This document shows positions 1-64,000 of a stretch of DNA of 64,000 nucleotides, piece by piece. The stretch lies in assembly GCF_006120725.1 (NCBI RefSeq), contig NZ_SWMU01000002.1, positions 434,001-498,000 on the forward strand, written 5' to 3'. Under the pieces are notes generated by a model that saw nothing but the letters and a program-made list of their open reading frames with translations, had not been told where the DNA came from and did not search any database. A program made the position numbers and the translations under genes. Position 1 is the stretch's first letter, and every line of letters starts with the position of its first letter. The stretch is from Mesohalobacter halotolerans (GTDB lineage Bacteria > Bacteroidota > Bacteroidia > Flavobacteriales > Flavobacteriaceae).

Positions 1-2749
1 CCATCAAAGCAAAAGGTGTTCCTAAGAGAATAGCCAAAGGCATACTCCAACTTTCATACTGTGCCGCCAGAATTAGAAAAACAAAAAAGAGTGAAAATGC
101 AAACACAATAGACAATTGACCTGAAGATTTCTTTTCCTGATAACTCATTGCATTCCAACTGTAGGTCATATCTGAAGGTAAAACTTCATCGGCAACTTCT
201 TCTAAGGCAGTAAGCGTTTGAGCTGAGCTGTAACCTGAAGCCGGTTGTCCAGTTACTTCTGCTGCTCTTAATAAATTAAATCTTGTAGTATAATCCGGAC
301 CTGAATCAGGAACCACATCAACAAATGTAGATAAAGGAATAGAGACCCCATCTTTATTTTGAACATAAAATAATTCTAAGCCTTTTTCGCTTTGTCTGTA
401 TTCGGGTTCGGCTTGAACGTATGCTTTATAAGACCGACCATATTTAGTAAAATCATTGACATAGGCACCACCCAGAAAAGCTGCAAATGTATTGTAAACA
501 TCGGCTAGAGCGACGTTTGACTTTAATATTTTATCTTTATTGAGAATCATACGGCGCTGAGGGACCTTAGCTTGAAAGGTTGTAAACGCTGAAGCAACTT
601 CTGGCCGTTTTTGAGCTTCTGCAATAAACTTATAGGTTTGTTCTGCCAAATATGCCGGTGACTGTCCTTTTTTATCTTGAATCATGATACTAAACCCTGA
701 TCCGTTACCCAAACCTGGAATAGCCGGTGGTCCAAAGGCCATGGCCTGAGCACTTAAAATCTTTTTGTTTAATGTAGCATTAGTTTTAGCAATAGCTTCA
801 TTTGCTGTAAGCTCCCGTTCATCCCAATTGACCAGCTTCACAAATATAAAAGCATTGTTTGGGATCATAGCACCTGACAACAAACTGTATCCTGAAATTG
901 CTGTTGCATATTCTACATTTTCATCATCCATAAGCAGGTCTTCAATATCTTGGACTACGGCATCTGTTCTTTGCAATGAAGCAGCGTTAGGTAATTGCAC
1001 ATTTACAAAGTAGTAGCCTTGATCTTCTTCTGGTAAAAACCCACCAGGCACCAGAAAACCAAATATACCTGAAGCTATAACAGTTATAAATAAATAAACT
1101 ACACCACGTTTTAGTTTTCCCGAAATTGCAGCTGTAGCTTTACCGTATTTTCGTGTTCCTCGGTCAAAAACTTTATTGAATTTGTTAAAAAATTTAGCAA
1201 GCGCCCCTTTTGATTCGGTTGGCTTTTTCATGATTAGAGCGCACAATGCCGGACTTAAAGTTAACGCATTAATCGATGAAAATACCACAGATACTGCAAT
1301 AGTAATAGCAAACTGTTGATATAGACTTCCGGTAATTCCAGCCATAGCTGCCACAGGTACAAAAACTGCGATCATCACAAGGGTTGTAGCGATGATAGGA
1401 CCACTAACTTCTTTCATCGCTGCAGTAGTTGCCGTTTTTGGGTTCATGCCTTTTTCAATGTTAACCTGAACGGCTTCCACAACTACAATGGCGTCATCTA
1501 CCACAATACCTATGGCCAGTACCAACCCAAGTAGGGACAAGGAATTGACTGTAAAATCTAGAATTGGGAAAAACATAAATGTTGCAATCAGCGACACAGG
1601 GATAGCCAAAGTGGGTATCAAAGTGGCTCGCCAATCTTGAATAAATAGAAATACAACCAGAATTACCAAAATTAAAGCTATGATAAGTGTTTCTATAATT
1701 TCATGAATACCAGCCATGATGGGTTCTGTAGCATCTAATGAAACATCATAGGTAATATCTTCAGGGAAACTTTCTGCCATATTATCCATAGCAGATATAA
1801 CTTCTTCTGCAAGGGTAACTGCATTTGTACCAGGCGATTGGTATATTGCAATTGCTGCAGCATCTTTACCGTTAGTTCGTGATTGAGAATTATAATTTTC
1901 AGTACCTAATTTTATTTCGGCGATGTCTTTCATCAAAAGCTGGCTCCCATCAGGTCTTGTACGTATCACTATATTTTCAAATTCGCTCTCATCAACAAGT
2001 TGATCAGGCAGTCTTACAGTATAGGTAAATTCTGTGCCTTTGGGTGCCGGCTCTGCTCCAATTTGACCACCGGGAGAGACCACATTTTGCTCACGAATGG
2101 CATTCATGATTTCAGGTATAGATATGTCTAGTTTTGCTAATTTATCGGGTTTTACCCATATACGCATTGAATAGTTACTAGATCCTAAGACTTGTACACG
2201 TCCAACGCCCTTTATTCGAGCCAATTGATCTTGGATATTAATAATGGAATAATTCCCTAGAAAATCTTTATCGTAGGTGCCATTTGGAGATGTCACAGAA
2301 AGAAGCATCAAAATACTACTCATTGATTTTTTTGTGGTTACTCCTATACGCTTTACAGCTTCGGGAAGCTTTGGCGTGGCTGTTGCCACACTATTTTGAG
2401 TAAAAACGGTATTCATATCGGGGTCTGTACCCAGATCGAAGGTTATTTCAAGACTCATACTACCATCATTGGCATTGGTAGATTTCATGTAGAGCATATT
2501 CTCTACACCGTTGATTTGCTGTTCTAATGGTGCGGCTACAGAGTTCTCGACAGTTGTAGAATTTGCTCCTGTAAAAAATGTGCTAACCCTTACGACTGGT
2601 GGAGTAATATTGGGATATTGTTCAACAGCTAATCCCAAAATAGAGACGCCACCTATGATTACCATAAATATAGCGATGACAATGGCTACTATTGGTCGTC
2701 TTACAAAGAAAATATCTTTTTGATCTTTCTTTACTTGATTTTCACTCAT
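1..2749 (-). CDS. RND-family (HAE1/AcrB-like) efflux transporter, 3' end outside window
   Basis: Inner-membrane proton-driven efflux pump subunit. The frame starts with ATG at 2749, two bases after the stop of the membrane fusion protein gene, and stays open to base 1 (about 916 codons; the family has about 1,050, so the C-terminal tenth or so lies off the left edge). Reading the minus strand, the transmembrane-4 proton-relay motif GIVVDDAIVVVE falls near 1475-1515, with both Asp residues at 1492-1497, followed by the usual AMKEVSGPIIATT stretch. The two-gene order adaptor-pump is that of an acrAB-type operon; a TolC-like gene may follow outside the window. Substrate cannot be told from sequence. 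Confidence 0.93.
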   Translation of the reverse strand, partial: MSENQVKKDQKDIFFVRRPIVAIVIAIFMVIIGGVSILGLAVEQYPNITPPVVRVSTFFTGANSTTVENSVAAPLEQQINGVENMLYMKSTNANDGSMSLEITFDLGTDPDMNTVFTQNSVATATPKLPEAVKRIGVTTKKSMSSILMLLSVTSPNGTYDKDFLGNYSIINIQDQLARIKGVGRVQVLGSSNYSMRIWVKPDKLAKLDISIPEIMNAIREQNVVSPGGQIGAEPAPKGTEFTYTVRLPDQLVDESEFENIVIRTRPDGSQLLMKDIAEIKLGTENYNSQSRTNGKDAAAIAIYQSPGTNAVTLAEEVISAMDNMAESFPEDITYDVSLDATEPIMAGIHEIIETLIIALILVILVVFLFIQDWRATLIPTLAIPVSLIATFMFFPILDFTVNSLSLLGLVLAIGIVVDDAIVVVEAVQVNIEKGMNPKTATTAAMKEVSGPIIATTLVMIAVFVPVAAMAGITGSLYQQFAITIAVSVVFSSINALTLSPALCALIMKKPTESKGALAKFFNKFNKVFDRGTRKYGKATAAISGKLKRGVVYLFITVIASGIFGFLVPGGFLPEEDQGYYFVNVQLPNAASLQRTDAVVQDIEDLLMDDENVEYATAISGYSLLSGAMIPNNAFIFVKLVNWDERELTANEAIAKTNATLNKKILSAQAMAFGPPAIPGLGNGSGFSIMIQDKKGQSPAYLAEQTYKFIAEAQKRPEVASAFTTFQAKVPQRRMILNKDKILKSNVALADVYNTFAAFLGGAYVNDFTKYGRSYKAYVQAEPEYRQSEKGLELFYVQNKDGVSIPLSTFVDVVPDSGPDYTTRFNLLRAAEVTGQPASGYSSAQTLTALEEVADEVLPSDMTYSWNAMSYQEKKSSGQLSIVFAFSLFFVFLILAAQYESWSMPLAILLGTPFALM

Positions 2750-2751
2750 CA

Positions 2752-3882
2752 CTAGTCTTCTTTATATTGAGAGGTGAACTCGACACTTTCAGCTTGAACT
2801 TTACTCCCACTTTTAGCACGTTGTAAACCAGCTATTATAACCTTATCACCGGGCGACAATCCATCTTGAACTATAAAATAATCTCTGTAATCCTGACCAA
2901 GTTGAATGGGAACCTGTTCTACCTTGCTTTCTTTATCCACACGCATTGCGAAATAGTTACCCTGAACTTCGTTTATACAACGTTGAGGAATGAGTAATGC
3001 ATCAGGAATAGATTGAACAGCTGCTCTAACTCGAGCAAATTGTCCAGGTCGAACTAGTCTGTCAGGATTAGGAAATAGGGCTTGAACCAATATTGTTCCT
3101 GTAACGTTATCAACTTCTCGATTGATAAAATTTATTTTGCCTTTGTGGGGAAAAACTTCACCGTTAGACAAAACTAATTTTAGAGGAACTTTTATAGTTT
3201 TATCATCTTTAGACAGATCACGGTTTTGCCAGTCTAAATAATCATTTTCGGTGACAAAAAATTCAACCCGTAAAGAATCAATGGTTGAAACGGTATTTAA
3301 AACAACTGGGTTTGGGTTTTTGCCAACAAATTCGCCAACACCGGCCATAGATTTTCCTATTATACCATCTACGGGTGCTTCTATACTAGCGTAGTCTAAT
3401 CTAATTTGGGCTAAGCTTAATTTGGCTTGAGCCGCTTTTACCATTTCATCTGCACTTTTTTTAGCTGCTATGGCCGCATCTAAATCTCTCTGGCTCACTG
3501 CATTAATTTCAGCTAGTGGTTTTATACGGTTCAAATCGCTTATGGCTTTATCTTGATTGACCTGGCTTCTAGCCAAATCACTTTTTGCGGCATTTAAAGA
3601 TTCTAAAAGCAAATCAGGGTCTACTTCATAAAGCAGATCACCTTTATTGACGTAGCTTCCTTCTTGAAAAGCTATCTTTTCGAGAACACCGGCAACACGT
3701 GTACGAATTGGGATGTCGTTGTATCCATAGACTTGACCTACAAAGTCCTTTTCAAGAGTTACCTCTTGCTGATCTAAACTTACAACCTGAACTTTAGGCG
3801 GTGATGATTGTGTAGCGGTTTCTTCTGTATTACAGGATAATAATAAAAAGGAAAAAATGAATAGATTAATTATTTTTGACAT
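2752..3882 (-). CDS. RND efflux periplasmic adaptor (membrane fusion) lipoprotein
   Basis: AcrA/MexA-type adaptor of 376 residues that would bridge the RND pump and an outer-membrane channel. The N-terminus is a lipoprotein signal peptide with lipobox LLSC, Cys17 being the lipid-carrying residue. A lipoyl-like half-motif (RTRVAGVLEKIAFQEGSYV) at about 60-80 is followed by an alpha-helical hairpin rich in Ala, Lys and Gln (about 95-160), the second lipoyl half (YASIEAPVDGIIG) and beta-barrel and membrane-proximal domains. It is the first gene of the operon with the pump, with only two bases between them. There is no TetR or AraC regulator beside it; 84 bases separate it from the mscS gene upstream. 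Confidence 0.93.
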   Translation of the reverse strand: MSKIINLFIFSFLLLSCNTEETATQSSPPKVQVVSLDQQEVTLEKDFVGQVYGYNDIPIRTRVAGVLEKIAFQEGSYVNKGDLLYEVDPDLLLESLNAAKSDLARSQVNQDKAISDLNRIKPLAEINAVSQRDLDAAIAAKKSADEMVKAAQAKLSLAQIRLDYASIEAPVDGIIGKSMAGVGEFVGKNPNPVVLNTVSTIDSLRVEFFVTENDYLDWQNRDLSKDDKTIKVPLKLVLSNGEVFPHKGKINFINREVDNVTGTILVQALFPNPDRLVRPGQFARVRAAVQSIPDALLIPQRCINEVQGNYFAMRVDKESKVEQVPIQLGQDYRDYFIVQDGLSPGDKVIIAGLQRAKSGSKVQAESVEFTSQYKED

Positions 3883-3966
3883 GATATCAATATAAATTCT
3901 TTTACAATATTAAGTAAATTATCATAACTTATGCTTATTCAATATTATATTTTTAAAGTAAAAATA

Positions 3967-4791
3967 TTAATACTTTCCGCCATCGTAAATAATTCTTCGA
4001 GGTACAGGCGTTTCAATACCATTTTCATCTAATGCTTTTTTAACCGCTTCTAATTGCTCCCAATATGTTGGCCAATAATATTCAGTTTTCACCCAACATC
4101 TAGCAATAACTTTAAAATCGGATTCTCCCAAGCTGTCCAACCAAGTATCGGGTTCAGGGTTTTTTTCTACTTTGGGATGTGCATTCAAAGCCTCTAGAAT
4201 AATAGGCCTTACCAGATCCATTTTAATTTCGAAGGCAAACTTAAATTCTAAATTGATTCTTCGAATAGGTTCCATCGTCCTGTTATCTACATCACTATTG
4301 GCTACATTTCCATTAGGCATGGTTATGATTCTTCCATCAAAAGTTTTTAATCTGGTGTAAAGGATATCTATTTTTTCAACAATTCCAGTATTGGAATTGA
4401 CATTGATTAAGTCTCCGACCTTAAAAGGCTTAAAAGCAAGTATTAAAATACCACCGGCAAAATTGGCTAGGCTACCCTGTAAGGCTAGACCTATAGCGAT
4501 ACCAGCAGCACCAAATATTGCTAAAAAAGACGTTGCCTCTACGCCTATTATCAGACCTATTACAGCAAAAAGCACTCCATAAAGAATAAAGATAGATAGA
4601 CTTTCTAGAAAAGATTGTAATGATAACTCTATTTTATACCTATTAAAAGCAATCTTTAATAATTTCATAATCAACTTGATAAGCAAAATACCTATCAATA
4701 AAGCTACTATAGAGTATATTACTTTTGGAGCTATAGCCCACAAGCCATTTAGTATAATTTCTTTAAGTCGTTCTAAATTAAAAGAATCCAT
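3967..4791 (-). CDS. Small-conductance mechanosensitive channel, MscS family
   Basis: A 274-residue protein of the MscS fold, a membrane-tension-gated channel that releases solutes on hypo-osmotic shock. Three hydrophobic segments lie at about 15-45, 60-85 and 88-118. The third is the Gly/Ala-rich pore helix (GAAGIAIGLALQGSLANFAG), followed directly by the cytoplasmic beta-domain signature FKVGDLINV and by the conserved stretch IITMPNGNVANSDVDN. Length matches the short MscS type (E. coli MscS has 286 residues). It is transcribed leftwards 84 bases ahead of the efflux adaptor gene and could share a transcript with it, though the functions are not obviously linked. Confidence 0.92.
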   Translation of the reverse strand: MDSFNLERLKEIILNGLWAIAPKVIYSIVALLIGILLIKLIMKLLKIAFNRYKIELSLQSFLESLSIFILYGVLFAVIGLIIGVEATSFLAIFGAAGIAIGLALQGSLANFAGGILILAFKPFKVGDLINVNSNTGIVEKIDILYTRLKTFDGRIITMPNGNVANSDVDNRTMEPIRRINLEFKFAFEIKMDLVRPIILEALNAHPKVEKNPEPDTWLDSLGESDFKVIARCWVKTEYYWPTYWEQLEAVKKALDENGIETPVPRRIIYDGGKY

Positions 4792-5296
4792 ATTTAAAAT
4801 TTATGTTCAAAAACAGAAGTTGTATATGTCAAGATTGAATTATAAACCATTTGGGTTTTCAAAGTGTAATCGTAAACAAATTTTTTAAAAAAATTTTCGC
4901 CAAAAAAATACATAGTTTTTGGCAATTAAAAATAGAAACTTCCATATGTTTTTCTTGTGTGTTTTTTTCAATGACGTGCTCTTTTTCCTACTTTAAAAAA
5001 AGTCTAAAACATTCCATAGAAATTATATTTGTAGTGACAGTTTTGCAGCGGGTTCAAAAAATAACATCTAGTATCTATTTATAGTTGTATTGTTTTTTTT
5101 ACAAATACGCATTTCATTTTAAATTATATTGCGATAGTGTCGCGAGTGATGTATACTTAAGTCGTTTGAGCCTAAATAAATTATAATTGAATTTTTAATT
5201 ATTTTTAAATGGTTTGTATGTATGCTAGAGTATAAAATTTATAAAGAATCTTTACAGCATATATTGGGTTAAAGTAAACATATTATTAAGCGTTCT
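4792..5296. other. Intergenic region without a supported gene
   Basis: About 505 very AT-rich bases between the mscS start and the next leftward gene. Short open frames on the plus strand here (for example 4851-5084) encode Phe/Lys/Ile-rich sequence with no recognisable features and look like chance. A small inverted repeat (GCGA-N5-TCGC) occurs near 5131-5143. The mscS promoter should lie at the left end, but I could not single out a convincing TAnnTTTG box. Confidence 0.5.
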
Positions 5297-5848
5297 TTAG
5301 TTATTTTTCTGTAATAGTTTATTAGTATTTTTCTTAATTGTTTTTTCCCTTTCCTTGAAGTTATTTTCAGGTATGTCATTTATTTTCCAGTTTTCATCCA
5401 GCCAATATTTTAAGTTGTTTTTATCAAAAATATACCTAGCAAATATCTGATTCGAATACCAGAGCTTACCACCTATAAAGTAATATTCAAATTTACCATT
5501 AAACACACCTGAATCGTTCACAACAGCATGCTCTATTTTAACTGGGACATTAGAATTTGAATACCACACGGTGACAGGTGTATTTGGCGTTCCATAGATT
5601 GTAATTTTTTTTTCCTCTTTTTTCAATTCAGAAAGTGTTGCATTTATTTTTTTTACAATTGAGTCAGAGGTTTTTCTAATGGTGTTTGAAGATGTGGTAT
5701 TGCTAAATTTAGGGAATATATCAACCAATTCATTGGTTTTGGATTTATTTTGATTGTCACTTTCTGTTGTGCTTTTACCTTTATTAGTTTTATTACAGCT
5801 CACCACTACTGAAAAGCTAATTAATGCATAAATAAATATATTTTTCAT
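5297..5848 (-). CDS. Hypothetical lipoprotein
   Basis: A 183-residue protein that I do not recognise. It begins with a lipoprotein signal peptide; Cys18 in VVSCNK is the probable lipidation site, followed by a Lys/Asn/Ser/Thr-rich linker of about 25 residues typical of surface or periplasmic lipoproteins. The remainder is a single small domain with a coiled-coil-like segment around 65-80 (KKINATLSELKKEEKK) and then beta-prone, aromatic-rich sequence (WYSNSN, FEYYFIGGKLWYSNQ). It is separated from both neighbours by about 200 bases or more, so it is probably monocistronic. Function unknown. Confidence 0.7.
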   Translation of the reverse strand: MKNIFIYALISFSVVVSCNKTNKGKSTTESDNQNKSKTNELVDIFPKFSNTTSSNTIRKTSDSIVKKINATLSELKKEEKKITIYGTPNTPVTVWYSNSNVPVKIEHAVVNDSGVFNGKFEYYFIGGKLWYSNQIFARYIFDKNNLKYWLDENWKINDIPENNFKEREKTIKKNTNKLLQKNN

Positions 5849-6046
5849 TATTTTTCTTTTTATTATAATTCAGTTTTTTCCTAATTAAAATACTTTTTTC
5901 AGCTTTAAACTTTAAACTTATTGAAGCTAATAGTTGTAATGTTGGTTTGTAAAAACCTAATTAGACTTAAACCTCAATTTATCAGTTATTTATTACATGG
6001 TATGCTTTGTATATTTTAAAATGTTATTGCCATGTAAAATGAAATA

Positions 6047-6646
6047 TTAGAAGAGAAGATCTTCAAACATTTTGTTTACTGATTTTGAAGCAAAACTTGA
6101 GGCTAAATTTTGAGTACCATTTTTCAGATCACCTGATAGAGATTGACTCCATTGCATCGAAGAAGAGCTTCTATTATAAAAAGAGACTTGAGCATTTACG
6201 GTTTCTACCCTTCTATTGCCACCAGCCAAAGGAATATCGGTACCTAAAAAACCTCTAAAAATTCCTAATTTTACAGGAACACCAATATTTGCGTCTATAG
6301 AGGGTTTTCTTTTATACTCTGACTTCACTTTTCCAAAATTATAAACAATTAAAGCATCTACTTGCAAGGTGTTTGCCTTTTTTATAAACGTATTTTCACT
6401 TTTTAAATCTTTGGGCTCTATGCTGTTATATGCGGTTATAGCATTTACACCTTTGTTTTTTAGCAATTTTACTGTGGCTTCTTCCAGCTGTCTTTGAGCC
6501 AATTCATCAGAAGTTTTTGCGAGTACCATTACTTTTCGATAGTTCTGTTTTTCGTAATCAGGTGATTTCCAAGAGCTACTGTTTTGAGAACCACAGCTTA
6601 CTATCACACAAAATATTGTTGCCAAAAGTGGTAGTATAAGTCTCAT
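6047..6646 (-). CDS. Conserved hypothetical lipoprotein, distant paralogue of the 8825-9490 protein
   Basis: A 199-residue lipoprotein (signal peptide, lipobox cysteine Cys18 in VIVSCGS). The mature part starts with SSWKSPDYEKQNYRKVMVLA, followed by an alternating helix/strand pattern that resembles DUF4136-like or other small periplasmic lipoprotein folds. The protein at 8825-9490 has the same plan: lipobox, then a short SWK motif, then a first beta-strand (KVMVLA here, ILVITR there), and a helix that ends in a residue run specifying a 'KxxGVNA/ERGTNA' turn. I infer common ancestry. No catalytic residues are evident, and the function is unknown. Confidence 0.72.
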   Translation of the reverse strand: MRLILPLLATIFCVIVSCGSQNSSSWKSPDYEKQNYRKVMVLAKTSDELAQRQLEEATVKLLKNKGVNAITAYNSIEPKDLKSENTFIKKANTLQVDALIVYNFGKVKSEYKRKPSIDANIGVPVKLGIFRGFLGTDIPLAGGNRRVETVNAQVSFYNRSSSSMQWSQSLSGDLKNGTQNLASSFASKSVNKMFEDLLF

Positions 6647-6713
6647 ATTTAAAGATTAATTGAGTAAAATTATTGATTTATAAACCTTGAAACCGAAGAA
6701 AATCTCAAATGTC

Positions 6714-7100
6714 TTAATGCAACATCTTCTTTTGTTCATCACTTAACACCTTATCCAAACCAGAATTAAAACCTTCAGATTTCATAAGACTGTTAGCTAT
6801 TTTGGTTTGTGCTTTACTACCCATGAGCTGAGAGGGTGAAAAACTACTTATTAAATTTTGAAACTTTTCAGTTTTTAATTGAGAAACAACCAAATCACTG
6901 ACCATTGCCTGTTGTTTGTCTGAAAGGCTAAGCTTTCTGGCCAATTGCTTTACTTGATCACCGGCAAATTTTTCTATAAATGAAGTTTTACCAACTTCTT
7001 CTGTTGTTTCGCTGGCTGATTTTGTGAGCGATTTTAAATCTTGAGCATTTAAGCTAAACGAAAAAACTAAACACAGTAAAATAAAAGTATTTTTCATCAT
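6714..7100 (-). CDS. Small secreted alpha-helical protein of unknown function
   Basis: A 128-residue protein with a classical signal peptide, probably cut after the NA in SLNAQDL (about residue 19), and no lipobox. The mature region of about 109 residues looks almost entirely alpha-helical and carries two similar SLSDKQQ / VLSDEQKK segments. Cysteine is absent from the mature part, so it is probably periplasmic or surface-exposed. It sits 67 bases from the lipoprotein gene at 6047 in the same direction and may be co-transcribed with it. I do not recognise a family with certainty. Confidence 0.68.
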   Translation of the reverse strand: MMKNTFILLCLVFSFSLNAQDLKSLTKSASETTEEVGKTSFIEKFAGDQVKQLARKLSLSDKQQAMVSDLVVSQLKTEKFQNLISSFSPSQLMGSKAQTKIANSLMKSEGFNSGLDKVLSDEQKKMLH

Positions 7101-7218
7101 TAAATTTTTAAAAATTTGAGGTAAATATATTAAACATTTATCGAAATGCTAATTTTAAATTTATATAATTTAAGTTTTGGCATTTTTTAGATTGAAAATC
7201 AAATAATTGATGGATAAA

Positions 7219-7842
7219 TTAATTATTATTTATAGATTTAAATAAGTTGCTCAAATAAGAAATTACAGCTCCAAATGAAAAAATACCTGTAAATATTAGT
7301 ATAACTGCAAGGAATCTACCAATATTTGTAACGGGGTAAAGGTCTCCATAGCCTACAGTAGTTATTGTAATAAAGGCCCACCATATTGTATCTTCAGCTG
7401 TATTGATATTTCCTACGCCTTTTTCAACATAAAGCACCATAAGCATAGACAAAAATAGGATTGTAACTTGCATAAAGACAATCAACCCAAAAATACTTCG
7501 TCTAAGTTCTTGTTTTACAAATCGTATTATAGACTTAAATGATCCGATATTATTTATTATTCTAAAAATCCTTATGATTCTAAGAAATCTAAATAAGCGC
7601 ATTTCACTTATAACCGGAATAGAAGAAATGAAATCCAACCAACCTATGGTATACAAATACTTAAACTTATTTTTTGTTTCGTAAAGTTGTTTAAAAAAAT
7701 CGTATAAAAAAAACAAACACAAAACAAGATCAAAATACCACAGAAGCCTATAAATTTCTGAATCTTCAGGCAAGAACAGGCTATAAGCCAATATTATAAT
7801 GCTAAATAAAGAAAAAAGTAAGACTAATAATTTTGTAACCAC
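7219..7842 (-). CDS. Voltage-gated-type potassium channel protein
   Basis: A 207-residue six-transmembrane ion channel subunit. The K+ selectivity filter TVGYGD is at residues 162-167 with the pore helix just before it (DTIWWAFITIT), and a positively charged S4-like segment (RLFRFLRIIRIFRII) lies at about 82-96, with Arg at regular three-residue spacing. There is no C-terminal RCK/TrkA or cyclic-nucleotide domain; the protein ends about 25 residues after the last membrane helix. This is the compact bacterial Kv-like form. It probably forms tetramers in the inner membrane and sets membrane potential or K+ flux. It stands alone, with 92-118 bases on each side. Confidence 0.9.
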   Translation of the reverse strand: MVTKLLVLLFSLFSIIILAYSLFLPEDSEIYRLLWYFDLVLCLFFLYDFFKQLYETKNKFKYLYTIGWLDFISSIPVISEMRLFRFLRIIRIFRIINNIGSFKSIIRFVKQELRRSIFGLIVFMQVTILFLSMLMVLYVEKGVGNINTAEDTIWWAFITITTVGYGDLYPVTNIGRFLAVILIFTGIFSFGAVISYLSNLFKSINNN

Positions 7843-7934
7843 GCTATAAATTCTAGTTTAGAAGGTGTGAACGTATAAACATCTTTTGAGGTCGTTTAGG
7901 CTATGTTTTGAAAGTGAGTTATCATATGCTCTAA

Positions 7935-8765
7935 CTAATCTATTTTTTTAAACTGAAATTGAGTACCGTTGTAAGCTTTTAAATACAATGTCAAGCCATC
8001 TCTAGAATATTTTAGCCTTTTACCAAAGGCATGTTTAATCAAAAGGTTTTCGTATTCTAAACCCTCGCATGACTTTTTTGTCATTTTTGCAGATTCAATT
8101 TGGATTTCCTGATAACCTGTTATAAAAAACTTGGTTTTAAAATTATTACAACCTGCATTTCCCAAAATTTCATTTTTTTGAGGAAAGAATTCAAATCTTG
8201 GTCGTTGTTGATTTTCTTTTAGTTTAAGAGATTTTCCATCTATCGCTTCTAACACCCAGATATCATGTAGTCTTAAATCCGGTAAAAATCTCCCACATCC
8301 ATTAAATTCTTTAAACTCATCATCAACACCATATTTAAATTGTACATTGACGCTATAGTCGAAAGTTTTATCTGCCATGCTATCCTGGCATGATTCTTTA
8401 TTTATGGTTATAACCAGTTTTCCTTTTTCAACATGTGCATAGAATCTAGTTATATTGGCATCCATAGCTTTTTCACCTGTTACATTAGGCACATACATTT
8501 CTTCGCCATTAAGTGTGGCAAAATGGTACTGTCTATCAAAATCCATATCAAGTGACCAAGATGGCTCATGACCTCTGGCATAAAAGTTAATACCTTGCTT
8601 TAAAAGTTTAGTTTCGAGTTCACTTAAACTGTCTTGTTTTTCTTCAACTTGGGTTTTAGAATTGATTTCGTTTGAAAGTGATTGCTCTTTTTCCGGTTTT
8701 TTTTTACAACCGGTCATTACCAGAAGCATAACGATAAGATAATAATTGAAAATTTTTAAAGGCAT
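7935..8765 (-). CDS. Lipoprotein with COG3650-like and META (HslJ-type) domains
   Basis: A 276-residue lipoprotein (Cys20 in the lipobox VMTGC). After a charged linker, residues of about 58-155 match the COG3650-type domain of predicted membrane proteins, with the hallmark FYARGHEPSWSLDMDF; residues of about 165-275 are a META domain (W-x-L opening in IWVLEAIDG, then PRFEFFPQKNEILGNAGCNNF and the conserved MTKKSC). HslJ-type META proteins are linked to heat-shock and antibiotic tolerance in other bacteria. The fused arrangement is common in Bacteroidota. Two Cys residues in the META part (AGCNN and KKSCE) could form a disulfide in the periplasm. Exact role unknown. Confidence 0.82.
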   Translation of the reverse strand: MPLKIFNYYLIVMLLVMTGCKKKPEKEQSLSNEINSKTQVEEKQDSLSELETKLLKQGINFYARGHEPSWSLDMDFDRQYHFATLNGEEMYVPNVTGEKAMDANITRFYAHVEKGKLVITINKESCQDSMADKTFDYSVNVQFKYGVDDEFKEFNGCGRFLPDLRLHDIWVLEAIDGKSLKLKENQQRPRFEFFPQKNEILGNAGCNNFKTKFFITGYQEIQIESAKMTKKSCEGLEYENLLIKHAFGKRLKYSRDGLTLYLKAYNGTQFQFKKID

Positions 8766-8824
8766 ATTAATAATTTAAGATGAAATATCTAAGATATCGG
8801 TAATGAATCTAGAGGTAAAAACAA

Positions 8825-9490
8825 CTACTTTAGGGCTTTAATTATTTTTTCTGTGTACTTTTTAGCGTATTTTGATATATCTTGTGGGTTTTCTATTTTG
8901 GTTGTCACAACACTTACAAGCCTTTTACCTTCTTCTTTGGTCAAATCATAAGCAACTGTTTCCAACACATACGTTCTGTAGGTCGTCGTTGTTGAGGTTG
9001 GCTCAACATAAGTCCCTGTAGAAGCATAAGTCATAGGATGGTAGTAGTAAGAATAAAACCCGTTATAATATCCGGGGTAAAAGGGCACAGTTGCACCGGC
9101 ATAATATCCGCCATCTGTATAAGTTTTGGTAGTTTCTATTTGATCTTTAACGACACTTAAAACGACTCCATCAAACCCTTTGGATTCTATAAATTGCTTA
9201 AACGCTTGTTTAGATTTATCAGTTTGTTTTTCCATTATATTTAGAGTTTCAGGTAAAACTGTAAAACTCGGTGAAGCATTTGTACCTCTTTCATTCAATC
9301 GGTTTGAAATTTCGTTTTCAAAATCGACTCTAGCTTGAGTATTTTCAGTTCTGGTAATAACCAATATATTATTATCCAGAACATCTGTAGCATAATCTGC
9401 TTTCCATGAGGCAAGTACTTTAACATTTGAGCAGTTATTGATTACAACTATTAACGCTAGAAGTCCTACAAATTTTAAAGTGGTTTTCAT
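8825..9490 (-). CDS. Conserved hypothetical lipoprotein, distant paralogue of the 6047-6646 protein
   Basis: A 221-residue lipoprotein: signal peptide, lipobox cysteine Cys20 (VINNCSN), then VKVLASWKADYATDVLDNN and the strand ILVITR. A Tyr/Gly/Pro-rich insertion (about residues 125-150) and the Thr run STTTTYRTY separate the front domain from a C-terminal strand-helix segment. The start of the mature protein and the order of secondary elements parallel the lipoprotein at 6047-6646. It is 59 bases upstream of the META-domain lipoprotein gene in the same direction, so the two may form an operon. Function unknown. Confidence 0.72.
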   Translation of the reverse strand: MKTTLKFVGLLALIVVINNCSNVKVLASWKADYATDVLDNNILVITRTENTQARVDFENEISNRLNERGTNASPSFTVLPETLNIMEKQTDKSKQAFKQFIESKGFDGVVLSVVKDQIETTKTYTDGGYYAGATVPFYPGYYNGFYSYYYHPMTYASTGTYVEPTSTTTTYRTYVLETVAYDLTKEEGKRLVSVVTTKIENPQDISKYAKKYTEKIIKALK

Positions 9491-9633
9491 AATTAGTCCT
9501 AATTTAAGACAATAATAAAGAAATTATATAAATTTAATTAGCTAAATTATATAAATTTTAATTGATGTTTTTGGCTGTCTATATATCTTTAGTTTATATG
9601 AGGAAAATCATTTTTAAAAGTCTAATGTTAAGC

Positions 9634-9641
9634 TAAATTTG
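9634..9641 (+). promoter_or_regulatory. Candidate Bacteroidota -7 box for hemN
   Basis: TAAATTTG matches the Bacteroidota consensus TAnnTTTG and lies 20 bases before the hemN ATG. No clear TTG -33 element is present at the usual spacing, so the call rests on the -7 box alone. Confidence 0.4.
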
Positions 9642-9661
9642 TTGTAACAAACAACACTACA

Positions 9662-11014
9662 ATGCAAAATCTTATCACAAAATACAATGTAGCGGGGCCG
9701 AGATACACCAGTTATCCTACCGTACCGTATTGGGGTGACGAATCGTTTTCATACAACCGATGGCTATCGACAGTGAGAGATTCGGCTATACTTCAAAAGC
9801 CGATTAGCCTTTATATTCATTTACCTTTTTGTGAAAGTTTATGTACATTTTGTGCCTGCAACAAACGAATTACCAAAAGACACTTGGTAGAACAACCCTA
9901 TATCAAAGCACTTTTAAAAGAGTTAGATTTATATACAAATATATATGGGTTTAAACTAACTGTTAAAGATATTCACCTCGGTGGTGGTACACCTACTTTT
10001 TTTTCACCAGAAAACTTAGCTAAACTTTTACAAGGCATTTTAGAACGCACTTTTATTGCAGAAGATGCTGCATTTAGCTTTGAAGGTCATCCCAACAATA
10101 CAACATATGAGCATTTAAAAGTTTTAAACGACTATCATTTTAACCGCGTAAGTTATGGCATTCAGGATTATAATGAGACTGTGCAAAAGGCCATCAACCG
10201 TATTCAAAGTTTTGACAATGTCAAATATGTGACAGATACCGCTCGAAAAGTTGGCTATACCTCTGTAGGCCACGATTTAATTTATGGTTTGCCGTTTCAA
10301 ACAGTTGACCATATTCTCAACACCATAGACAAAACCATTGAACTGCGCCCTGACCGCATTGCATTTTACAGCTATGCCCACACGCCATGGATAAAAGGCA
10401 ACGGCCAGCGTGGCTTTAAAGATTCAGATTTACCTAATGCTGAAACCAAAAGATTGCAGTATGAACTAGGCAAAAAGATGCTGGAAGATAACGGCTACCA
10501 AGAAATTGGTATGGACCACTTTGCTTTGGCTCAGGATGAATTGAGTATTGCACGTCAAAACAAAACTTTACATAGAAATTTTATGGGATATACCACGCAA
10601 CAAACTCATCACTTAATTGGGCTTGGCGTATCATCCATTAGCGACGCGTGGTTTGGTTTTGCCCAAAATGAAAAACAATTAGAAGATTACTATGAGCGAT
10701 TAAAAGAAAATAAAATCCCAGTGTTCAGAGGTCATATTTTAACAACTAAAGATCTTGAAATTCGCCAGCATATTTTAAATTTAATGACTAAATTTGAGAC
10801 AGACTTGAGTGAAACCAATTTAAATGTCAAAACATTACAACAAATACATCACAACCTTCAAACCTTTATAAATGACGATTTGATAGAAATAAACAATCAA
10901 AAAATTAAAGTCTATGACAAGTCTAAAGCCTTTATTAGAAATATCTGTATGGCTTTTGATTTAAGACTCTTAAGAAAACAACCAGACACACGATTATTTT
11001 CAATGACTATTTAA
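9662..11014 (+). CDS. hemN: Oxygen-independent coproporphyrinogen III oxidase
   Basis: Radical-SAM enzyme that decarboxylates coproporphyrinogen III to protoporphyrinogen IX in haem synthesis without O2. It has 450 residues, the full HemN length. The N-terminal HemN arm (GPRYTSYPTVPYW) precedes the cluster motif: Cys57-x3-Cys61-x2-Cys64, with the extra Cys66 typical of true HemN (CESLCTFCAC). The SAM-binding GGGTPTFF follows at about 107-114. These features separate it from HemW, which lacks the N-terminal arm. It is followed 17 bases later by a universal stress protein gene, suggesting expression under low oxygen or stress. No FNR palindrome is obvious upstream. Confidence 0.95.
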   Translation: MQNLITKYNVAGPRYTSYPTVPYWGDESFSYNRWLSTVRDSAILQKPISLYIHLPFCESLCTFCACNKRITKRHLVEQPYIKALLKELDLYTNIYGFKLTVKDIHLGGGTPTFFSPENLAKLLQGILERTFIAEDAAFSFEGHPNNTTYEHLKVLNDYHFNRVSYGIQDYNETVQKAINRIQSFDNVKYVTDTARKVGYTSVGHDLIYGLPFQTVDHILNTIDKTIELRPDRIAFYSYAHTPWIKGNGQRGFKDSDLPNAETKRLQYELGKKMLEDNGYQEIGMDHFALAQDELSIARQNKTLHRNFMGYTTQQTHHLIGLGVSSISDAWFGFAQNEKQLEDYYERLKENKIPVFRGHILTTKDLEIRQHILNLMTKFETDLSETNLNVKTLQQIHHNLQTFINDDLIEINNQKIKVYDKSKAFIRNICMAFDLRLLRKQPDTRLFSMTI

Positions 11015-11031
11015 CCTAAAATCCTAATACA

Positions 11032-11862
11032 ATGAAAAAAATTTTAATACCTGTCGATTTTTCAAAGCCATCTGAGAATGCTCTTAGAGTTGCTGCTCAA
11101 TTGGCAAGAGAGAATAACGCTGAACTTTACGTACTTCACGTTGTTGAAATGGCCGAAACTTTATTTGGCACAGAGCAATTTAACGTCAATGATGAACAAA
11201 TTATCTTCTTCATGAAAATGGCTAAAAAGCGCTTCGCCAAATTTTTGGATAAACCATTTTTAGAAGGACTAAAAGTAATAGACAGCGTCGAAGTAGGATC
11301 TCCAACAATGGGCATCAAAGAACTCATCGAGAAAGAGCACATAGATTTTGTCGTAATGGGTTCAAATGGAGCAAGTGGCATCGATGAAATTCTTATCGGT
11401 TCCAATACAGAAAAGGTGGTCAGACATTCTGATGTTCCTGTTTTGGTAGTAAAGCAAGAGCTTGATCAATTAGAAATTAATGACATTGTTTTTGCTTCAA
11501 ATTTTGATGAAGAAAACTTAAATGCATTTAAGAGAACACAATCTTTCGCTAAAAGTTTCAATGCAAAACTGCACTTGCTCTATGTTAATTTGCCGGGTAA
11601 CCAATTTTATAGCTCTGAAGAGATTACACAACAAATTAATAGTTTTTTAAAGAAAGCCAGCATGTCAGATTTTGATAACGTCAAAATTTATAATGATTAC
11701 ACCATTGAGTTGGGTGTCATCAATGGAGCCAAAGCTCTAAAAGCCGACCTTATCGCCATGCCAACGCACGGAAGAAAAGGTTTATCACATTTTTTTAATG
11801 GAAGTATAGGTGAAGATGTAGTGAATCATTCTACAATGCCGGTCATTACTTTTAAAATTTAA
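11032..11862 (+). CDS. Universal stress protein with two Usp domains
   Basis: A 276-residue cytoplasmic protein made of two UspA domains in tandem. The first (residues 1-140) starts with KKILIPVDFSKPSENAL and ends with the nucleotide-binding pattern GSNGASGIDEILIGSNTEKV, close to the G-x2-G-x9-G-(S/T) signature of ATP-binding Usp proteins. The second domain (about 145-276) has a matching PTHGRKGLSHFFNGSIGEDV. It is 17 bases downstream of hemN, with a good intrinsic terminator after it, so the two form a short operon. Usp proteins respond to growth arrest, oxygen limitation or energy stress; the specific role here is not known. Confidence 0.93.
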   Translation: MKKILIPVDFSKPSENALRVAAQLARENNAELYVLHVVEMAETLFGTEQFNVNDEQIIFFMKMAKKRFAKFLDKPFLEGLKVIDSVEVGSPTMGIKELIEKEHIDFVVMGSNGASGIDEILIGSNTEKVVRHSDVPVLVVKQELDQLEINDIVFASNFDEENLNAFKRTQSFAKSFNAKLHLLYVNLPGNQFYSSEEITQQINSFLKKASMSDFDNVKIYNDYTIELGVINGAKALKADLIAMPTHGRKGLSHFFNGSIGEDVVNHSTMPVITFKI

Positions 11863-11882
11863 AAAAGCTGATTATTTAATAC

Positions 11883-11909
11883 AAAAAGCCTCTTTTAAGG
11901 GGCTTTTTT
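11883..11909 (+). terminator. Rho-independent terminator after the hemN-usp operon
   Basis: The inverted repeat AAAAAGCCTC...GGGGCTTTTT (ten pairs, one of them G-T) with a short loop is followed by a T run, 20 bases past the usp stop codon. Confidence 0.85.
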
Positions 11910-12070
11910 ATTTGATAAATATTTAGACTTTAAGCGACAATCTATTAATCTAATTACTAAATCTTTTAGAATAATACATTGTTGTCAATATATTTTATGA
12001 AAATCGTATTCTTAAACAGCACTTTAGCCTATAATACGTCAAGCTTTTAAGCTAATTGATAAATTTTTTT

Positions 12071-12078
12071 TAAATTTG
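12071..12078 (+). promoter_or_regulatory. Candidate -7 box for the sulfonolipid gene pair
   Basis: TAAATTTG fits TAnnTTTG and lies 36 bases before the ATG at 12114. A TTG occurs at 12056-12058, but only 12 bases away, shorter than the usual 17-23. The call is tentative. Confidence 0.4.
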
Positions 12079-12113
12079 CAGCTTGCTTTTAGGGCTGACT
12101 TTAAATCGATATC

Positions 12114-13163
12114 ATGGCTAATGATTATCTTAATAAACACAACAATTTGCTATCCTTAATTGGTTGCACACCTATTGTTAAACTCAATCGCATTTCTCAA
12201 TCATTACAGGGTCAATATTACGTCAAATATGAAGCTCAAAACCCTGGTCACTCTTCAAAAGATAGAATTGCATTACATATTATTAACAAAGCTGAAGAAG
12301 ACGGTTTATTAAAACCAGGTGATACTATTATCGAAACCACAAGTGGAAACACAGGTTTTAGTATCGCAATGGCTGCCACTATCAAAGGTTACAAGTGCAT
12401 ACTGGCCGTAAGTTCAAAATCATCTCAAGACAAAATAGACCTTCTTAAAACTATGGGTGCTGAAGTTCACGTCTGCCCTTCAGACGTTGCTCCTGAAGAT
12501 CCGCGCTCTTATTACGAAGTGGCCAAAAAACTTCATCAAACCATAAAACCCTCGATCTACATCAATCAGTATTTTAATGCATTAAACACTGAGGCCCATT
12601 ATTTATCTACAGGACCAGAAATATGGAAACAAACTGAAGGTAAAATTACACATCTTGTCGCTTGTAGTGGAACTGGTGGAACGATTTCCGGCACAGCCAG
12701 GTATCTTAAAGAGCAAAATCCAAACATCAAAATTCTCGGTATTGATGCTTATGGTTCGGTTTTAAAAAAATATCACGAAACCGGTGAATTAGATGAAAAT
12801 GAAATCTATTCATACAAAATTGAAGGCTTAGGAAAAAACTTGATTCCAACAGCGACCGATTTTAATGTGATAGATAAGTTTACAAAAGTCACCGACAAAG
12901 AAAGTGCTTTGATGGCCCGTAAAATTGCAGTCACCGAAGGAATGTTTGTTGGATATACAAGTGGTGCAGCAATGCAAGGGACTTTTCAACTCAATGCCGA
13001 AGGAGAGTTTAACCAAAACAGTTATGTTGTCATTATATTTCCTGATCATGGGTCAAGATATATGAGCAAAATATACAGCGACGAGTGGATGAAAGCGCAA
13101 GGCTTTTTTGATACTGTGTCTAATAAAGAAGACAAAAAAATTAAAGAACTTAATAATATATAG
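12114..13163 (+). CDS. PLP-dependent cysteine synthase family protein, putative cysteate synthase
   Basis: Fold-type II PLP enzyme of 349 residues, related to cysteine synthase and cystathionine beta-synthase. Seen: the lysine site NPGHSSKDR with Lys49 as the likely Schiff-base residue, the substrate loop TSGNTG (76-81), and the phosphate-binding GTGGTISG. It is longer than CysK (about 310) and has the CBS-like segment [10 protein letters not shown]. The next gene, 39 bases downstream, encodes an alpha-oxoamine synthase. In Capnocytophaga and other Bacteroidota such a pair makes capnine: CapA forms L-cysteate from O-phosphoserine and sulfite, and CapB acylates it. From this context I infer cysteate synthase; an ordinary O-acetylserine sulfhydrylase or CBS cannot be excluded by sequence alone. 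Confidence 0.75.
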
Positions 13164-13202
13164 AAATAAATAATTAAATTAGAAATTTAGTTTGAAAACC
13201 AA

Positions 13203-14459
13203 ATGCACATGAGAGATTTATTTTCGAAAATTTACAGAGATAAAGGACCTTTAGGAAAATGGGCCGACCAGGCGGAAGGCTATTTTGTGTTTCCTAAACT
13301 TGAAGGCCAAATCAGTAATCGTATGAAATTTCAGGGTCGAGAAGTTATTACTTGGAGTGTTAATGACTACCTTGGTTTAGCCAATCATCCTGAAGTTAGA
13401 AAAGCTGATGAAGAAGCTGTAAAAAAGTATGGAAGTGCCTATCCAATGGGTGCCAGAATGATGAGCGGCCACACTGAGTTACATGAAAAACTACAAGATG
13501 AGTTAGCTCAATTTGTAAAAAAAGAATCGGCTTATGTTTTAAATTTTGGCTATCAAGGGATTTTATCAACAATTGATGCTTTAGTCGGTAAAGATGATGT
13601 GATTGTTTATGATGTTGATGCCCACGCCTGTATTATAGATGGTGTTCGTTTGCACCTAGGTAAAAGATTCACTTATCGTCACAATGATTTAGACAGTATA
13701 GAGCTTAATTTAGCTCGTGCAGAGAAGCTTGCTGAACAAACAGGTGGCGGTGTACTTTTTATATCTGAAGGGGTTTTTGGCATGAGAGGCGAACAAGGTA
13801 AGCTTAAAGAAATTGTTGAGCTGAAAGAAAAATACAACTTTAGACTGCTAGTCGATGATGCACACGGTTTCGGTACGCTTGGTAAAACAGGTGCCGGTGC
13901 CGGTGAAGAGCAAGGCGTTCAAGATGGTATTGATGTTTACTTCGCTACATTTGCTAAATCTATGGCGAGCACTGGGGCATTCATCGCAGGTGATAAAGAA
14001 ATTATTGATTATTTAAAATACAATATGCGTTCACAGATGTTTGCTAAATCTTTACAAATGTCCTTAGTTGAAGGCGCGCTGAAACGTTTAGATATGTTGA
14101 GACGCATGCCAGAACTTAAAGATAAGCTATGGGAAAATGTGGATGCGCTTCAAGGCGGACTTAAAAAACGCGGCTTCGACATAGGTACAACATCTAGCTG
14201 TGTCACGCCTGTTTACTTAAAAGGAAGCATTCCAGAAGCTATGGCTTTAGTAAAAGATTTAAGAGAAAATTACGGTATCTTCTGCTCTATTGTAGTTTAT
14301 CCAGTCATTCCAAAAGGATTAATTTTATTGAGAATGATTCCTACAGCTACACACACCATGCAAGATATTGAAGAAACTTTAGAAGCTTTTTCAGCCATCA
14401 GAGAAAAGCTTGAAAAAGGCATTTATAAACGCATGGCTCAAGAGGTCATGAAAAATTAA
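13203..14459 (+). CDS. Alpha-oxoamine synthase family protein, putative cysteate C-fatty acyltransferase
   Basis: A 418-residue fold-type I PLP enzyme of the family that holds serine palmitoyltransferase, KBL and BioF; these condense an amino acid with an acyl thioester with loss of CO2. Seen: substrate region WSVNDYLGLANHPEV, GARMMSGH, the PLP aspartate in DDAHGFG (218-224) and the PLP lysine Lys252 in TFAKSMAS. Because it follows the putative cysteate synthase gene by 39 bases, I infer cysteate acyltransferase (CapB/SulA type), giving 3-ketocapnine for sulfonolipids. In Flavobacterium johnsoniae the equivalent gene is needed for capnine and efficient gliding. Serine palmitoyltransferase is the main alternative. 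The N-terminus has Met1 and Met3; either may be the start. Confidence 0.8.
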   Translation: MHMRDLFSKIYRDKGPLGKWADQAEGYFVFPKLEGQISNRMKFQGREVITWSVNDYLGLANHPEVRKADEEAVKKYGSAYPMGARMMSGHTELHEKLQDELAQFVKKESAYVLNFGYQGILSTIDALVGKDDVIVYDVDAHACIIDGVRLHLGKRFTYRHNDLDSIELNLARAEKLAEQTGGGVLFISEGVFGMRGEQGKLKEIVELKEKYNFRLLVDDAHGFGTLGKTGAGAGEEQGVQDGIDVYFATFAKSMASTGAFIAGDKEIIDYLKYNMRSQMFAKSLQMSLVEGALKRLDMLRRMPELKDKLWENVDALQGGLKKRGFDIGTTSSCVTPVYLKGSIPEAMALVKDLRENYGIFCSIVVYPVIPKGLILLRMIPTATHTMQDIEETLEAFSAIREKLEKGIYKRMAQEVMKN

Positions 14460-14485
14460 AGCCTCAATAATCTAATTACTAGTAA

Positions 14486-14518
14486 GCCTCAAACTCATTA
14501 CGAATTTGAGGCTTTTTT
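14486..14518 (+). terminator. Rho-independent terminator after the sulfonolipid gene pair
   Basis: GCCTCAAA (14486-14493) pairs with TTTGAGGC (14505-14512) and is followed by six T. The T run overlaps the stop codon of the convergent gene at 14517. Confidence 0.85.
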
Positions 14519-15449
14519 ATGCTTTTGGATTAAAAATTTCTGCCATCATACAACGTGCACTACCACCACCCAAAGTTTCTATTGTGTTTAATGGACTGTG
14601 TAGTATTTTCAAGTGCTCTTCAATAATTTGAATTTTAGAAGAATCTAAGCTCTCGTAAGCTTGTGAGCTCATCACCAAAAATTTTTCGCCCTTTTGATTT
14701 TGTACCTCAAGCATATTACCCGCATACGCTTCGAGCTGTTGTTCAGAAATTTCTACAATAGTTTTACCGTCTTCTTTTAAACTTCTGCTCACAAGTTTTT
14801 TTTCAGCTTTATCGTCAATGCTATCAAAACAAACCACTGCAACATCAGTACCTACACACATCATTACATTGGTATGGTAAATTGGTAACCTTTGACCATC
14901 TACATTCTGGTAAGCTTTAAAAGGAATAGGCAGATACTCAAAATCTTCACAAAACTCAATAAGTAACTCTTCATTTGCTCTTGGGGACAATGCACAATAA
15001 GCTTTTCTGTTGATGCGATCTAAAGTCAAACTGCCTGTACCTTCTAAAAATACCTGCTCGTTTTCTGCGTCAGTATAGTCGTAAACCTGGTAAAATTCAA
15101 AACCCTTTTGCTCAAGATCTTCTAAAATATCTTGTCGCCTTTCACTTCTTCGGTTTTTGGCAAACATTGGATATAATGCCAGGTTACCACTTTCGTGAAA
15201 AGAAATCCAATTGTTAGGAAAAATTGAATCTGGTGTTTTATTTTCTGGTAGGTCATCGTATACGTAAACATCAAGATGAGATTCGCGTAAGACTTTAACG
15301 AAATCGTCAAACTCTTTTTGAGCTTTTAGGTTTAATTCTTCTTTTGATAAATTTATGTTCTTCTGAAAATAATTGTTGACTGCTGTTTCATTGTTTAATT
15401 GAAAATCAACAGGTCTTATCATTAAAATATGTGAAGTTGATTGTTTCAT
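14517..15449 (-). CDS. ctlX: Amidinotransferase/arginine deiminase-fold hydrolase (CtlX type)
   Basis: A 310-residue protein of the guanidino-group-modifying (beta/alpha-propeller) superfamily, matching the group named citrulline utilisation hydrolase CtlX by its opening QSTSHILMIRPVDFQLN. Candidate catalytic residues are visible: Asp/Asn region DSIFPNNWISFHE, the His of YHTNVMMCVG, and nucleophile Cys300 in GGGSARCMMAE near the C-terminus. It lies two bases from a second member of the superfamily (15452-16369), and the two would be translated together. Family members act on arginine, citrulline or methylated arginine; I cannot decide the substrate. It is convergent with the sulfonolipid pair and shares its terminator zone. 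Confidence 0.85.
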   Translation of the reverse strand: MKQSTSHILMIRPVDFQLNNETAVNNYFQKNINLSKEELNLKAQKEFDDFVKVLRESHLDVYVYDDLPENKTPDSIFPNNWISFHESGNLALYPMFAKNRRSERRQDILEDLEQKGFEFYQVYDYTDAENEQVFLEGTGSLTLDRINRKAYCALSPRANEELLIEFCEDFEYLPIPFKAYQNVDGQRLPIYHTNVMMCVGTDVAVVCFDSIDDKAEKKLVSRSLKEDGKTIVEISEQQLEAYAGNMLEVQNQKGEKFLVMSSQAYESLDSSKIQIIEEHLKILHSPLNTIETLGGGSARCMMAEIFNPKA

Positions 15450-15451
15450 AA

Positions 15452-16369
15452 TTAATTTTTATCTCTAACTAGTGGCATCGTAGAACATCTCAATAGACCT
15501 TCTTGTTTAGCGATTTCTCTGTAATGCACTTCTTCTACGGTAATATCGCGAGCTCTAAGCCATGCGTTTAGTCTCGTAAATGAAGCATCAGAAATGACTA
15601 CGTGTTCTGAAATTGAAAAGATATTTGAATACATCTCGTACATTTCATCAGCTGTAATTTCAAAAATATTATCCTTTCCAAAAAAATCAACTAGCCATTG
15701 GTATTCACTTTCTTCCAGAAATCCATTTTTGTGTAAAATCGCATATTTAGGACCAACAGGTTGAAAGCAACAGTCCAAATGTAAAGCATTGGCACGAGCA
15801 TCTGTATTACTTTTTCTTAAATTAAAGGATTTGACAATTTTATGTGGAAAATGCTTTCTAATTTCTTCTACAGCTTCAACATTGGTTCTTGCTGTAATAT
15901 AGTTTGCATAGTCATCACCTCGATAAGTGCCTACAAAAATGTAATCGTTATGAAGCATAACATCTCCGCCTTCCATATGAGCTTCCTCTGGAAGTTTAAT
16001 GAGTTTCTCTTGTGGGATTTGGTCTAAGATATACCGAATAGCTTCAATTTCCTGATCACGATTTGGCAGTATATTAGATTTTATAATTTTATCTTCGATT
16101 ACAAAACAGATATCGCGTGCAAAAATTTGATTATAATCCTTTATTAATTCCGGCCGATAAACATCGACATTATATTTTTTAAGAACTTCTAGAACTTCAG
16201 CCATCTCCTTAACTTTATCTTCCTCTTTGGGGTAAGTCCCATTTTTAATGTGTTCAATTGATTTTGGGTCGTAAGCCTCTTCTAAAGTAGGCGTTGGTCC
16301 ATTGCTGTTTGCAATACCTAATATGACTTTTCTAAGCCTTGAAGTTTCGTTATTTACGTATAAATCCAT
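15452..16369 (-). CDS. Dimethylarginine dimethylaminohydrolase/arginine deiminase-like protein
   Basis: A 305-residue guanidino-modifying enzyme. The motif order is that of the superfamily: the FARD-type segment IFARDICFVIED, EEAHMEGGDVMLHN (substrate Glu/Asp), ALHLDCCFQPVG (catalytic His) and the C-terminal nucleophile Cys295 in RCSTMPLVRD. DDAH enzymes release dimethylamine and citrulline from dimethylarginine; Bacteroidota homologues are often annotated as arginine deiminase-like or amidinotransferase. It is the upstream partner of the CtlX-type gene, with 2 bases between them. The pair may degrade arginine or its derivatives for nitrogen, but no transporter or urea-cycle gene lies next to them. 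Confidence 0.83.
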   Translation of the reverse strand: MDLYVNNETSRLRKVILGIANSNGPTPTLEEAYDPKSIEHIKNGTYPKEEDKVKEMAEVLEVLKKYNVDVYRPELIKDYNQIFARDICFVIEDKIIKSNILPNRDQEIEAIRYILDQIPQEKLIKLPEEAHMEGGDVMLHNDYIFVGTYRGDDYANYITARTNVEAVEEIRKHFPHKIVKSFNLRKSNTDARANALHLDCCFQPVGPKYAILHKNGFLEESEYQWLVDFFGKDNIFEITADEMYEMYSNIFSISEHVVISDASFTRLNAWLRARDITVEEVHYREIAKQEGLLRCSTMPLVRDKN

Positions 16370-16408
16370 AACTATTTTTATGATTGCAAATGTACGAAAA
16401 GCGTTTCG

Positions 16409-17047
16409 TTATAAGCCTAAAAATGGAATAGGCGAAATGATATTTTTTTTATAAAAATTTAAATCCTCTTTATGGCAGACCCCGGGATAATCTCCAAAAT
16501 ATTCGCCAATATTTTTAATCAATTGAAAATGAAGATGTGGGATATAACCACCATTTTCATTTGTATCTCCTAAGTTACAAAAGACCTGATTTTGATTTAT
16601 GGACTGACCAACTTTTATATTCAATAGACTTTCTCGAGATAAATGGCCGTATAGTGAATAAAACGACACATAATTGGTCTGGTGTTTTAAAATAATACAC
16701 GGACCGTAATTTCCAAAACCGGTGTTATCTGCAAAACTGTGAACCGAGCCTTTTAGAGGACAAATTATCTCTTCACCTGCATCTGCCCAAAAATCTATAC
16801 CTAAGTGAATATTACGCTGTTTATCGGCAGCGTTGAAAAGTGACTTTTTATCATACAAACCTCTTTTCTCAAGATATCCTCCGTAGAGGACTTTCGCCTG
16901 TTTGTAAGATTTAATTTTATCTAGATACGCTGTTAATTCGTACTGATTTTGAGGATCAACATTCTTTGAATCTAAATTAGACTTTGACAGATCTACTGAC
17001 TTGTAATCATCCTGAGACTGAAATCTATGTAATATAGGTTGAAACAC
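16409..17047 (-). CDS. M23-family metallopeptidase (LytM/peptidase domain)
   Basis: A 212-residue zinc peptidase-like protein. The M23 pattern is complete: HLGIDFWADAGEEI (first His and Asp zinc ligands, about residues 82-86) and YIPHLHFQL (H-x-H, about 167-175), with the GFGNYGPCIILKH and YGHLS strand between. M23 enzymes cut peptide cross-bridges of peptidoglycan. No signal peptide is visible at the N-terminus (MFQPILHRFQSQDDYKS), so it is either cytoplasmic, exported by another route, or has a role outside the wall; the assigned start could also be wrong. It ends 40 bases upstream of the DDAH-like gene in the same direction. Confidence 0.85.
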   Translation of the reverse strand: MFQPILHRFQSQDDYKSVDLSKSNLDSKNVDPQNQYELTAYLDKIKSYKQAKVLYGGYLEKRGLYDKKSLFNAADKQRNIHLGIDFWADAGEEIICPLKGSVHSFADNTGFGNYGPCIILKHQTNYVSFYSLYGHLSRESLLNIKVGQSINQNQVFCNLGDTNENGGYIPHLHFQLIKNIGEYFGDYPGVCHKEDLNFYKKNIISPIPFLGL

Positions 17048-17053
17048 AATTAA

Positions 17054-17398
17054 TTATTTGCGACTTCGGGGTACCTTTGAGCGATTGAAAGCACTGATGC
17101 TCTTTTGCTGGCCAAATACTACAGCAGCAGGAGCAAATAGTACAAAGAAGCCAAAGCCTCCAAAGGAAAATATTAAAATAAGACTAACGAAAACGCTAAT
17201 ACCAAAACTTAATAAAACCCAAAACCACTCAGTTTTAGCAAAAATTCTATTGACATGTTTGGTGTTTGACGTATCACATTTACGACAGCTTAATTCAATT
17301 TCTTCACCATATTTTCTTTCGAATTCAAATTTGGTGGTGGCTTTTTGTGTAAGTTTGATGTCTTTGTAGCAGGAAGAACAAGTTGTATAGAGTTTCAT
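17054..17398 (-). CDS. Small zinc-ribbon membrane protein of unknown function
   Basis: I place the start at ATG 17398 (114 residues), giving MKLYTTCSSCYKDIKL; the frame is open for 27 more codons upstream, but that part runs into a repeat-bearing intergenic segment and is Lys/Phe-rich without features. Two CxxC pairs (CSSC at about 7-10, CRKC at about 41-44) form a probable zinc ribbon. Two transmembrane helices follow (about 62-80 and 82-100), and the tail is basic. It ends 6 bases before the M23 peptidase gene, so it is likely co-transcribed. Function unknown. Confidence 0.7.
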   Translation of the reverse strand: MKLYTTCSSCYKDIKLTQKATTKFEFERKYGEEIELSCRKCDTSNTKHVNRIFAKTEWFWVLLSFGISVFVSLILIFSFGGFGFFVLFAPAAVVFGQQKSISAFNRSKVPRSRK

Positions 17399-17470
17399 AT
17401 ATTTTTTAAATTGGTTGAATAATTTTAATTGATTTACTTTATTCAAAAAGAGTCGTTTTACAAAACAAAA

Positions 17471-17637
17471 CTTTTGCACACAAAAGTTAGTTCTCTGAGA
17501 TCCCGAATGGAGTCGGAATAAGCAGCCTGCAAAAATTTTCTGCTTTTCAATTGAAAAATTTGGCGATCTTGAGATCCCTCGGCTACGCTCGGGATAAGCG
17601 ATTCACACATCTTTTGCATACAAAAGTTGGTTCTCTG
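17471..17637. repeat. Direct repeat pair with inner palindromes, next to the icmF stop
   Basis: A 27-base unit at 17471-17497 recurs at 17611-17637 with two differences. Each copy starts with the palindrome CTTTTG-CAYA-CAAAAG and ends TTCTCTG. Between them are two related stretches beginning GATCCC (17499 and 17572), the second containing the inverted pair CCCTCGGC..GCTCGGG, and each ending in ATAAGC. The right copy ends one base before the icmF stop codon. These may be remnants of a dispersed repeat family or act as hairpin terminators for icmF. Confidence 0.65.
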
Positions 17638-17638
17638 C

Positions 17639-20600
17639 TTACATATTCCTCCTATACTGTCCGCCTACTTCAAATAGGGCTTCGGTAATTTGTCCTAAAG
17701 AGCAATATTTGGTGACTTCCATCAAACTGTCAAACATATTCCCATTGTCAATGGCCGTTTTCTTCAATTCATTTAATAGCGCTTCAGCCCTATCTTCGTA
17801 AGTTTTATGTAAATTTTTTAAATTTGTGATTTGATTTTCTTTTTCGTCTTTTGTGGCGCGAATTACTTCTCTTGGCTTCACCGTTGGTGAGCCTTTACTG
17901 CTTAAAAAGGTATTTACCCCTATAATTGGAAAATCACCATTGTGCTTTAAAGTCTCATAATGCAAACTTTCTTCTTGTATTTTACTGCGCTGATACATGG
18001 TTTCCATAGCGCCTAAAACACCGCCTCGTTCAGTTAATCTGTCAAATTCCAATAAAACAGCTTCTTCTACCAAGTCTGTCAACTCTTCGATGATAAATGA
18101 ACCTTGTATTGGATTTTCATTTTTAGCCAGACCTAATTCTTTATTGATAATCAATTGAATGGCCATTGCTCGTCTTACCGACTCTTCAGTTGGTGTGGTA
18201 ATAGCTTCGTCGTAAGCATTGGTATGCAGTGAGTTACAATTATCGTAAACGGCATACAACGCCTGTAATGTGGTTCTAATATCATTGAAGTTAATTTCTT
18301 GAGCGTGCAATGACCGTCCGGAGGTTTGGATATGGTATTTCAACATTTGAGCTCTTGGGTTGGCATTGTATTTTTCTTTCATGGCTTTAGCCCAAATTCG
18401 TCGTGCTACACGACCAATCACGGCATATTCCGGATCTATACCATTGGAGAAGAAAAACGATAAATTGGGTCCGAATTTATTGATGTCCATACCTCGACTC
18501 AAATAATACTCTACATAAGTAAAACCATTAGATAAAGTCAAAGCCAATTGCGTGATGGGGTTGGCACCGGCTTCTGCAATGTGATAACCTGAGATTGAGA
18601 CCGAATAAAAATTTCTCACTTTATTTTTGATGAAAGACTCTTGCACATCGCCCATCAAACGCAAGGCAAATTCTGTTGAAAAAATACAGGTGTTTTGAGC
18701 TTGGTCTTCTTTTAGTATATCAGCTTGAACCGTTCCACGAACAACTGAAATGGTTTCTTTTTTGATTTTCTCATAAACCTCTTGAGGCAATACCATATCG
18801 CCTGTTACACCCAGTAACATTAAGCCGAGACCGTCATTGCCTTCAGGGAGTTCACCATGATAAACCGGTCTTACCGTTCCTTTATCTTTATAAATTTTTT
18901 CAATTTTAGCTTCAACCTCTTTTTCAAGACCGTGGTCTTTAATATATTTCTCACATTGCTGGTCGATAGCCGCATTCATGAAGAAACCAAGCAACATCGG
19001 CGCTGGACCATTTATGGTCATACTTACAGAAGTCATTGGGTTTGCCAAATCAAAGCCTGAATAGAGTTTTTTGGCATCATCTAAGCAACAAATGGAAACC
19101 CCGGCATTCCCGATTTTCCCATAAATATCTGGGCGATAGTCGGGATCGCTTCCGTATAAGGTTACCGAATCAAAGGCTGTAGATAATCGTTTTGCGGGCA
19201 AACCCTGACTGACATAATGAAAACGTCTGTTGGTTCGTTCAGGTCCGCCTTCACCGGCAAACATTCGCGTGGGGTCTTCACCAGTGCGTTTAAAAGGATA
19301 TAAACCTGCGGTGTAAGGGAATTGCCCGGGCACATTTTCTTGCAACATCCATTTCAACAAATCACCCCAAGCTTGGTATTTTGGCAATGCAACTTTAGGG
19401 ATTTTTAAATGAGATAATGATTCAGTATGGGTTTTAATTTTGATATCTTTATCTCGAACTTTAAAGCTGTAAATATCGTCTTGATACCGCTGTTGAATGT
19501 TGTCCCAATCTAATATTTTTTCCCAATGATAGGGATTTAAATCCATTTTAACGCTATCGAATTCATGCTTCAGTAGTTTGATAAAGTCTTTGTTTTCTGA
19601 TGTGACATACGATTCTAAATCGTCTTCATCAATTCCATTTGAATTTAAACTTAAAGATGAGGCATTTGCCGTAGAAACTAAAGTGGTGTAAATACCATAT
19701 AACCGTTGAGCAACCTTCACTTGTTTGTCCACATCCTCGTCGTATGACCGATTATTTTCTACAATTTCAGACAAATAACGGGTGCGTTTAGGCGGGATGA
19801 TATAGATTTTTTCAGACATTTCATCTGAAATTTCATAGCTGCTTTTCAACTCAGATGTGGCTTTATCTTCCATACAATCCATGATTTTTTTGTATAGAAT
19901 ATTCATACCCGGGTCGTTAAATTGAGAAGCTATGGTTCCATAAACAGGGAGCGTATCTAGATTGGCATCCCAAAGGTTGTGGTTGCGTTGGTATTGTTTT
20001 TTGACATCGCGTAACGCATCTTTTGCGCCGCGTTTATCAAATTTGTTAATGGCTACCAAATCTGCAAAATCAAGCATGTCAATTTTTTCAAGTTGAGTAG
20101 CGGCGCCAAACTCAGGTGTCATGACATACAATGAAGCATCACTGTGGTCAAGAATTTCGGTATCGCTTTGACCAATCCCGGAAGTTTCGAGAATAATCAT
20201 ATCAAATTGAGCGGCTTTAAGCACTTCAACCGCATCTTGAACATATTTTGAAAGGGCCAAATTAGATTGCCGTGTGGCAAGAGACCGCATAAAAACGCGA
20301 GGCGAATTGATAGCGTTCATTCGTATTCTATCACCGAGTAATGCACCACCTGTTTTCCGTTTTGACGGATCAACTGAAATAATCCCTAAAGTTTTATCCT
20401 CAAAATCGACTAGAAAACGACGCACCAACTCGTCAACAAGTGATGATTTTCCAGAACCGCCTGTTCCGGTAATACCCAAGATAGGGACTTTTCCTTTAGA
20501 ATTTAATTTTGAGAAATGTGTTTTAAAGTCTCCTTGTCTGTTTTCTGCTAAAGAAATTAATCTCGCAATGGTATTGACGTCCTTTTGTTGGATTAAATCC

Positions 20601-21076
20601 TTTAATTTATCAGCCTGTTTTAGCGCTGGTGTTTCAAAATCAGATTGTTTGACAAGGTCATTTATCATGCCTTGTAAACCCATTTCACGACCATCGTCAG
20701 GTGAATAAATTCGAGTAATGCCGTAATCCATGAGTTCCTTGATTTCCTCTTCAAGAATTACACCACCGCCACCGCCAAAAATTTTGATATGCGTGGCCTT
20801 TTTGTCTTTTAAAAGGTCATACATATATTTAAAATATTCGTTGTGGCCACCCTGGTAAGACGTCATGGCAATGGCATTGGCATCTTCCTGAATAGCACAG
20901 TTTACCACTTCGTCAACGCTTCTATCATGACCAAGATGAATCACTTCTACGCCTGTAGATTGGATGATTCGACGCATGATATTAATCGCTGCGTCATGAC
21001 CGTCAAACAATGATGCGGCTGTGACAATTCTAACTTTATGCTTGGGTTTATAAACTTTAAGCTGTTGCATACTCAA
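17639..21076 (-). CDS. icmF: Fused isobutyryl-CoA mutase with G-protein chaperone domain
   Basis: A 1,145-residue adenosylcobalamin-dependent acyl-CoA mutase in the IcmF layout: B12-binding domain (about 15-145) with the ligand motif DGHDAA, His27 being the cobalt ligand; MeaB-like GTPase (about 195-410) with P-loop GTGGSGKS (204-211) and NKFDKR (344-349); and the mutase TIM-barrel (about 570-1100). Specificity residues point to isobutyryl-CoA rather than methylmalonyl-CoA: Phe606 in TRMFAG takes the place of the methylmalonyl-mutase Tyr, and Gln794 in AQNTCIF that of the carboxylate-binding Arg. Some IcmF enzymes also interconvert isovaleryl- and pivalyl-CoA. The GTPase part loads and protects the cofactor. 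Monocistronic. Confidence 0.93.
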
Positions 21077-21472
21077 TTTTAAATTTTATCAAAATACGTG
21101 TGTAAATTTAAGAATTTACAAATAATAAGCGTCTTTTACACGCTAAAAGTAAGATTCTTTTAACCCAATTTACCCCTCAGGAAATCTACCTATGAAAATC
21201 ATCGATAAATGACTTAATTTACAACAGCCAATGCAATGATTTTTTAGCCATTAAAATGTAATATTCACTGATGTAAATTTGAATATTATTTGATATTCGA
21301 GATTAACTGTATGTTATAAATAGCACATAAACAATTTAATGTCAATACATTGAAAATTTTAATAATTGGTTTGGTTTATTATTAACATTTTTTTAGAAAT
21401 ATTTACTTAATTTAGGCTTGCTAAAAATTTGATATATGGTATAAAATTACTTAATCTTAAAATTTAAACATC
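21077..21472. other. Intergenic region between icmF and the small conserved gene
   Basis: About 396 AT-rich bases between divergent genes, so both promoters should be here. A TAAATTTG box at 21274-21281 fits the plus-strand -7 consensus and would give a leader of about 185 nt before the small gene at 21473. I see no tRNA, riboswitch fold or credible coding frame; a cobalamin riboswitch ahead of icmF was looked for and not found. Confidence 0.4.
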
Positions 21473-21670
21473 ATGGCAAGAGCAATGTTTGAATACACAA
21501 AGGAAGTCTTGAGGAAAGTTTCTTTTGATGTCAAATTGTTTTGTAGAGAAGTGGAAAAGGCCGTAAAGAGACTTTTGCCTCATGAAATTGATGAATTGAG
21601 GATTTTTATCAATTCACTTATCCATAAAAACCCTGAGCTCAATCGGTGTCAGGTATATCTAAATGCTTAA
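21473..21670 (+). CDS. Small conserved flavobacterial protein of unknown function
   Basis: A 65-residue, highly charged, alpha-helical protein (ARAMFEYTKEVLRKVSF at the N-terminus, then CREVEKAVKRLLPHEIDELR). It has no signal peptide or membrane segment. The sequence looks like a small protein family that I recall from many Flavobacteriia, with the same MARAMFEYTK opening and the ending YLNA/YVNA; that recollection is not verified here. The start codon is preceded by an A-rich leader, and a strong terminator follows 14 bases after the stop, so it has its own transcript. Two Cys residues (CREVE and NRCQV) could be redox or metal sites, but nothing shows this. Confidence 0.85.
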   Translation: MARAMFEYTKEVLRKVSFDVKLFCREVEKAVKRLLPHEIDELRIFINSLIHKNPELNRCQVYLNA

Positions 21671-21683
21671 ATTTTCATTTTTC

Positions 21684-21709
21684 AACCGCCTTTTTGAGGC
21701 GGTTTTTTT
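21684..21709 (+). terminator. Rho-independent terminator after the small conserved gene
   Basis: AACCGCC (21684-21690) pairs with GGCGGTT (21698-21704) around a TTTTTGA loop, with a run of T directly after. Confidence 0.9.
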
Positions 21710-21750
21710 ATTCCTTTGGCTTATCTTATTTTTGCTTAAAATTCTAAGCT

Positions 21751-22287
21751 ATGAAAAACATACTTGCCTTTGCAGGCTCTAACAGTTCGACTTCAATCAA
21801 TTTTAAATTGGTGTCCTATGCTGCTTCACTTGTCGATAGACATCAAGTAGAATTAATTAATTTAAAGGATTTCGATATTCCGATGTATAGTGCTGATGTA
21901 GAAAACCAACAGAGTATTCCGGCATCGATAGTAAAACTAAATAAACACATACAACAAGCTGAGGCGTTAATGATCTCTGTCAATGAACACAACGGTGGCT
22001 TATCGGCTTTTTTTAAAAACTGCATGGATTGGTTATCTAGGAATGACAGAAATTTTCTCAAAAATAAAAAGTTGTGTATTCTTAGCACCTCACCAGGTCG
22101 TGGTGGTGCAAATATGGCCAACGATTATGCGGTTGAAATTTTGCCAAGGTTCGGGGCTGAGATTGTTTCAAATTTTGCTTTAGCGTCTTTTGGACATCAT
22201 TTTTCTGAAGACCATGGCATTACAGATGACGAGCAAAATAAAGAGTTTAAAGCTGCTTTAGATCAATTTTTAAAAGCAATCGCCTAA
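21751..22287 (+). CDS. NAD(P)H-dependent FMN reductase family protein
   Basis: A 178-residue flavodoxin-fold oxidoreductase. The FMN-phosphate loop is seen at the start (FAGSNSSTSINFKL, about 6-19). The segment SVNEHNGGLSAFFKNCMDWLSR (given here in two parts: SVNEHNGG at about 76 and FFKNCMDWL at about 87) is typical of the family's isoalloxazine site, and STSPGRGGANMAND (about 112-125) is the second flavin loop. These enzymes reduce flavins, quinones or azo/nitro compounds with NAD(P)H. It is the first gene of a rightward run with pabB (4 bases away), tilS and dsbD. Confidence 0.9.
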   Translation: MKNILAFAGSNSSTSINFKLVSYAASLVDRHQVELINLKDFDIPMYSADVENQQSIPASIVKLNKHIQQAEALMISVNEHNGGLSAFFKNCMDWLSRNDRNFLKNKKLCILSTSPGRGGANMANDYAVEILPRFGAEIVSNFALASFGHHFSEDHGITDDEQNKEFKAALDQFLKAIA

Positions 22288-22291
22288 ATTT

Positions 22292-23623
22292 TTGAGAACC
22301 TCCTATACCTTTTCACCACAAGATATTGAAGTCTTTAAACATAAGCTTTTTCACTGGTCAGCTCAATTTAATGACATCGTTTGGCTTAACTCTAATCAAG
22401 ACCTCAATGCTGATTATGACGCTGTTTTAGCGGTAGATGCGTTTACAGCGATTCAAACAGATTATACTGAAGCTTTAGATGCTTTAGATGAGTATCAACA
22501 CCAAACCCAAGATTGGATTTTTGGGTATTTGGGTTATGATATTAAAAATGGAATTGAAAATTTAAAATCTAAAAATGATGACAATCTAAGATTTCCTGAT
22601 TTGTATTTTTTTCAACCTCAAAAGTTGTTTTTAATAAAAGGTAAAAACGTTGAATGCCTCTATTTAAATATGGTTGCTGAAGAGATAAAAGACGACCTAA
22701 AAACTATTGGAGATCAATACCTATCATCGGTAGATAATACATTTCATCAAATTGATTTAAAGTCTAAAATTTCAAAGCAAACATACCTTTCTAAAGTCAA
22801 AGAAGTCATAAAGCACATTCAACGCGGTGATATTTACGAGATGAATTTTTGCCAAGAGTTTTATGCCGAAAAGCATGATCTGAATCCGCATCAGTGTTTT
22901 CAAGATTTGAATGACATCTCTCGACCGCCTTTTGCTTGTTTTTTTAAGCACGAGCATTTGTATGCTCTGGGCGCTAGTCCTGAGCGATTTTTAAAGAAAT
23001 CCGGGAAAAAAATTATTTCTCAACCTATCAAAGGCACAGCAAGGCGTCATAGCGATACCGAAGTGGATAAAAACTATAAATTAAAACTTCAGCAAGACCC
23101 CAAAGAGATTGCTGAAAATGTGATGATTGTCGATTTGGTACGGAATGATTTGTCTAAAATTGCTGTAAAAAATTCGGTAGAAGTTGAAGAACTCTGCAAA
23201 ATCTACAGCTATAAACAAGTGCATCAAATGATATCTACGATTTCGGCTGAACTTAAGACTGAGACTAATTTAAAAGAAATTCTAAAAGCCACATTTCCTA
23301 TGGGTAGCATGACGGGCGCTCCAAAAGTGTCAGCCATGCAAATTATAGAAGAACTTGAATCTACTAAACGTGGCTTATACAGTGGTTGTATAGGTTACAT
23401 CACACCAGATTTCGACTTTGATTTTAATGTTGTCATTCGGAGTATTTTGCACAATGTTTTAAAACAGTACACTAGCTTGATGGTAGGCAGTGCTATTACT
23501 CATAAATCTATTCCCGAAAATGAGTATGAAGAATGTTTGGTAAAAGCTAAAGCCTTGATGGAAGTGTTAAAAAATGAGCAAGTATCTAAGGAATTTTTTC
23601 ACGCTAAGACACCAAAACGCTAA
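22292..23623 (+). CDS. pabB: Aminodeoxychorismate synthase component I
   Basis: A 443-residue chorismate-using enzyme that makes 4-amino-4-deoxychorismate for folate. The chorismate-binding domain carries QPIKGTARR; Lys247 in PIKGT is the PabB hallmark (TrpE has Ala there), so PabB is preferred over anthranilate synthase. Other family motifs are NVMIVDLVRNDLSK and FPMGSMTGAPKVSAM near the C-terminus. The N-terminal extension has the usual WIFGYLGYDIKN. The best start is a TTG at 22292, 4 bases after the preceding stop; no ATG occurs near it in frame, and the residues that follow look like a genuine N-terminus. A PabA glutaminase is not in the window. Confidence 0.92.
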   Translation: MRTSYTFSPQDIEVFKHKLFHWSAQFNDIVWLNSNQDLNADYDAVLAVDAFTAIQTDYTEALDALDEYQHQTQDWIFGYLGYDIKNGIENLKSKNDDNLRFPDLYFFQPQKLFLIKGKNVECLYLNMVAEEIKDDLKTIGDQYLSSVDNTFHQIDLKSKISKQTYLSKVKEVIKHIQRGDIYEMNFCQEFYAEKHDLNPHQCFQDLNDISRPPFACFFKHEHLYALGASPERFLKKSGKKIISQPIKGTARRHSDTEVDKNYKLKLQQDPKEIAENVMIVDLVRNDLSKIAVKNSVEVEELCKIYSYKQVHQMISTISAELKTETNLKEILKATFPMGSMTGAPKVSAMQIIEELESTKRGLYSGCIGYITPDFDFDFNVVIRSILHNVLKQYTSLMVGSAITHKSIPENEYEECLVKAKALMEVLKNEQVSKEFFHAKTPKR

Positions 23624-23671
23624 GGATTTTGGTTAGTTTTGTAATTTAAGCGAACACCTACATTTGAATAC

Positions 23672-24988
23672 ATGCAAGACCATTTTCAAAAACAAATTCA
23701 ATACCTTGTTCCTGGAGCAGAAAACAAAAGGTTTTTAATTGCGGCAAGTGGTGGTTTAGACTCGACGGTTTTGATTCATTTGTGTAATGTTTTAGGTATG
23801 AAATTTGGGATTTGTCATGTCAATTTTAAGCTGCGCGGTCAAGACAGTGACGAAGATCAACGATTTTTAGAAGATTTAGCCCACAGACTCAACTGCCCTG
23901 TTTTTGTTTTAGAAAAAAATGCTAAAGTTTATGCCAATAAACATCAACTTTCTACCCAAGAAGCGGCTCGACAAATCAGATACCAATGGTTTAAAGATTG
24001 TTTAGACAAAGAAAATTACGACGCCGTCATGACTGCTCATCACGCGGATGATGATTTAGAAACTTACCTCGTCAACTCCTTTCGTGGCACGGGAATTAGA
24101 GGTTTAACCGGAATTTCTCAAAAACGTGATTCCATTATAAGACCTTTGTTAAAATTTACCCGAGATGAAATTTTGACTTATGCCAATCAGCTAAGCATAC
24201 AGTGGCGTGAAGACCAAAGCAATGCCTCTGACCACTATCTTCGCAATGTCATCCGGCATCACCTTATTCCTTTTTTTGATAAACGTCAGGATGATTTACA
24301 TGCCCGATTTAAAACCACTCAGAATAACATCAATCGGCAAAAAGACTTGTTAGACGATTATATCAACATGGTGTTTAAACAAATGGTAAAAGCCACTGAA
24401 GAGACCTATCGATTTGACATCAAAACTTTAAAAACCTTTCCCCATCCCAAAAATATATTGATTGAATTGCTCAAAGATTTTGGATTTACAGATTGGGATA
24501 GCGTTTATGGCTTAGTCACAGCACAGGTTGGAAAATATGTGACGTCTTCGACCCATAAACTCGTCAAAGAAAGGGGTTTTTTAGAACTTTTTGTTTTAAA
24601 AAATGACGAGAAAAAACCCATCACCATTAATTTAGATAAACTGCCTAAAACCGTATCATTTGCAGAAGGTAAATTAAGCTTTGAAACCGTTAAAAATTTT
24701 GATAAAGCAACACCAAATATTGCTTTTATTTCTAAAGATTTGCTTAAATCTTCACTTCTGCTTCGTCCTTACGAAAGAGGTGACTATTTTTGTCCCTTAG
24801 GTATGCAAGGTAGACGCAAATTAAGCGACTTTCTTAAAGATGAAAAATTAAGCACAAAAGACAAGTCAAAAATTTGGGTGCTATGCCATAACCATAACAT
24901 CATTTGGGTTGTTAACCAAAGAATTGACAATCGCTATAAAACTACTGATAATACTACAACATGTTTAAAAATTACCTATTTCAAATAA
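23672..24988 (+). CDS. tilS: tRNA(Ile)-lysidine synthase
   Basis: A 438-residue enzyme that converts the wobble cytidine of the CAU anticodon tRNA(Ile) to lysidine, using ATP and lysine. The PP-loop ATPase motif SGGLDS is at residues 26-31, followed by CHVNFKLRGQDSDEDQ and the conserved MTAHHADDDLETYL. A C-terminal TilS domain (about 370-438) ends in GDYFCPLGMQGRRKLSDFLKDEK, a substrate-binding stretch (cited in part). Its 3' end overlaps the dsbD start by 28 bases in another frame. Confidence 0.95.
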   Translation: MQDHFQKQIQYLVPGAENKRFLIAASGGLDSTVLIHLCNVLGMKFGICHVNFKLRGQDSDEDQRFLEDLAHRLNCPVFVLEKNAKVYANKHQLSTQEAARQIRYQWFKDCLDKENYDAVMTAHHADDDLETYLVNSFRGTGIRGLTGISQKRDSIIRPLLKFTRDEILTYANQLSIQWREDQSNASDHYLRNVIRHHLIPFFDKRQDDLHARFKTTQNNINRQKDLLDDYINMVFKQMVKATEETYRFDIKTLKTFPHPKNILIELLKDFGFTDWDSVYGLVTAQVGKYVTSSTHKLVKERGFLELFVLKNDEKKPITINLDKLPKTVSFAEGKLSFETVKNFDKATPNIAFISKDLLKSSLLLRPYERGDYFCPLGMQGRRKLSDFLKDEKLSTKDKSKIWVLCHNHNIIWVVNQRIDNRYKTTDNTTTCLKITYFK

Positions 24989-26970
24989 GCTTTTTATTAT
25001 TTAGCCTGAGTTTTTTAAACTTTGAGGTCGAAGCCCAAATCAACTTTGGTTCACAAAATGAAATTTTAGAACCCATTGAGTGGAAAGCTAATGTCACTAA
25101 GACCGATAGCTTATTTACCTTAGCCTTTATCGCTGAATTAGAAGACGGCTGGCATTTACCTTCAATGATAGAATTAGGTGAAGATGTCATTGGGCCTATC
25201 CCAACTGATTTTACATTTAAAAATCAAAACCACTATAATCTCGTTGGCGACACCTACGAGCCAGAAGGTATAGAAGCCTATGATGAAACTTTTGAAACCG
25301 ATTTAAAATACTTTGAAGACAAAGTTGCATTTACACAGAAAATCAAAATTAAATCATTTGACCAACCTATTGAAGTCAATGTCACCTATTCTGTCTGTGA
25401 TGATGAACGCTGTTTGCCACCAGAAATACATACGTTTAGATTAAAAGTAAATCCTGATGGGTCATTTCAAAATTTAGATCAGAATTTGAAAGTTGATGAA
25501 ACAGATGTCAACTTGACGAATTCCTTAAAATTAGAATTACAAAATCCGGAATTGATCAGTTCAACTAACGATGAACAATCCTATACAACATTATTTTTTC
25601 TTGGGTTTATTGGTGGACTTTTGGCTTTGTTAACGCCTTGTGTGTTTCCTATGATTCCGCTTACGGTTTCGTTTTTTACCAAGGGAGCCAGAACACCCAA
25701 AATGGGTAAAATTAATGCCATACTTTACGGGATATTTATTTTTGGAATTTATGTGTTATTAAGTTTACCATTTCATTTGTTAGATAGCGTCAACCCAGAA
25801 ATTTTAAATAACATTTCAACCAATACAACTTTAAATATTATCTTCTTTGTCATATTTATTGTTTTTGCCTTTTCGTTTTTTGGATATTACGAAATCACCT
25901 TACCGCAATCTTGGAGCAATCGCATGGACCAAAAAGCCATGAGTTTGGGCGGTGTTGTTGGTATATTTTTTATGGCATTAACTTTGGCTATTGTGTCTTT
26001 TTCTTGCACCGGACCAATTCTTGGTTCGCTACTCGGTGGCTCATTGACTGCTGATGGTGGTGCGATTCAGTTAAGTTTTGGCATGGGCGGATTTGGTCTT
26101 GCGCTTGCCTTGCCGTTTGCGCTATTTGCATTATTCCCTAATTGGCTTAAAGCTATGCCACAAAGCGGCGGTTGGCTGAATACAGTTAAAGTCGTTCTCG
26201 GTTTTTTAGAAGTCGGCTTAGCTTTCAAATTCTTATCCAACGCCGATCTCGTGGAGAATTGGGGACTACTCAAACGCGAGGTGTTTATTGGCATTTGGAT
26301 TGTTATTGGCTTGGCACTTGTGTTCTATCTATTGGGCAAAATCAAGTTTCCACACGATGCCAAAAACATTAAATTGAGTAAAGGCAGGGTGTTTATTTCA
26401 CTATTGATTCTCGCTTTTGTCGTCTATCTTTTACCAGGTTTAACACAGTCCACTTATGCTAACTTAAAACTTCTCAGCGGATTTCCACCACCATTAAATT
26501 ACAGTCTTTACGATAAGGATAGTTCTGGACCTTTAGGCTTAAAAGCTTATAAAGATTTTGACAAAGGACTTGAAGCTGCTCAAGCTTCTGGAAAACCTAT
26601 GTTGATAGACTTTACAGGAATGGCCTGTGTCAATTGTCGTAAAATGGAAGAACAGGTTTGGAGCGAACCGCAAGTCTTAGAAGTTTTACAAAATGAAGTG
26701 ATTTTAATTTCACTATACGTTGATAAAAGAACAGAATTGCCGAAAGAGAAACAATTTAATTTTGAAAAGCCTAATGGCAGCATCAAACCAATCAAGACGA
26801 TTGGCGATAAATGGGCGACGTTTCAAACCGTAAATTTTAGGAACAATTCGCAACCCTATTATGTTTTAATGGATAGTGATTTGAATTTATTGAATCAACC
26901 TATAGGCTACGAACCCGATGCAAATATATTTTTGGAATGGATTGAAAGTGGCTTAAATATCAATAATTAA
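24961..26970 (+). CDS. dsbD: Thiol:disulfide interchange protein DsbD family
   Basis: A 669-residue inner-membrane protein that carries electrons from cytoplasmic thioredoxin to periplasmic disulfides. Domain order: signal peptide (about 1-25), N-terminal DsbD-alpha domain with the Cys pair in CDDERC (about residue 140), eight-helix CcdA-like core with the redox cysteines in LLTPCVFPMIP and SFSCTGPILG, and a C-terminal thioredoxin domain with CVNC starting at Cys556. All three redox pairs are present, so the full relay should work. The ATG at 24961 lies inside tilS (28-base overlap) and gives a good signal peptide (KNYLFQISFLLFSLSFL), so the overlap looks real and implies coupled translation. 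Confidence 0.94.
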   Translation: MFKNYLFQISFLLFSLSFLNFEVEAQINFGSQNEILEPIEWKANVTKTDSLFTLAFIAELEDGWHLPSMIELGEDVIGPIPTDFTFKNQNHYNLVGDTYEPEGIEAYDETFETDLKYFEDKVAFTQKIKIKSFDQPIEVNVTYSVCDDERCLPPEIHTFRLKVNPDGSFQNLDQNLKVDETDVNLTNSLKLELQNPELISSTNDEQSYTTLFFLGFIGGLLALLTPCVFPMIPLTVSFFTKGARTPKMGKINAILYGIFIFGIYVLLSLPFHLLDSVNPEILNNISTNTTLNIIFFVIFIVFAFSFFGYYEITLPQSWSNRMDQKAMSLGGVVGIFFMALTLAIVSFSCTGPILGSLLGGSLTADGGAIQLSFGMGGFGLALALPFALFALFPNWLKAMPQSGGWLNTVKVVLGFLEVGLAFKFLSNADLVENWGLLKREVFIGIWIVIGLALVFYLLGKIKFPHDAKNIKLSKGRVFISLLILAFVVYLLPGLTQSTYANLKLLSGFPPPLNYSLYDKDSSGPLGLKAYKDFDKGLEAAQASGKPMLIDFTGMACVNCRKMEEQVWSEPQVLEVLQNEVILISLYVDKRTELPKEKQFNFEKPNGSIKPIKTIGDKWATFQTVNFRNNSQPYYVLMDSDLNLLNQPIGYEPDANIFLEWIESGLNINN

Positions 26971-27000
26971 AAATAAAGACAACTTAAGTTGCTGTTTTTG

Positions 27001-27008
27001 TATATTTG
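27001..27008 (+). promoter_or_regulatory. Candidate -7 box for the broken crp/fnr-type gene
   Basis: TATATTTG fits TAnnTTTG and lies 34 bases before the ATG at 27042. A 12-base perfect palindrome (CAACTTAAGTTG, 26980-26991) sits just upstream and could be an operator or a weak stem. Confidence 0.4.
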
Positions 27009-27041
27009 ATTGTCACAGTTGGTGTATAATCCAAACTATTT

Positions 27042-27629
27042 ATGAAAAGCACAAACTTTGAAACATATTTATGTTCAAATCTGAATATTACTCAGCAGGA
27101 AAGTTCATCTATAATCAAGAATTGCAAGACAAAGACAATCAGTAAAGATCAATTTCTTTTACGTGAGAACGAACATTGTAAACAAACTTTTTTTGTAGAA
27201 CAAGGACTTTTAAGAATGTTTTCACTTGACAAAAAAGGCAAAGAACATATTCTTACTTTTGCTTCTGAAAATTGGTTTTTAACCGATAGATAAAGCTCAT
27301 ATTTTAATCAGCCGTCTGCTTATTATATTCAAGCTTTAGAAGATAGTCAAGCTGTCATGATAGATGAAGGTTTTGTTCAACGTTTATCAAAAGAAATTCC
27401 AAATTTTACAGACTTTAATAACAGACTGCTTCACAACCACATCCGGCATTTACAAAACAGAATCCACTTATTATTAAGTGCAACTGCTAAGGATAGATAT
27501 CTTCAGTTTATCGCCATGTATCCTGATATACTCTTAAGAGTTCCACAAAGCATGATTGCCTCATATTTGGGAATTACACCAGAAAGTTTAAGTCGAGTTC
27601 GAAAAGAAATCTCACAAAACAACAATTAG
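27042..27629 (+). pseudogene. Crp/Fnr-family regulator interrupted by one in-frame TAA
   Basis: Two frames, 27042-27293 and 27357-27629, are in the same phase and read as one 195-codon cyclic-nucleotide-binding-fold regulator when the TAA at 27291-27293 is read through. Around the stop the sequence is WFLTDR-stop-SSYFNQPSAYYIQAL; in related regulators this spot is usually Glu (TDRES), so a single G-to-T change, GAA to TAA, explains it. The N-terminal beta-roll (FFVEQGLLRMFSLDKKGKEH) and the C-terminal helix-turn-helix (PQSMIASYLGITPESLSRV) are otherwise intact, which points to a recent lesion, a sequencing error or readthrough. It stands 69 bases upstream of pirin, its probable regulatory target. 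Confidence 0.88.
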
Positions 27630-27669
27630 CTTCTTATCATACATCAATAGATAGAAGAGGTATTGTCGT

Positions 27670-27677
27670 TATTTTTG
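27670..27677 (+). promoter_or_regulatory. Candidate -7 box for the pirin gene
   Basis: TATTTTTG fits TAnnTTTG and is 21 bases before the pirin ATG, a spacing like that of the other candidates in this window. No -33 TTG stands out. Confidence 0.35.
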
Positions 27678-27698
27678 TGAAAAGTAAAAACTTAAACG

Positions 27699-28577
27699 AT
27701 GAAAACAAAAACTGTAGAATTAGTAGCAAGTCCTAGAGCACCCCATTTTGTGGGAGATGGCTTTAGAGTACACAATTTTATTCCAAGTGGATACCGAATG
27801 GATATGCAACGGATGAATCCATTTATCATGTTAGATTATAATTCAACCTATAAATTTCCACCATCAGATAAAGCCAAAGGTGTTGGTGTGCATCCACATC
27901 GTGGATTTGAAACTGTTACAATAGCTTACAAAGGTAAAGTTGCTCACCATGACAGTAGTGGCGGTGGCGGTGTTATCGAAGAAGGAGATGTTCAATGGAT
28001 GACAGCTGCTCGTGGTGTTTTACACAAAGAATATCACGAAGAAAAATGGAGTAAAACAGGTGGTGATTTTCAAATGGTGCAACTGTGGGTCAACCTGCCT
28101 AAAAAACACAAAATGAGTGCACCAAAATATCAAGGCATTACAAACAAAAACATAAACCGCCATCAGTTAGATAACAATGCTGGTGAAGTTGAAGTGATTG
28201 CGGGTCGATACAAAAATACAAAAGGTGTGGCTTCAACCTTTACACCTATTAATACGTTAAATGCCAAATTGAATTCAGGCGGAAAAGTAGATTTTGAATT
28301 TCCAGCACATTACAATACTGCACTTCTTATTATTGAAGGCAATGTAGTTATAAATGGTAAGGAGAACACACCGACAGACCATCTCGCATTAATGGCTAAC
28401 GATGGTGAATCATTTGAAATTGAAGCGACCGATGATGCTACTGTATTGGTATTGAGTGGTGAGCCCATAGATGAACCCATTGCTGCACAAGGTCCATTTG
28501 TGATGAACACCAGAGAAGGGCTCAGAGAAGCATTTAATGACTTTAATGAAGGTAAATTTGGTCATTTAGAAGATTAA
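27699..28577 (+). CDS. Pirin family protein
   Basis: A 292-residue bicupin. The N-terminal cupin has the pirin metal motif: HPHRGFETVTI (about 66-76, two His ligands) and HHDSSGGGGVIEEGDVQWM, then the later His/Glu of GVLHKEYHEE. Bacterial pirins are iron-binding; some are quercetinases, others interact with redox or metabolic enzymes. The C-terminal cupin (about 180-280) is more diverged. It is transcribed from just downstream of a Crp/Fnr regulator gene that is broken here. The stop overlaps the ATG of a truncated TMEM175-like gene (TAATG). Confidence 0.93.
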   Translation: MKTKTVELVASPRAPHFVGDGFRVHNFIPSGYRMDMQRMNPFIMLDYNSTYKFPPSDKAKGVGVHPHRGFETVTIAYKGKVAHHDSSGGGGVIEEGDVQWMTAARGVLHKEYHEEKWSKTGGDFQMVQLWVNLPKKHKMSAPKYQGITNKNINRHQLDNNAGEVEVIAGRYKNTKGVASTFTPINTLNAKLNSGGKVDFEFPAHYNTALLIIEGNVVINGKENTPTDHLALMANDGESFEIEATDDATVLVLSGEPIDEPIAAQGPFVMNTREGLREAFNDFNEGKFGHLED

Positions 28578-28685
28578 TGATGAAAACAGGAAGATTAGAA
28601 GCATTTAGTGATGGTGTTTTAGCAAATATCATAACCACCCTGATTTGTAATAAAACCAGATTCGTGAATTGAAAAAATACTATAA
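28577..28685 (+). pseudogene. Remnant of a TMEM175 (DUF1211) potassium channel gene
   Basis: The ATG overlaps the pirin stop codon. The first 16 codons read MMKTGRLEAFSDGVLA, the conserved N-terminus of bacterial TMEM175 channels, including the helix-1 filter-region motif with Phe-Ser-Asp. After that the match ends and a stop comes at 28670-28672 (31 codons; the family has about 190). In another frame, the next bases read IKPDS-stop-IEKIL and end at TAA 28683-28685, which resembles the C-terminal tail of the same family. I infer a large internal deletion; the tail part is a weak match. Confidence 0.7.
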
Positions 28686-28708
28686 AATAATAGTTTGAAA
28701 ATTAGGAT

Positions 28709-29068
<360 letters not shown>

Positions 29069-29119
29069 TTATCGTAAGTTTGTTCAAAATTAAACATAAA
29101 AGCAAAATTCCACAAGTTT

Positions 29120-30172
29120 ATGCTCACTTTTGAACAGCGAAAAGCAGCATTTATTGACCTTGGTCAGCATATCAGTAATTTAATTGATCAACAACTCTTA
29201 ATATCTTCAAAACAAAATTCAAAATTTGAAGAAATATTGCAAATTGCTCAGGCCGAAAACTCGTGGTTTACCGAAGAAAATATTTGTTATGCCTTAGCTC
29301 AATGGGCAGAATCACTTAAAGAACCTCACCTACATAAATGGTTGTCAAAATATAATTTAGAAGTCAATAATACTGCTCTAAATATTGGTGTAGTCATGGC
29401 GGGTAACATTCCACTTGTCGGTTTTCATGATTTTCTCGCGATTTTAATCTCGGGACATCATATCATTGCTAAACTTTCCTCAAACGATAAACGACTTCTG
29501 CCCTATTTGGCCGAAGAATTAATCAAAATTCAACCAGGTTTCAAATCTTACATTAAGTTTGAAGACAATCAGCTAAAAGGTTATGACGCAGTCATTGCAA
29601 CTGGCAGCAATAACACAGCGCGCTATTTTGAATATTATTTTAGAAATAAGCCCCATATTATCAGAAAAAATAGAAATGGGGTGGCAATAGTCACAGGTAA
29701 AGAAAACCTTGAGGATTTTGAAAAATTAGGTGAAGATATTTTTAGATTTTTTGGTTTAGGGTGCAGGAATGTATCGAAATTATTTATTCCTCAAAACTTT
29801 GATTTTGATGAATTTTTTAAAGGCATTTCAAAATTCAAATCCTATATTTACCACAACAAATACGCAAATAATTACGACTACAATAAAGCGGTTTATTTGA
29901 TGAGTGAAATAAGTTTTTTAGACAACGATTTTTTAATCTTAAAAGAAGATACACAATTTTCTACCCCAATAGGTGTTGTTAATTATGAAATTTACGATAG
30001 TGAAGATTCTCTAAAAGCATCTTTAGAAGAACATCGAGAAGAGATTCAATGTATCATTGGTCAGCATTCATTATGTAAATTTGATTTTGGTCAAGCTCAA
30101 CACCCTAATTTAACTGATTATGCTGACGGTGTAGATACCATTCAATTTTTACAAAACTTTACAACAACATAA
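29120..30172 (+). CDS. Acyl-CoA reductase, LuxC family
   Basis: A 350-residue member of the LuxC-type aldehyde dehydrogenase group, which reduces acyl-CoA or acyl-enzyme to aldehyde with NADPH. Seen: a dinucleotide-binding segment (GVVMAGNIPLVGFHD, about 91-105), an ALDH-like ATGSNNTARYFEYYF, and the probable nucleophile Cys in FFGLGCRNVSKLF (about residue 215). It ends 4 bases before serC, so it probably belongs to the serC-serA operon; no other long-chain aldehyde or luciferase gene is near. Its physiological substrate is unknown. Confidence 0.85.
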   Translation: MLTFEQRKAAFIDLGQHISNLIDQQLLISSKQNSKFEEILQIAQAENSWFTEENICYALAQWAESLKEPHLHKWLSKYNLEVNNTALNIGVVMAGNIPLVGFHDFLAILISGHHIIAKLSSNDKRLLPYLAEELIKIQPGFKSYIKFEDNQLKGYDAVIATGSNNTARYFEYYFRNKPHIIRKNRNGVAIVTGKENLEDFEKLGEDIFRFFGLGCRNVSKLFIPQNFDFDEFFKGISKFKSYIYHNKYANNYDYNKAVYLMSEISFLDNDFLILKEDTQFSTPIGVVNYEIYDSEDSLKASLEEHREEIQCIIGQHSLCKFDFGQAQHPNLTDYADGVDTIQFLQNFTTT

Positions 30173-30176
30173 CATT

Positions 30177-31241
30177 ATGAAAAAACACAATTTTAGTGCA
30201 GGACCTTGTATTTTACCAAAAGAAGTCTTTTTAAAAGCTTCTGAAGCTGTAATGGACTTGGACAATTCAGGATTGTCCATTCTAGAAATTTCTCATAGAA
30301 GTCCAGCATTTGTAGATATTATGAATGAAGCTAGGGATTTAGCCATTGAGCTTTTAGGACTAAAAGGTCAAGGCTATCAAGCGTTGTTTTTACAAGGTGG
30401 TGCAAGTCTCCAGTTTATCATGAGCGCTTACAATTTACTTGAAAATAAGGCGGCCTATCTTGATACAGGCTCTTGGTCAACAAAAGCTATTAAAGAAGCG
30501 CGTAAGTTAGCTGAAGTTGATGTGGTTGCCAGTTCTTCTGATAAAAATTTCAACTATATCCCTAAAGATTACAATATTCCTAAAGACATAGACTACTTTC
30601 ATTGTACGAGCAATAATACCATATTTGGTACGCAAATCAAAGAATTTCCAGATACCGATGCACCGGTAGTTTGTGATATGAGTAGCGATATTTTTTCACG
30701 CCAAATTGATTTTTCCTATTTTGATGTAATATATGCGGGAGCACAAAAAAATATGGGACCAGCAGGGACAACCTTGGTTGTAGTAAAAGAAGAGGTTCTA
30801 GGCAAGGTCAGCCGGGATATTCCTTCAATGTTAGATTATAAGATTCACATTGGTAAAGATAGCATGTTTAATACGCCACCAGTTTTTGCGGTTTATACCT
30901 CATTACTTAATCTGAGGTGGTTAAAAGAAAAGGGAGGAATTGAAGCGATACAAAAAGAAAACGAAAACAAAGCCAAATTAATTTATTCTGAAATTGATAT
31001 CAATCCACTCTTTAAAGGATTTGCCAACAAGCCGGATCGTTCTACCATGAATGCAACTTTCTATTTAGTCGATGATTCATTAAAAGAACGTTTTGATAAA
31101 ATGTGTAAAGAAGCAGGAATCAATGGCGTAAATGGTCACCGAAGTGTAGGGGGTTATCGCGCTTCTATGTATAACGCTTTACCAAAAGAGTCTGTGGGAA
31201 CTTTGGTTGAAGTTATGGATGAATTGGAACGAAAAGCATAA
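30177..31241 (+). CDS. serC: 3-Phosphoserine aminotransferase
   Basis: A 354-residue fold-type I PLP enzyme that makes O-phospho-L-serine from 3-phosphohydroxypyruvate and glutamate. It starts with the family signature KHNFSAGPCILP; the PLP lysine is Lys191 in YAGAQKNMGPAG, and NGVNGHRSVGGYRASMYNAL near the C-terminus is the substrate-phosphate region. Length is normal. It is followed 22 bases later by serA, so the two consecutive steps of serine synthesis are in one operon, with an acyl-CoA reductase gene ahead. Its product, phosphoserine, would also be the expected substrate of the putative cysteate synthase at 12.1 kb. Confidence 0.96.
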   Translation: MKKHNFSAGPCILPKEVFLKASEAVMDLDNSGLSILEISHRSPAFVDIMNEARDLAIELLGLKGQGYQALFLQGGASLQFIMSAYNLLENKAAYLDTGSWSTKAIKEARKLAEVDVVASSSDKNFNYIPKDYNIPKDIDYFHCTSNNTIFGTQIKEFPDTDAPVVCDMSSDIFSRQIDFSYFDVIYAGAQKNMGPAGTTLVVVKEEVLGKVSRDIPSMLDYKIHIGKDSMFNTPPVFAVYTSLLNLRWLKEKGGIEAIQKENENKAKLIYSEIDINPLFKGFANKPDRSTMNATFYLVDDSLKERFDKMCKEAGINGVNGHRSVGGYRASMYNALPKESVGTLVEVMDELERKA

Positions 31242-31263
31242 TTAAAAATTAAAAACATAAAAA

Positions 31264-32214
31264 ATGAAAATATTAGCAAATGATGGCGTTTCGCAAGCTG
31301 GTGTAGAAATGCTTGAAAACGCAGGCCACGAAGTCATACAAACCAAAGTCGCTCAAGAACAACTATCGAGTTATTTAAATGATAACAATATTGATGTCAT
31401 TTTAGTCAGAAGTGCCACTAAAGTTAGAAAAGACTTAATAGATGCTTGCCCTTATTTAAAAATCATCGGTCGTGGTGGGGTTGGTTTAGATAATATTGAT
31501 GTAGATTATGCTAAATCGAAAGGCATAAAAGTAATAAACACGCCTGCAGCTTCCTCAGATTCTGTTGCAGAATTAGTGATGGCACATACTTTAAGTGGTT
31601 TTCGATTTCTGCATTTAGCCAATCGACAAATGCCATTGGAAGGCGACTCAAAATTTAAAGACCTTAAAAAATCTTACGCAAAAGGTACTGAGCTCAAAGG
31701 CAAAACCATGGGAATTGTGGGTATTGGTCGTATTGGTCAAGCGACTGCAAAACGCGCTATTGGTATGGGAATGAACGTCGTCGTGCATGACAAATTTACA
31801 GATGAAGTGGATGTAAAACTCGAGTTTTTTAACGGCCAGCATTTAAATTTTAACCTCAAAAGTATTGATTTTGATGAGCTCTTAGCACAATCTGATGTCA
31901 TCACATTTCACGTCCCTTCTCAGAAAGATTACGTTCTAGGGGCAAATGAAATCAAAAAAATGAAAGATGGTGCAGCTGTTATTAATACAGCTCGTGGTGG
32001 TGTAATTGATGAAAAAGCTGTAGTAAAAGCTTTAGAAAGTGGAAAACTTCAGTTTGCTGCTATTGACGTTTTTGAAAACGAACCAACGCCAGAAATTAAG
32101 TTATTAATGCAACCCAAGTTGTCATTAAGTCCACATACCGGTGGAGCGACAACCCAAGCCCAAGATCGAATCGGAACTGAGCTTGCCGAACAAATTATTG
32201 AATTAAGTCAATAA
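31264..32214 (+). CDS. serA: D-3-phosphoglycerate dehydrogenase, short form
   Basis: A 316-residue NAD-dependent 2-hydroxyacid dehydrogenase, the first step of serine synthesis. Seen: the GRGGVGLDNIDVDYAK loop (about 75-90), the Rossmann motif GIVGIGRIGQAT (about 149-160), the catalytic Arg/Glu pair in NTARGGVIDE and DVFENEPTP, and the catalytic His in LSPHTGGAT. It has no C-terminal ACT or ASB domain, so serine feedback inhibition of the E. coli type is not expected. Directly downstream of serC; the substrate assignment rests on that context and on the GRGG loop. Confidence 0.93.
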   Translation: MKILANDGVSQAGVEMLENAGHEVIQTKVAQEQLSSYLNDNNIDVILVRSATKVRKDLIDACPYLKIIGRGGVGLDNIDVDYAKSKGIKVINTPAASSDSVAELVMAHTLSGFRFLHLANRQMPLEGDSKFKDLKKSYAKGTELKGKTMGIVGIGRIGQATAKRAIGMGMNVVVHDKFTDEVDVKLEFFNGQHLNFNLKSIDFDELLAQSDVITFHVPSQKDYVLGANEIKKMKDGAAVINTARGGVIDEKAVVKALESGKLQFAAIDVFENEPTPEIKLLMQPKLSLSPHTGGATTQAQDRIGTELAEQIIELSQ

Positions 32215-32218
32215 CCTC

Positions 32219-32845
32219 ATGAATTTCAGAACACTGTTTGTCTTTTTATTATTTTTTTGCTTTACAAGCCTCAATGCTCAAATACAACAAGGTCTAGCCT
32301 CAATTAGACCTCTCGCCCACGAAGGCCTTCTGACAAAAAGCGGTGAACGGTTTTCGCATGATAGTTTAGTGGCATCCCATCGCAGTTTACCATTTGGATC
32401 TGTAATTAAAGTCACAAACCTTAAAACCAGAGAATCTATTAATGTTAGGATAAATGATCGCGGACCGTTTATAAAAGGCAGAATTATTGATTTGTCTCAA
32501 AGTGCAGGTGACTCTATAAACTTATACCTTAATGATATTACGCAAGTAAAGTTGAGCGTGCTTAAACTCGAAAAAAACTTTAAGCCTAAAACTAATGATT
32601 TTAAAGGAAATTATACCATCCAGGTGGCTAGTTACTCTGAAAAAGAAAACGCAATTAATTACTCTACTGAACTCTTAAAGTATAATCTTAGAGAACCTGT
32701 AAAAATTAAGGCTCAAAAATTTGAGGAAAAATCTTTATTTAAAGTTTTTATTGGAACTTTCGAAACTCGAGAAGAAGCTGAAAAATACAAAAGACAACTT
32801 CCAAAAGCTCTACAAAATAGCTTCATTACTGATATTGAACCTTAA
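32219..32845 (+). CDS. RlpA-like septal ring lytic transglycosylase with SPOR domain
   Basis: A 208-residue exported protein. A signal peptide (about 1-20, ending SLNAQ) is followed by a double-psi beta-barrel RlpA domain with ASHRSLPFGSVIKVTNL and RINDRGPFIKGRIIDLSQSA, the latter carrying the catalytic Asp-type residue of RlpA; a SPOR domain (about 130-206; NYTIQVASYSEKENA, FKVFIGTFETREEAEKY) binds denuded glycan strands at the division site. There is no lipobox, unlike E. coli RlpA. It begins 4 bases after serA and could be read with it. Confidence 0.9.
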   Translation: MNFRTLFVFLLFFCFTSLNAQIQQGLASIRPLAHEGLLTKSGERFSHDSLVASHRSLPFGSVIKVTNLKTRESINVRINDRGPFIKGRIIDLSQSAGDSINLYLNDITQVKLSVLKLEKNFKPKTNDFKGNYTIQVASYSEKENAINYSTELLKYNLREPVKIKAQKFEEKSLFKVFIGTFETREEAEKYKRQLPKALQNSFITDIEP

Positions 32846-32863
32846 GCTATTTTTAGTTAAAAC

Positions 32864-32881
32864 ACAATTATATATAATTGT
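32864..32881. terminator. Perfect 18-base palindrome, possible terminator
   Basis: ACAATTATATATAATTGT is an exact palindrome, flanked by AAAA(C) on the left and TTTTAG on the right, so a longer stem with one bulge is possible. It lies between the RlpA-like gene and the next start at 32900. It could end the serC operon or be an operator; AT-only stems are weak terminators. Confidence 0.4.
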
Positions 32882-32899
32882 TTTAGTGTATTTTAGAGT

Positions 32900-33325
32900 A
32901 TGAAATTTAAGTCTTTACATATTATAACTGGTTTAGCCTTACTCATAATAGGCTGTAATGCAACTCAAAAACCTCAACAATTTAAAGCCAATAAATCTCA
33001 AAAAACTCAAGAAAACGATACAATTGAGATTGCAAATGATAGCCTTGAATACAAAATCATTATACTTGAGATTGGATTTAACTCCTGGCTTGCAACACAA
33101 AGACCACGTGGATATTATTCACAGAATTATCTAGAAAACAGAAATCAAATCTTAGTCGCAGAATACAACAACCGAGTCAATCAACCTTCAAGATTTGATC
33201 CACTGCTTTATCCTTTTAGAATAGAGTATAACAGCAATACAGATTACGGCTATGAAGTCAACTATTTGCTTTACCATTATTTTTTGTTTTTTCAACAGCG
33301 GTACAACCAAAATTTGAGATATTAA
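32900..33325 (+). CDS. DUF6146-like lipoprotein of unknown function
   Basis: A 141-residue lipoprotein (lipobox cysteine in LLIIGCNAT, about residue 19). The mature part has the aromatic-rich pattern YKIIILEIGFNSWLATQRP, YYSQNYLENRNQILVAEYNNR and YEVNYLLYHYFLFFQQRY, which I associate with the DUF6146 family of Bacteroidota; the assignment is from memory. It is 54 bases after the RlpA-like gene, with a palindrome between, so it may have its own promoter. Function unknown. Confidence 0.78.
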   Translation: MKFKSLHIITGLALLIIGCNATQKPQQFKANKSQKTQENDTIEIANDSLEYKIIILEIGFNSWLATQRPRGYYSQNYLENRNQILVAEYNNRVNQPSRFDPLLYPFRIEYNSNTDYGYEVNYLLYHYFLFFQQRYNQNLRY

Positions 33326-33452
33326 AAAGTAACGTAATCATAGTGTACGGTTTAAAAATATTTAACGGGTATCACTTGTCAGCAAAGCAATATTTTTTAA
33401 AATAATTATTAAAACAGTTTATAACTTAGCATATTTCAATATATTCGCGCTA

Positions 33453-33767
33453 ATGAAGTATTTAAAACAACATATTGCATTACTACTACTCTTTGTGGTA
33501 GCTTCATACAGTTTAGATTTACATGGGCTTTCTCATGCTTTTGAAAATGACTTTGCTGATGATGACAAACAATGTGAAATCTGTATACTTCATCATCAAC
33601 AGCAAGAAACTTCTATTTCGATATTACCTATAAGTGATAATTTTGAAATTCAATTTGTTCTCGATAATTGGAATTTAAAAGCTGAATTCAAAACTCATCA
33701 GGTTGTATATCACAATCTCTATTTCGAAGGACAACATTTCAACAAACCACCTCCTCAAAACGTATAA
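33453..33767 (+). CDS. Small exported protein with CxxC and histidines, upstream of TonB receptor
   Basis: A 104-residue protein. The N-terminal hydrophobic stretch (about 7-20) looks like a signal peptide or anchor, and is followed by LHGLSHAFEND, the motif CEIC (41-44) and HHQQQ. The C-terminus ends KPPPQNV. The combination of His, CxxC and a short Pro-rich tail resembles the small DUF2946-like proteins found near metal-related TonB receptors, but I cannot confirm membership. It is 76 bases before the TonB receptor gene in the same direction. I infer a role in metal sensing, binding or delivery, with low certainty. Confidence 0.7.
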   Translation: MKYLKQHIALLLLFVVASYSLDLHGLSHAFENDFADDDKQCEICILHHQQQETSISILPISDNFEIQFVLDNWNLKAEFKTHQVVYHNLYFEGQHFNKPPPQNV

Positions 33768-33843
33768 TTATTTTGCTTTAATTATTAAAAACGCTTTCTG
33801 TTTATAAGACTGTGTTTTTAGATGCGATTATTTAATTATATGT

Positions 33844-36252
33844 ATGATTAAAATTTTTATTTTACCTACTTTTTTGTTTTTTTCTCTAGTGACTCATGCA
33901 CAAAATTGCAATTTGAGTCTAAAAGGCTATGTCATTGATTTACATGACAATTCCGTTTTAGAAAATGCTTCTGTAAAGCTTGAAAATACCTCATTGTATG
34001 CCATTAGCAACAACAAAGGTTTTTTCATCATCGAAGGAATTTGCCCCGGAGAATATGAAGTCACAATTTCTCACATCAATTGTAAAAGCTTGACAAAACA
34101 AATAAATATTGAAACCAATACTGAAAAAAATTTTTCACTGGAACATCATTTACAAAGTTTAAATGAAGTTTTAATCAAAGGAGAATTGTATAATATAGAA
34201 GATAAATCTACCATCTCAGCTCAAATTTCACACGAAACTATTGACCAATTTAGTAATGCTACTCTTGGCGATGCCCTATCGACTTTGCCTGGTGTGTCTT
34301 CTTTAAATACAGGAAATACAATTGTAAAACCGGTAATTCAAGGGCTTCATAGTTCTAGGGTATTAATTATCAACAATAATGTAAGAATGGAAGATCAACA
34401 GTGGGGTGTAGATCACGCGCCAAACATCGACATCAATTCAGCGGCAAATATTACTGTTATTAAAGGCAGTTCTGCGCTGGAGTATGGTGGCGATGCTATT
34501 GGCGGCGTGATTATTGCTGAACCACAAAAAGCACCTGTAAAAGACACCTTAATGGGTAAAACCATACTAACCGGAGCAAGTAATGGACGTGGTGGTAATC
34601 TATCAACAAATTTAATTAAAGCCTATGAAAGCGGTTTGTATTTTAAGGCGCAAGGCAGTATTAAACGTTTGGGCGACCTTGAGGCGCCAGACTATATATT
34701 GTCTAATACAGGTGTGGAAGAACAAAACATGGCCATAGGATTGGGGTTAAATAAAATTAAATATGGTTTTGATGTTTTTTATTCAAGATTTGATACTGAA
34801 ATTGGCATTTTAAGGGCTTCACATATCGGGAACGTTAGCGATTTAGTTAGAGCTATAAACAGTCAGGAGCCTAGTTTTATTAATGATTTTACTTACGATA
34901 TCAATTCACCAAAGCAAGACGTTGTTCATCAATTATTAAAAGTTAATACATTTAAAAAATTTAGCAACTTTGGGCAACTTGATGTTCAATATGCTTATCA
35001 GAATAACAGAAGAAAAGAATTTGATATTCGACGAGGTGATCGCTCTGGAATACCGGCTTTAGATTTAGAACTTCAAACCCATAATTTGATTACCAAATTA
35101 AAATATGACAAGTTTGAAAATTTTTCAACTAAAGTTGGAATTGAATTGACCTATCAAGACAATTTTGCTAATCCTGATACTGGCGTTAGACGACTGATAC
35201 CTGATTATGAAATGTATAAGGTCGCAGGCTTTTGGACAGCCAATTATGATCATTCTGATAATTTATTTTTTAATGCTGGCATTCGTTACGATTTTACGCA
35301 TATTGATGCTCAAAAATTTTATTTTCAAAGCCGTTGGGATGAGCGAAATTATCAAGATGATTTTGCAGATATTATCGTTGAAGACTTTGGCACCCAGCTT
35401 TTGACCAATCCCGTTTTTGACTATCATAATTTTTCAGCCAACTTAGGTGTTCAATATAATTTTAAGGCTTGGGAATGGAACACCAATATTGGGACGGCTT
35501 CTAGAGCACCAAACCCTTCAGAGTTGTTTAGCGATGGTCTTCATCACAGTATAGCTAATATCGAAATTGGCGATCTTAGGATAGATAGTGAACAATCTTA
35601 CAAAGTTTCTACACAGGTTAAGCGTCAGTTTAATCGCTGGCAATTTGACATTTCGGCCTATTACAACTTTATTGACGATTATATTTTACTGGAACCAGGT
35701 GGTATAGAGCAAACGATAAGAGGCGCTTTTCCTGTATTTGAATACAGGCAAACCAATGCCAGATTATTTGGAGTAGATGTCAATGTGGGTTATCAATTTT
35801 CAGATGAAGCTTCCTTTAATTCAACTTTTGCCTATATCAATGGAGAAGATACATCAAGAAACAGACCCTTAATCAGTATGCCTCCTGTCAATTGGCAAAA
35901 CAGTTTAAATTACAAAATTCAACAATGGCATAATCTGAGTTTGCTTTTAAGCAGCCAAATGGTGTTTGAGCAAATGCGTTTCCCTGATGACAATTTTACC
36001 ACCCCTATTCTGAATCCGGATACAGGAGATTTTGAAGAAACCTTAGTTGACATTAGCCAACCGCCCGAGGCTTACCACTTAATGAATTTTAGAGCAGAAA
36101 TGCCTTTTGAACTCAGTTTTACAGAACTTCAGGTAGCTTTGAGTGTCAATAATATTTTTGATACCAGCTACAGAAGTTATCTCAATAGACAACGCTTCTA
36201 TGCCGACGAAATCGGAAGAAACTTTGTATTACAACTTAAACTTAATTACTAA
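33844..36252 (+). CDS. TonB-dependent outer-membrane receptor
   Basis: An 802-residue receptor. A signal peptide (ends THAQ, about residue 19) is followed by a carboxypeptidase-regulatory-like domain (about 24-105; LKGYVIDLHDNSVLENASV), the plug (about 115-225; TIDQFSNATLGDALSTLPGV, VIKGSSALEYGGDAIGGVI) and a 22-strand barrel ending in the aromatic-terminated LQLKLNY. The plug contains the segment QQWGVDHAPNID with a His, reminiscent of ZnuD-type zinc receptors. The neighbours (a His/CxxC small protein and a lipoprotein) suggest a metal or metal-chelate as substrate. No SusD gene follows, so polysaccharide uptake is unlikely. Confidence 0.93.
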   Translation: MIKIFILPTFLFFSLVTHAQNCNLSLKGYVIDLHDNSVLENASVKLENTSLYAISNNKGFFIIEGICPGEYEVTISHINCKSLTKQINIETNTEKNFSLEHHLQSLNEVLIKGELYNIEDKSTISAQISHETIDQFSNATLGDALSTLPGVSSLNTGNTIVKPVIQGLHSSRVLIINNNVRMEDQQWGVDHAPNIDINSAANITVIKGSSALEYGGDAIGGVIIAEPQKAPVKDTLMGKTILTGASNGRGGNLSTNLIKAYESGLYFKAQGSIKRLGDLEAPDYILSNTGVEEQNMAIGLGLNKIKYGFDVFYSRFDTEIGILRASHIGNVSDLVRAINSQEPSFINDFTYDINSPKQDVVHQLLKVNTFKKFSNFGQLDVQYAYQNNRRKEFDIRRGDRSGIPALDLELQTHNLITKLKYDKFENFSTKVGIELTYQDNFANPDTGVRRLIPDYEMYKVAGFWTANYDHSDNLFFNAGIRYDFTHIDAQKFYFQSRWDERNYQDDFADIIVEDFGTQLLTNPVFDYHNFSANLGVQYNFKAWEWNTNIGTASRAPNPSELFSDGLHHSIANIEIGDLRIDSEQSYKVSTQVKRQFNRWQFDISAYYNFIDDYILLEPGGIEQTIRGAFPVFEYRQTNARLFGVDVNVGYQFSDEASFNSTFAYINGEDTSRNRPLISMPPVNWQNSLNYKIQQWHNLSLLLSSQMVFEQMRFPDDNFTTPILNPDTGDFEETLVDISQPPEAYHLMNFRAEMPFELSFTELQVALSVNNIFDTSYRSYLNRQRFYADEIGRNFVLQLKLNY

Positions 36253-36337
36253 CAAATAAACACAAATACTTATGAAAACAATTCAATTTTTAAACCCGCA
36301 AAATTTTATGTCTAACTTAAATTTAAAACAATTACCT

Positions 36338-36907
36338 ATGAAAACAATGAAAACCTTTCAACTGCTTGCAATTTTAACTGTATTTGCATTTGCATTTACA
36401 AGCTGTAGCGACGATGACGCACCTCAAGTTATTAATGAAGAAGAAGTGATCACAACAATGACTGTGACACTTGTTGATAACAATGGTACGGTCAAAACCA
36501 TGTCTAAAGTTGATGCCGATGGTGATGGTCCATTAGATCCCATCATCAGCGCAGACGATCTGGATGCTAACACAACCTACACCGGTAGTGTTGAATTTTT
36601 AAACCAACTTGAAGATCCAGCTGAAGATATTACTGCTGAGGTCGCTGAGGAAGATGAAGAACACCAAGTATTTTACGTCCCATCTTCAAATTTTAATGTC
36701 AGTGTTCAATACAACGACCAAGACGCCAATGGCAATCCATTAGGTTTAGATTTTACATTAACAACAGGCGATGCGAGCTCAGGAACATTAACCGTCATTT
36801 TAAGACACGAGCCTATTAAAGACGCAGCTGGTGTTAGCGAAGGCGACCCTACAAATGCCGGTGGTGAAACTGATGTTGAAGCAGCTTTTGAAGTTGATAT
36901 TTTATAA
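36338..36907 (+). CDS. Lipoprotein associated with the TonB receptor
   Basis: I choose the ATG at 36338 (189 residues), because it begins MKTMKTFQLL and gives a proper lipoprotein signal (FAFTSCSDDD); the ATG at 36272 would add 22 residues that spoil it. The mature protein starts with an Asp/Glu-rich linker (CSDDDAPQVINEEEVITTM), then a beta-rich domain of about 150 residues. Similar proteins in Flavobacteriia are annotated as 'type 1 periplasmic binding fold' and are adjacent to TonB receptors. The protein has many acidic residues and could bind a cation. The upstream ATG region carries a near-duplicate of the start (ATGAAAACAA occurs at both). Confidence 0.8.
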   Translation: MKTMKTFQLLAILTVFAFAFTSCSDDDAPQVINEEEVITTMTVTLVDNNGTVKTMSKVDADGDGPLDPIISADDLDANTTYTGSVEFLNQLEDPAEDITAEVAEEDEEHQVFYVPSSNFNVSVQYNDQDANGNPLGLDFTLTTGDASSGTLTVILRHEPIKDAAGVSEGDPTNAGGETDVEAAFEVDIL

Positions 36908-36931
36908 GAATTAGCCTGAATTCTGTAAAAC

Positions 36932-36963
36932 AAAAAAGCCTTTGGAAATTCCAAAGGCTTTTT
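36932..36963. terminator. Bidirectional terminator between the TonB locus and ppc
   Basis: AAAAAAGCCTTTGG pairs with CCAAAGGCTTTTT around a short loop. A-rich on the left and T-rich on the right, it can work in both directions for the two convergent genes. Confidence 0.9.
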
Positions 36964-36971
36964 ATTTAGTT

Positions 36972-39482
36972 TTAAGCTGAATTACGACTGGCATTAATAT
37001 TACCAAACAAACATCTCATGACCAGCTTTTCGTATTTGTCTTTTTCCGGATGGTCTTGTTGAATCATTTGTAAAGCATATTGCTGGATACATAGAAGTGG
37101 CAAAATTATATTTTCACGAGCACTTATAGAGAGACGTGTGGTCTTTTCATTATCCATCAATTCTTTTATACCAGTCAGTTTTAATGCCCATTTTTTAGAC
37201 AGTTCATATTCTGCTCTAAGTTCTTTCCAAAATTCACCATACACTTTATCATCTTTCATATACTGTGTTAAAGGGAAATATGATTTTTTCATACTCATCA
37301 TACTATTGTTGATCAGTGTTCTGAAAAAAGCTGAGTTTTTATACAAATCTTCAATCACTTCAGGTTCATCAGCATAACTTTCAAGAGCCGTTCCCAAACC
37401 GTAATAGCCGGGTACATTTTGGCGTATAGTACTCCAAGACCCTACAAATGGTATAGCTCTTAAATCTGAAAAATTAAGTGAAGACTTGCCGTTTCTCTTT
37501 GTAGGTCGACTTCCAATATTTGTGGCACCATAATATTTAAGAGTTGTCATGTTTTCTAAATATGGCACAAAAAGCTTGTCATCTTTTAATGCTGTATATT
37601 TTTTGTAACTTTTCATCGCCAATTCAGAGATTAAGTCTTTGTAATGTTGACTTAATTTTACAGATTTATTAAACGGTTTTGCACCTGCGAGTAAAAGTTG
37701 CTCAAGATTATAACTCGCTTGTTCATGAGTTCCATAAATGCTTGTAATAGTTTGCCCCTGAATGGTCAATTGAATTTTTTCATTGGATACGTCATCACCT
37801 TGAGAAGCATAAAATTGATGGGTTTTTCCACCACCTCGAGCTGGTGGCCCACCTCTACCGTCAAAGAATACAACTTTATTACTGTGATCTTTTGTCACTT
37901 TGGTTAAGCGTTCTTTGGTTTGTAAAATCTCCCAATTGGCTTTAAGGTAACCACCATCTTTAGTACCATCAGAAAAACCTAACATGATCGTTTGAATATT
38001 ATCGCGCTTTTCGAGATGTTTTTTATAAACAGGAAGCTCATAGAGGTCTTTCATCACATCTTGAGAATTGTCCATCCCGACCATAGTTTCAAATAATGGA
38101 ACTATATCTATTTTAATATCTTCATCTTGATACCCACAATATTTAAATAATGCATAAACATGAAGCACGTCAAATATACTTTCTGTATTTGAAATAATAT
38201 AGCGGTGTAAAGCTCTCTCCCCATTTTCTTCCTGAATATCTTTAATTTGATAGACATTTCTAATGGTATCTACCAAAGTTTCATCTTCAAAATCATCTGC
38301 ATTGAGCTCTAAAGACTTTTCTGTGAGATAACTTATTTTTTCTTGACGAGATAGTTTATCGTAATCTTTATTAAATGCTTGCCTAAAGATAATCTGCATT
38401 GCTTCAAGGTGTTTGCTACTATCCTGTCTCACGTCAAGTGTGGCAAAATGACTGCCAAATAAATGGACTCTTCCTATAATATCATTGACTTCGTCTAAGA
38501 ATAAACTTTTGTACTCTTTCTTAAGCGTATTCTTGATTTTATATAAACCTTCTAATATTTCTTGATCTGTGATACAAACTTCATCTTGAAAAATTTGTTT
38601 GTATAGGCGTTGCTTAAGGTTTTCGGTAATTTCTACAACACCTTTAAAAGTCAATTTTTTTCTCAAATCTTTGATGTGATTGTAATAACACTTCATGATA
38701 GTGTTTCTCAGGAGTTGAGAGACTTTACGAGTAGTGTCATACTTTACAAACGGGTTGCCATCTCGATCGCCACCTGGCCAAAACCCTAATTCTATAAGAT
38801 TGGGGTTAAAGTCCGGATCCTCTTCTACATTTTTAAAAATTTCGTGATACAACTTCCCAATAGTTTGGTAATAGACATATCTCATGTAATAAATGATGCT
38901 TTTGGCTTCGTCAAACGGTGTTGGTTTTTCCCGTTTAACAAATGGTGTATAGGCTAATTGATTAAGTAGTACATCAATTTTTGTAATGTCATTTTTTTGA
39001 ATGGCCTGACGCAGTTCATACATGATAATTTGAACCTCGTTAGGGTAAAATTGTGTAGGGTGCGCCGTGAAAACCAAACGGGTACTAAATGATTTTAAAT
39101 GTTCTTTCAAACTTTCATAATAATCATTTTCAGGTTGTAAGTAGCTCCCAATTTGAGGACGTTGAAAATCTAAAAAAGCGGCATCCTCGACACAGTCAAA
39201 TAACACAACTTGCCTTTCTATATACTGTATTATCCTAAACAATAAAACAAACTCATCATCCTGTGTTTTGATATCAGTATGATTTTGGATAAATTCTTTT
39301 ACAATTTCGGCGGGCGATTTTGCAGCTTCAAAACCTTCCTGACTCAATTTTCTCAACAGTGGAATATAAATCCCTGTATAAGTTGAATGTTTGTGAGGTA
39401 GATTTAGAAATAAACTATTGTAAACGCTGTATTTGTTCGTTATAATCTGTCTAAATAATTCGTGTCTTTCTTCTCTAAGCAT
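36972..39482 (-). CDS. ppc: Phosphoenolpyruvate carboxylase
   Basis: An 836-residue enzyme that carboxylates phosphoenolpyruvate to oxaloacetate, refilling the TCA cycle. The catalytic His motif is FTAHPTQFYP (about residue 140), then LGFWPGGDRDGNPF (about 233-246) and the mobile-loop FFDGRGGPPARGGG (about 542-555), and GSRPTKR near 658. Length is somewhat below the 880 or so of E. coli, as usual for Bacteroidota. The gene stands alone, convergent with the TonB locus and divergent from gpmI (145 bases). Confidence 0.95.
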   Translation of the reverse strand: MLREERHELFRQIITNKYSVYNSLFLNLPHKHSTYTGIYIPLLRKLSQEGFEAAKSPAEIVKEFIQNHTDIKTQDDEFVLLFRIIQYIERQVVLFDCVEDAAFLDFQRPQIGSYLQPENDYYESLKEHLKSFSTRLVFTAHPTQFYPNEVQIIMYELRQAIQKNDITKIDVLLNQLAYTPFVKREKPTPFDEAKSIIYYMRYVYYQTIGKLYHEIFKNVEEDPDFNPNLIELGFWPGGDRDGNPFVKYDTTRKVSQLLRNTIMKCYYNHIKDLRKKLTFKGVVEITENLKQRLYKQIFQDEVCITDQEILEGLYKIKNTLKKEYKSLFLDEVNDIIGRVHLFGSHFATLDVRQDSSKHLEAMQIIFRQAFNKDYDKLSRQEKISYLTEKSLELNADDFEDETLVDTIRNVYQIKDIQEENGERALHRYIISNTESIFDVLHVYALFKYCGYQDEDIKIDIVPLFETMVGMDNSQDVMKDLYELPVYKKHLEKRDNIQTIMLGFSDGTKDGGYLKANWEILQTKERLTKVTKDHSNKVVFFDGRGGPPARGGGKTHQFYASQGDDVSNEKIQLTIQGQTITSIYGTHEQASYNLEQLLLAGAKPFNKSVKLSQHYKDLISELAMKSYKKYTALKDDKLFVPYLENMTTLKYYGATNIGSRPTKRNGKSSLNFSDLRAIPFVGSWSTIRQNVPGYYGLGTALESYADEPEVIEDLYKNSAFFRTLINNSMMSMKKSYFPLTQYMKDDKVYGEFWKELRAEYELSKKWALKLTGIKELMDNEKTTRLSISARENIILPLLCIQQYALQMIQQDHPEKDKYEKLVMRCLFGNINASRNSA

Positions 39483-39601
39483 GGTTTGATTGTTTGTTCG
39501 CTAAGTTAGGAATTTAAATAATGTTTATCAACTCTTCGTATGTTAGTTTTAAATTAAACTTATAAAAGCCAAGATTTGCTTCTATTTTAAAATTTAGTCT
39601 G

Positions 39602-39609
39602 TAAATTTG
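39602..39609 (+). promoter_or_regulatory. Candidate promoter -7 box for gpmI
   Basis: TAAATTTG fits TAnnTTTG; a TTG at 39576-39578 is 23 bases upstream, within the -33 spacing range known for Bacteroidota. The ATG follows 18 bases after the box. Confidence 0.5.
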
Positions 39610-39627
39610 AAATTCAAATTTTAGACA

Positions 39628-41142
39628 ATGAACAAAAAAGTAATTTTAGCCATTTTAGATGGTTGGGGCATTGCACCAAACAAAGAAGTTTCTGCTGTTG
39701 ATACCGCAGATACTCCATATATTGACCATTTACAAAACACATATCCTACCGCAACATTAAGGACTGATGGAATGAATGTAGGGCTTCCAGATGGTCAGAT
39801 GGGAAACTCTGAGGTTGGACATATGAATCTTGGTGCCGGACGAATCGTTTATCAGGATTTGGTAAAAATCAATATGGCTGTAGAGAAAGATACTTTGAAG
39901 GAAGAACCTGCAATTAAAGATGCCTTTGAATATGCAAAATCTCAGAATAAAGCTGTTCACTTAATGGGATTGGTCAGTGATGGTGGTGTCCATTCACACC
40001 TTCATCATTTAAAAGGTCTAGTCAAAGCGGCTTCAGATTATGGCTTAAACAAAACCTATGTCCATGCATTTACTGATGGTAGAGATGTCGATCCTAAGTC
40101 CGGAAAAGGCTTTATAGAAGATTTATTAGCCTATTTGGACAAACACCAGTCACAATTGGCTAGTGTAATTGGTCGATATTATGCCATGGACAGGGATAAA
40201 CGATGGGAACGCGTAAAAAAAGCCTATGATTTGATTGTTCATGGAAAAGGTACACAGACTCAAGATGTTGTGCAGGCCATTCAAAATAGTTACGACAATA
40301 ATACAACAGATGAGTTTATTGAGCCTATTGTAAATACAAACAATGGAGAACCTATATCGACTGTTAAAAATGGTGATGTTGTGATATTCTTTAATTTTAG
40401 AACAGATCGTGGGCGACAACTCACTATAGCCCTTTCTCAACAAAACTTTCCCGAACAAGACATGAAGGCCTTAGACCTTAAATATTACACGATGACCCGT
40501 TATGATGATACTTTTAAAAATATAAATGTCGTATACACCAAAGACAACATCAAAAATACTTTAGGTGAGGTCCTGGCACACGAAGGAAAAACACAAATAA
40601 GAGCAGCTGAAACTGAAAAATACCCACACGTTACCTTTTTCTTTTCTGGTGGTCAAGAAACAACCTTTAAGGGTGAAAAACGTATTTTGGTTAATTCACC
40701 TAAAGTTGCAACCTACGATTTGCAACCTGAAATGAGTGCTTTCGAATTAAAAGACAAGGTGGTTAACGAAATTAAAAACCAAAGTACAGATTTTATGTGT
40801 GTTAATTTTGCTAACCCAGACATGGTAGGTCACACCGGTGTTTTTGAAGCTGCTGTTAAGGCCTGTGAAACTGTAGATAGCTGTATGAAAGAATTGGTCA
40901 CCACGGCTCAAAAAAATGACTATTCAGTTATCATTATAGCAGATCATGGCAACAGTGAGACCATGATAAATCCTGATGGTTCTCCAAATACTGCACATAC
41001 CACTAATCCAGTGCCGTTAATTTTGGTTGACAATGATTTAAAATTTATTAAATCTGGAATTTTAGGTGATATTGCACCTACAATTTTAAAACTTATGGGC
41101 ATCAAACAGCCTGATGAAATGACTCAAAAAGCACTTATTTAA
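39628..41142 (+). CDS. gpmI: 2,3-Bisphosphoglycerate-independent phosphoglycerate mutase
   Basis: A 504-residue Mn-dependent glycolytic enzyme that interconverts 3- and 2-phosphoglycerate. The N-terminal metal motif LAILDGWGI is followed by the catalytic Ser61 in MGNSEVGHMNLGAGR; phosphatase-side metal ligands are in FANPDMVGHTG (about 394-404) and IADHGNSE (about 438-445) and in AHTTNPVP. Length fits the family. It heads a rightward group with a thioredoxin-like gene (12 bases), a HAD gene (2 bases) and map (9 bases), all probably one operon. Confidence 0.97.
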   Translation: MNKKVILAILDGWGIAPNKEVSAVDTADTPYIDHLQNTYPTATLRTDGMNVGLPDGQMGNSEVGHMNLGAGRIVYQDLVKINMAVEKDTLKEEPAIKDAFEYAKSQNKAVHLMGLVSDGGVHSHLHHLKGLVKAASDYGLNKTYVHAFTDGRDVDPKSGKGFIEDLLAYLDKHQSQLASVIGRYYAMDRDKRWERVKKAYDLIVHGKGTQTQDVVQAIQNSYDNNTTDEFIEPIVNTNNGEPISTVKNGDVVIFFNFRTDRGRQLTIALSQQNFPEQDMKALDLKYYTMTRYDDTFKNINVVYTKDNIKNTLGEVLAHEGKTQIRAAETEKYPHVTFFFSGGQETTFKGEKRILVNSPKVATYDLQPEMSAFELKDKVVNEIKNQSTDFMCVNFANPDMVGHTGVFEAAVKACETVDSCMKELVTTAQKNDYSVIIIADHGNSETMINPDGSPNTAHTTNPVPLILVDNDLKFIKSGILGDIAPTILKLMGIKQPDEMTQKALI

Positions 41143-41154
41143 AATTAAAATATA

Positions 41155-41667
41155 ATGAAATCTTTGTATTTATTTATTGCATTGATGGTATTAAACATAT
41201 CACTAGCTCAAGACCGGGATATTGTTGGAGAAACCAACAAAGAAGACATACGCTCTACATCCCATCGCAATTGGTTTGAAGCTAATTATCAAAACTACAA
41301 ACCACAACCACAGTCAATAAAACAGCTCAACAAACTGTTTAATGAAAATGACTTTTCAATTCAAGTCTATTTTGGGACATGGTGTTCTGATAGTCAAAGA
41401 GAAGTTCCTAGACTTATTAAACTTTTGGAAGAATCTAATTTTAATTTTAATCACTTAGAGCTTATCGGAGTTGGCAGAGACAAAAAAGTCCCAAACGTTT
41501 CAAAAGCACAACAAAGAAAACTTAATATCACTAATGTACCAACTATCATTGTATATCAAGATGGAGAAGAATTGAACCGTTTTGTGGAGTACGCTCAAGA
41601 GAGTTTAGAAAAGGATTTAATCAAAATTTTTTCAAAACAACCTTACAAACACAGTTATCAAGACTAA
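41155..41667 (+). CDS. Exported thioredoxin-fold protein with single active-site cysteine
   Basis: A 170-residue protein with a signal peptide (ends SLAQ, about residue 18) and a thioredoxin-like domain of about 110 residues. The active site is FGTWCSDSQREVP: the first Cys is present but the second is Ser (CSDS), so disulfide exchange of the usual kind is not possible and it is more likely a thiol-binding or monothiol protein. The cis-Pro loop NVTNVPTIIVYQ (as ITNVPTIIVYQ) is intact. It sits 12 bases after gpmI and 2 before the HAD gene. Confidence 0.85.
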   Translation: MKSLYLFIALMVLNISLAQDRDIVGETNKEDIRSTSHRNWFEANYQNYKPQPQSIKQLNKLFNENDFSIQVYFGTWCSDSQREVPRLIKLLEESNFNFNHLELIGVGRDKKVPNVSKAQQRKLNITNVPTIIVYQDGEELNRFVEYAQESLEKDLIKIFSKQPYKHSYQD

Positions 41668-41669
41668 AA

Positions 41670-42086
41670 ATGTTTTCTAGTAACAAGCCTAAAATAGCAA
41701 TAGATTTTGATGGAACCATTGTAGAAAGCCGTTATCCCGACATTGGCAAACCCAAACTGTTTGTGTTTGAAACCCTCAAAAAACTTCAAAATGAAGGTTA
41801 TTTGCTTATCTTATGGACCTACAGACATGGTCATAAACTTAATGAGGCTGTCGATTTTTGTAAATCTCATGATTTAGAGTTTTACGCTGTGAATAAAAGT
41901 TATCCAGAGGAAGAGTTTAGTGACGATAAAATCAGCAGAAAAATTGATGCCGATATTTTTATAGACGATAGGAACTTGGGTGGCATGTACAGCTGGGGAG
42001 AAATCTATAAGATGATCACCAATCAGGAGGCTGATTTTGAAAAACAGCCTAAAAGTCTTTTCCAGAAACTATTTAAAAACACTTAA
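41670..42086 (+). CDS. Small HAD-superfamily hydrolase (BT0820 family)
   Basis: A 138-residue cytoplasmic protein with HAD motif I AIDFDGTI (about 9-16), a second motif WTYRHG with the Thr (about 50-55), and acidic motif IFIDDRNLGG (about 95-104). It matches the BT0820-type HAD proteins of Bacteroidota: short, without a cap domain, with the sequence SYPEEE after the first helix. Substrate unknown; I infer phosphatase or nucleotidase activity. Its start follows the thioredoxin-like gene by 2 bases. Confidence 0.88.
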   Translation: MFSSNKPKIAIDFDGTIVESRYPDIGKPKLFVFETLKKLQNEGYLLILWTYRHGHKLNEAVDFCKSHDLEFYAVNKSYPEEEFSDDKISRKIDADIFIDDRNLGGMYSWGEIYKMITNQEADFEKQPKSLFQKLFKNT

Positions 42087-42095
42087 AAATCATAA

Positions 42096-42902
42096 ATGAT
42101 AAAAATTAAGTCTGATGAAGAAATAGCACTAATGCGCGAAAGTGCACTTATCGTATCCAAAACACTTGGAGTAATCGCTAATGAAGTAAAACCCGGTGTA
42201 ACGACTTTAAAACTTGATAAAATTGCTGAAGAATTTATTAGAGATCACGATGCTGTTCCGGGATTTCTAGGCTTATACGACTTTCCAAACACCCTGTGTA
42301 TGAGTCCCAATGCTCAAGTAGTTCACGGCATCCCTAATGATGAGCCTCTGCAAGATGGAGACATCATATCTATAGACTGTGGTGCGATTAAAAACGGTTA
42401 TTACGGTGATCACGCTTATACCTTTGAAGTCGGTGAGGTAAATCCAGAAATCAAAACTTTACTTAAAGTGACTAAAGAATGTCTGTATCATGGTATCGAC
42501 CAATTTAGAATTGGTAAGCGTGTTGGAGATGTAGGCTTTGCAATACAACAACATGCAGAAAACCATGGCTATGGTGTAGTAAGAGAATTGGTTGGTCACG
42601 GTTTAGGAAAGAAAATGCACGAGGATCCTGAAATGCCAAATTATGGCAAAAGAGGCCGAGGTAAAAAGTTTAAAAATGGAATGACCGTCGCCATAGAACC
42701 TATGATCAACTTAGGCACAAAACGAATTAAACAACTTAAAGACGGATGGACAATACTTACGGCTGATAATAAGCCAAGTGCACATTTTGAACACGACGTG
42801 GCATTGTTAGATGGCAAACCCAAACTCCTCTCTACCTTTGATTATATCTACGAAGCACTAGGGATTTCCTCAGATGAAGAAGACAAATTTAGAATGGACT
42901 GA
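42096..42902 (+). CDS. map: Type I methionine aminopeptidase
   Basis: A 268-residue enzyme that removes the N-terminal Met from nascent proteins. The metal-binding residues are in their motifs: VVHGIPNDEPLQDGD (His), IDCGAIKNGYYGDHAYTF (Asp pair, in shortened form DCGAI and YGDHA), VGHGLGKKMHE (His), TVAIEPMI (Glu) and HFEHDVALLDG (Glu-type). The N-terminus matches bacterial type Ia, without an SH3 extension. Last gene of the gpmI group. Confidence 0.95.
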   Translation: MIKIKSDEEIALMRESALIVSKTLGVIANEVKPGVTTLKLDKIAEEFIRDHDAVPGFLGLYDFPNTLCMSPNAQVVHGIPNDEPLQDGDIISIDCGAIKNGYYGDHAYTFEVGEVNPEIKTLLKVTKECLYHGIDQFRIGKRVGDVGFAIQQHAENHGYGVVRELVGHGLGKKMHEDPEMPNYGKRGRGKKFKNGMTVAIEPMINLGTKRIKQLKDGWTILTADNKPSAHFEHDVALLDGKPKLLSTFDYIYEALGISSDEEDKFRMD

Positions 42903-42910
42903 AACCATTC

Positions 42911-42937
42911 TTAACAATTGTTAACAAAATTGTTTAA
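42911..42937 (+). promoter_or_regulatory. Overlapping TTAACA palindromes upstream of the MerR gene
   Basis: TTAACAATTGTTAA (42911-42924) is a perfect palindrome; an imperfect second one (TTAACAAAATTGTTTAA, 42921-42937) overlaps it by four bases. Another TGTTAATTAA half-site stands at 42991-43000, close to the start codon. The arrangement suggests an operator, probably for autoregulation of the MerR gene and the carotenoid operon. Confidence 0.5.
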
Positions 42938-42978
42938 TATTTAACTATAAATTTTAAACAAGACAATAAGTTATTATA

Positions 42979-42986
42979 TATTTTTG
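42979..42986 (+). promoter_or_regulatory. Candidate -7 box for the MerR regulator
   Basis: TATTTTTG fits TAnnTTTG and lies 18 bases before the ATG at 43005. Its position also argues against an upstream start at 42984, which would sit within the promoter. Confidence 0.45.
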
Positions 42987-43004
42987 CTATTGTTAATTAA
43001 TATT

Positions 43005-43904
43005 ATGGCAAACATTAAACAAAATTTCAGCATTAAAGATTTAGAATCTCTGAGTGGTATCAAAGCACACACTATCAGGATGTGGGAAAAGCGCTATAAA
43101 GTTCTTGAACCTAAACGAACTGACACTAACATCAGAACCTATGGTGTTAGTGGTCTTCAGAAAATTCTCAATATTGCATTTTTAAATGAAAATGGGTATA
43201 AAATTTCCCGAATTTCAAAAATGACTGACAATGAGATTAGTGAGCTTGTTAAACGGATAACGACAAGTAAAAGTAATTATAACCGCGCAGTAAAATCTCT
43301 AAAAGTGGCTATGATGAATTTTGACCAGTCTTTGTTTTTAAAAACTTATGACGGTCTTTTAGAACACAATACGTTTAGAGAAATATACAATGATGTATTT
43401 ATTCCATTACTTACTGATATTGGAATGCTATGGCAAGCCGGTACAATTACGCCAGCTCATGAGCAATTTATTTCAACATTAATTAAACAGAAGCTTTTTA
43501 TCAACATCGAAAAGCTTCAGTTTGAAAAACCTTCTAAGACAGATAAAGTATTTGTTTTGTTTTTGCCCGAAGAGGAAATACATGATGTCGGTTTATTTTA
43601 TACCAATTATGAATTATTGTTACATGGTTATAAAGTAATTTTCCTCGGTCAAAGTTTACCAATGGAAGATTTGACATACCTTTCAAAACTATTTGACAAT
43701 ACCGTGTTTGTGTCCTATTTAACGATTAAGCCTAAAAATATCGATGAATATTTAGAAAGGTTTACAGAAAGTATTTGTACAGGTGATAAATGTGAATATT
43801 GGTTGTTAGGTAGAAAAGCTATCGAGATTATAGAAAATGATTACACTTTACCAAAACGAGTCCGTGCATTTAAAAATATTAATGAATTAACGCTTAACCT
43901 CTAA
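43005..43904 (+). CDS. MerR-family regulator with B12-binding-type C-terminal domain (CarH-like)
   Basis: Start chosen at ATG 43005 (299 residues; MANIKQNFSIKDLE), since an upstream ATG at 42984 falls in the promoter. N-terminal MerR helix-turn-helix: FSIKDLESLSGIKAHTIRMWEKRY (in part). The C-terminal half has the CarH/CarA arrangement: helical bundle with Trp143 ten residues before Glu153, and a cobalamin-binding region with EIHDVG, where His193 would be the lower ligand. The residues that follow Trp and Glu in light-sensing CarH (both His) are Gln144 and Gln154 here. The gene ends 17 bases before crtI, so I infer control of carotenoid synthesis; light response is uncertain. Confidence 0.87.
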   Translation: MANIKQNFSIKDLESLSGIKAHTIRMWEKRYKVLEPKRTDTNIRTYGVSGLQKILNIAFLNENGYKISRISKMTDNEISELVKRITTSKSNYNRAVKSLKVAMMNFDQSLFLKTYDGLLEHNTFREIYNDVFIPLLTDIGMLWQAGTITPAHEQFISTLIKQKLFINIEKLQFEKPSKTDKVFVLFLPEEEIHDVGLFYTNYELLLHGYKVIFLGQSLPMEDLTYLSKLFDNTVFVSYLTIKPKNIDEYLERFTESICTGDKCEYWLLGRKAIEIIENDYTLPKRVRAFKNINELTLNL

Positions 43905-43921
43905 AGCGTTTAGTCCACAAA

Positions 43922-45391
43922 ATGAGTAAGACAGTACATATTATAGGTTCAGGATTTTCATCACTTTCAGCGTCCTGTTATTTAGCAAAAGCTGGATACA
44001 CTGTAAAAGTTCTAGAAAAAAACGCAAATCTTGGTGGAAGAGCTCGCCAAATGAAACACAAAGGCTTCACTTTTGATATGGGGCCGTCATGGTATTGGAT
44101 GCCAGATGTTTTTGAACGATTTTTTAAAGATTTTGACAAAACACCACAAGATTATTACAAATTAGATAAACTCAACCCTGGTTATCAGGTTGTTTTTGGA
44201 AAAGATGATAGTTTTAAAGTTGCTGATAATTTAGAAGAGCTTTACAATGCTTTTGAACAACTTGAAGACAACGGTGCTCAAAAGCTCAAAAAATTTATGG
44301 ATAAGGCACGTTCCAATTACGATATAGCTATAAAAAAATTGGTATACAAGCCCGGTGAATCTCCATTAGAATTAGTGACCCCTGAGTCGATTTCTAAACT
44401 TGGACAATTTTTTGGCAATATAGATAAAGACGTTGAGCGTAATTTTAAAAATCCTAAGCTCAAACAGATATTAAAATTTCCTGTACTGTTTTTAGGTGCG
44501 AGACCACAAGATACGCCATCGTTTTATAGTTTTATGAATTATGCAGATTTTGGTCTTGGTACCTGGCATCCCAAAGGTGGAATGTTTAGTGTTGTCAAAG
44601 CTATGCAAGATTTAGCAACTTCACTGGGAGTAACATTTGAAACCAATGCCAACGTCGAATATATACACGTTGATGAACAAAAACATGTAAAGGGTTTGAC
44701 AGTAAATGGAGAACAAATTGACTCAGATTTAATTTTATCTGGCGCAGATTATCATCATACAGAATCATTACTAGACCAAAACCATAGACAATATTTAGAA
44801 CAGTATTGGGAGAAAAAAACCTTTGCGCCTTCTTCTCTTCTCTTTTACGTTGGGTTTGACAAAAAACTCAAAAACATAAATCATCACAATTTGTTCTTCG
44901 ATGTTGATTTTAATCAACACGCAGATGAGATATATAAGAATCCTAAGTGGCCAGAAGAACCTTTATTTTATGCAAACTTTACCTCACTTACCGATCCAGA
45001 TACAGCTCCTGAAAATTGTGAAAATGGTTTTTTCTTAATTCCACTGGCTCCTGATATTAAAGATACAGAGGCTTTGAGAGATGAATATTTTCTAAAAATT
45101 ATCACAAGGTTTGAAAAGTTGACTAACCAAAAAGTCCAAAAAAACATTATATTTAAAAAATCATTTTGTGTTTCTGATTTTAAAAAAGATTATAATTCTT
45201 ACAAAGGAAATGCTTATGGAATGGCAAATACCTTGTTACAAACTGCCTTTTTGAGACCGAGGTTAAAAAGTAATAAAGTAAAAGGTTTGTACTTTACAGG
45301 GCAATTAACAGTACCGGGACCTGGTGTTCCACCTGCTTTAATTTCGGGTAAGTTAGTTGCCGATTTAATTGAGAAATACGACAAATCATGA
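43922..45391 (+). CDS. crtI: Phytoene desaturase
   Basis: A 489-residue FAD-dependent desaturase that turns phytoene into lycopene in four steps. The N-terminal dinucleotide fold is HIIGSGFSSLSASCYLAKAG (residues 6-25), then LEKNANLGGRARQ and FDMGPSWYWMP, and the C-terminal family motif LYFTGQLTVPGPGVPPAL-ISG (cited as TVPGPGVPPALISGK) is complete. First gene of the carotenoid operon, with its stop overlapping the crtB ATG by four bases. Confidence 0.95.
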   Translation: MSKTVHIIGSGFSSLSASCYLAKAGYTVKVLEKNANLGGRARQMKHKGFTFDMGPSWYWMPDVFERFFKDFDKTPQDYYKLDKLNPGYQVVFGKDDSFKVADNLEELYNAFEQLEDNGAQKLKKFMDKARSNYDIAIKKLVYKPGESPLELVTPESISKLGQFFGNIDKDVERNFKNPKLKQILKFPVLFLGARPQDTPSFYSFMNYADFGLGTWHPKGGMFSVVKAMQDLATSLGVTFETNANVEYIHVDEQKHVKGLTVNGEQIDSDLILSGADYHHTESLLDQNHRQYLEQYWEKKTFAPSSLLFYVGFDKKLKNINHHNLFFDVDFNQHADEIYKNPKWPEEPLFYANFTSLTDPDTAPENCENGFFLIPLAPDIKDTEALRDEYFLKIITRFEKLTNQKVQKNIIFKKSFCVSDFKKDYNSYKGNAYGMANTLLQTAFLRPRLKSNKVKGLYFTGQLTVPGPGVPPALISGKLVADLIEKYDKS

Positions 45392-46227
45392 AGTTAATAT
45401 TTGACAACATCGCCAAACATTGCAGTAAGCATGTTACGCAATCTTACAGTACTTCTTTTTCCTCTGCGACTCGTCTCCTATCGTCATCTATACGTCAAGA
45501 TATTTATAATATTTACGGCTTTGTGAGGTTTGCAGATGAAATTGTAGATACTTTTCATGATTACGATAAAGAATTTTTGTTTAACGATTTTGAAAAGCAA
45601 CTCTACGATGCCATTGAAAACAAAATTAGTTTAAATCCAATTCTCAATGCGTTTCAAGAAACCGTTCATAAATATCAAATTCCAGATCATCTATATAAGG
45701 CTTTTATGAATAGCATGCGGGCTGATTTAAATAAATCAAATTACAAAACCGTAGAAGAATACGAGCAATATATTTATGGCAGTGCTGATGTTGTCGGTTT
45801 GATGTGCTTAAAAGTATTTGTAAAAGGCGACGAAGATTTGTATAACGAATTAAAGCACGATGCTCAAAAATTAGGATCTGCGTTTCAAAAAGTCAATTTT
45901 CTAAGAGATTTAAAAGCTGATTATGAAGATTTAAACAGGTCTTATTTTCCGAATGTAGATTTAAGAGCTCTAGATGAAGAAACCAAAATGAGAATTATCA
46001 ATGAAATTGAAGCAGACTTTAAAGCTGGATTAAGGGGTATCACTAGGTTGCCTATTGAAGCTAAGCTCGGGGTTTACACAGCTTATGTATACTATTTAAA
46101 ATTACTTTACAAGCTTAAAAAGACACCATCTTTACAGATCAAGTCCAAGCGCATACGTGTTAATGATTATCAAAAAATGAGTTTATTGGCTCAATCTTAC
46201 TTATCTTGTAGATTAAATTTGATATAG
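45388..46227 (+). CDS. crtB: Phytoene synthase
   Basis: A 279-residue prenyl synthase that joins two GGPP molecules head to head. Two Asp-rich metal motifs are seen: the first in VRFADEIVDTFHDYD (about 47-61) and the second in KVNFLRDLKADYEDLNRSYF (about 169-188), the standard signature of the squalene/phytoene synthase family. Overlap of four bases (ATGA) with crtI gives coupled translation. No crtE (GGPP synthase) gene is in the window. Confidence 0.95.
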   Translation: MKLIFDNIAKHCSKHVTQSYSTSFSSATRLLSSSIRQDIYNIYGFVRFADEIVDTFHDYDKEFLFNDFEKQLYDAIENKISLNPILNAFQETVHKYQIPDHLYKAFMNSMRADLNKSNYKTVEEYEQYIYGSADVVGLMCLKVFVKGDEDLYNELKHDAQKLGSAFQKVNFLRDLKADYEDLNRSYFPNVDLRALDEETKMRIINEIEADFKAGLRGITRLPIEAKLGVYTAYVYYLKLLYKLKKTPSLQIKSKRIRVNDYQKMSLLAQSYLSCRLNLI

Positions 46228-46230
46228 ACT

Positions 46231-46683
46231 ATGTTTATATATTCTATTCTTGTTTTTTTAGTTTCCTTTTGTTTTATGGAATTTATGGCATGGTTTACCC
46301 ATAAATACATCATGCATGGATTTCTCTGGTCATTACACAAAGACCATCACCTAAAAGACCATAAAAGCTGGTGGGAACGCAATGACCTTTTTTTTATATT
46401 TTATGCTGCGGTAAGTATGTTTTTCTTTATTTACGTAGATAGTTTAGGCTATTGGTTTGGTGTTCCTATAGGCGCAGGAATCGCTGCCTATGGATTAACC
46501 TATTTTTTAGTTCATGACATATTTATTCACCAAAGATTTAAGTTATTTAGAAATGCAAACAACTGGTATGCAAAAGCCATAAGACGAGCTCATAAAATCC
46601 ATCATAAACACTTAGGCAAGGAAGATGGTGAATGCTACGGCATGCTAGTTCCACCACTGCGCTTTTTCAAGAATCAAAAATAA
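46231..46683 (+). CDS. crtZ: Beta-carotene hydroxylase, CrtZ type
   Basis: A 150-residue membrane protein of the fatty-acid hydroxylase group, hydroxylating the 3-position of beta-rings. Three His clusters that bind di-iron are visible: HKYIMHG (about 24-30), HKDHHLKDH (about 36-44), HDIFIHQR (about 92-99) and HKIHHKH (about 115-121). Between them are hydrophobic segments for three to four helices. Three bases after crtB. Products would be beta-cryptoxanthin and zeaxanthin, or the 3-hydroxylated ring of monocyclic carotenoids. Confidence 0.93.
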   Translation: MFIYSILVFLVSFCFMEFMAWFTHKYIMHGFLWSLHKDHHLKDHKSWWERNDLFFIFYAAVSMFFFIYVDSLGYWFGVPIGAGIAAYGLTYFLVHDIFIHQRFKLFRNANNWYAKAIRRAHKIHHKHLGKEDGECYGMLVPPLRFFKNQK

Positions 46684-46687
46684 ATTT

Positions 46688-48154
46688 ATGTCTAAAGCCA
46701 TCGTCATTGGAGCTGGTATTGCTGGTTTAGCTTCGGCGTTAAGGCTCAGACATCAGGGTTACGAGGTAGACGTATTTGAAAAAAACACATACACCGGCGG
46801 AAAAATCCATGCGATTCAACTAGGAGATTACAGGTTTGATTTAGGACCTTCTCTCTTTACACTCCCAGAACTTGTTGATGAACTCTTTAAACTTTTTGAT
46901 GAAGACCCACGGAACCACTTTAATTATATTCAGAAAGAAACCATTTGCAATTATTTCTGGGAAGATGGTACTTCTTTTTCAGCTTCTGCTAACAGGGATA
47001 GATTTGTCAAAGAAGCCAGTCAATTTTTTGAAGAGTCTGAAGAGTCTATAAGAAATTATCTTAAACGAAGTCAGCGTAAATACGAATTAACTTCACCGGT
47101 TTTCCTAGAAAAATCTTTACATAAAAGCAAGTCTTTTTTCAACCTGGAAACAATAAATGCATTAAGCTCAGTACATAAGTTAGACCTCAATCAAAGTTTA
47201 GATCAAGTAAATCACAAATCGTTTTCAAACGAGAAATTGATACAGTTTTTTAATCGTTTTGCAACTTATAATGGTTCTTCCCCTTTTAAAACACCGGGTA
47301 TTATGTCTATGATTCCACACTTAGAAATGCAGCTTGGAACATATTTACCTAAAAAAGGAATGCATGATATTTCGCAGAGTCTAACCCGACTTGCCCAAAA
47401 AGTTGGTATACGCTTTCATCTCAATGCTCCTGTTGATGAACTTATGACTGAAAATAAAACCGTAAAAGCTATAAAAGCAAAAGGAAAAATCTATAATGCT
47501 GATACTGTAGTTTGTAATATGGATGTATATACAGCCTACAATACAATTTTAAAAAACGCACCAAAACCAGAGAAAACATTAAAGCAGGAAAGATCAAGCT
47601 CTGCATTGATTTTTTATTGGGGAATAAATAAAGAGTTTAAACCTTTAGATTTACACAACATTTTATTTTCAGAAAATTACAATAAAGAGTTCGAGCATAT
47701 TTTTGATAAAAAGTACTTTTATGAAGATCCAACGGTCTATATAAATATTACTTCAAAACATATCAAAAATGATGCTCCAAGAGGCTCTGAAAATTGGTTT
47801 ACAATGGTCAATGCACCTACACATGAAGGACAAGACTGGAAAGCTCAAACCACTTACATTAGAGAAAAAATTATCAATAAAATCAATAGAAATCTCAAGA
47901 CAAATATTGAAAATCACATAGAAGTTGAAAAAGTTCTCACTCCAAAAGATATAGAAAAAGAAACTGCATCATTCCAAGGGTCACTATATGGGACGTCTAG
48001 CAATAATAAATTTTCAGCTTTTTTACGTCATCCCAATTTTTCAAAAAGTTATAGTAATCTTTTCTTTTGCGGTGGCTCTGTACATCCCGGTGGTGGTATT
48101 CCTTTATGTTTGATGTCTGCAAAAATAATAGCCAAACACATTCGTCAATCATGA
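46688..48154 (+). CDS. crtD: Second CrtI-type desaturase, probable 1'-hydroxycarotenoid 3',4'-desaturase
   Basis: A 488-residue FAD protein of the CrtI superfamily. N-terminal fold AIVIGAGIAGLASALRLRHQ (4-23), then VFEKNTYTGGKIHAI and FDLGPSLFTLP; near the C-terminus FFCGGSVHPGGGIPLCLMSA. It differs from CrtI in having CGGSVHPGGG in place of TGQLTVPGPG, as in CrtD and CrtN-type enzymes. Because cruF (1',2'-hydratase) follows with a 4-base overlap, I infer CrtD, which introduces the 3',4' double bond after hydration, as shown for myxol-producing marine flavobacteria. Last base of its stop overlaps the cruF ATG. Confidence 0.88.
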   Translation: MSKAIVIGAGIAGLASALRLRHQGYEVDVFEKNTYTGGKIHAIQLGDYRFDLGPSLFTLPELVDELFKLFDEDPRNHFNYIQKETICNYFWEDGTSFSASANRDRFVKEASQFFEESEESIRNYLKRSQRKYELTSPVFLEKSLHKSKSFFNLETINALSSVHKLDLNQSLDQVNHKSFSNEKLIQFFNRFATYNGSSPFKTPGIMSMIPHLEMQLGTYLPKKGMHDISQSLTRLAQKVGIRFHLNAPVDELMTENKTVKAIKAKGKIYNADTVVCNMDVYTAYNTILKNAPKPEKTLKQERSSSALIFYWGINKEFKPLDLHNILFSENYNKEFEHIFDKKYFYEDPTVYINITSKHIKNDAPRGSENWFTMVNAPTHEGQDWKAQTTYIREKIINKINRNLKTNIENHIEVEKVLTPKDIEKETASFQGSLYGTSSNNKFSAFLRHPNFSKSYSNLFFCGGSVHPGGGIPLCLMSAKIIAKHIRQS

Positions 48155-48783
48155 AGCACATCAACTTGAAATACTCAGGGATATTCATGTTATGGCTTAT
48201 GCATATATCCGGCTTTATTGGGATAAATTTAGGATACAGTGATTTCTTTCTTCCTTTATCAGCATTGAATTTATGGTTTATTTTTTCTTTATTAGTCTTT
48301 TTTTATCCTATAAAAAAAATCAAGCAAGTCATTTTATTTTCAAGTATTGCCATCAGCGGTTTTGTAGTCGAAGCTGTTGGTGTAGCCACCGGTCAAATAT
48401 TTGGTGAATATACTTATGGTAACAATTTAGGACTTAAACTAGCTGATGTACCCATTATAATAGGTGTAAATTGGGCGATATTGAGTTTTGTGACTGCTGA
48501 AATTGCTGATTCAATTAAACTGAAATCTACTTATCTTAAAGCATTGATATCAAGTGGTTTAATGCTAGTTTTTGATATATTTATAGAACAGTCTGCACCA
48601 AGATTTGATTTTTGGGCATTTGAACTACCAAGTGTGCCTTTACAAAACTATATCACTTGGTTTGTTTTGGCTTATATTTTCAGTTTTGCGGTTTTGAAAT
48701 TCAAATCCAAAGCGGACACCGTAATATCCTTTCATATTTATATTGTCCAAGTTTTATTTTTTATTCTTTTTTATGTCTTCTAA
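48151..48783 (+). CDS. cruF: Carotenoid 1',2'-hydratase, CruF type
   Basis: I choose ATG 48151 (210 residues), which overlaps the preceding stop as ATGA; a longer frame from 48067 would add 28 residues inside crtD. A polytopic membrane protein with about seven helices, and the DUF422 pattern (FVVEAVGVATGQIFGEYTYG, and GVNWAILSF, and DIFIEQSAPRFDFW, with acidic residues in the helices). CruF adds water to the open end of gamma-carotene or lycopene. The gene precedes crtY, overlapping it by 11 bases. The assignment rests on family pattern plus the crtD neighbour. Confidence 0.88.
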   Translation: MKHINLKYSGIFMLWLMHISGFIGINLGYSDFFLPLSALNLWFIFSLLVFFYPIKKIKQVILFSSIAISGFVVEAVGVATGQIFGEYTYGNNLGLKLADVPIIIGVNWAILSFVTAEIADSIKLKSTYLKALISSGLMLVFDIFIEQSAPRFDFWAFELPSVPLQNYITWFVLAYIFSFAVLKFKSKADTVISFHIYIVQVLFFILFYVF

Positions 48784-49933
48784 AGCTTTTGATTACATCA
48801 TAATTGGAAGCGGCGCTTCCGGACTTCAACTCGCTTTAGCGATGTTGAGAGATACCCATTTTGATGATAAAATGATTGGTATAATCGAAAAAAGGACAAA
48901 ATTTACAAATGACAAAACTTGGTGCTACTGGGAAACCGGTCAAGGGTTGTACGACAATATCATCCATAAATCTTGGAATAAAGGCGTATTTAAAGCTAAT
49001 GGTGAAACCATTCCTCTTAATCTCGCTGAGTATCGCTATAAAATGATCAAATCAATTGACTTTTATACTTATGCTAAAAGTAAAATCAAAACTGCATCAA
49101 ACATTCAGTGGATTGAAGATGAAATCACTAAAAGTGAAGAGAATCAAGACACAGTTCAATTAAGAGGGAAACACAAGACCTATTCAGCAAAACATATATT
49201 TGATAGCAGATTACCAGAAAATTACAAACCAAAAGACAGTATCAATATCTTACAACATTTCAAAGGTTGGTTCATTAAAACTGAAGAAAATGTTTTTAAT
49301 CCGGATACATTTTGTATGATGGATTATGATATCTCAGACCATGAAAAAACCTGCTTCATATATGTTTTACCCTTTACCAAAAATAAAGCTTTGGTAGAAT
49401 TCACGTATTTCTCTCCGGAACAAGTCAATGAGGAAACCTACGAACATTATATCAAAAGCTATTTAAAAGAAAAACTCAACCTCGCACAATATCAAATTTA
49501 TGAAGAAGAAAAAGGAGTAATCCCCATGAGTAGTCATCCTTTTTACAAACATCATAGACCAAAGATCACCAAAATCGGCACATCTGGAGGCTGGGTTAAA
49601 GCCTCTACGGGCTATTCTTTCAAAAATGCTGAACGCAATTCAATAAAAATTATCAATAATATTAAAGAAGGAAAAAGTCCACACCATCATCTCTACGATA
49701 AGCGTTTTAAACACTACGACAAAATGTTTTTAGATGTATTATACAATCATAATGAATACGGTCAAACTTTATTTTATAAAATGTATAAATACAACGATAT
49801 ATCTCAAATCTTTAAATTTTTAGACGAACAAACCAAGCCTCTAGGAGAGGTTAAGATGATGCTTACCATGACATCATTTTACTTTATAAAAGCACTACTC
49901 AAACATATTGCTCAAGGGTTTAAAATAAAATAG
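48773..49933 (+). CDS. crtY: Lycopene beta-cyclase, CrtY type
   Basis: Start taken at ATG 48773 (386 residues; MSSKAFDYIIIGSGASG), since the frame's earlier ATG at 48743 lies in cruF and adds a Phe-rich extension. FAD/NAD-binding GSGASGLQLALAML is followed by the CrtY hallmark NDKTWCYWE, and the catalytic-region segment EKGVIPMSSHPFYKHHRP. Because CruF and CrtD act on the other end, only one ring needs to be closed for the main product, though zeaxanthin requires two. It is the last gene of the operon, with no crtW ketolase, so ketocarotenoids are not expected from this cluster. Confidence 0.92.
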   Translation: MSSKAFDYIIIGSGASGLQLALAMLRDTHFDDKMIGIIEKRTKFTNDKTWCYWETGQGLYDNIIHKSWNKGVFKANGETIPLNLAEYRYKMIKSIDFYTYAKSKIKTASNIQWIEDEITKSEENQDTVQLRGKHKTYSAKHIFDSRLPENYKPKDSINILQHFKGWFIKTEENVFNPDTFCMMDYDISDHEKTCFIYVLPFTKNKALVEFTYFSPEQVNEETYEHYIKSYLKEKLNLAQYQIYEEEKGVIPMSSHPFYKHHRPKITKIGTSGGWVKASTGYSFKNAERNSIKIINNIKEGKSPHHHLYDKRFKHYDKMFLDVLYNHNEYGQTLFYKMYKYNDISQIFKFLDEQTKPLGEVKMMLTMTSFYFIKALLKHIAQGFKIK

Positions 49934-49980
49934 CAGTGTATAATTATATTACAACTCTTAAATATATACTTGAATTGTGT

Positions 49981-50643
49981 CTAATTTGAAAACAAATCTT
50001 TTCTTGATATGATATTATTTAACATGACTTGCAGTTCACTTAACATCATAGCAGTTGCACCCCAAATGGTATAACCCTTAAGTTGATAGGACATCACTTG
50101 CCGTTTTCCAGCATAAGAAGTACGAATTGACCCTGTTTTTATATTTGATGGTTGCATAAAATCTTTGAGCTTTACAGGTATAATCTTTTCAACTTCAGAA
50201 ACTTGGCGTTCAAAAACTGGTGTGTAATCAACTTTGGCTAAAGTGGGTTGTACCATATAGTTAGAAGGCGGAATATAAAGTTCAGTCATAGGTCTTATAA
50301 CTTCAACAGTTGTAGCCTTCACTCCTATTTCCTCTTCTGTCTCCCGCAGTGCTGTTTCTATTAAATTTCCATCCTGTCTTTCAACTTTGCCTCCAGGGAG
50401 AGCCACTTGATTTGAATGCACACCTTTATAAGATTTTCTCAATATCAATACAAAGTGGGTTTCATTTTGGTGACCGGGATAAAATAAAACCATAACACCA
50501 GCTTTTTTGGCTTTATCAGTATTATAGCTTATTTCTAAAGATTCTTTTCTAAAATCAGGGGCTAATAAGATTTGAGCTTTTTGACCCGGTAAATCTATTT
50601 TTTTTATTTTTGGTAAAAATTGATTAAAATATGAAAATTGCAT
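49981..50643 (-). CDS. NUDIX hydrolase, CoA pyrophosphatase type
   Basis: A 220-residue protein with the Nudix box GGKVERQDGNLIETALRETEEEIG (about 92-115; key residues Gly, Glu and REx2EE) and the CoA-pyrophosphatase extension just before it (LRKSYKGVHSNQVALPGG). These enzymes cleave CoA to 3',5'-ADP and phosphopantetheine. Its start (MQFSYFNQFLPKIKK) overlaps by 13 bases with the divergent cyclophilin gene, so each gene's promoter must lie inside the other's coding sequence. It converges with crtY (47 bases). Confidence 0.93.
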   Translation of the reverse strand: MQFSYFNQFLPKIKKIDLPGQKAQILLAPDFRKESLEISYNTDKAKKAGVMVLFYPGHQNETHFVLILRKSYKGVHSNQVALPGGKVERQDGNLIETALRETEEEIGVKATTVEVIRPMTELYIPPSNYMVQPTLAKVDYTPVFERQVSEVEKIIPVKLKDFMQPSNIKTGSIRTSYAGKRQVMSYQLKGYTIWGATAMMLSELQVMLNNIISRKDLFSN

Positions 50644-51359
50644 TTCGTGTCTCGCTATATTTTATTGTATTAACTCTGTTTTGGGCCTGTAAAAATGATC
50701 CTGAACCTAGGAAATACCCACAAAAAAGTCAAAAAACTAAAGCCAAAGATACAATACCAGAAGTTATCATCCCAGCAGGTGGAGAAAATGATGTTGATGT
50801 CTCCCATATTAAAACATTGACTCAAGAGACTCTAGAAGACTATCTTGAAAAATACGAAATACAAAATCCTGAATCTTTAGTCAAGGTAAAAACTCGATTT
50901 GGTGATTTTAAAATTCAATTGTTTGCTGCAGAAAAATTACACCGTGTCAATTTCATTCGTTTAACTAAATTAGGCTATTACGATGACACATTCTTTCACC
51001 GTGTAGATAGTGGATTTGTTGTCCAAGGTGGCAACAGTGATAAACCTAGCACACAAAAATTAAGGTCAAAAATTGGTGATTACTTAATTCCAAATGAGTA
51101 CAATCCTTTACATAAAAACAATTATGGGTTTGTAGGCATGGCCAAACCGCCGAGTCAAAAAGTGAGTAACGCCTCATCGGCTTTTGAATTTTATATTGTG
51201 GTCAAAAAAGATGGCGCCCATCATCTCGATAAAGAATTTACAGTTTTTGGACGTGTGATAGAAGGTATGGAAGTTGTTGAAAAAATCTCACAAGTAGAAA
51301 CAGATGCCAGTGAATGGCCATTGTCCAATATTCAAATGGATATTGATGTTTTAAGATAA
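50631..51359 (+). CDS. Cyclophilin-type peptidyl-prolyl isomerase, lipoprotein
   Basis: A 242-residue lipoprotein: signal peptide with lipobox cysteine in TLFWACKND (about residue 20), a charged linker, then a cyclophilin domain (about 80-240) with FHRVDSGFVVQGGNS (about 123-137) and the FYIVVKKD and FTVFGRVIEGMEVVEKI segments. Key residues of the isomerase site, Arg (FHRV) and Phe (FEFYIV), are present; the canonical Trp is replaced. It acts in the periplasm on folding proteins. The start overlaps nudix start by 13 bases, antisense. Convergent with the THUMP methyltransferase (3 bases apart). Confidence 0.92.
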   Translation: MKIAFRVSLYFIVLTLFWACKNDPEPRKYPQKSQKTKAKDTIPEVIIPAGGENDVDVSHIKTLTQETLEDYLEKYEIQNPESLVKVKTRFGDFKIQLFAAEKLHRVNFIRLTKLGYYDDTFFHRVDSGFVVQGGNSDKPSTQKLRSKIGDYLIPNEYNPLHKNNYGFVGMAKPPSQKVSNASSAFEFYIVVKKDGAHHLDKEFTVFGRVIEGMEVVEKISQVETDASEWPLSNIQMDIDVLR

Positions 51360-51362
51360 TAG

Positions 51363-52490
51363 CTAGTAAATCTTAAACTGGTATAAATTTGCCTCTATAC
51401 CACCGTTAAAAACTTTTATTGGCTTTGAACCTTTAAGTTCTAAAAACCTTGGTGCATCATCATCTGAAGTGATGAAACATACTTTTGTATTCTTATAATT
51501 AGCTTTAAGCGTTTGACCCAAAATCTTGTAAAACAATTCTGGATTTACATCCAATCGATTGCCATAAGGTGGATTAAACAACATATGCAAAGGGCGTTCG
51601 TCTTCTTTTGAAGTGGAAAAGAAATCATCGTGATGAATATTGATAAACTCGCTTAAATTAGCTTTATCCACATTATCTTGAGCTTTTCTTATCGCTGAAG
51701 GCGCTTTATCTATACCTGTAATTTTAAAATGAAACGGTCTAATTTTTTTTAAAACTGATTTTGTAATCACTTCAAATAAGTCTTCGTCCCAATCTTGCCA
51801 ATGCATAAAACCAAAAGTTTTGCGATTGAGATTAGGTGGAATTTGACAAGCAATCATCGCCGCTTCTATCAAAATCGTGCCACTGCCACACATTGGATCC
51901 ATAAAATCACTCTGCCCGTCCCAACCTGAATGCAACAACAAACCAGCAGCCAAAACTTCATTGATTGGTGCAATATTAGTCACCGTACGATAACCGCGTT
52001 TAAACAATTTATCGCCAGAGCTATCTAAGCTGACTGTACAAGTGTTTCGATTGATATGCACATTAAAAATCAATTGAGGATCATCAGTCGATACATTTGG
52101 GCGCTTACCGGTTTGGTTTCTAAAAAAATCTACAATGGCATCTTTTGTTCTTAAGCCTACAAATTGTGAATTATTGAAAATGGATTGATGTGTAGTGGCA
52201 GAAGCCATAAATGTGTTATCCACAGTCATTATATTAGACCAATTGAATTCGTAGAGTTTTTGATAAAACTCATCTTCTGAGTGAAATTTAAATGTTTTTA
52301 TAGGTTTTAAAATGCTTAAGGCTGTTCTCAAGCTCAAATTGGCTTTGTACATAAATCCAGTATCACCGACAAAACTCACGTTTCTTACGCCGGGTTTGAT
52401 ATCCATAGCGCCGAGTTTAAGAAGTTCGCGTTCTAGCAAAGGTTCAAAACCATAGAGCGTTGTCGCCAGCATTTTAAAGTTATTGCTCAT
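51363..52490 (-). CDS. THUMP-domain rRNA/tRNA guanine-N2 methyltransferase (RlmL-type)
   Basis: A 375-residue RNA methyltransferase. A THUMP RNA-binding domain (about 35-160) follows the N-terminal ferredoxin-like part (KMLATTLYGFEPLLERELL), and the SAM-dependent domain has FMDPMCGSGTILIEAAMIA (about 196-214) and the catalytic motif FNPPYGNRL (about 306-314). This is the layout of the E. coli RlmL N-terminal half, which methylates G2445 of 23S rRNA. The second domain (RlmK) is not present. 42 bases separate it from the divergent methyltransferase gene. Confidence 0.92.
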   Translation of the reverse strand: MSNNFKMLATTLYGFEPLLERELLKLGAMDIKPGVRNVSFVGDTGFMYKANLSLRTALSILKPIKTFKFHSEDEFYQKLYEFNWSNIMTVDNTFMASATTHQSIFNNSQFVGLRTKDAIVDFFRNQTGKRPNVSTDDPQLIFNVHINRNTCTVSLDSSGDKLFKRGYRTVTNIAPINEVLAAGLLLHSGWDGQSDFMDPMCGSGTILIEAAMIACQIPPNLNRKTFGFMHWQDWDEDLFEVITKSVLKKIRPFHFKITGIDKAPSAIRKAQDNVDKANLSEFINIHHDDFFSTSKEDERPLHMLFNPPYGNRLDVNPELFYKILGQTLKANYKNTKVCFITSDDDAPRFLELKGSKPIKVFNGGIEANLYQFKIY

Positions 52491-52532
52491 AATTTTATTT
52501 TACAAAACAAAAATAGGCTAATTTTGTAGTCT

Positions 52533-53267
52533 ATGAAACAAACAGCGTCTAAATGGTATGCGACTTGGTTTGATACCCCGTATTATCATATTTTATATAA
52601 AAACAGAGATAACGAGGAAGCGCAAAACTTTATGCGTCAACTTACAGATTACCTGAATTTAAAACCTAAATCACATATTTTAGATGTGGCTTGCGGTCGT
52701 GGACGACATGCCATTTATTTAAATAAAATCGGGTATCAGGTCACTGGAATAGATTTATCTCAAAACAGTATAGATTATGCTAAAACTTTTGAAACTAAAG
52801 GCTTAAACTTTGTTCGCCACGATATGTGTCAACCCATGGGTAAAACCTATGATGCCGTTTTTAATCTCTTTACCAGTTTCGGATATTTTGAAAAAGACGA
52901 TTACAATATCAATGCCATAAAAGCGATGAAAGCCAATATGAAGCTCAATGCATGTGGCGTTATAGATTTTTTGAATGTGCATCACACACTAAAACATCTA
53001 AAATCACACGACAGCAAAACTGTTGACGATATTGAGTTTAAAATTCATAAATGGGTTGAAGACGGTTATATTTTTAAACGCATACAGTTTGAGGCTGAAG
53101 GTCAAGATTTCGATTTTACTGAACGTTTAAAATGTATTGATTTAGAGTTGTTTAAATCTTACTTTAAGACAGCAGGCTTACAAATTAAGCATGTTTTTGG
53201 CAACTACGATTTAGAAGACTTCAATACTGAAACTTCTGAACGTTTAATATTGATTTTTAAACCATGA
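52533..53267 (+). CDS. Class I SAM-dependent methyltransferase of unknown substrate
   Basis: A 244-residue Rossmann-type methyltransferase. Motif I is ILDVACGRGRHAIYL (about 50-64), with the acidic end of strand 2 in VTGIDLSQNSIDYAK. It has no extra domain that would tell the substrate. A four-base overlap with the ZIP gene (ATGATG at the end) suggests coupled translation. Substrate cannot be assigned. Confidence 0.88.
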   Translation: MKQTASKWYATWFDTPYYHILYKNRDNEEAQNFMRQLTDYLNLKPKSHILDVACGRGRHAIYLNKIGYQVTGIDLSQNSIDYAKTFETKGLNFVRHDMCQPMGKTYDAVFNLFTSFGYFEKDDYNINAIKAMKANMKLNACGVIDFLNVHHTLKHLKSHDSKTVDDIEFKIHKWVEDGYIFKRIQFEAEGQDFDFTERLKCIDLELFKSYFKTAGLQIKHVFGNYDLEDFNTETSERLILIFKP

Positions 53268-53944
53268 TGAGTTTATACCTTCCTATTATTGCGGTTTTTC
53301 TAGGTTTTTTTATTGCATTAAAAGTTAAATCCCATTCCAAGTATTTGAATTTATTGCTTGCTTTTAGTGGTGGCTTTTTACTCGCGGTAACTGTAGTGAC
53401 ACTTTTACCTGACATCTACAAAGCGCAAAATGATTTAATAGGTATTTTTATTTTAATCGGTATTGTAATGCAGTTGGTTTTAGAATTTTTTTCTAAAGGG
53501 GCTGAACATGGTCATGTGCATTTTGAACAAAAAGGAAATACATTTCCACTATTACTTTTCATCAGTTTGTCTATTCACTCTTTTTTTGAAGGTTTTCCAA
53601 CTCACCAGCACTCAGATTTATTGATTGGCATTTTAGTTCATAAAATACCTGTAGCCATAATAGTAAGTAGTTTTTTATTGAGTACTCAATTATCAAAAAC
53701 GAAACTGATTGTTTTTCTCATCTTATTTTCTATAATGACACCTCTAGGAAGTCTTGTTCATATTGTTTTTGAACAAGATTTAGGCCACATAAAAGTCTGG
53801 GTAGAAGCTATTGTAGTAGGTATTCTCTTACACATTGCCTCTACAATTTTGTTTGAAACCTCTAAAGATCACCAATTTAATTATAAGAAATTTATCAGTA
53901 TTTTGATTGGGATGGGACTTGCGGTTGTGCAGATGCTGTTTTGA
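53264..53944 (+). CDS. ZIP-family metal transporter
   Basis: A 226-residue membrane protein of the ZIP (zinc/iron permease) family, with about eight helices. The His-rich cytoplasmic loop contains EHGHVHFEQ (about 83-91), and the metal-binding helices read SLSIHSFFEGFPTHQHSDL and ILVHKIPVAIIVS (key His, Glu, His, Lys-Pro pattern). ZIP proteins take up Zn2+ or other divalent cations. It overlaps the methyltransferase gene by 4 bases and is followed by palindromic repeats that could end its transcript. Confidence 0.9.
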   Translation: MMSLYLPIIAVFLGFFIALKVKSHSKYLNLLLAFSGGFLLAVTVVTLLPDIYKAQNDLIGIFILIGIVMQLVLEFFSKGAEHGHVHFEQKGNTFPLLLFISLSIHSFFEGFPTHQHSDLLIGILVHKIPVAIIVSSFLLSTQLSKTKLIVFLILFSIMTPLGSLVHIVFEQDLGHIKVWVEAIVVGILLHIASTILFETSKDHQFNYKKFISILIGMGLAVVQMLF

Positions 53945-53980
53945 CGCTTAGTGAAACCATTTTAATAGGATATGGTGGTG

Positions 53981-54105
53981 AGATGCTGAAACGAGTTCAG
54001 CAGGACATACTGAAAAGATGTTGAAACAAGTTCAACATGACAGTAGTTATCTACTGTCACCCTAAATTTATTTCAGGGTCAGGGTCTGGATCAGGGTCAG
54101 GGTCT
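53981..54105 (+). repeat. Left cluster of palindromic repeats, beside the GIY-YIG gene
   Basis: Two 27-base units (53981-54007 and 54016-54042), each AGATGYTGAAACRAGTTCARCAKGACA, with a 6-bp stem; the second changes C-G to T-A on both sides and so keeps its stem. Then a perfect 8-bp hairpin (GACAGTAG/CTACTGTC, 54039-54058), a partial ACCCT..AGGGT hairpin (54059-54079), and tandem AGGGTC copies to 54105. The last two parts also encode the nuclease C-terminus. Confidence 0.85.
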
Positions 54106-54401
54106 AAAGGTTTCCACAAATCTTTCCATTCTGGATTAACACTTTCAATCAAATTAATTTTCCATTGCCTATGCCAACGTTTTAATTGTTTTTCACGTTT
54201 TATAGCATAATTGGCATATTGAAACTCTTCTAAATACACTAACCTTTTCAGGTTATACTTTGCAGCGAACTTAGAACCTCTACCAGCTTTATGTCTTTCC
54301 ATTCTATCGTCGATGCCTCCTGTAAAACCAATATATAGTGTTCCTTTTGGTTTGTTTGTTATAATATATACCCAATACCTATGTATAAGTCGTTTAGGCA
54401 T
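54057..54401 (-). CDS. GIY-YIG domain nuclease, single-domain
   Basis: A 114-residue protein of the UPF0213-like small GIY-YIG group. The signature is YWVYIITN...LYIGFTG (about residues 10-28), with the catalytic Arg region DDRMERHKAG and Tyr/Lys pattern of the family; a Glu in the later helix (KREKQLKRW) would complete the site. The last 16 residues (a DP repeat followed by EINLG) are encoded by the AGGGTC/CAGGGT repeat DNA and look like an accidental C-terminal tail. It lies between two direct copies of a palindromic element. Family function is not settled; DNA repair or mobile-element roles are both suggested. Confidence 0.85.
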   Translation of the reverse strand: MPKRLIHRYWVYIITNKPKGTLYIGFTGGIDDRMERHKAGRGSKFAAKYNLKRLVYLEEFQYANYAIKREKQLKRWHRQWKINLIESVNPEWKDLWKPLDPDPDPDPDPEINLG

Positions 54402-54446
54402 CTCAGATTTGAATTATGAATTTTGATTTTAGGTAAAGGTAATAAA

Positions 54447-54660
54447 AGATGCTGAAATAAATTCAGCATGACATATGGGTTTGGGTCTTTGTTGTCGGTG
54501 GATGCTGAAACAAGTGGTCTTGGATCTATGATATCGAGAGATGATGAAATAAATTCAGCATGACATAAGGTTTGGGTTTGGTTATCGTAGATACTGAAAC
54601 GAGTTCAGCATGACAGTTTTGCCAAAAACTGTCACCCTGAATTTATTTCAGGGTCTAGGT
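54447..54660 (+). repeat. Right cluster of palindromic repeats, same family as at 53981-54105
   Basis: Four units: 54447-54473 (good stem), 54500-54515 (truncated), 54539-54565 (one stem mismatch) and 54589-54615. The last one runs into a perfect 9-bp hairpin (GACAGTTTT/AAAACTGTC, 54612-54633), then a perfect 8-bp hairpin (ACCCTGAA/TTCAGGGT, 54634-54654). This is the same order and orientation as in the left cluster, but the middle hairpin has a different stem sequence, still fully paired. Confidence 0.85.
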
Positions 54661-54672
54661 CACGGTCAGATC

Positions 54673-55062
54673 TTAATTCTGACGGTTTTTAGCTTCAATG
54701 CTTAAGGTAGCGTGTGGGACTAATTTTAAGCGTTCTTTCTGAATTAATTTTCCCGTCACTCGGCAAATCCCGTAAGATTTGTTTTCTATCCTGACTAAAG
54801 CATTTTTTAAATCTCTGATAAATTTTTCTTGACGGATAGCCAATTGAGAATTAGCTTCTTTACTTAAGGTACTACTACCATCATCAAAAGATTTAAAAGT
54901 TGGCGCGGTATCTTCTGTATCATTAGCACTTCCGTTCTTGTAAGCATCGATGTAGATGTTGAGTTGCTTCTCAGCATTTTTAATCTTGTCTTCAATAAGC
55001 ACTCTAAATTCTGCTAACTCAGCATCTGAATATCGTTCAGGTTGTTTAGTTGTCGTTGTCAT
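54673..55062 (-). CDS. DksA/TraR family protein with degenerate zinc finger
   Basis: A 129-residue protein with the DksA layout: two coiled-coil helices (about 12-90; ELAEFRVLIEDKIKNAEKQ, and IRQEKFIRDLKNALVRIENKSYG), and a C-terminal segment YGICRVTGKLIQKERLKLVPHA that is in place of the four-cysteine zinc ribbon. Only one of the four ligands (Cys) is left, as in some Bacteroidota homologues. DksA proteins bind the RNA polymerase secondary channel and act with ppGpp. Its start overlaps no gene; it ends the leftward ileS pair, one base after the ileS stop. Confidence 0.9.
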   Translation of the reverse strand: MTTTTKQPERYSDAELAEFRVLIEDKIKNAEKQLNIYIDAYKNGSANDTEDTAPTFKSFDDGSSTLSKEANSQLAIRQEKFIRDLKNALVRIENKSYGICRVTGKLIQKERLKLVPHATLSIEAKNRQN

Positions 55063-55063
55063 T

Positions 55064-58000
55064 CTATTTCTTTTTTAATGTTATAACGGTATGCACATCG
55101 TCAAATTCAATTTCTCTTCCGTTTTTGATTTGGTCTGCAAAAATAATGTTTTCAGTTAAAGTTTCTCTCTTGATATACGTTAAATTTTCTTCTACAGCGT
55201 TTATGATATTGTTATCATTCTGAATACTAATATCGATATGATCCGTCACGTTTAAATCAGAATCTTTGCGTAGGTTTTGAATTCTGTTGACCAATTCTCT
55301 CGCAATACCTTCATTTTTAAGTTTTTCGTCGATATGTATGTCTAAAGCAACTGTAATATTATTTTGAGAAGCGACTAACCAACCTTCTATGTCTTGTGAG
55401 GTAATTTCAACTTCATCAATACTTAAGGTTTCAGGGTTGCCATTAATTTCAACTTCAATCTGACCATCGCTTTCAATTTTTGCAATATCAGATTTAGTCA
55501 ATTGATTTACAGCTTTAACAGCAAACTTCATGTCTTTACCGTATTTTGGTCCTAAAACTTTAAAGTTTGGTTTTATGCTTTTAATGAGTAAATCAGAAGT
55601 ATCATCAATAAATTCGATGGTTTTGACATTAACTTCAGATTTAATTAAGTCTGCTACAGCTTCAACATCGGCTTTAAAATTTTGATCTAATACGGGTATC
55701 ATTATACGTTTTAAAGGCTGTCTCACTTTAATTTTTTCTTTTTTCCGTAAGGATAAAACTAAAGATGAAATGATTTGTGCTGTATGCATTTTTTCTTCTA
55801 GAGATTTATTAATCATAGAAGTATCAGCTTTTGGAAAATCTGCTAAATGCACACTTTCTGGAACGTCTTTATCTAAAACCGAAGTCAAGTCCTGGTAAAG
55901 TCTATCTGCAAAAAACGGTGCTACAGGGGCAATTAATTTTGAAATATCTAATAAACACGTGAAAAGTGTTTGGTAGGCAGAAATTTTATCCTGTTCGTAA
56001 TCGCCTTTCCAAAAACGTCTTCGGCTTAATCTGACATACCAATTTGATAAATTTTCTTGCACAAAATCTGAAATGGCTCTGGTGGCCTTAGTCGGTTCAT
56101 AATCTGCATAAAACGCATCAACATCTTGAATCAGCGTATGCAATTCAGATAAAATCCAACGGTCTATTTCCGGTCTTTGCTCGAGAAAAACATCGACTTC
56201 TTCATATTGAAAGTTGTCAATGTTAGCATACAATGTAAAGAATGAATAGGTATTGTAAAGCGTTCCAAAAAATTTACGTTGCACTTCTCCTATGCCGTTC
56301 AAGTCAAATTTGAGATTATCCCAAGGATTGGCATTGCTAATCATATACCATCGTGTAGCATCAGGTCCGTAAGTTTTTAAAGTTTCAAATGGATCTACAG
56401 CATTACCGAGACGTTTAGACATCTTTTGTCCGTTTTTGTCAAGAACCAATCCATTAGAAACCACATTTTTATATGCCACATCTTCAAAAACTAGTGTAGC
56501 GATGGCGTGAAGCGTATAAAACCAACCTCTTGTTTGGTCAACACCTTCAGCTATAAAATCGGCGGTCTTTTTTTTGTTTTCAACTTCTTTGGTGTTTTCA
56601 AAAGGATAATGCCATTGTGCATACGGCATTGAACCGGAATCAAACCAAACATCAATTAAATCGGGTTCTCGCTTCATCGGTTCGCCTTGATCTGAGACTA
56701 ATATAACGTCATCAACTATATTTTTGTGAATATCGACATCGGCATAATTTTCATCTGAAAAGTCATTAACCTTAAAATCAGCAAAAGGATTTTCTTGCAT
56801 TATACCGGCTTCTACTGATTTGTCTATTTCTTGTTTTAATGTAGAAATGGAATCAATAATTTTTTCTGCTTTGCCATCTTCTGTTCGCCATATCGGTAAT
56901 GGTATTCCCCAATAACGCGAGCGGGATAAGTTCCAATCATTGGCATTGGCGAGCCAGTTGCCAAAACGGCCTTCGCCTGTAGATTTGGGTTTCCAATTGA
57001 TGGTATTATTGAGTTCAACCATTTTGTCTTTAAACTCAGTAACTTTGATAAACCAGGAATCTAAGGGATAATACAAGATAGGCTTGTCTGTTCGCCAGCA
57101 ATTGGGATATGAGTGAAGGTATTTTTCGACTTTAAAGGCTTTGTTTTCTTCTTTTAATTTAATCGCTATTTCAACATCTGTAGACTTTTCAGGGGCTTTT
57201 CCGTCTTCGTAATACTCATTTTTGACATATTTTCCAGCAAACTCGCCCATCTCAGGTCTAAATTTTCCTTTTAAATCCACCAATGGCACGAGATTATCTT
57301 GCTCATCTTTAACAAGTAATCCTGGCACTTCAGGCTGCGCTTGTTTAGCCACCATGGCATCGTCTGCACCAAAGGTCGGTGCGGTGTGAACAATACCTGT
57401 TCCATCTTCAGTCGTAACGAAATCTCCGGCAATTACCCTAAAGGCATTCTCCGGATTGTGATAAGGTTTGGCATAAGGTAAAAGTTGTTCGTATTTTATT
57501 TCTAATAAATCTTCTCCTTTAAAAGCCTTTGTGATAAAATACGGGATTTTTTTATCAGTTGATTTAAACTCAGATAGCTTTTGCTCATCATCTACGGCAA
57601 CAAACTTTTTGCCAAATTCTTTTGACACTAAATCTTTTGCAATAATTACCGTGATTGGTTTAAATGTATATTGATTAAAGGTTTTTACAGCAACGTAATT
57701 TATTTTTTTACCAACGGTCAGCGCTGTATTACTTGGTAACGTCCATGGTGTGGTTGTCCAAGCCAAAAAGAAAATATCACCCTTGAATGTCTTAAGGCTT
57801 TCGGGCAAAGTGTCTTTAACTGCTTTAAATTGAGCGGTAACCGTTGTGTCTGATACATCCTGATAAGTCCCGGGTTGGTTGAGTTCGTGAGAACTTAAAC
57901 CTGTTCCTGCTTTTGGTGAATAAGGCTGGATGGTGTAGCCTTTGTAAATCAAACCTTTATTATAGATTTGAGCTAGCAGCCACCAAACGCTCTCCATATA

Positions 58001-58468
58001 TTTTGGCGTGTATGTGATATACGGATTATCCATATCTACCCAATAGCCAATTTTTTTGGTCAAGTCGTTCCAAACATCAGTATAACGCATGACGGTTTTT
58101 TTGCATGCGGCGTTATAGTCTTCTACCGATATTTTTTTACCAATATCTTCCTTGGTAATACCTAGTTCTTTTTCAACGCTTAATTCTACAGGTAAGCCAT
58201 GCGTATCCCAACCGGCTTTTCGATCTACACGATAACCTTTTTGGGTTTTGTATCGGCAAAAAATATCTTTGATAGTTCTTGCCATGACATGGTGAATTCC
58301 AGGTAAACCATTTGCAGATGGCGGGCCTTCAAAAAAGATAAAAGGTTTGTCTTCTGGTTTTTGGTCAACACTTTTTTTAAAAATATCATGTTTTTGCCAA
58401 TACGCCAATATGTCATTGGCAGTTTCTACCAAATTCAAGCCTTGATATTCCGGAAAGCTTTTGCCCAT
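55064..58468 (-). CDS. ileS: Isoleucyl-tRNA synthetase, IleRS2 type
   Basis: A 1,134-residue class I aminoacyl-tRNA synthetase. The nucleotide motif 'HIGH' is read as GIHH at residues 57-60 (PSANGLPGIHHVM), a swap of the first and third residues; the KMSKR motif is intact (GQKMSKRLGN). The editing domain lies in the middle. The sequence WFDSGSMPYAQWHYPFEN is like eukaryotic and IleRS2-type enzymes, in line with the length and the lack of the C-terminal zinc finger of IleRS1. IleRS2 forms resist mupirocin, and the swapped GxHH motif has been tied to very high resistance. The dksA-like gene follows in the same direction with a one-base gap. Confidence 0.95.
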   Translation of the reverse strand: MGKSFPEYQGLNLVETANDILAYWQKHDIFKKSVDQKPEDKPFIFFEGPPSANGLPGIHHVMARTIKDIFCRYKTQKGYRVDRKAGWDTHGLPVELSVEKELGITKEDIGKKISVEDYNAACKKTVMRYTDVWNDLTKKIGYWVDMDNPYITYTPKYMESVWWLLAQIYNKGLIYKGYTIQPYSPKAGTGLSSHELNQPGTYQDVSDTTVTAQFKAVKDTLPESLKTFKGDIFFLAWTTTPWTLPSNTALTVGKKINYVAVKTFNQYTFKPITVIIAKDLVSKEFGKKFVAVDDEQKLSEFKSTDKKIPYFITKAFKGEDLLEIKYEQLLPYAKPYHNPENAFRVIAGDFVTTEDGTGIVHTAPTFGADDAMVAKQAQPEVPGLLVKDEQDNLVPLVDLKGKFRPEMGEFAGKYVKNEYYEDGKAPEKSTDVEIAIKLKEENKAFKVEKYLHSYPNCWRTDKPILYYPLDSWFIKVTEFKDKMVELNNTINWKPKSTGEGRFGNWLANANDWNLSRSRYWGIPLPIWRTEDGKAEKIIDSISTLKQEIDKSVEAGIMQENPFADFKVNDFSDENYADVDIHKNIVDDVILVSDQGEPMKREPDLIDVWFDSGSMPYAQWHYPFENTKEVENKKKTADFIAEGVDQTRGWFYTLHAIATLVFEDVAYKNVVSNGLVLDKNGQKMSKRLGNAVDPFETLKTYGPDATRWYMISNANPWDNLKFDLNGIGEVQRKFFGTLYNTYSFFTLYANIDNFQYEEVDVFLEQRPEIDRWILSELHTLIQDVDAFYADYEPTKATRAISDFVQENLSNWYVRLSRRRFWKGDYEQDKISAYQTLFTCLLDISKLIAPVAPFFADRLYQDLTSVLDKDVPESVHLADFPKADTSMINKSLEEKMHTAQIISSLVLSLRKKEKIKVRQPLKRIMIPVLDQNFKADVEAVADLIKSEVNVKTIEFIDDTSDLLIKSIKPNFKVLGPKYGKDMKFAVKAVNQLTKSDIAKIESDGQIEVEINGNPETLSIDEVEITSQDIEGWLVASQNNITVALDIHIDEKLKNEGIARELVNRIQNLRKDSDLNVTDHIDISIQNDNNIINAVEENLTYIKRETLTENIIFADQIKNGREIEFDDVHTVITLKKK

Positions 58469-58645
58469 AATGCTGATTTAATCGTAAAGTTTGCGAAATT
58501 AATGAAATTATACCAAATTAAACTTTATTTCTAATGGAATTGATTCATATCATCTTTTGCCTAAACTTTAATATTTAAATAAAACAACAAAGCCTTTTCT
58601 CTTCAGTAATAAAGCTTAATTTTGCGCGCTTATTTTTATCAATTT

Positions 58646-60172
58646 ATGAAATCATATTTACACCTCTTTGATTTTCAACAAAAAGTAAATTATAAAACCG
58701 AAGTCTTATCGGGTTTAACCGTCGCTTTAGCTTTAGTCCCTGAGGCGGTGGCTTTTGCATTAATTGCTGGCTTATCGCCGCTTACTGGTCTTTATGCCGC
58801 TTTTGTCATGGGCTTAGTCACTTCTATTTTTGGTGGTCGTCCAGGCATGATTTCTGGGGCAACTGGAGCTGTTGCTGTTGTCATTGTAGCTCTAGCCAAA
58901 ACGCATGGTGTGGAATATGTTTTTGCTACCGTGATTTTAGCCGGAATCATTCAATTCTTAGCTGGACTCCTCAAACTTGGTAAACTCATGCGACTGGTGC
59001 CACATCCGGTAATATTTGGATTTGTGAATGGCTTGGCAATTATCATTTTTATGTCACAGCTCGACCAATTTAAAGATGCGAGTGGTCAATGGCTTACAGG
59101 ACAGTCACTTTATATTATTTTAGGTTTAGTGCTATTAACTATGCTGATTATTTGGGGTTTACCCAAACTTACAAAAGTGGTTCCTGCCTCCTTAATGGCT
59201 ATACTTGCAGTGTTTGGCATTGTGGTCTTTTTTGGCATTGATACCAAAACCGTTGGCGATATTGCATCAATCAAAGGTGGTTTTCCACCGTTTAACATTC
59301 CCGATATTGCTTACTCCTGGGAAACATTTATGTTGATTTTACCTTATGCCGCTATTGTTGCTGGTGTGGGTTTGATAGAAAGTTTATTGACGCTAAATAT
59401 TGTGGATGAAATCACAGAAACACGAGGAAAAAGTAATAGAGAATCTATGGCTCAAGGTGCAGCAAACATGTTGTCAGGTTTATTTTCCGGTATGGGTGGT
59501 TGCGCCATGTTAGGACAGAGTTTAATTAACGTGTCTAACGGTGCCAGAGCAAGATTGTCTGGGATTGTAGCTTCAATTTTTTTGTTGGCTTTTGTGCTGT
59601 TTGGGTCGAGTTTAATCGAACAATTACCTATGGCAGCCTTAACAGGTCTGATGATTATGGTAGCTGTTGGAACTTTTGAATGGGCTAGTTTGAGAACCTT
59701 CAATAAATTTCCAAAATCTGATATCGTAGTGATGGTGTTAGTGACTTTAGTGACTGTTTTTCTACACAATTTAGCACTTGCAGTTGTGGTAGGCGTTATT
59801 ATTGCAGCTTTGGTTTTTGCTTGGGAAAACTCAAAACGAATTAGAGCTCGAAAGTATATTGACGAATCTGGTGTAAAACATTATGAAATATTTGGTCCAT
59901 TATTTTTTGCATCGACAGCTGTATTTAATTCCAAATTTGATGTCGCAAACGATCCTGAGGAAGTTATGATAGATTTTTCTGAAAGTCGTGTCGCAGACAT
60001 GTCGGCTATTGAAGCTTTAAATAAGTTAACCGAAAGATATCACAAACATGGCAAAAAGGTCTATATCAGAAATTTAGCCAGTAAAAGTCATCGAAAACTC
60101 ATCAAAGCCGATAAAATCATCAATGTTAATATTGTTGGTGATCCGAGAGAAGATAGGCTTGTTGAGAATTGA
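58646..60172 (+). CDS. SulP-family anion transporter with STAS domain
   Basis: I choose ATG 58646 (508 residues; MKSYLHLFDF), because the longer frame to a TTG at 58622 adds eight residues with no support. The membrane part has about 12-14 helices with the SulP signature VLSGLTVALALVPEAVAFA (near 20-40) and the GLMIMVAVGTFEWASL region; a C-terminal STAS domain (about 410-500) has MIDFSESRVADMSAIEAL. SulP proteins carry sulfate, bicarbonate or other anions; substrate not clear. The gene stands alone, 177 bases from ileS (divergent). Confidence 0.93.
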   Translation: MKSYLHLFDFQQKVNYKTEVLSGLTVALALVPEAVAFALIAGLSPLTGLYAAFVMGLVTSIFGGRPGMISGATGAVAVVIVALAKTHGVEYVFATVILAGIIQFLAGLLKLGKLMRLVPHPVIFGFVNGLAIIIFMSQLDQFKDASGQWLTGQSLYIILGLVLLTMLIIWGLPKLTKVVPASLMAILAVFGIVVFFGIDTKTVGDIASIKGGFPPFNIPDIAYSWETFMLILPYAAIVAGVGLIESLLTLNIVDEITETRGKSNRESMAQGAANMLSGLFSGMGGCAMLGQSLINVSNGARARLSGIVASIFLLAFVLFGSSLIEQLPMAALTGLMIMVAVGTFEWASLRTFNKFPKSDIVVMVLVTLVTVFLHNLALAVVVGVIIAALVFAWENSKRIRARKYIDESGVKHYEIFGPLFFASTAVFNSKFDVANDPEEVMIDFSESRVADMSAIEALNKLTERYHKHGKKVYIRNLASKSHRKLIKADKIINVNIVGDPREDRLVEN

Positions 60173-60308
60173 TAAGTGATTTTTTTATTTAGTATTTTGA
60201 TTTCATTAATTTAAAACTATACCCTATTTTAAATTTTTGAAATATTTTCAATCCTTTATGCCAAACTAAAGGTAATGATTTAGACTAACTAAACTAAATT
60301 CAATACAT

Positions 60309-60767
60309 ATGAAACTCATCAAAGAATTCAAAGAATTTGCCGTAAAAGGAAATATGATGGATATGGCTATCGGTATAATTATTGGCGTTGCTTTTAATGC
60401 GGTAGTCGATGTTTTGGTTAAACAGATTTTAATGCCACCACTATCACTGCTTACCGAAGGTGTGAAATTAAGCGATAAAAAAATAGTTCTAAGAGAAGCA
60501 TTCATTAATAGTAATGGAGAAATTATATCAGCTGAAGTCGCTATTGCTTATGGGGCTTTATTTGAAGCTTTGTTAGACTTTTTTGTCATAGGCGTAGTGG
60601 TATTTATCATCGTAAAGTTTATGAACCGCTTACGAAAAAAAGCACAGGATATAAATGACGTCAGCGTGGTCACACCTAAAGATATTGAATTGCTTTCTGA
60701 TCTAAAAAATTTAATGCAAGAACAAAACGACTTGCTGAAAAATAGAAAATCTGATTTGAGAAGTTAG
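60309..60767 (+). CDS. mscL: Large-conductance mechanosensitive channel
   Basis: A 152-residue channel protein that opens at high membrane tension. The N-terminal helix and TM1 read KEFKEFAVKGNMMDMAIG and IIIGVAFNAVVDVLVKQIL, the MscL signature; a periplasmic loop (about 45-75) and TM2 (about 85-105; LLDFFVIGVVVFIIVKF) follow, and the cytoplasmic helix is at the end (MQEQNDLLKNRK). Slightly longer than E. coli MscL (136). Together with the MscS gene at 4 kb it gives two osmotic release valves. Confidence 0.95.
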   Translation: MKLIKEFKEFAVKGNMMDMAIGIIIGVAFNAVVDVLVKQILMPPLSLLTEGVKLSDKKIVLREAFINSNGEIISAEVAIAYGALFEALLDFFVIGVVVFIIVKFMNRLRKKAQDINDVSVVTPKDIELLSDLKNLMQEQNDLLKNRKSDLRS

Positions 60768-60831
60768 ATTGTAGGTGTGAGATTTAAGACTATAGATTGT
60801 AGACGAATGACTAACGACTCATAACCCAACC

Positions 60832-61536
60832 CTAATCCTGTAATCTAAAAACCCTTTTCAATAAGTCAGAGGTTCTGGCATTGATATCGTTACGTATTTT
60901 GGTTTCTTCAACGGCTATCATTGTAAATACGCCTTCAAGGGCTTGTTGAGTGACATATTCAGATAAATTAGGCTCAACATCTTCTGTTAAAGGTAAAGTA
61001 TTGTATTTGTTAATGGCTGTCGTCCATATTTGATTGGCTCCAACCTTTCCGAGCGACTGTTCTACTTGGGGATAAAATTTTTGATAAAGCTCATCTGTTG
61101 TCTTTTGCTGAAGATATTGGGTAGCGGCTTGACTATCACCCATTAAAATCTGTTTAGCGTCTTGAAACGTCATGTCTTTTACAGCATTGACAAATATGGG
61201 TGTAGCTTCTTTTACTGCGTCAGAAGCTGCATCGTTCATCAACTTTAATCCTTCATCAGCTAAGTCTCCTAAACCTATCTTACGCAAGGTATTATCTACC
61301 TTTTGTAATTCTTCAGGCAACAATATTTTAACCATTTCATTGTTATAAAACCCATCTTGAGATGACAATTTTGTGACCTGATGCTCAACACCATTTAATA
61401 AAGCTTCTTTCAAAGCCGAACCAATTTGCGATTCGGTAATTTCTGCGTTTTCTTCGAGAACAGTTTCAGCAACACTTTGTAATTCAGCACAGGAAAGCGC
61501 TGAAAAAACAGAAATTAATACAACTAATTTTTTCAT
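60832..61536 (-). CDS. DUF4197 domain lipoprotein
   Basis: A 234-residue exported protein with a lipobox at ALSCAEL (Cys16). The rest is the alpha-helical DUF4197 domain: ITESQIGSALKEALLNGVEH near the start, MVKILLPEELQKVDNTLRKIG, and FQDAKQILMGDSQAATQYLQ. Function of DUF4197 proteins is unknown. Its ATG overlaps the DUF192 gene by four bases, so it belongs to a leftward group lgt-DUF192-DUF4197. Confidence 0.87.
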   Translation of the reverse strand: MKKLVVLISVFSALSCAELQSVAETVLEENAEITESQIGSALKEALLNGVEHQVTKLSSQDGFYNNEMVKILLPEELQKVDNTLRKIGLGDLADEGLKLMNDAASDAVKEATPIFVNAVKDMTFQDAKQILMGDSQAATQYLQQKTTDELYQKFYPQVEQSLGKVGANQIWTTAINKYNTLPLTEDVEPNLSEYVTQQALEGVFTMIAVEETKIRNDINARTSDLLKRVFRLQD

Positions 61537-62018
61537 TGTTTTAAAATTTTAAACTCTACACTTAAACTGTCAGACAGTTTATATTGATTAACAAACCCCG
61601 CATTGACTTCCAAAACATATTGAGCCGGTTGTTCCGCTCGAATGGGATTTTCATTGTAGGGTTGAGCATTTTTATTGATTTCAACGATTTGCTTTTCAGC
61701 ATTAATATAAATCAAATCTAAAGGAATTTGAGTATTCTTCATATAAAACGTCGGACGTGGTCGTTCATCTTGATACATAAACAACATGCCTTGATCCATT
61801 TCCATAGACGATCGGTGCATCAAACCTGTTTGCTGTTCGTAATCGCTTTTTGCAAGTTCAATAGCTATAGTTTTTATAGTATCATTTTTATCAATAAAAT
61901 ACAATTCACCTTCCTTTTCAAACGTAATTTCTATAGGTTTTACGGTTTTGTCTTTGTTGTTTTTGCAAGCAAAAAATAGACATAAAAAAACCAGAACGCT
62001 AAATTTAAAAATCTTCAT
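61533..62018 (-). CDS. DUF192 domain lipoprotein
   Basis: A 161-residue lipoprotein (Cys18 in LFFACKNN). The DUF192 domain spans about 40-160, with the hallmarks QQTGLMHRSSMEMDQGMLFM and FYMKNTQIPLDLIYI, and ending AQYVLEVNAGFV. The domain is found in many bacteria and archaea, and its function is not known. The start overlaps lgt by 14 bases, and the end overlaps the DUF4197 gene by four. Confidence 0.9.
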   Translation of the reverse strand: MKIFKFSVLVFLCLFFACKNNKDKTVKPIEITFEKEGELYFIDKNDTIKTIAIELAKSDYEQQTGLMHRSSMEMDQGMLFMYQDERPRPTFYMKNTQIPLDLIYINAEKQIVEINKNAQPYNENPIRAEQPAQYVLEVNAGFVNQYKLSDSLSVEFKILKQ

Positions 62019-62838
62019 TGGATTTTGCTTTTAGTTGACTGACGTAAATGATCACAATACCAATAACAATCATTGGTAAACTCAACAATTGCCCTGTATT
62101 AATCACCCAGTCAGCACGCTCTGCAACTTGAGGTTCTTTAGAATATTCAACCACAAAACGAATCGACCACAATAAGGTGAAAAAAATACCGAAAAGCATG
62201 CCTAATTTTTTAGAAATATTGGTTTTCCAATACAAGTAATAAAGAAAGACAAACAATAGCAAATAACAACCAGATTCATATAGTTGAGAGGGATGCCGAG
62301 CAAAATCTTCACCTAATTTTTTAAAAATCACCCCGTAGTCTGAATTGGTAGGTTTTCCAATAATTTCTGAGTTTAAAAAGTTACCAATTCTAACAAAAAC
62401 ACCGCCAAAGGAAACTGGAATCACAATACGATCTAGCACCCAAAATATATTTTTTTGTAGTACTTTTTTTGAATAAAAATACATGGCAGTCGCAATTCCA
62501 ATAGCAGCGCCATGACTGGCTAAACCTGCAAATCCCGTAAACTTGAAAGTTGGTACAAATTGAAATGGCAGAAAAACAGATAAAAAATCCTGAGTAAACA
62601 ACTCCGGTTGATAAAAAATCACATGGCCTAATCTTGCGCCTAACAAAGTTCCTATGACAGTATAAATTAAAACTTTATCTAGTTTATCCATAGACAAACC
62701 TTCGTTTTTGTAGATGGCTTTCATCAAATACCAGCCCGATACAAAGGCAATGAGAAACATCAAGCTGTAAAATCTAAGTGTAAAAACACCTAAATCTATG
62801 CCCAATGGTGGATCCCAGGTTATTGAAAATATATTCAT
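62005..62838 (-). CDS. lgt: Phosphatidylglycerol:prolipoprotein diacylglyceryl transferase
   Basis: A 277-residue inner-membrane enzyme that attaches diacylglycerol to the lipobox Cys of prolipoproteins. About seven helices are present. The Lgt signature VRIGNFLNSEIIGKPT (near 150-165), the conserved RHPSQLYES motif (about 189-197), and GARLGHVIFY (about 67-76) are visible. It serves the many lipoproteins in this window. First gene of the lgt-DUF192-DUF4197 group. Confidence 0.95.
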   Translation of the reverse strand: MNIFSITWDPPLGIDLGVFTLRFYSLMFLIAFVSGWYLMKAIYKNEGLSMDKLDKVLIYTVIGTLLGARLGHVIFYQPELFTQDFLSVFLPFQFVPTFKFTGFAGLASHGAAIGIATAMYFYSKKVLQKNIFWVLDRIVIPVSFGGVFVRIGNFLNSEIIGKPTNSDYGVIFKKLGEDFARHPSQLYESGCYLLLFVFLYYLYWKTNISKKLGMLFGIFFTLLWSIRFVVEYSKEPQVAERADWVINTGQLLSLPMIVIGIVIIYVSQLKAKSNEDF

Positions 62839-62974
62839 AATTGTAATTTTGGGGTTAAAGATATTTATAAGTTAAGTGTTGGTGGAATATTGTTGGTTAT
62901 TTTTTTAAAGTTTTCGAATGAAGACTTTGTTCCTTTGATGTCTTTTGAGGTTTTGACTTCTGGTTTTTTGTTCG

Positions 62975-63002
62975 AGATTTCATATTTTTATTTATGAAAT
63001 CT
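62975..63002. terminator. 10-bp hairpin between prfB and lgt
   Basis: AGATTTCATA (62975-62984) pairs fully with TATGAAATCT (62993-63002) around an 8-base loop. It lies after the leftward prfB stop. A strong T run on the minus-strand side is missing, so the terminator call is tentative. Confidence 0.4.
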
Positions 63003-63076
63003 TACATTTTTAGACTGGTAAGCTCATAAACTTTAAACTCTTTTTTTCATAAAACTGTAAACCCATTAACTATAAA

Positions 63077-64000
63077 TCAAAGCTCATCTGACTTTTCAGG
63101 TTGTCCCATCATCATTAAGTAAGCTTTTAGAAAGTCGTCAATTTCTCCGTCCATCACGCGATCAACGTTTCCAGTTTCATGATTTGTTCTTACGTCTTTT
63201 ACTAGTTTATAGGGATGCATGACATAGTTTCTAATTTGCGAACCCCATTCTATGGCTTTTTTATCTGACTCAATTTCAGCACGCTCAGCTTGTTGCTTTT
63301 GCAATTCGATTTCATACAATTGAGATTTCAACATTTGCATGGCTTTTTCACGATTTTCAAGTTGGGACCTTGTTTCTGAATTAATCACCACAATTCCGGT
63401 GGGGTGATGTGTCAAAATTGCCTTGGTCTCTACCTTATTAACATTTTGACCACCTGCACCACTAGAGCGTGCAAAATCCCATTTAATATCAGCAGGATTA
63501 ATGTCAATATTAATACTCTTATCGACAAGCGGATACACGTATACTGAAGCAAAAGAGGTATGCCGCTTAGCATTACTATCAAATGGTGAAATACGGACTA
63601 AACGGTGAACCCCATTTTCACCTTTAAGCCAACCAAATGCGTAGTCGCCTTGGATTTCTATACTTACGGTTTTAATGCCTGCAACATCGCCTTCTTGATA
63701 GTTGAGCTCTTTCATTTTAAAGCCTTTTCGCTCTGACCATCGCATATACATACGCATAAGCATTTCTGCCCAGTCACAACTTTCCGTACCACCTGCACCA
63801 GCTGTGATTTGTAAAACCGCTGTAAGTTTATCACTCTGACCGGAAAGCATGTTTTTAAACTCTAAATCTTCAAGACTGTCTATGGCTTTTTCATACTGCT
63901 TCTCTACTTCACTTTCAGTCGTTTCGCCATCTTCGAGAAACTCTTGCAAAACTTCAAGCTCTTCGAGCTGTAGCTTAACTTTATTAAAATCTTCAACCCA
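63077..64000 (-). CDS. prfB: Peptide chain release factor 2, 5' end outside window
   Basis: The frame is open from the right edge (last codon Trp at 63998-64000) to the stop at 63077; about 307 codons are present. Class-I RF features: GAGGTESCDWAEML, the anticodon-like SPF of RF2 (VRISPFDSNAKRH), and the GGQ peptidyl-hydrolysis motif in RSSGAGGQNVNKVE. It is RF2 (reads UGA and UAA), as shown by SPF instead of PxT. About 75 N-terminal residues, including the site where many prfB genes carry a programmed frameshift, lie outside the window. The TTG at 63947-63949 is internal and not a start. Confidence 0.95.
   Translation of the reverse strand, partial: WVEDFNKVKLQLEELEVLQEFLEDGETTESEVEKQYEKAIDSLEDLEFKNMLSGQSDKLTAVLQITAGAGGTESCDWAEMLMRMYMRWSERKGFKMKELNYQEGDVAGIKTVSIEIQGDYAFGWLKGENGVHRLVRISPFDSNAKRHTSFASVYVYPLVDKSINIDINPADIKWDFARSSGAGGQNVNKVETKAILTHHPTGIVVINSETRSQLENREKAMQMLKSQLYEIELQKQQAERAEIESDKKAIEWGSQIRNYVMHPYKLVKDVRTNHETGNVDRVMDGEIDDFLKAYLMMMGQPEKSDEL

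Follow-up and report, generated by a model that had tools for sequence, protein, structure and literature searches.

The window, by which we mean the whole 64,000-nucleotide stretch of DNA that was analysed, contains an ileS gene (Table 1), the product of which scored 984.9 bits against the TIGR00392 profile, compared with a cut-off of 621.4 bits. In this protein, the ATP-binding motif that is HIGH in canonical class I synthetases has its first and third residues exchanged, and is found in the context ...FFEGPPSANGLP-GIHH-VMARTIKD.... A sequence-only reading of this DNA had placed the swapped motif at residues 57-60 and had described the second signature motif, KMSKR, as intact. The coordinates and the reading of GIHH were both exact, and KMSKR was present. 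An alignment of 15 sequences showed G57, H59 and H60 to be invariant, which speaks against a chance occurrence or a sequencing artefact. lspA was not located beside ileS, and the lspA model gave a match below its cut-off on another contig. No Rfam or tRNA features were detected between positions 50000 and 64000.

Table 1. Features of ileS, its product and its neighbours, in positions of the window.
Feature	Residues	Position	Strand	Remarks
ileS, isoleucine--tRNA ligase type 2 (IleRS2)		55064..58468	-	1134 aa, ATG start; TIGR00392
GIHH, swapped class I HIGH motif	57-60	58289..58300	-	Read from the ORF
KMSKR, second class I signature motif, intact	682-686	56411..56425	-	Read from the ORF
WFDSGSMPYAQWHYPFEN	608-625	56594..56647	-	Contains HYPFE (620-624), eukaryote-like mark
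Class I catalytic core, PF00133	20-720	56309..58411	-	Pfam
Anticodon-binding domain, PF08264	769-920	55709..56164	-	Pfam
C-terminal domain, PF19302	940-1133	55070..55651	-	Pfam
Ser51, presumed place of E. coli IleRS Tyr59	51	58316..58318	-	Placed from E. coli sequence context
Ala63, putative place of IleRS1 Asn70	63	58280..58282	-	Motif plus 3 residues; inferred placement
Leu676, putative place of IleRS1 Phe586	676	56441..56443	-	Opposite a His in the alignment with P. megaterium IleRS2
dksA/traR zinc-finger protein		54673..55062	-	Directly downstream of ileS, same strand
GIY-YIG ORF		54057-54401	-	PF01541; downstream of ileS-dksA/traR

We compared the IleRS of the window with all solved structures in the PDB, using the data availability section of PMC10485003 for the identities of the chains. 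The four highest-scoring chains were those of Priestia megaterium (P. megaterium) IleRS2 (8c8w, 785 bits; 8c8v, 779 bits; 8c8u, 778.9 bits; 8c9d, 773.8 bits), and all four were matched up to their residue 1022. Of these, the highest-scoring one (8c8w) had been engineered to GVHH, and 8c8v, 8c8u and 8c9d carry HVGH. Cytoplasmic and other IleRS chains gave intermediate scores (539-677 bits), and the P. megaterium IleRS1 chains 8c9f and 8c9e scored 307 and 298.6 bits, with matches that stopped at query residue 894. Among solved structures, P. megaterium IleRS2 thus gave the best match, which spanned almost all of the protein. In contrast to the enzyme of the window, which has GIHH and is encoded by the sole ileS found, the natural P. 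megaterium IleRS2 carries HVGH, and its species also possesses an IleRS1. Another structure, 1ile, which we take to be Thermus thermophilus IleRS2, resembled the IleRS of the window in its type 2 catalytic core and in having Leu at the 676 position, but differed in its HVGH motif and in its chain, which is 821 residues long in the PDB entry.

Two further type 2 marks lie within the protein: HYPFE was present, and Ser51, rather than Tyr, stood at the presumed Tyr59 place. HYPFE and the lack of Tyr at that place have been described as marks of the eukaryote-like IleRS type (PMC4861432), and a zinc-binding motif in the C-terminal domain as a property of IleRS1 that type 2 enzymes lack (PMC10485003). 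The IleRS of the window had no Cys in residues 930-1134 and carried the PF19302 C-terminus. Thus, every mark tested assigns the enzyme to type 2, the eukaryote-like IleRS group. The IleRS2 and eukaryote-like features that had been claimed for it were upheld, as the PDB scores, HYPFE and PF19302 all agreed.

The same reading had noted that this was the only IleS in view. When all candidates in the organism's own genome (2.65 Mb, 99.99% complete) were scored, a single ileS exceeded the cut-off, and the observation thus extends to the whole genome. The next-best match to the ileS model reached 220 bits in an 884-aa frame, and the remainder were weaker. Judged by score and open-frame length, these matches look like ValRS, LeuRS, MetRS and CysRS, that is, other class I synthetases, and a second ileS in this genome was rejected.

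We then read the motif in a sample of 148 genomes of the phylum, including the window's own, which represented 82 genera and 33 families. The ileS region was obtained for all 148 genomes and could be read in one open frame in 147 of them. Every genome had GXHH (GIHH in 107, GVHH in 40 and GMHH in 1). Each also had one ileS match over the cut-off among the five or fewer candidates that were scored per genome, a depth at which a lower-ranked second ileS would escape. A further set of named loci was drawn from GTDB genomes with scan patterns from which the motif was absent. The best 80 of 589 such loci, which we assume from their titles to be Bacteroidota, were headed by Flavobacteriaceae and included gut and marine groups. 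GXHH was again found in 80 of these 80 (GIHH in 77, GVHH in 3); L241, an lspA locus with no IleRS, was excluded from this count. The two sets overlap, and L199 and G099:C32, for example, are seemingly one record. Neither HXGH nor an intermediate motif occurred among the 148 genomes or the best 80 of 589 named loci. The idea that the motif sets this organism apart was therefore not sustained, since GXHH was the only state in both sets. Its uniformity indicates that the swap is the inherited normal state of the group, and not specific to the organism.

A few ileS genes in these sets were irregular. In one genome (G067/L126), the only ileS found has an in-frame TAG, with GVHH read upstream of the stop; the TAG may be an assembly error, a pseudogene or a case of recoding. 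Two loci from genomes of the same family, L102 (G103) and L104 (G057), have an extra stretch near residue 299-305 and open frames of 1241 and 1177 aa, respectively. Both match only part of the ileS profile, because the extra stretch splits the match in two.

Ser51 presumably corresponds to E. coli Tyr59, a placement that we made from the E. coli sequence context. At this place, 110 of the 147 phylum sequences read had Thr and 37 had Ser. The 37 carriers of Ser51 coincided with the 37 loci belonging to the class of the window, without exception on either side. Tyr59 of the E. coli enzyme controls tRNA-dependent pre-transfer editing, and Phe or Thr is found there in eukaryote-like enzymes (PMC4861432).

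The link between the swapped motif and extreme mupirocin resistance in IleRS2, which the sequence-only reading had invoked, is a published one. Among 163 IleRS2 sequences, 86 had G/AXHH and 77 had HXGH, and the swap was absent from IleRS1 (Brkic et al. 2023, PMC10485003). G/AXHH was tied to a millimolar Ki for mupirocin in that report, and exchange of the motif in three enzymes moved the Ki by about 175- to 820-fold (PMC10485003, Table 1). Natural G/AXHH enzymes with Ki values in print, as far as these two sources show, come from two other bacteria: D. radiodurans, with ALHH and a Ki of 6.6 mM (PMC10485003), and S. griseus, with a Ki of 10 mM (PMC4861432). Engineered GVHH forms of the T. thermophilus and P. 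megaterium enzymes reached only 35 μM and 460 μM, respectively (PMC10485003), which suggests that the level of the Ki is not fixed by the motif alone. According to the structures in the same report, the third His occupies the place of the first His, which a displacement of the helix tip makes easier; the authors' model has the third His clashing with bound mupirocin (PMC10485003). The IleRS of the window shares the exchanged residues 1 and 3 and the type 2 character of the G/AXHH subclass, and nothing notable set it apart from this subclass when sequence features were compared. The strings 'Bacteroid' and 'Flavobact' do not occur in the main text of PMC10485003, although its tree may well include the group. 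Among the entries returned by a literature search, none was plainly concerned with kinetics or mupirocin MICs of this phylum.

In the enzyme of the window, position 1 of the motif is Gly and positions 3 and 4 are His, the pattern of the G/AXHH subclass. Two residues of IleRS1 have been implicated in binding the inhibitor, in that Asn70 contacts mupirocin and Phe586 stacks on it (PMC10485003). In the alignment with P. megaterium IleRS2, Leu676 of the window's IleRS stood opposite a His, which we took as His582 of PMC10485003. Leu occupied this position in all 80 of the best 80 of 589 named loci, and position 63 was Ala in 66, Gly in 8 and Ser in 6 of the same 80. Both IleRS1 contacts thus appear to be missing, with Leu676 at the place of Phe586 and Ala63 at that of Asn70, on placements that are partly inferred. 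Together, the swapped motif and the two apparently missing contacts make it likely that the target binds mupirocin very weakly.

The enzyme would be expected to make Ile-AMP and to charge tRNA-Ile as usual. By homology to P. megaterium IleRS2, His59 is predicted to stand in for the first His of the canonical motif and to serve in catalysis. The same residue should clash with mupirocin, which would bring the Ki into the upper micromolar to millimolar range, and the published effect of the swapped motif leads us to expect that the cell would be resistant. We hold it very probable that the gene encodes the housekeeping IleRS of the organism, a member of the type 2 G/AXHH subclass that charges tRNA-Ile and in which His59 is expected to clash with mupirocin.

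Because the same swap abolishes activity when it is introduced into IleRS1 (PMC10485003), we considered whether the enzyme might be degenerate and inactive, or the motif a sequencing error. This is extremely improbable: no ileS besides this one turned up in the genome, which is 99.99% complete, its frame is open over 1134 aa with KMSKR and the expected domains, and a motif of the same kind was present in 148 of 148 phylum genomes. An inactive copy or a sequencing error was rejected on the grounds of this uniformity and of the sole ileS. An acquired mupirocin resistance gene, a second ileS of the mupA or mupB kind, was given hardly any credence either. MupA and MupB are homologous IleRS enzymes, and their NCBIfam models did match the IleRS of the window, but the scores (758.2 and 764.8 bits, respectively) were far under the cut-off of 1900 bits, and the origin was rejected on that basis. 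Moreover, no other ileS was found in the genome, and one each was found in the 148 phylum genomes among the five or fewer candidates scored. There is no sign of an acquisition, a duplication or a special resistance in this organism. To judge from the sequences compared, the active site is inherited and probably mupirocin-insensitive, and not a resistance acquisition.

A different question is why the motif is there. It could be unrelated to mupirocin in this lineage, having been fixed in a distant ancestor, with resistance as a by-product. This proposal agrees with the housekeeping reading on what the enzyme is, and differs from it on the cause. The occurrence of GXHH as the sole state in the phylum sample, with its 82 genera and 33 families, and in the best 80 of 589 named loci, from gut and marine groups alike, is in its favor, since such uniformity is more readily explained by descent than by a single antibiotic having selected for the motif repeatedly in recent times. 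However, the motif itself has a published effect on mupirocin binding (PMC10485003), and ancient selection by mupirocin or a similar inhibitor could also have fixed it. On balance, we lean toward the by-product explanation. With somewhat greater assurance, we propose that GXHH is ancestral and universal in the only IleRS of Bacteroidota, and that the mupirocin-insensitive target is an inherited trait of the phylum and not the outcome of recent selection.

If this proposal is correct, the GXHH active site represents the normal class I synthetase chemistry of IleRS for the whole of Bacteroidota. The survey shows that so striking a deviation from the most familiar synthetase motif is commonplace in the phylum. 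The presence of GXHH in an IleRS2 is no ground for flagging an acquired resistance gene or an unusually resistant isolate. That about half of IleRS2 carry the swap (86 of 163) was already known (PMC10485003). What is new, as far as the main text of that paper shows, is the density of the survey, with GXHH in 148 of 148 genomes. The uniformity of the phylum sample also means that the reason why the swap was kept becomes testable with natural enzymes.

Beyond dksA/traR, we observed that imperfect inverted-repeat elements, of the TGAAATAAATTCAGCATGACA and TGTCACCCTGAATTTATTTCAGGGTC types, flank the GIY-YIG ORF on both sides (53980-54670). The sequence ACCCTGAATTTATTTCAGGGTC, with up to 2 mismatches allowed, has 2 copies in the genome, both of them in this interval. 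Four sub-patterns that we sought were absent from 11 of the 12 GIY-YIG loci checked (13 matches in all). A looser form of the inverted-repeat element gave 8 matches, 4 of them at 53980-54670, and the tail of the GIY-YIG ORF, DPDPDPDPDPEINLG, is coded largely within one such element.
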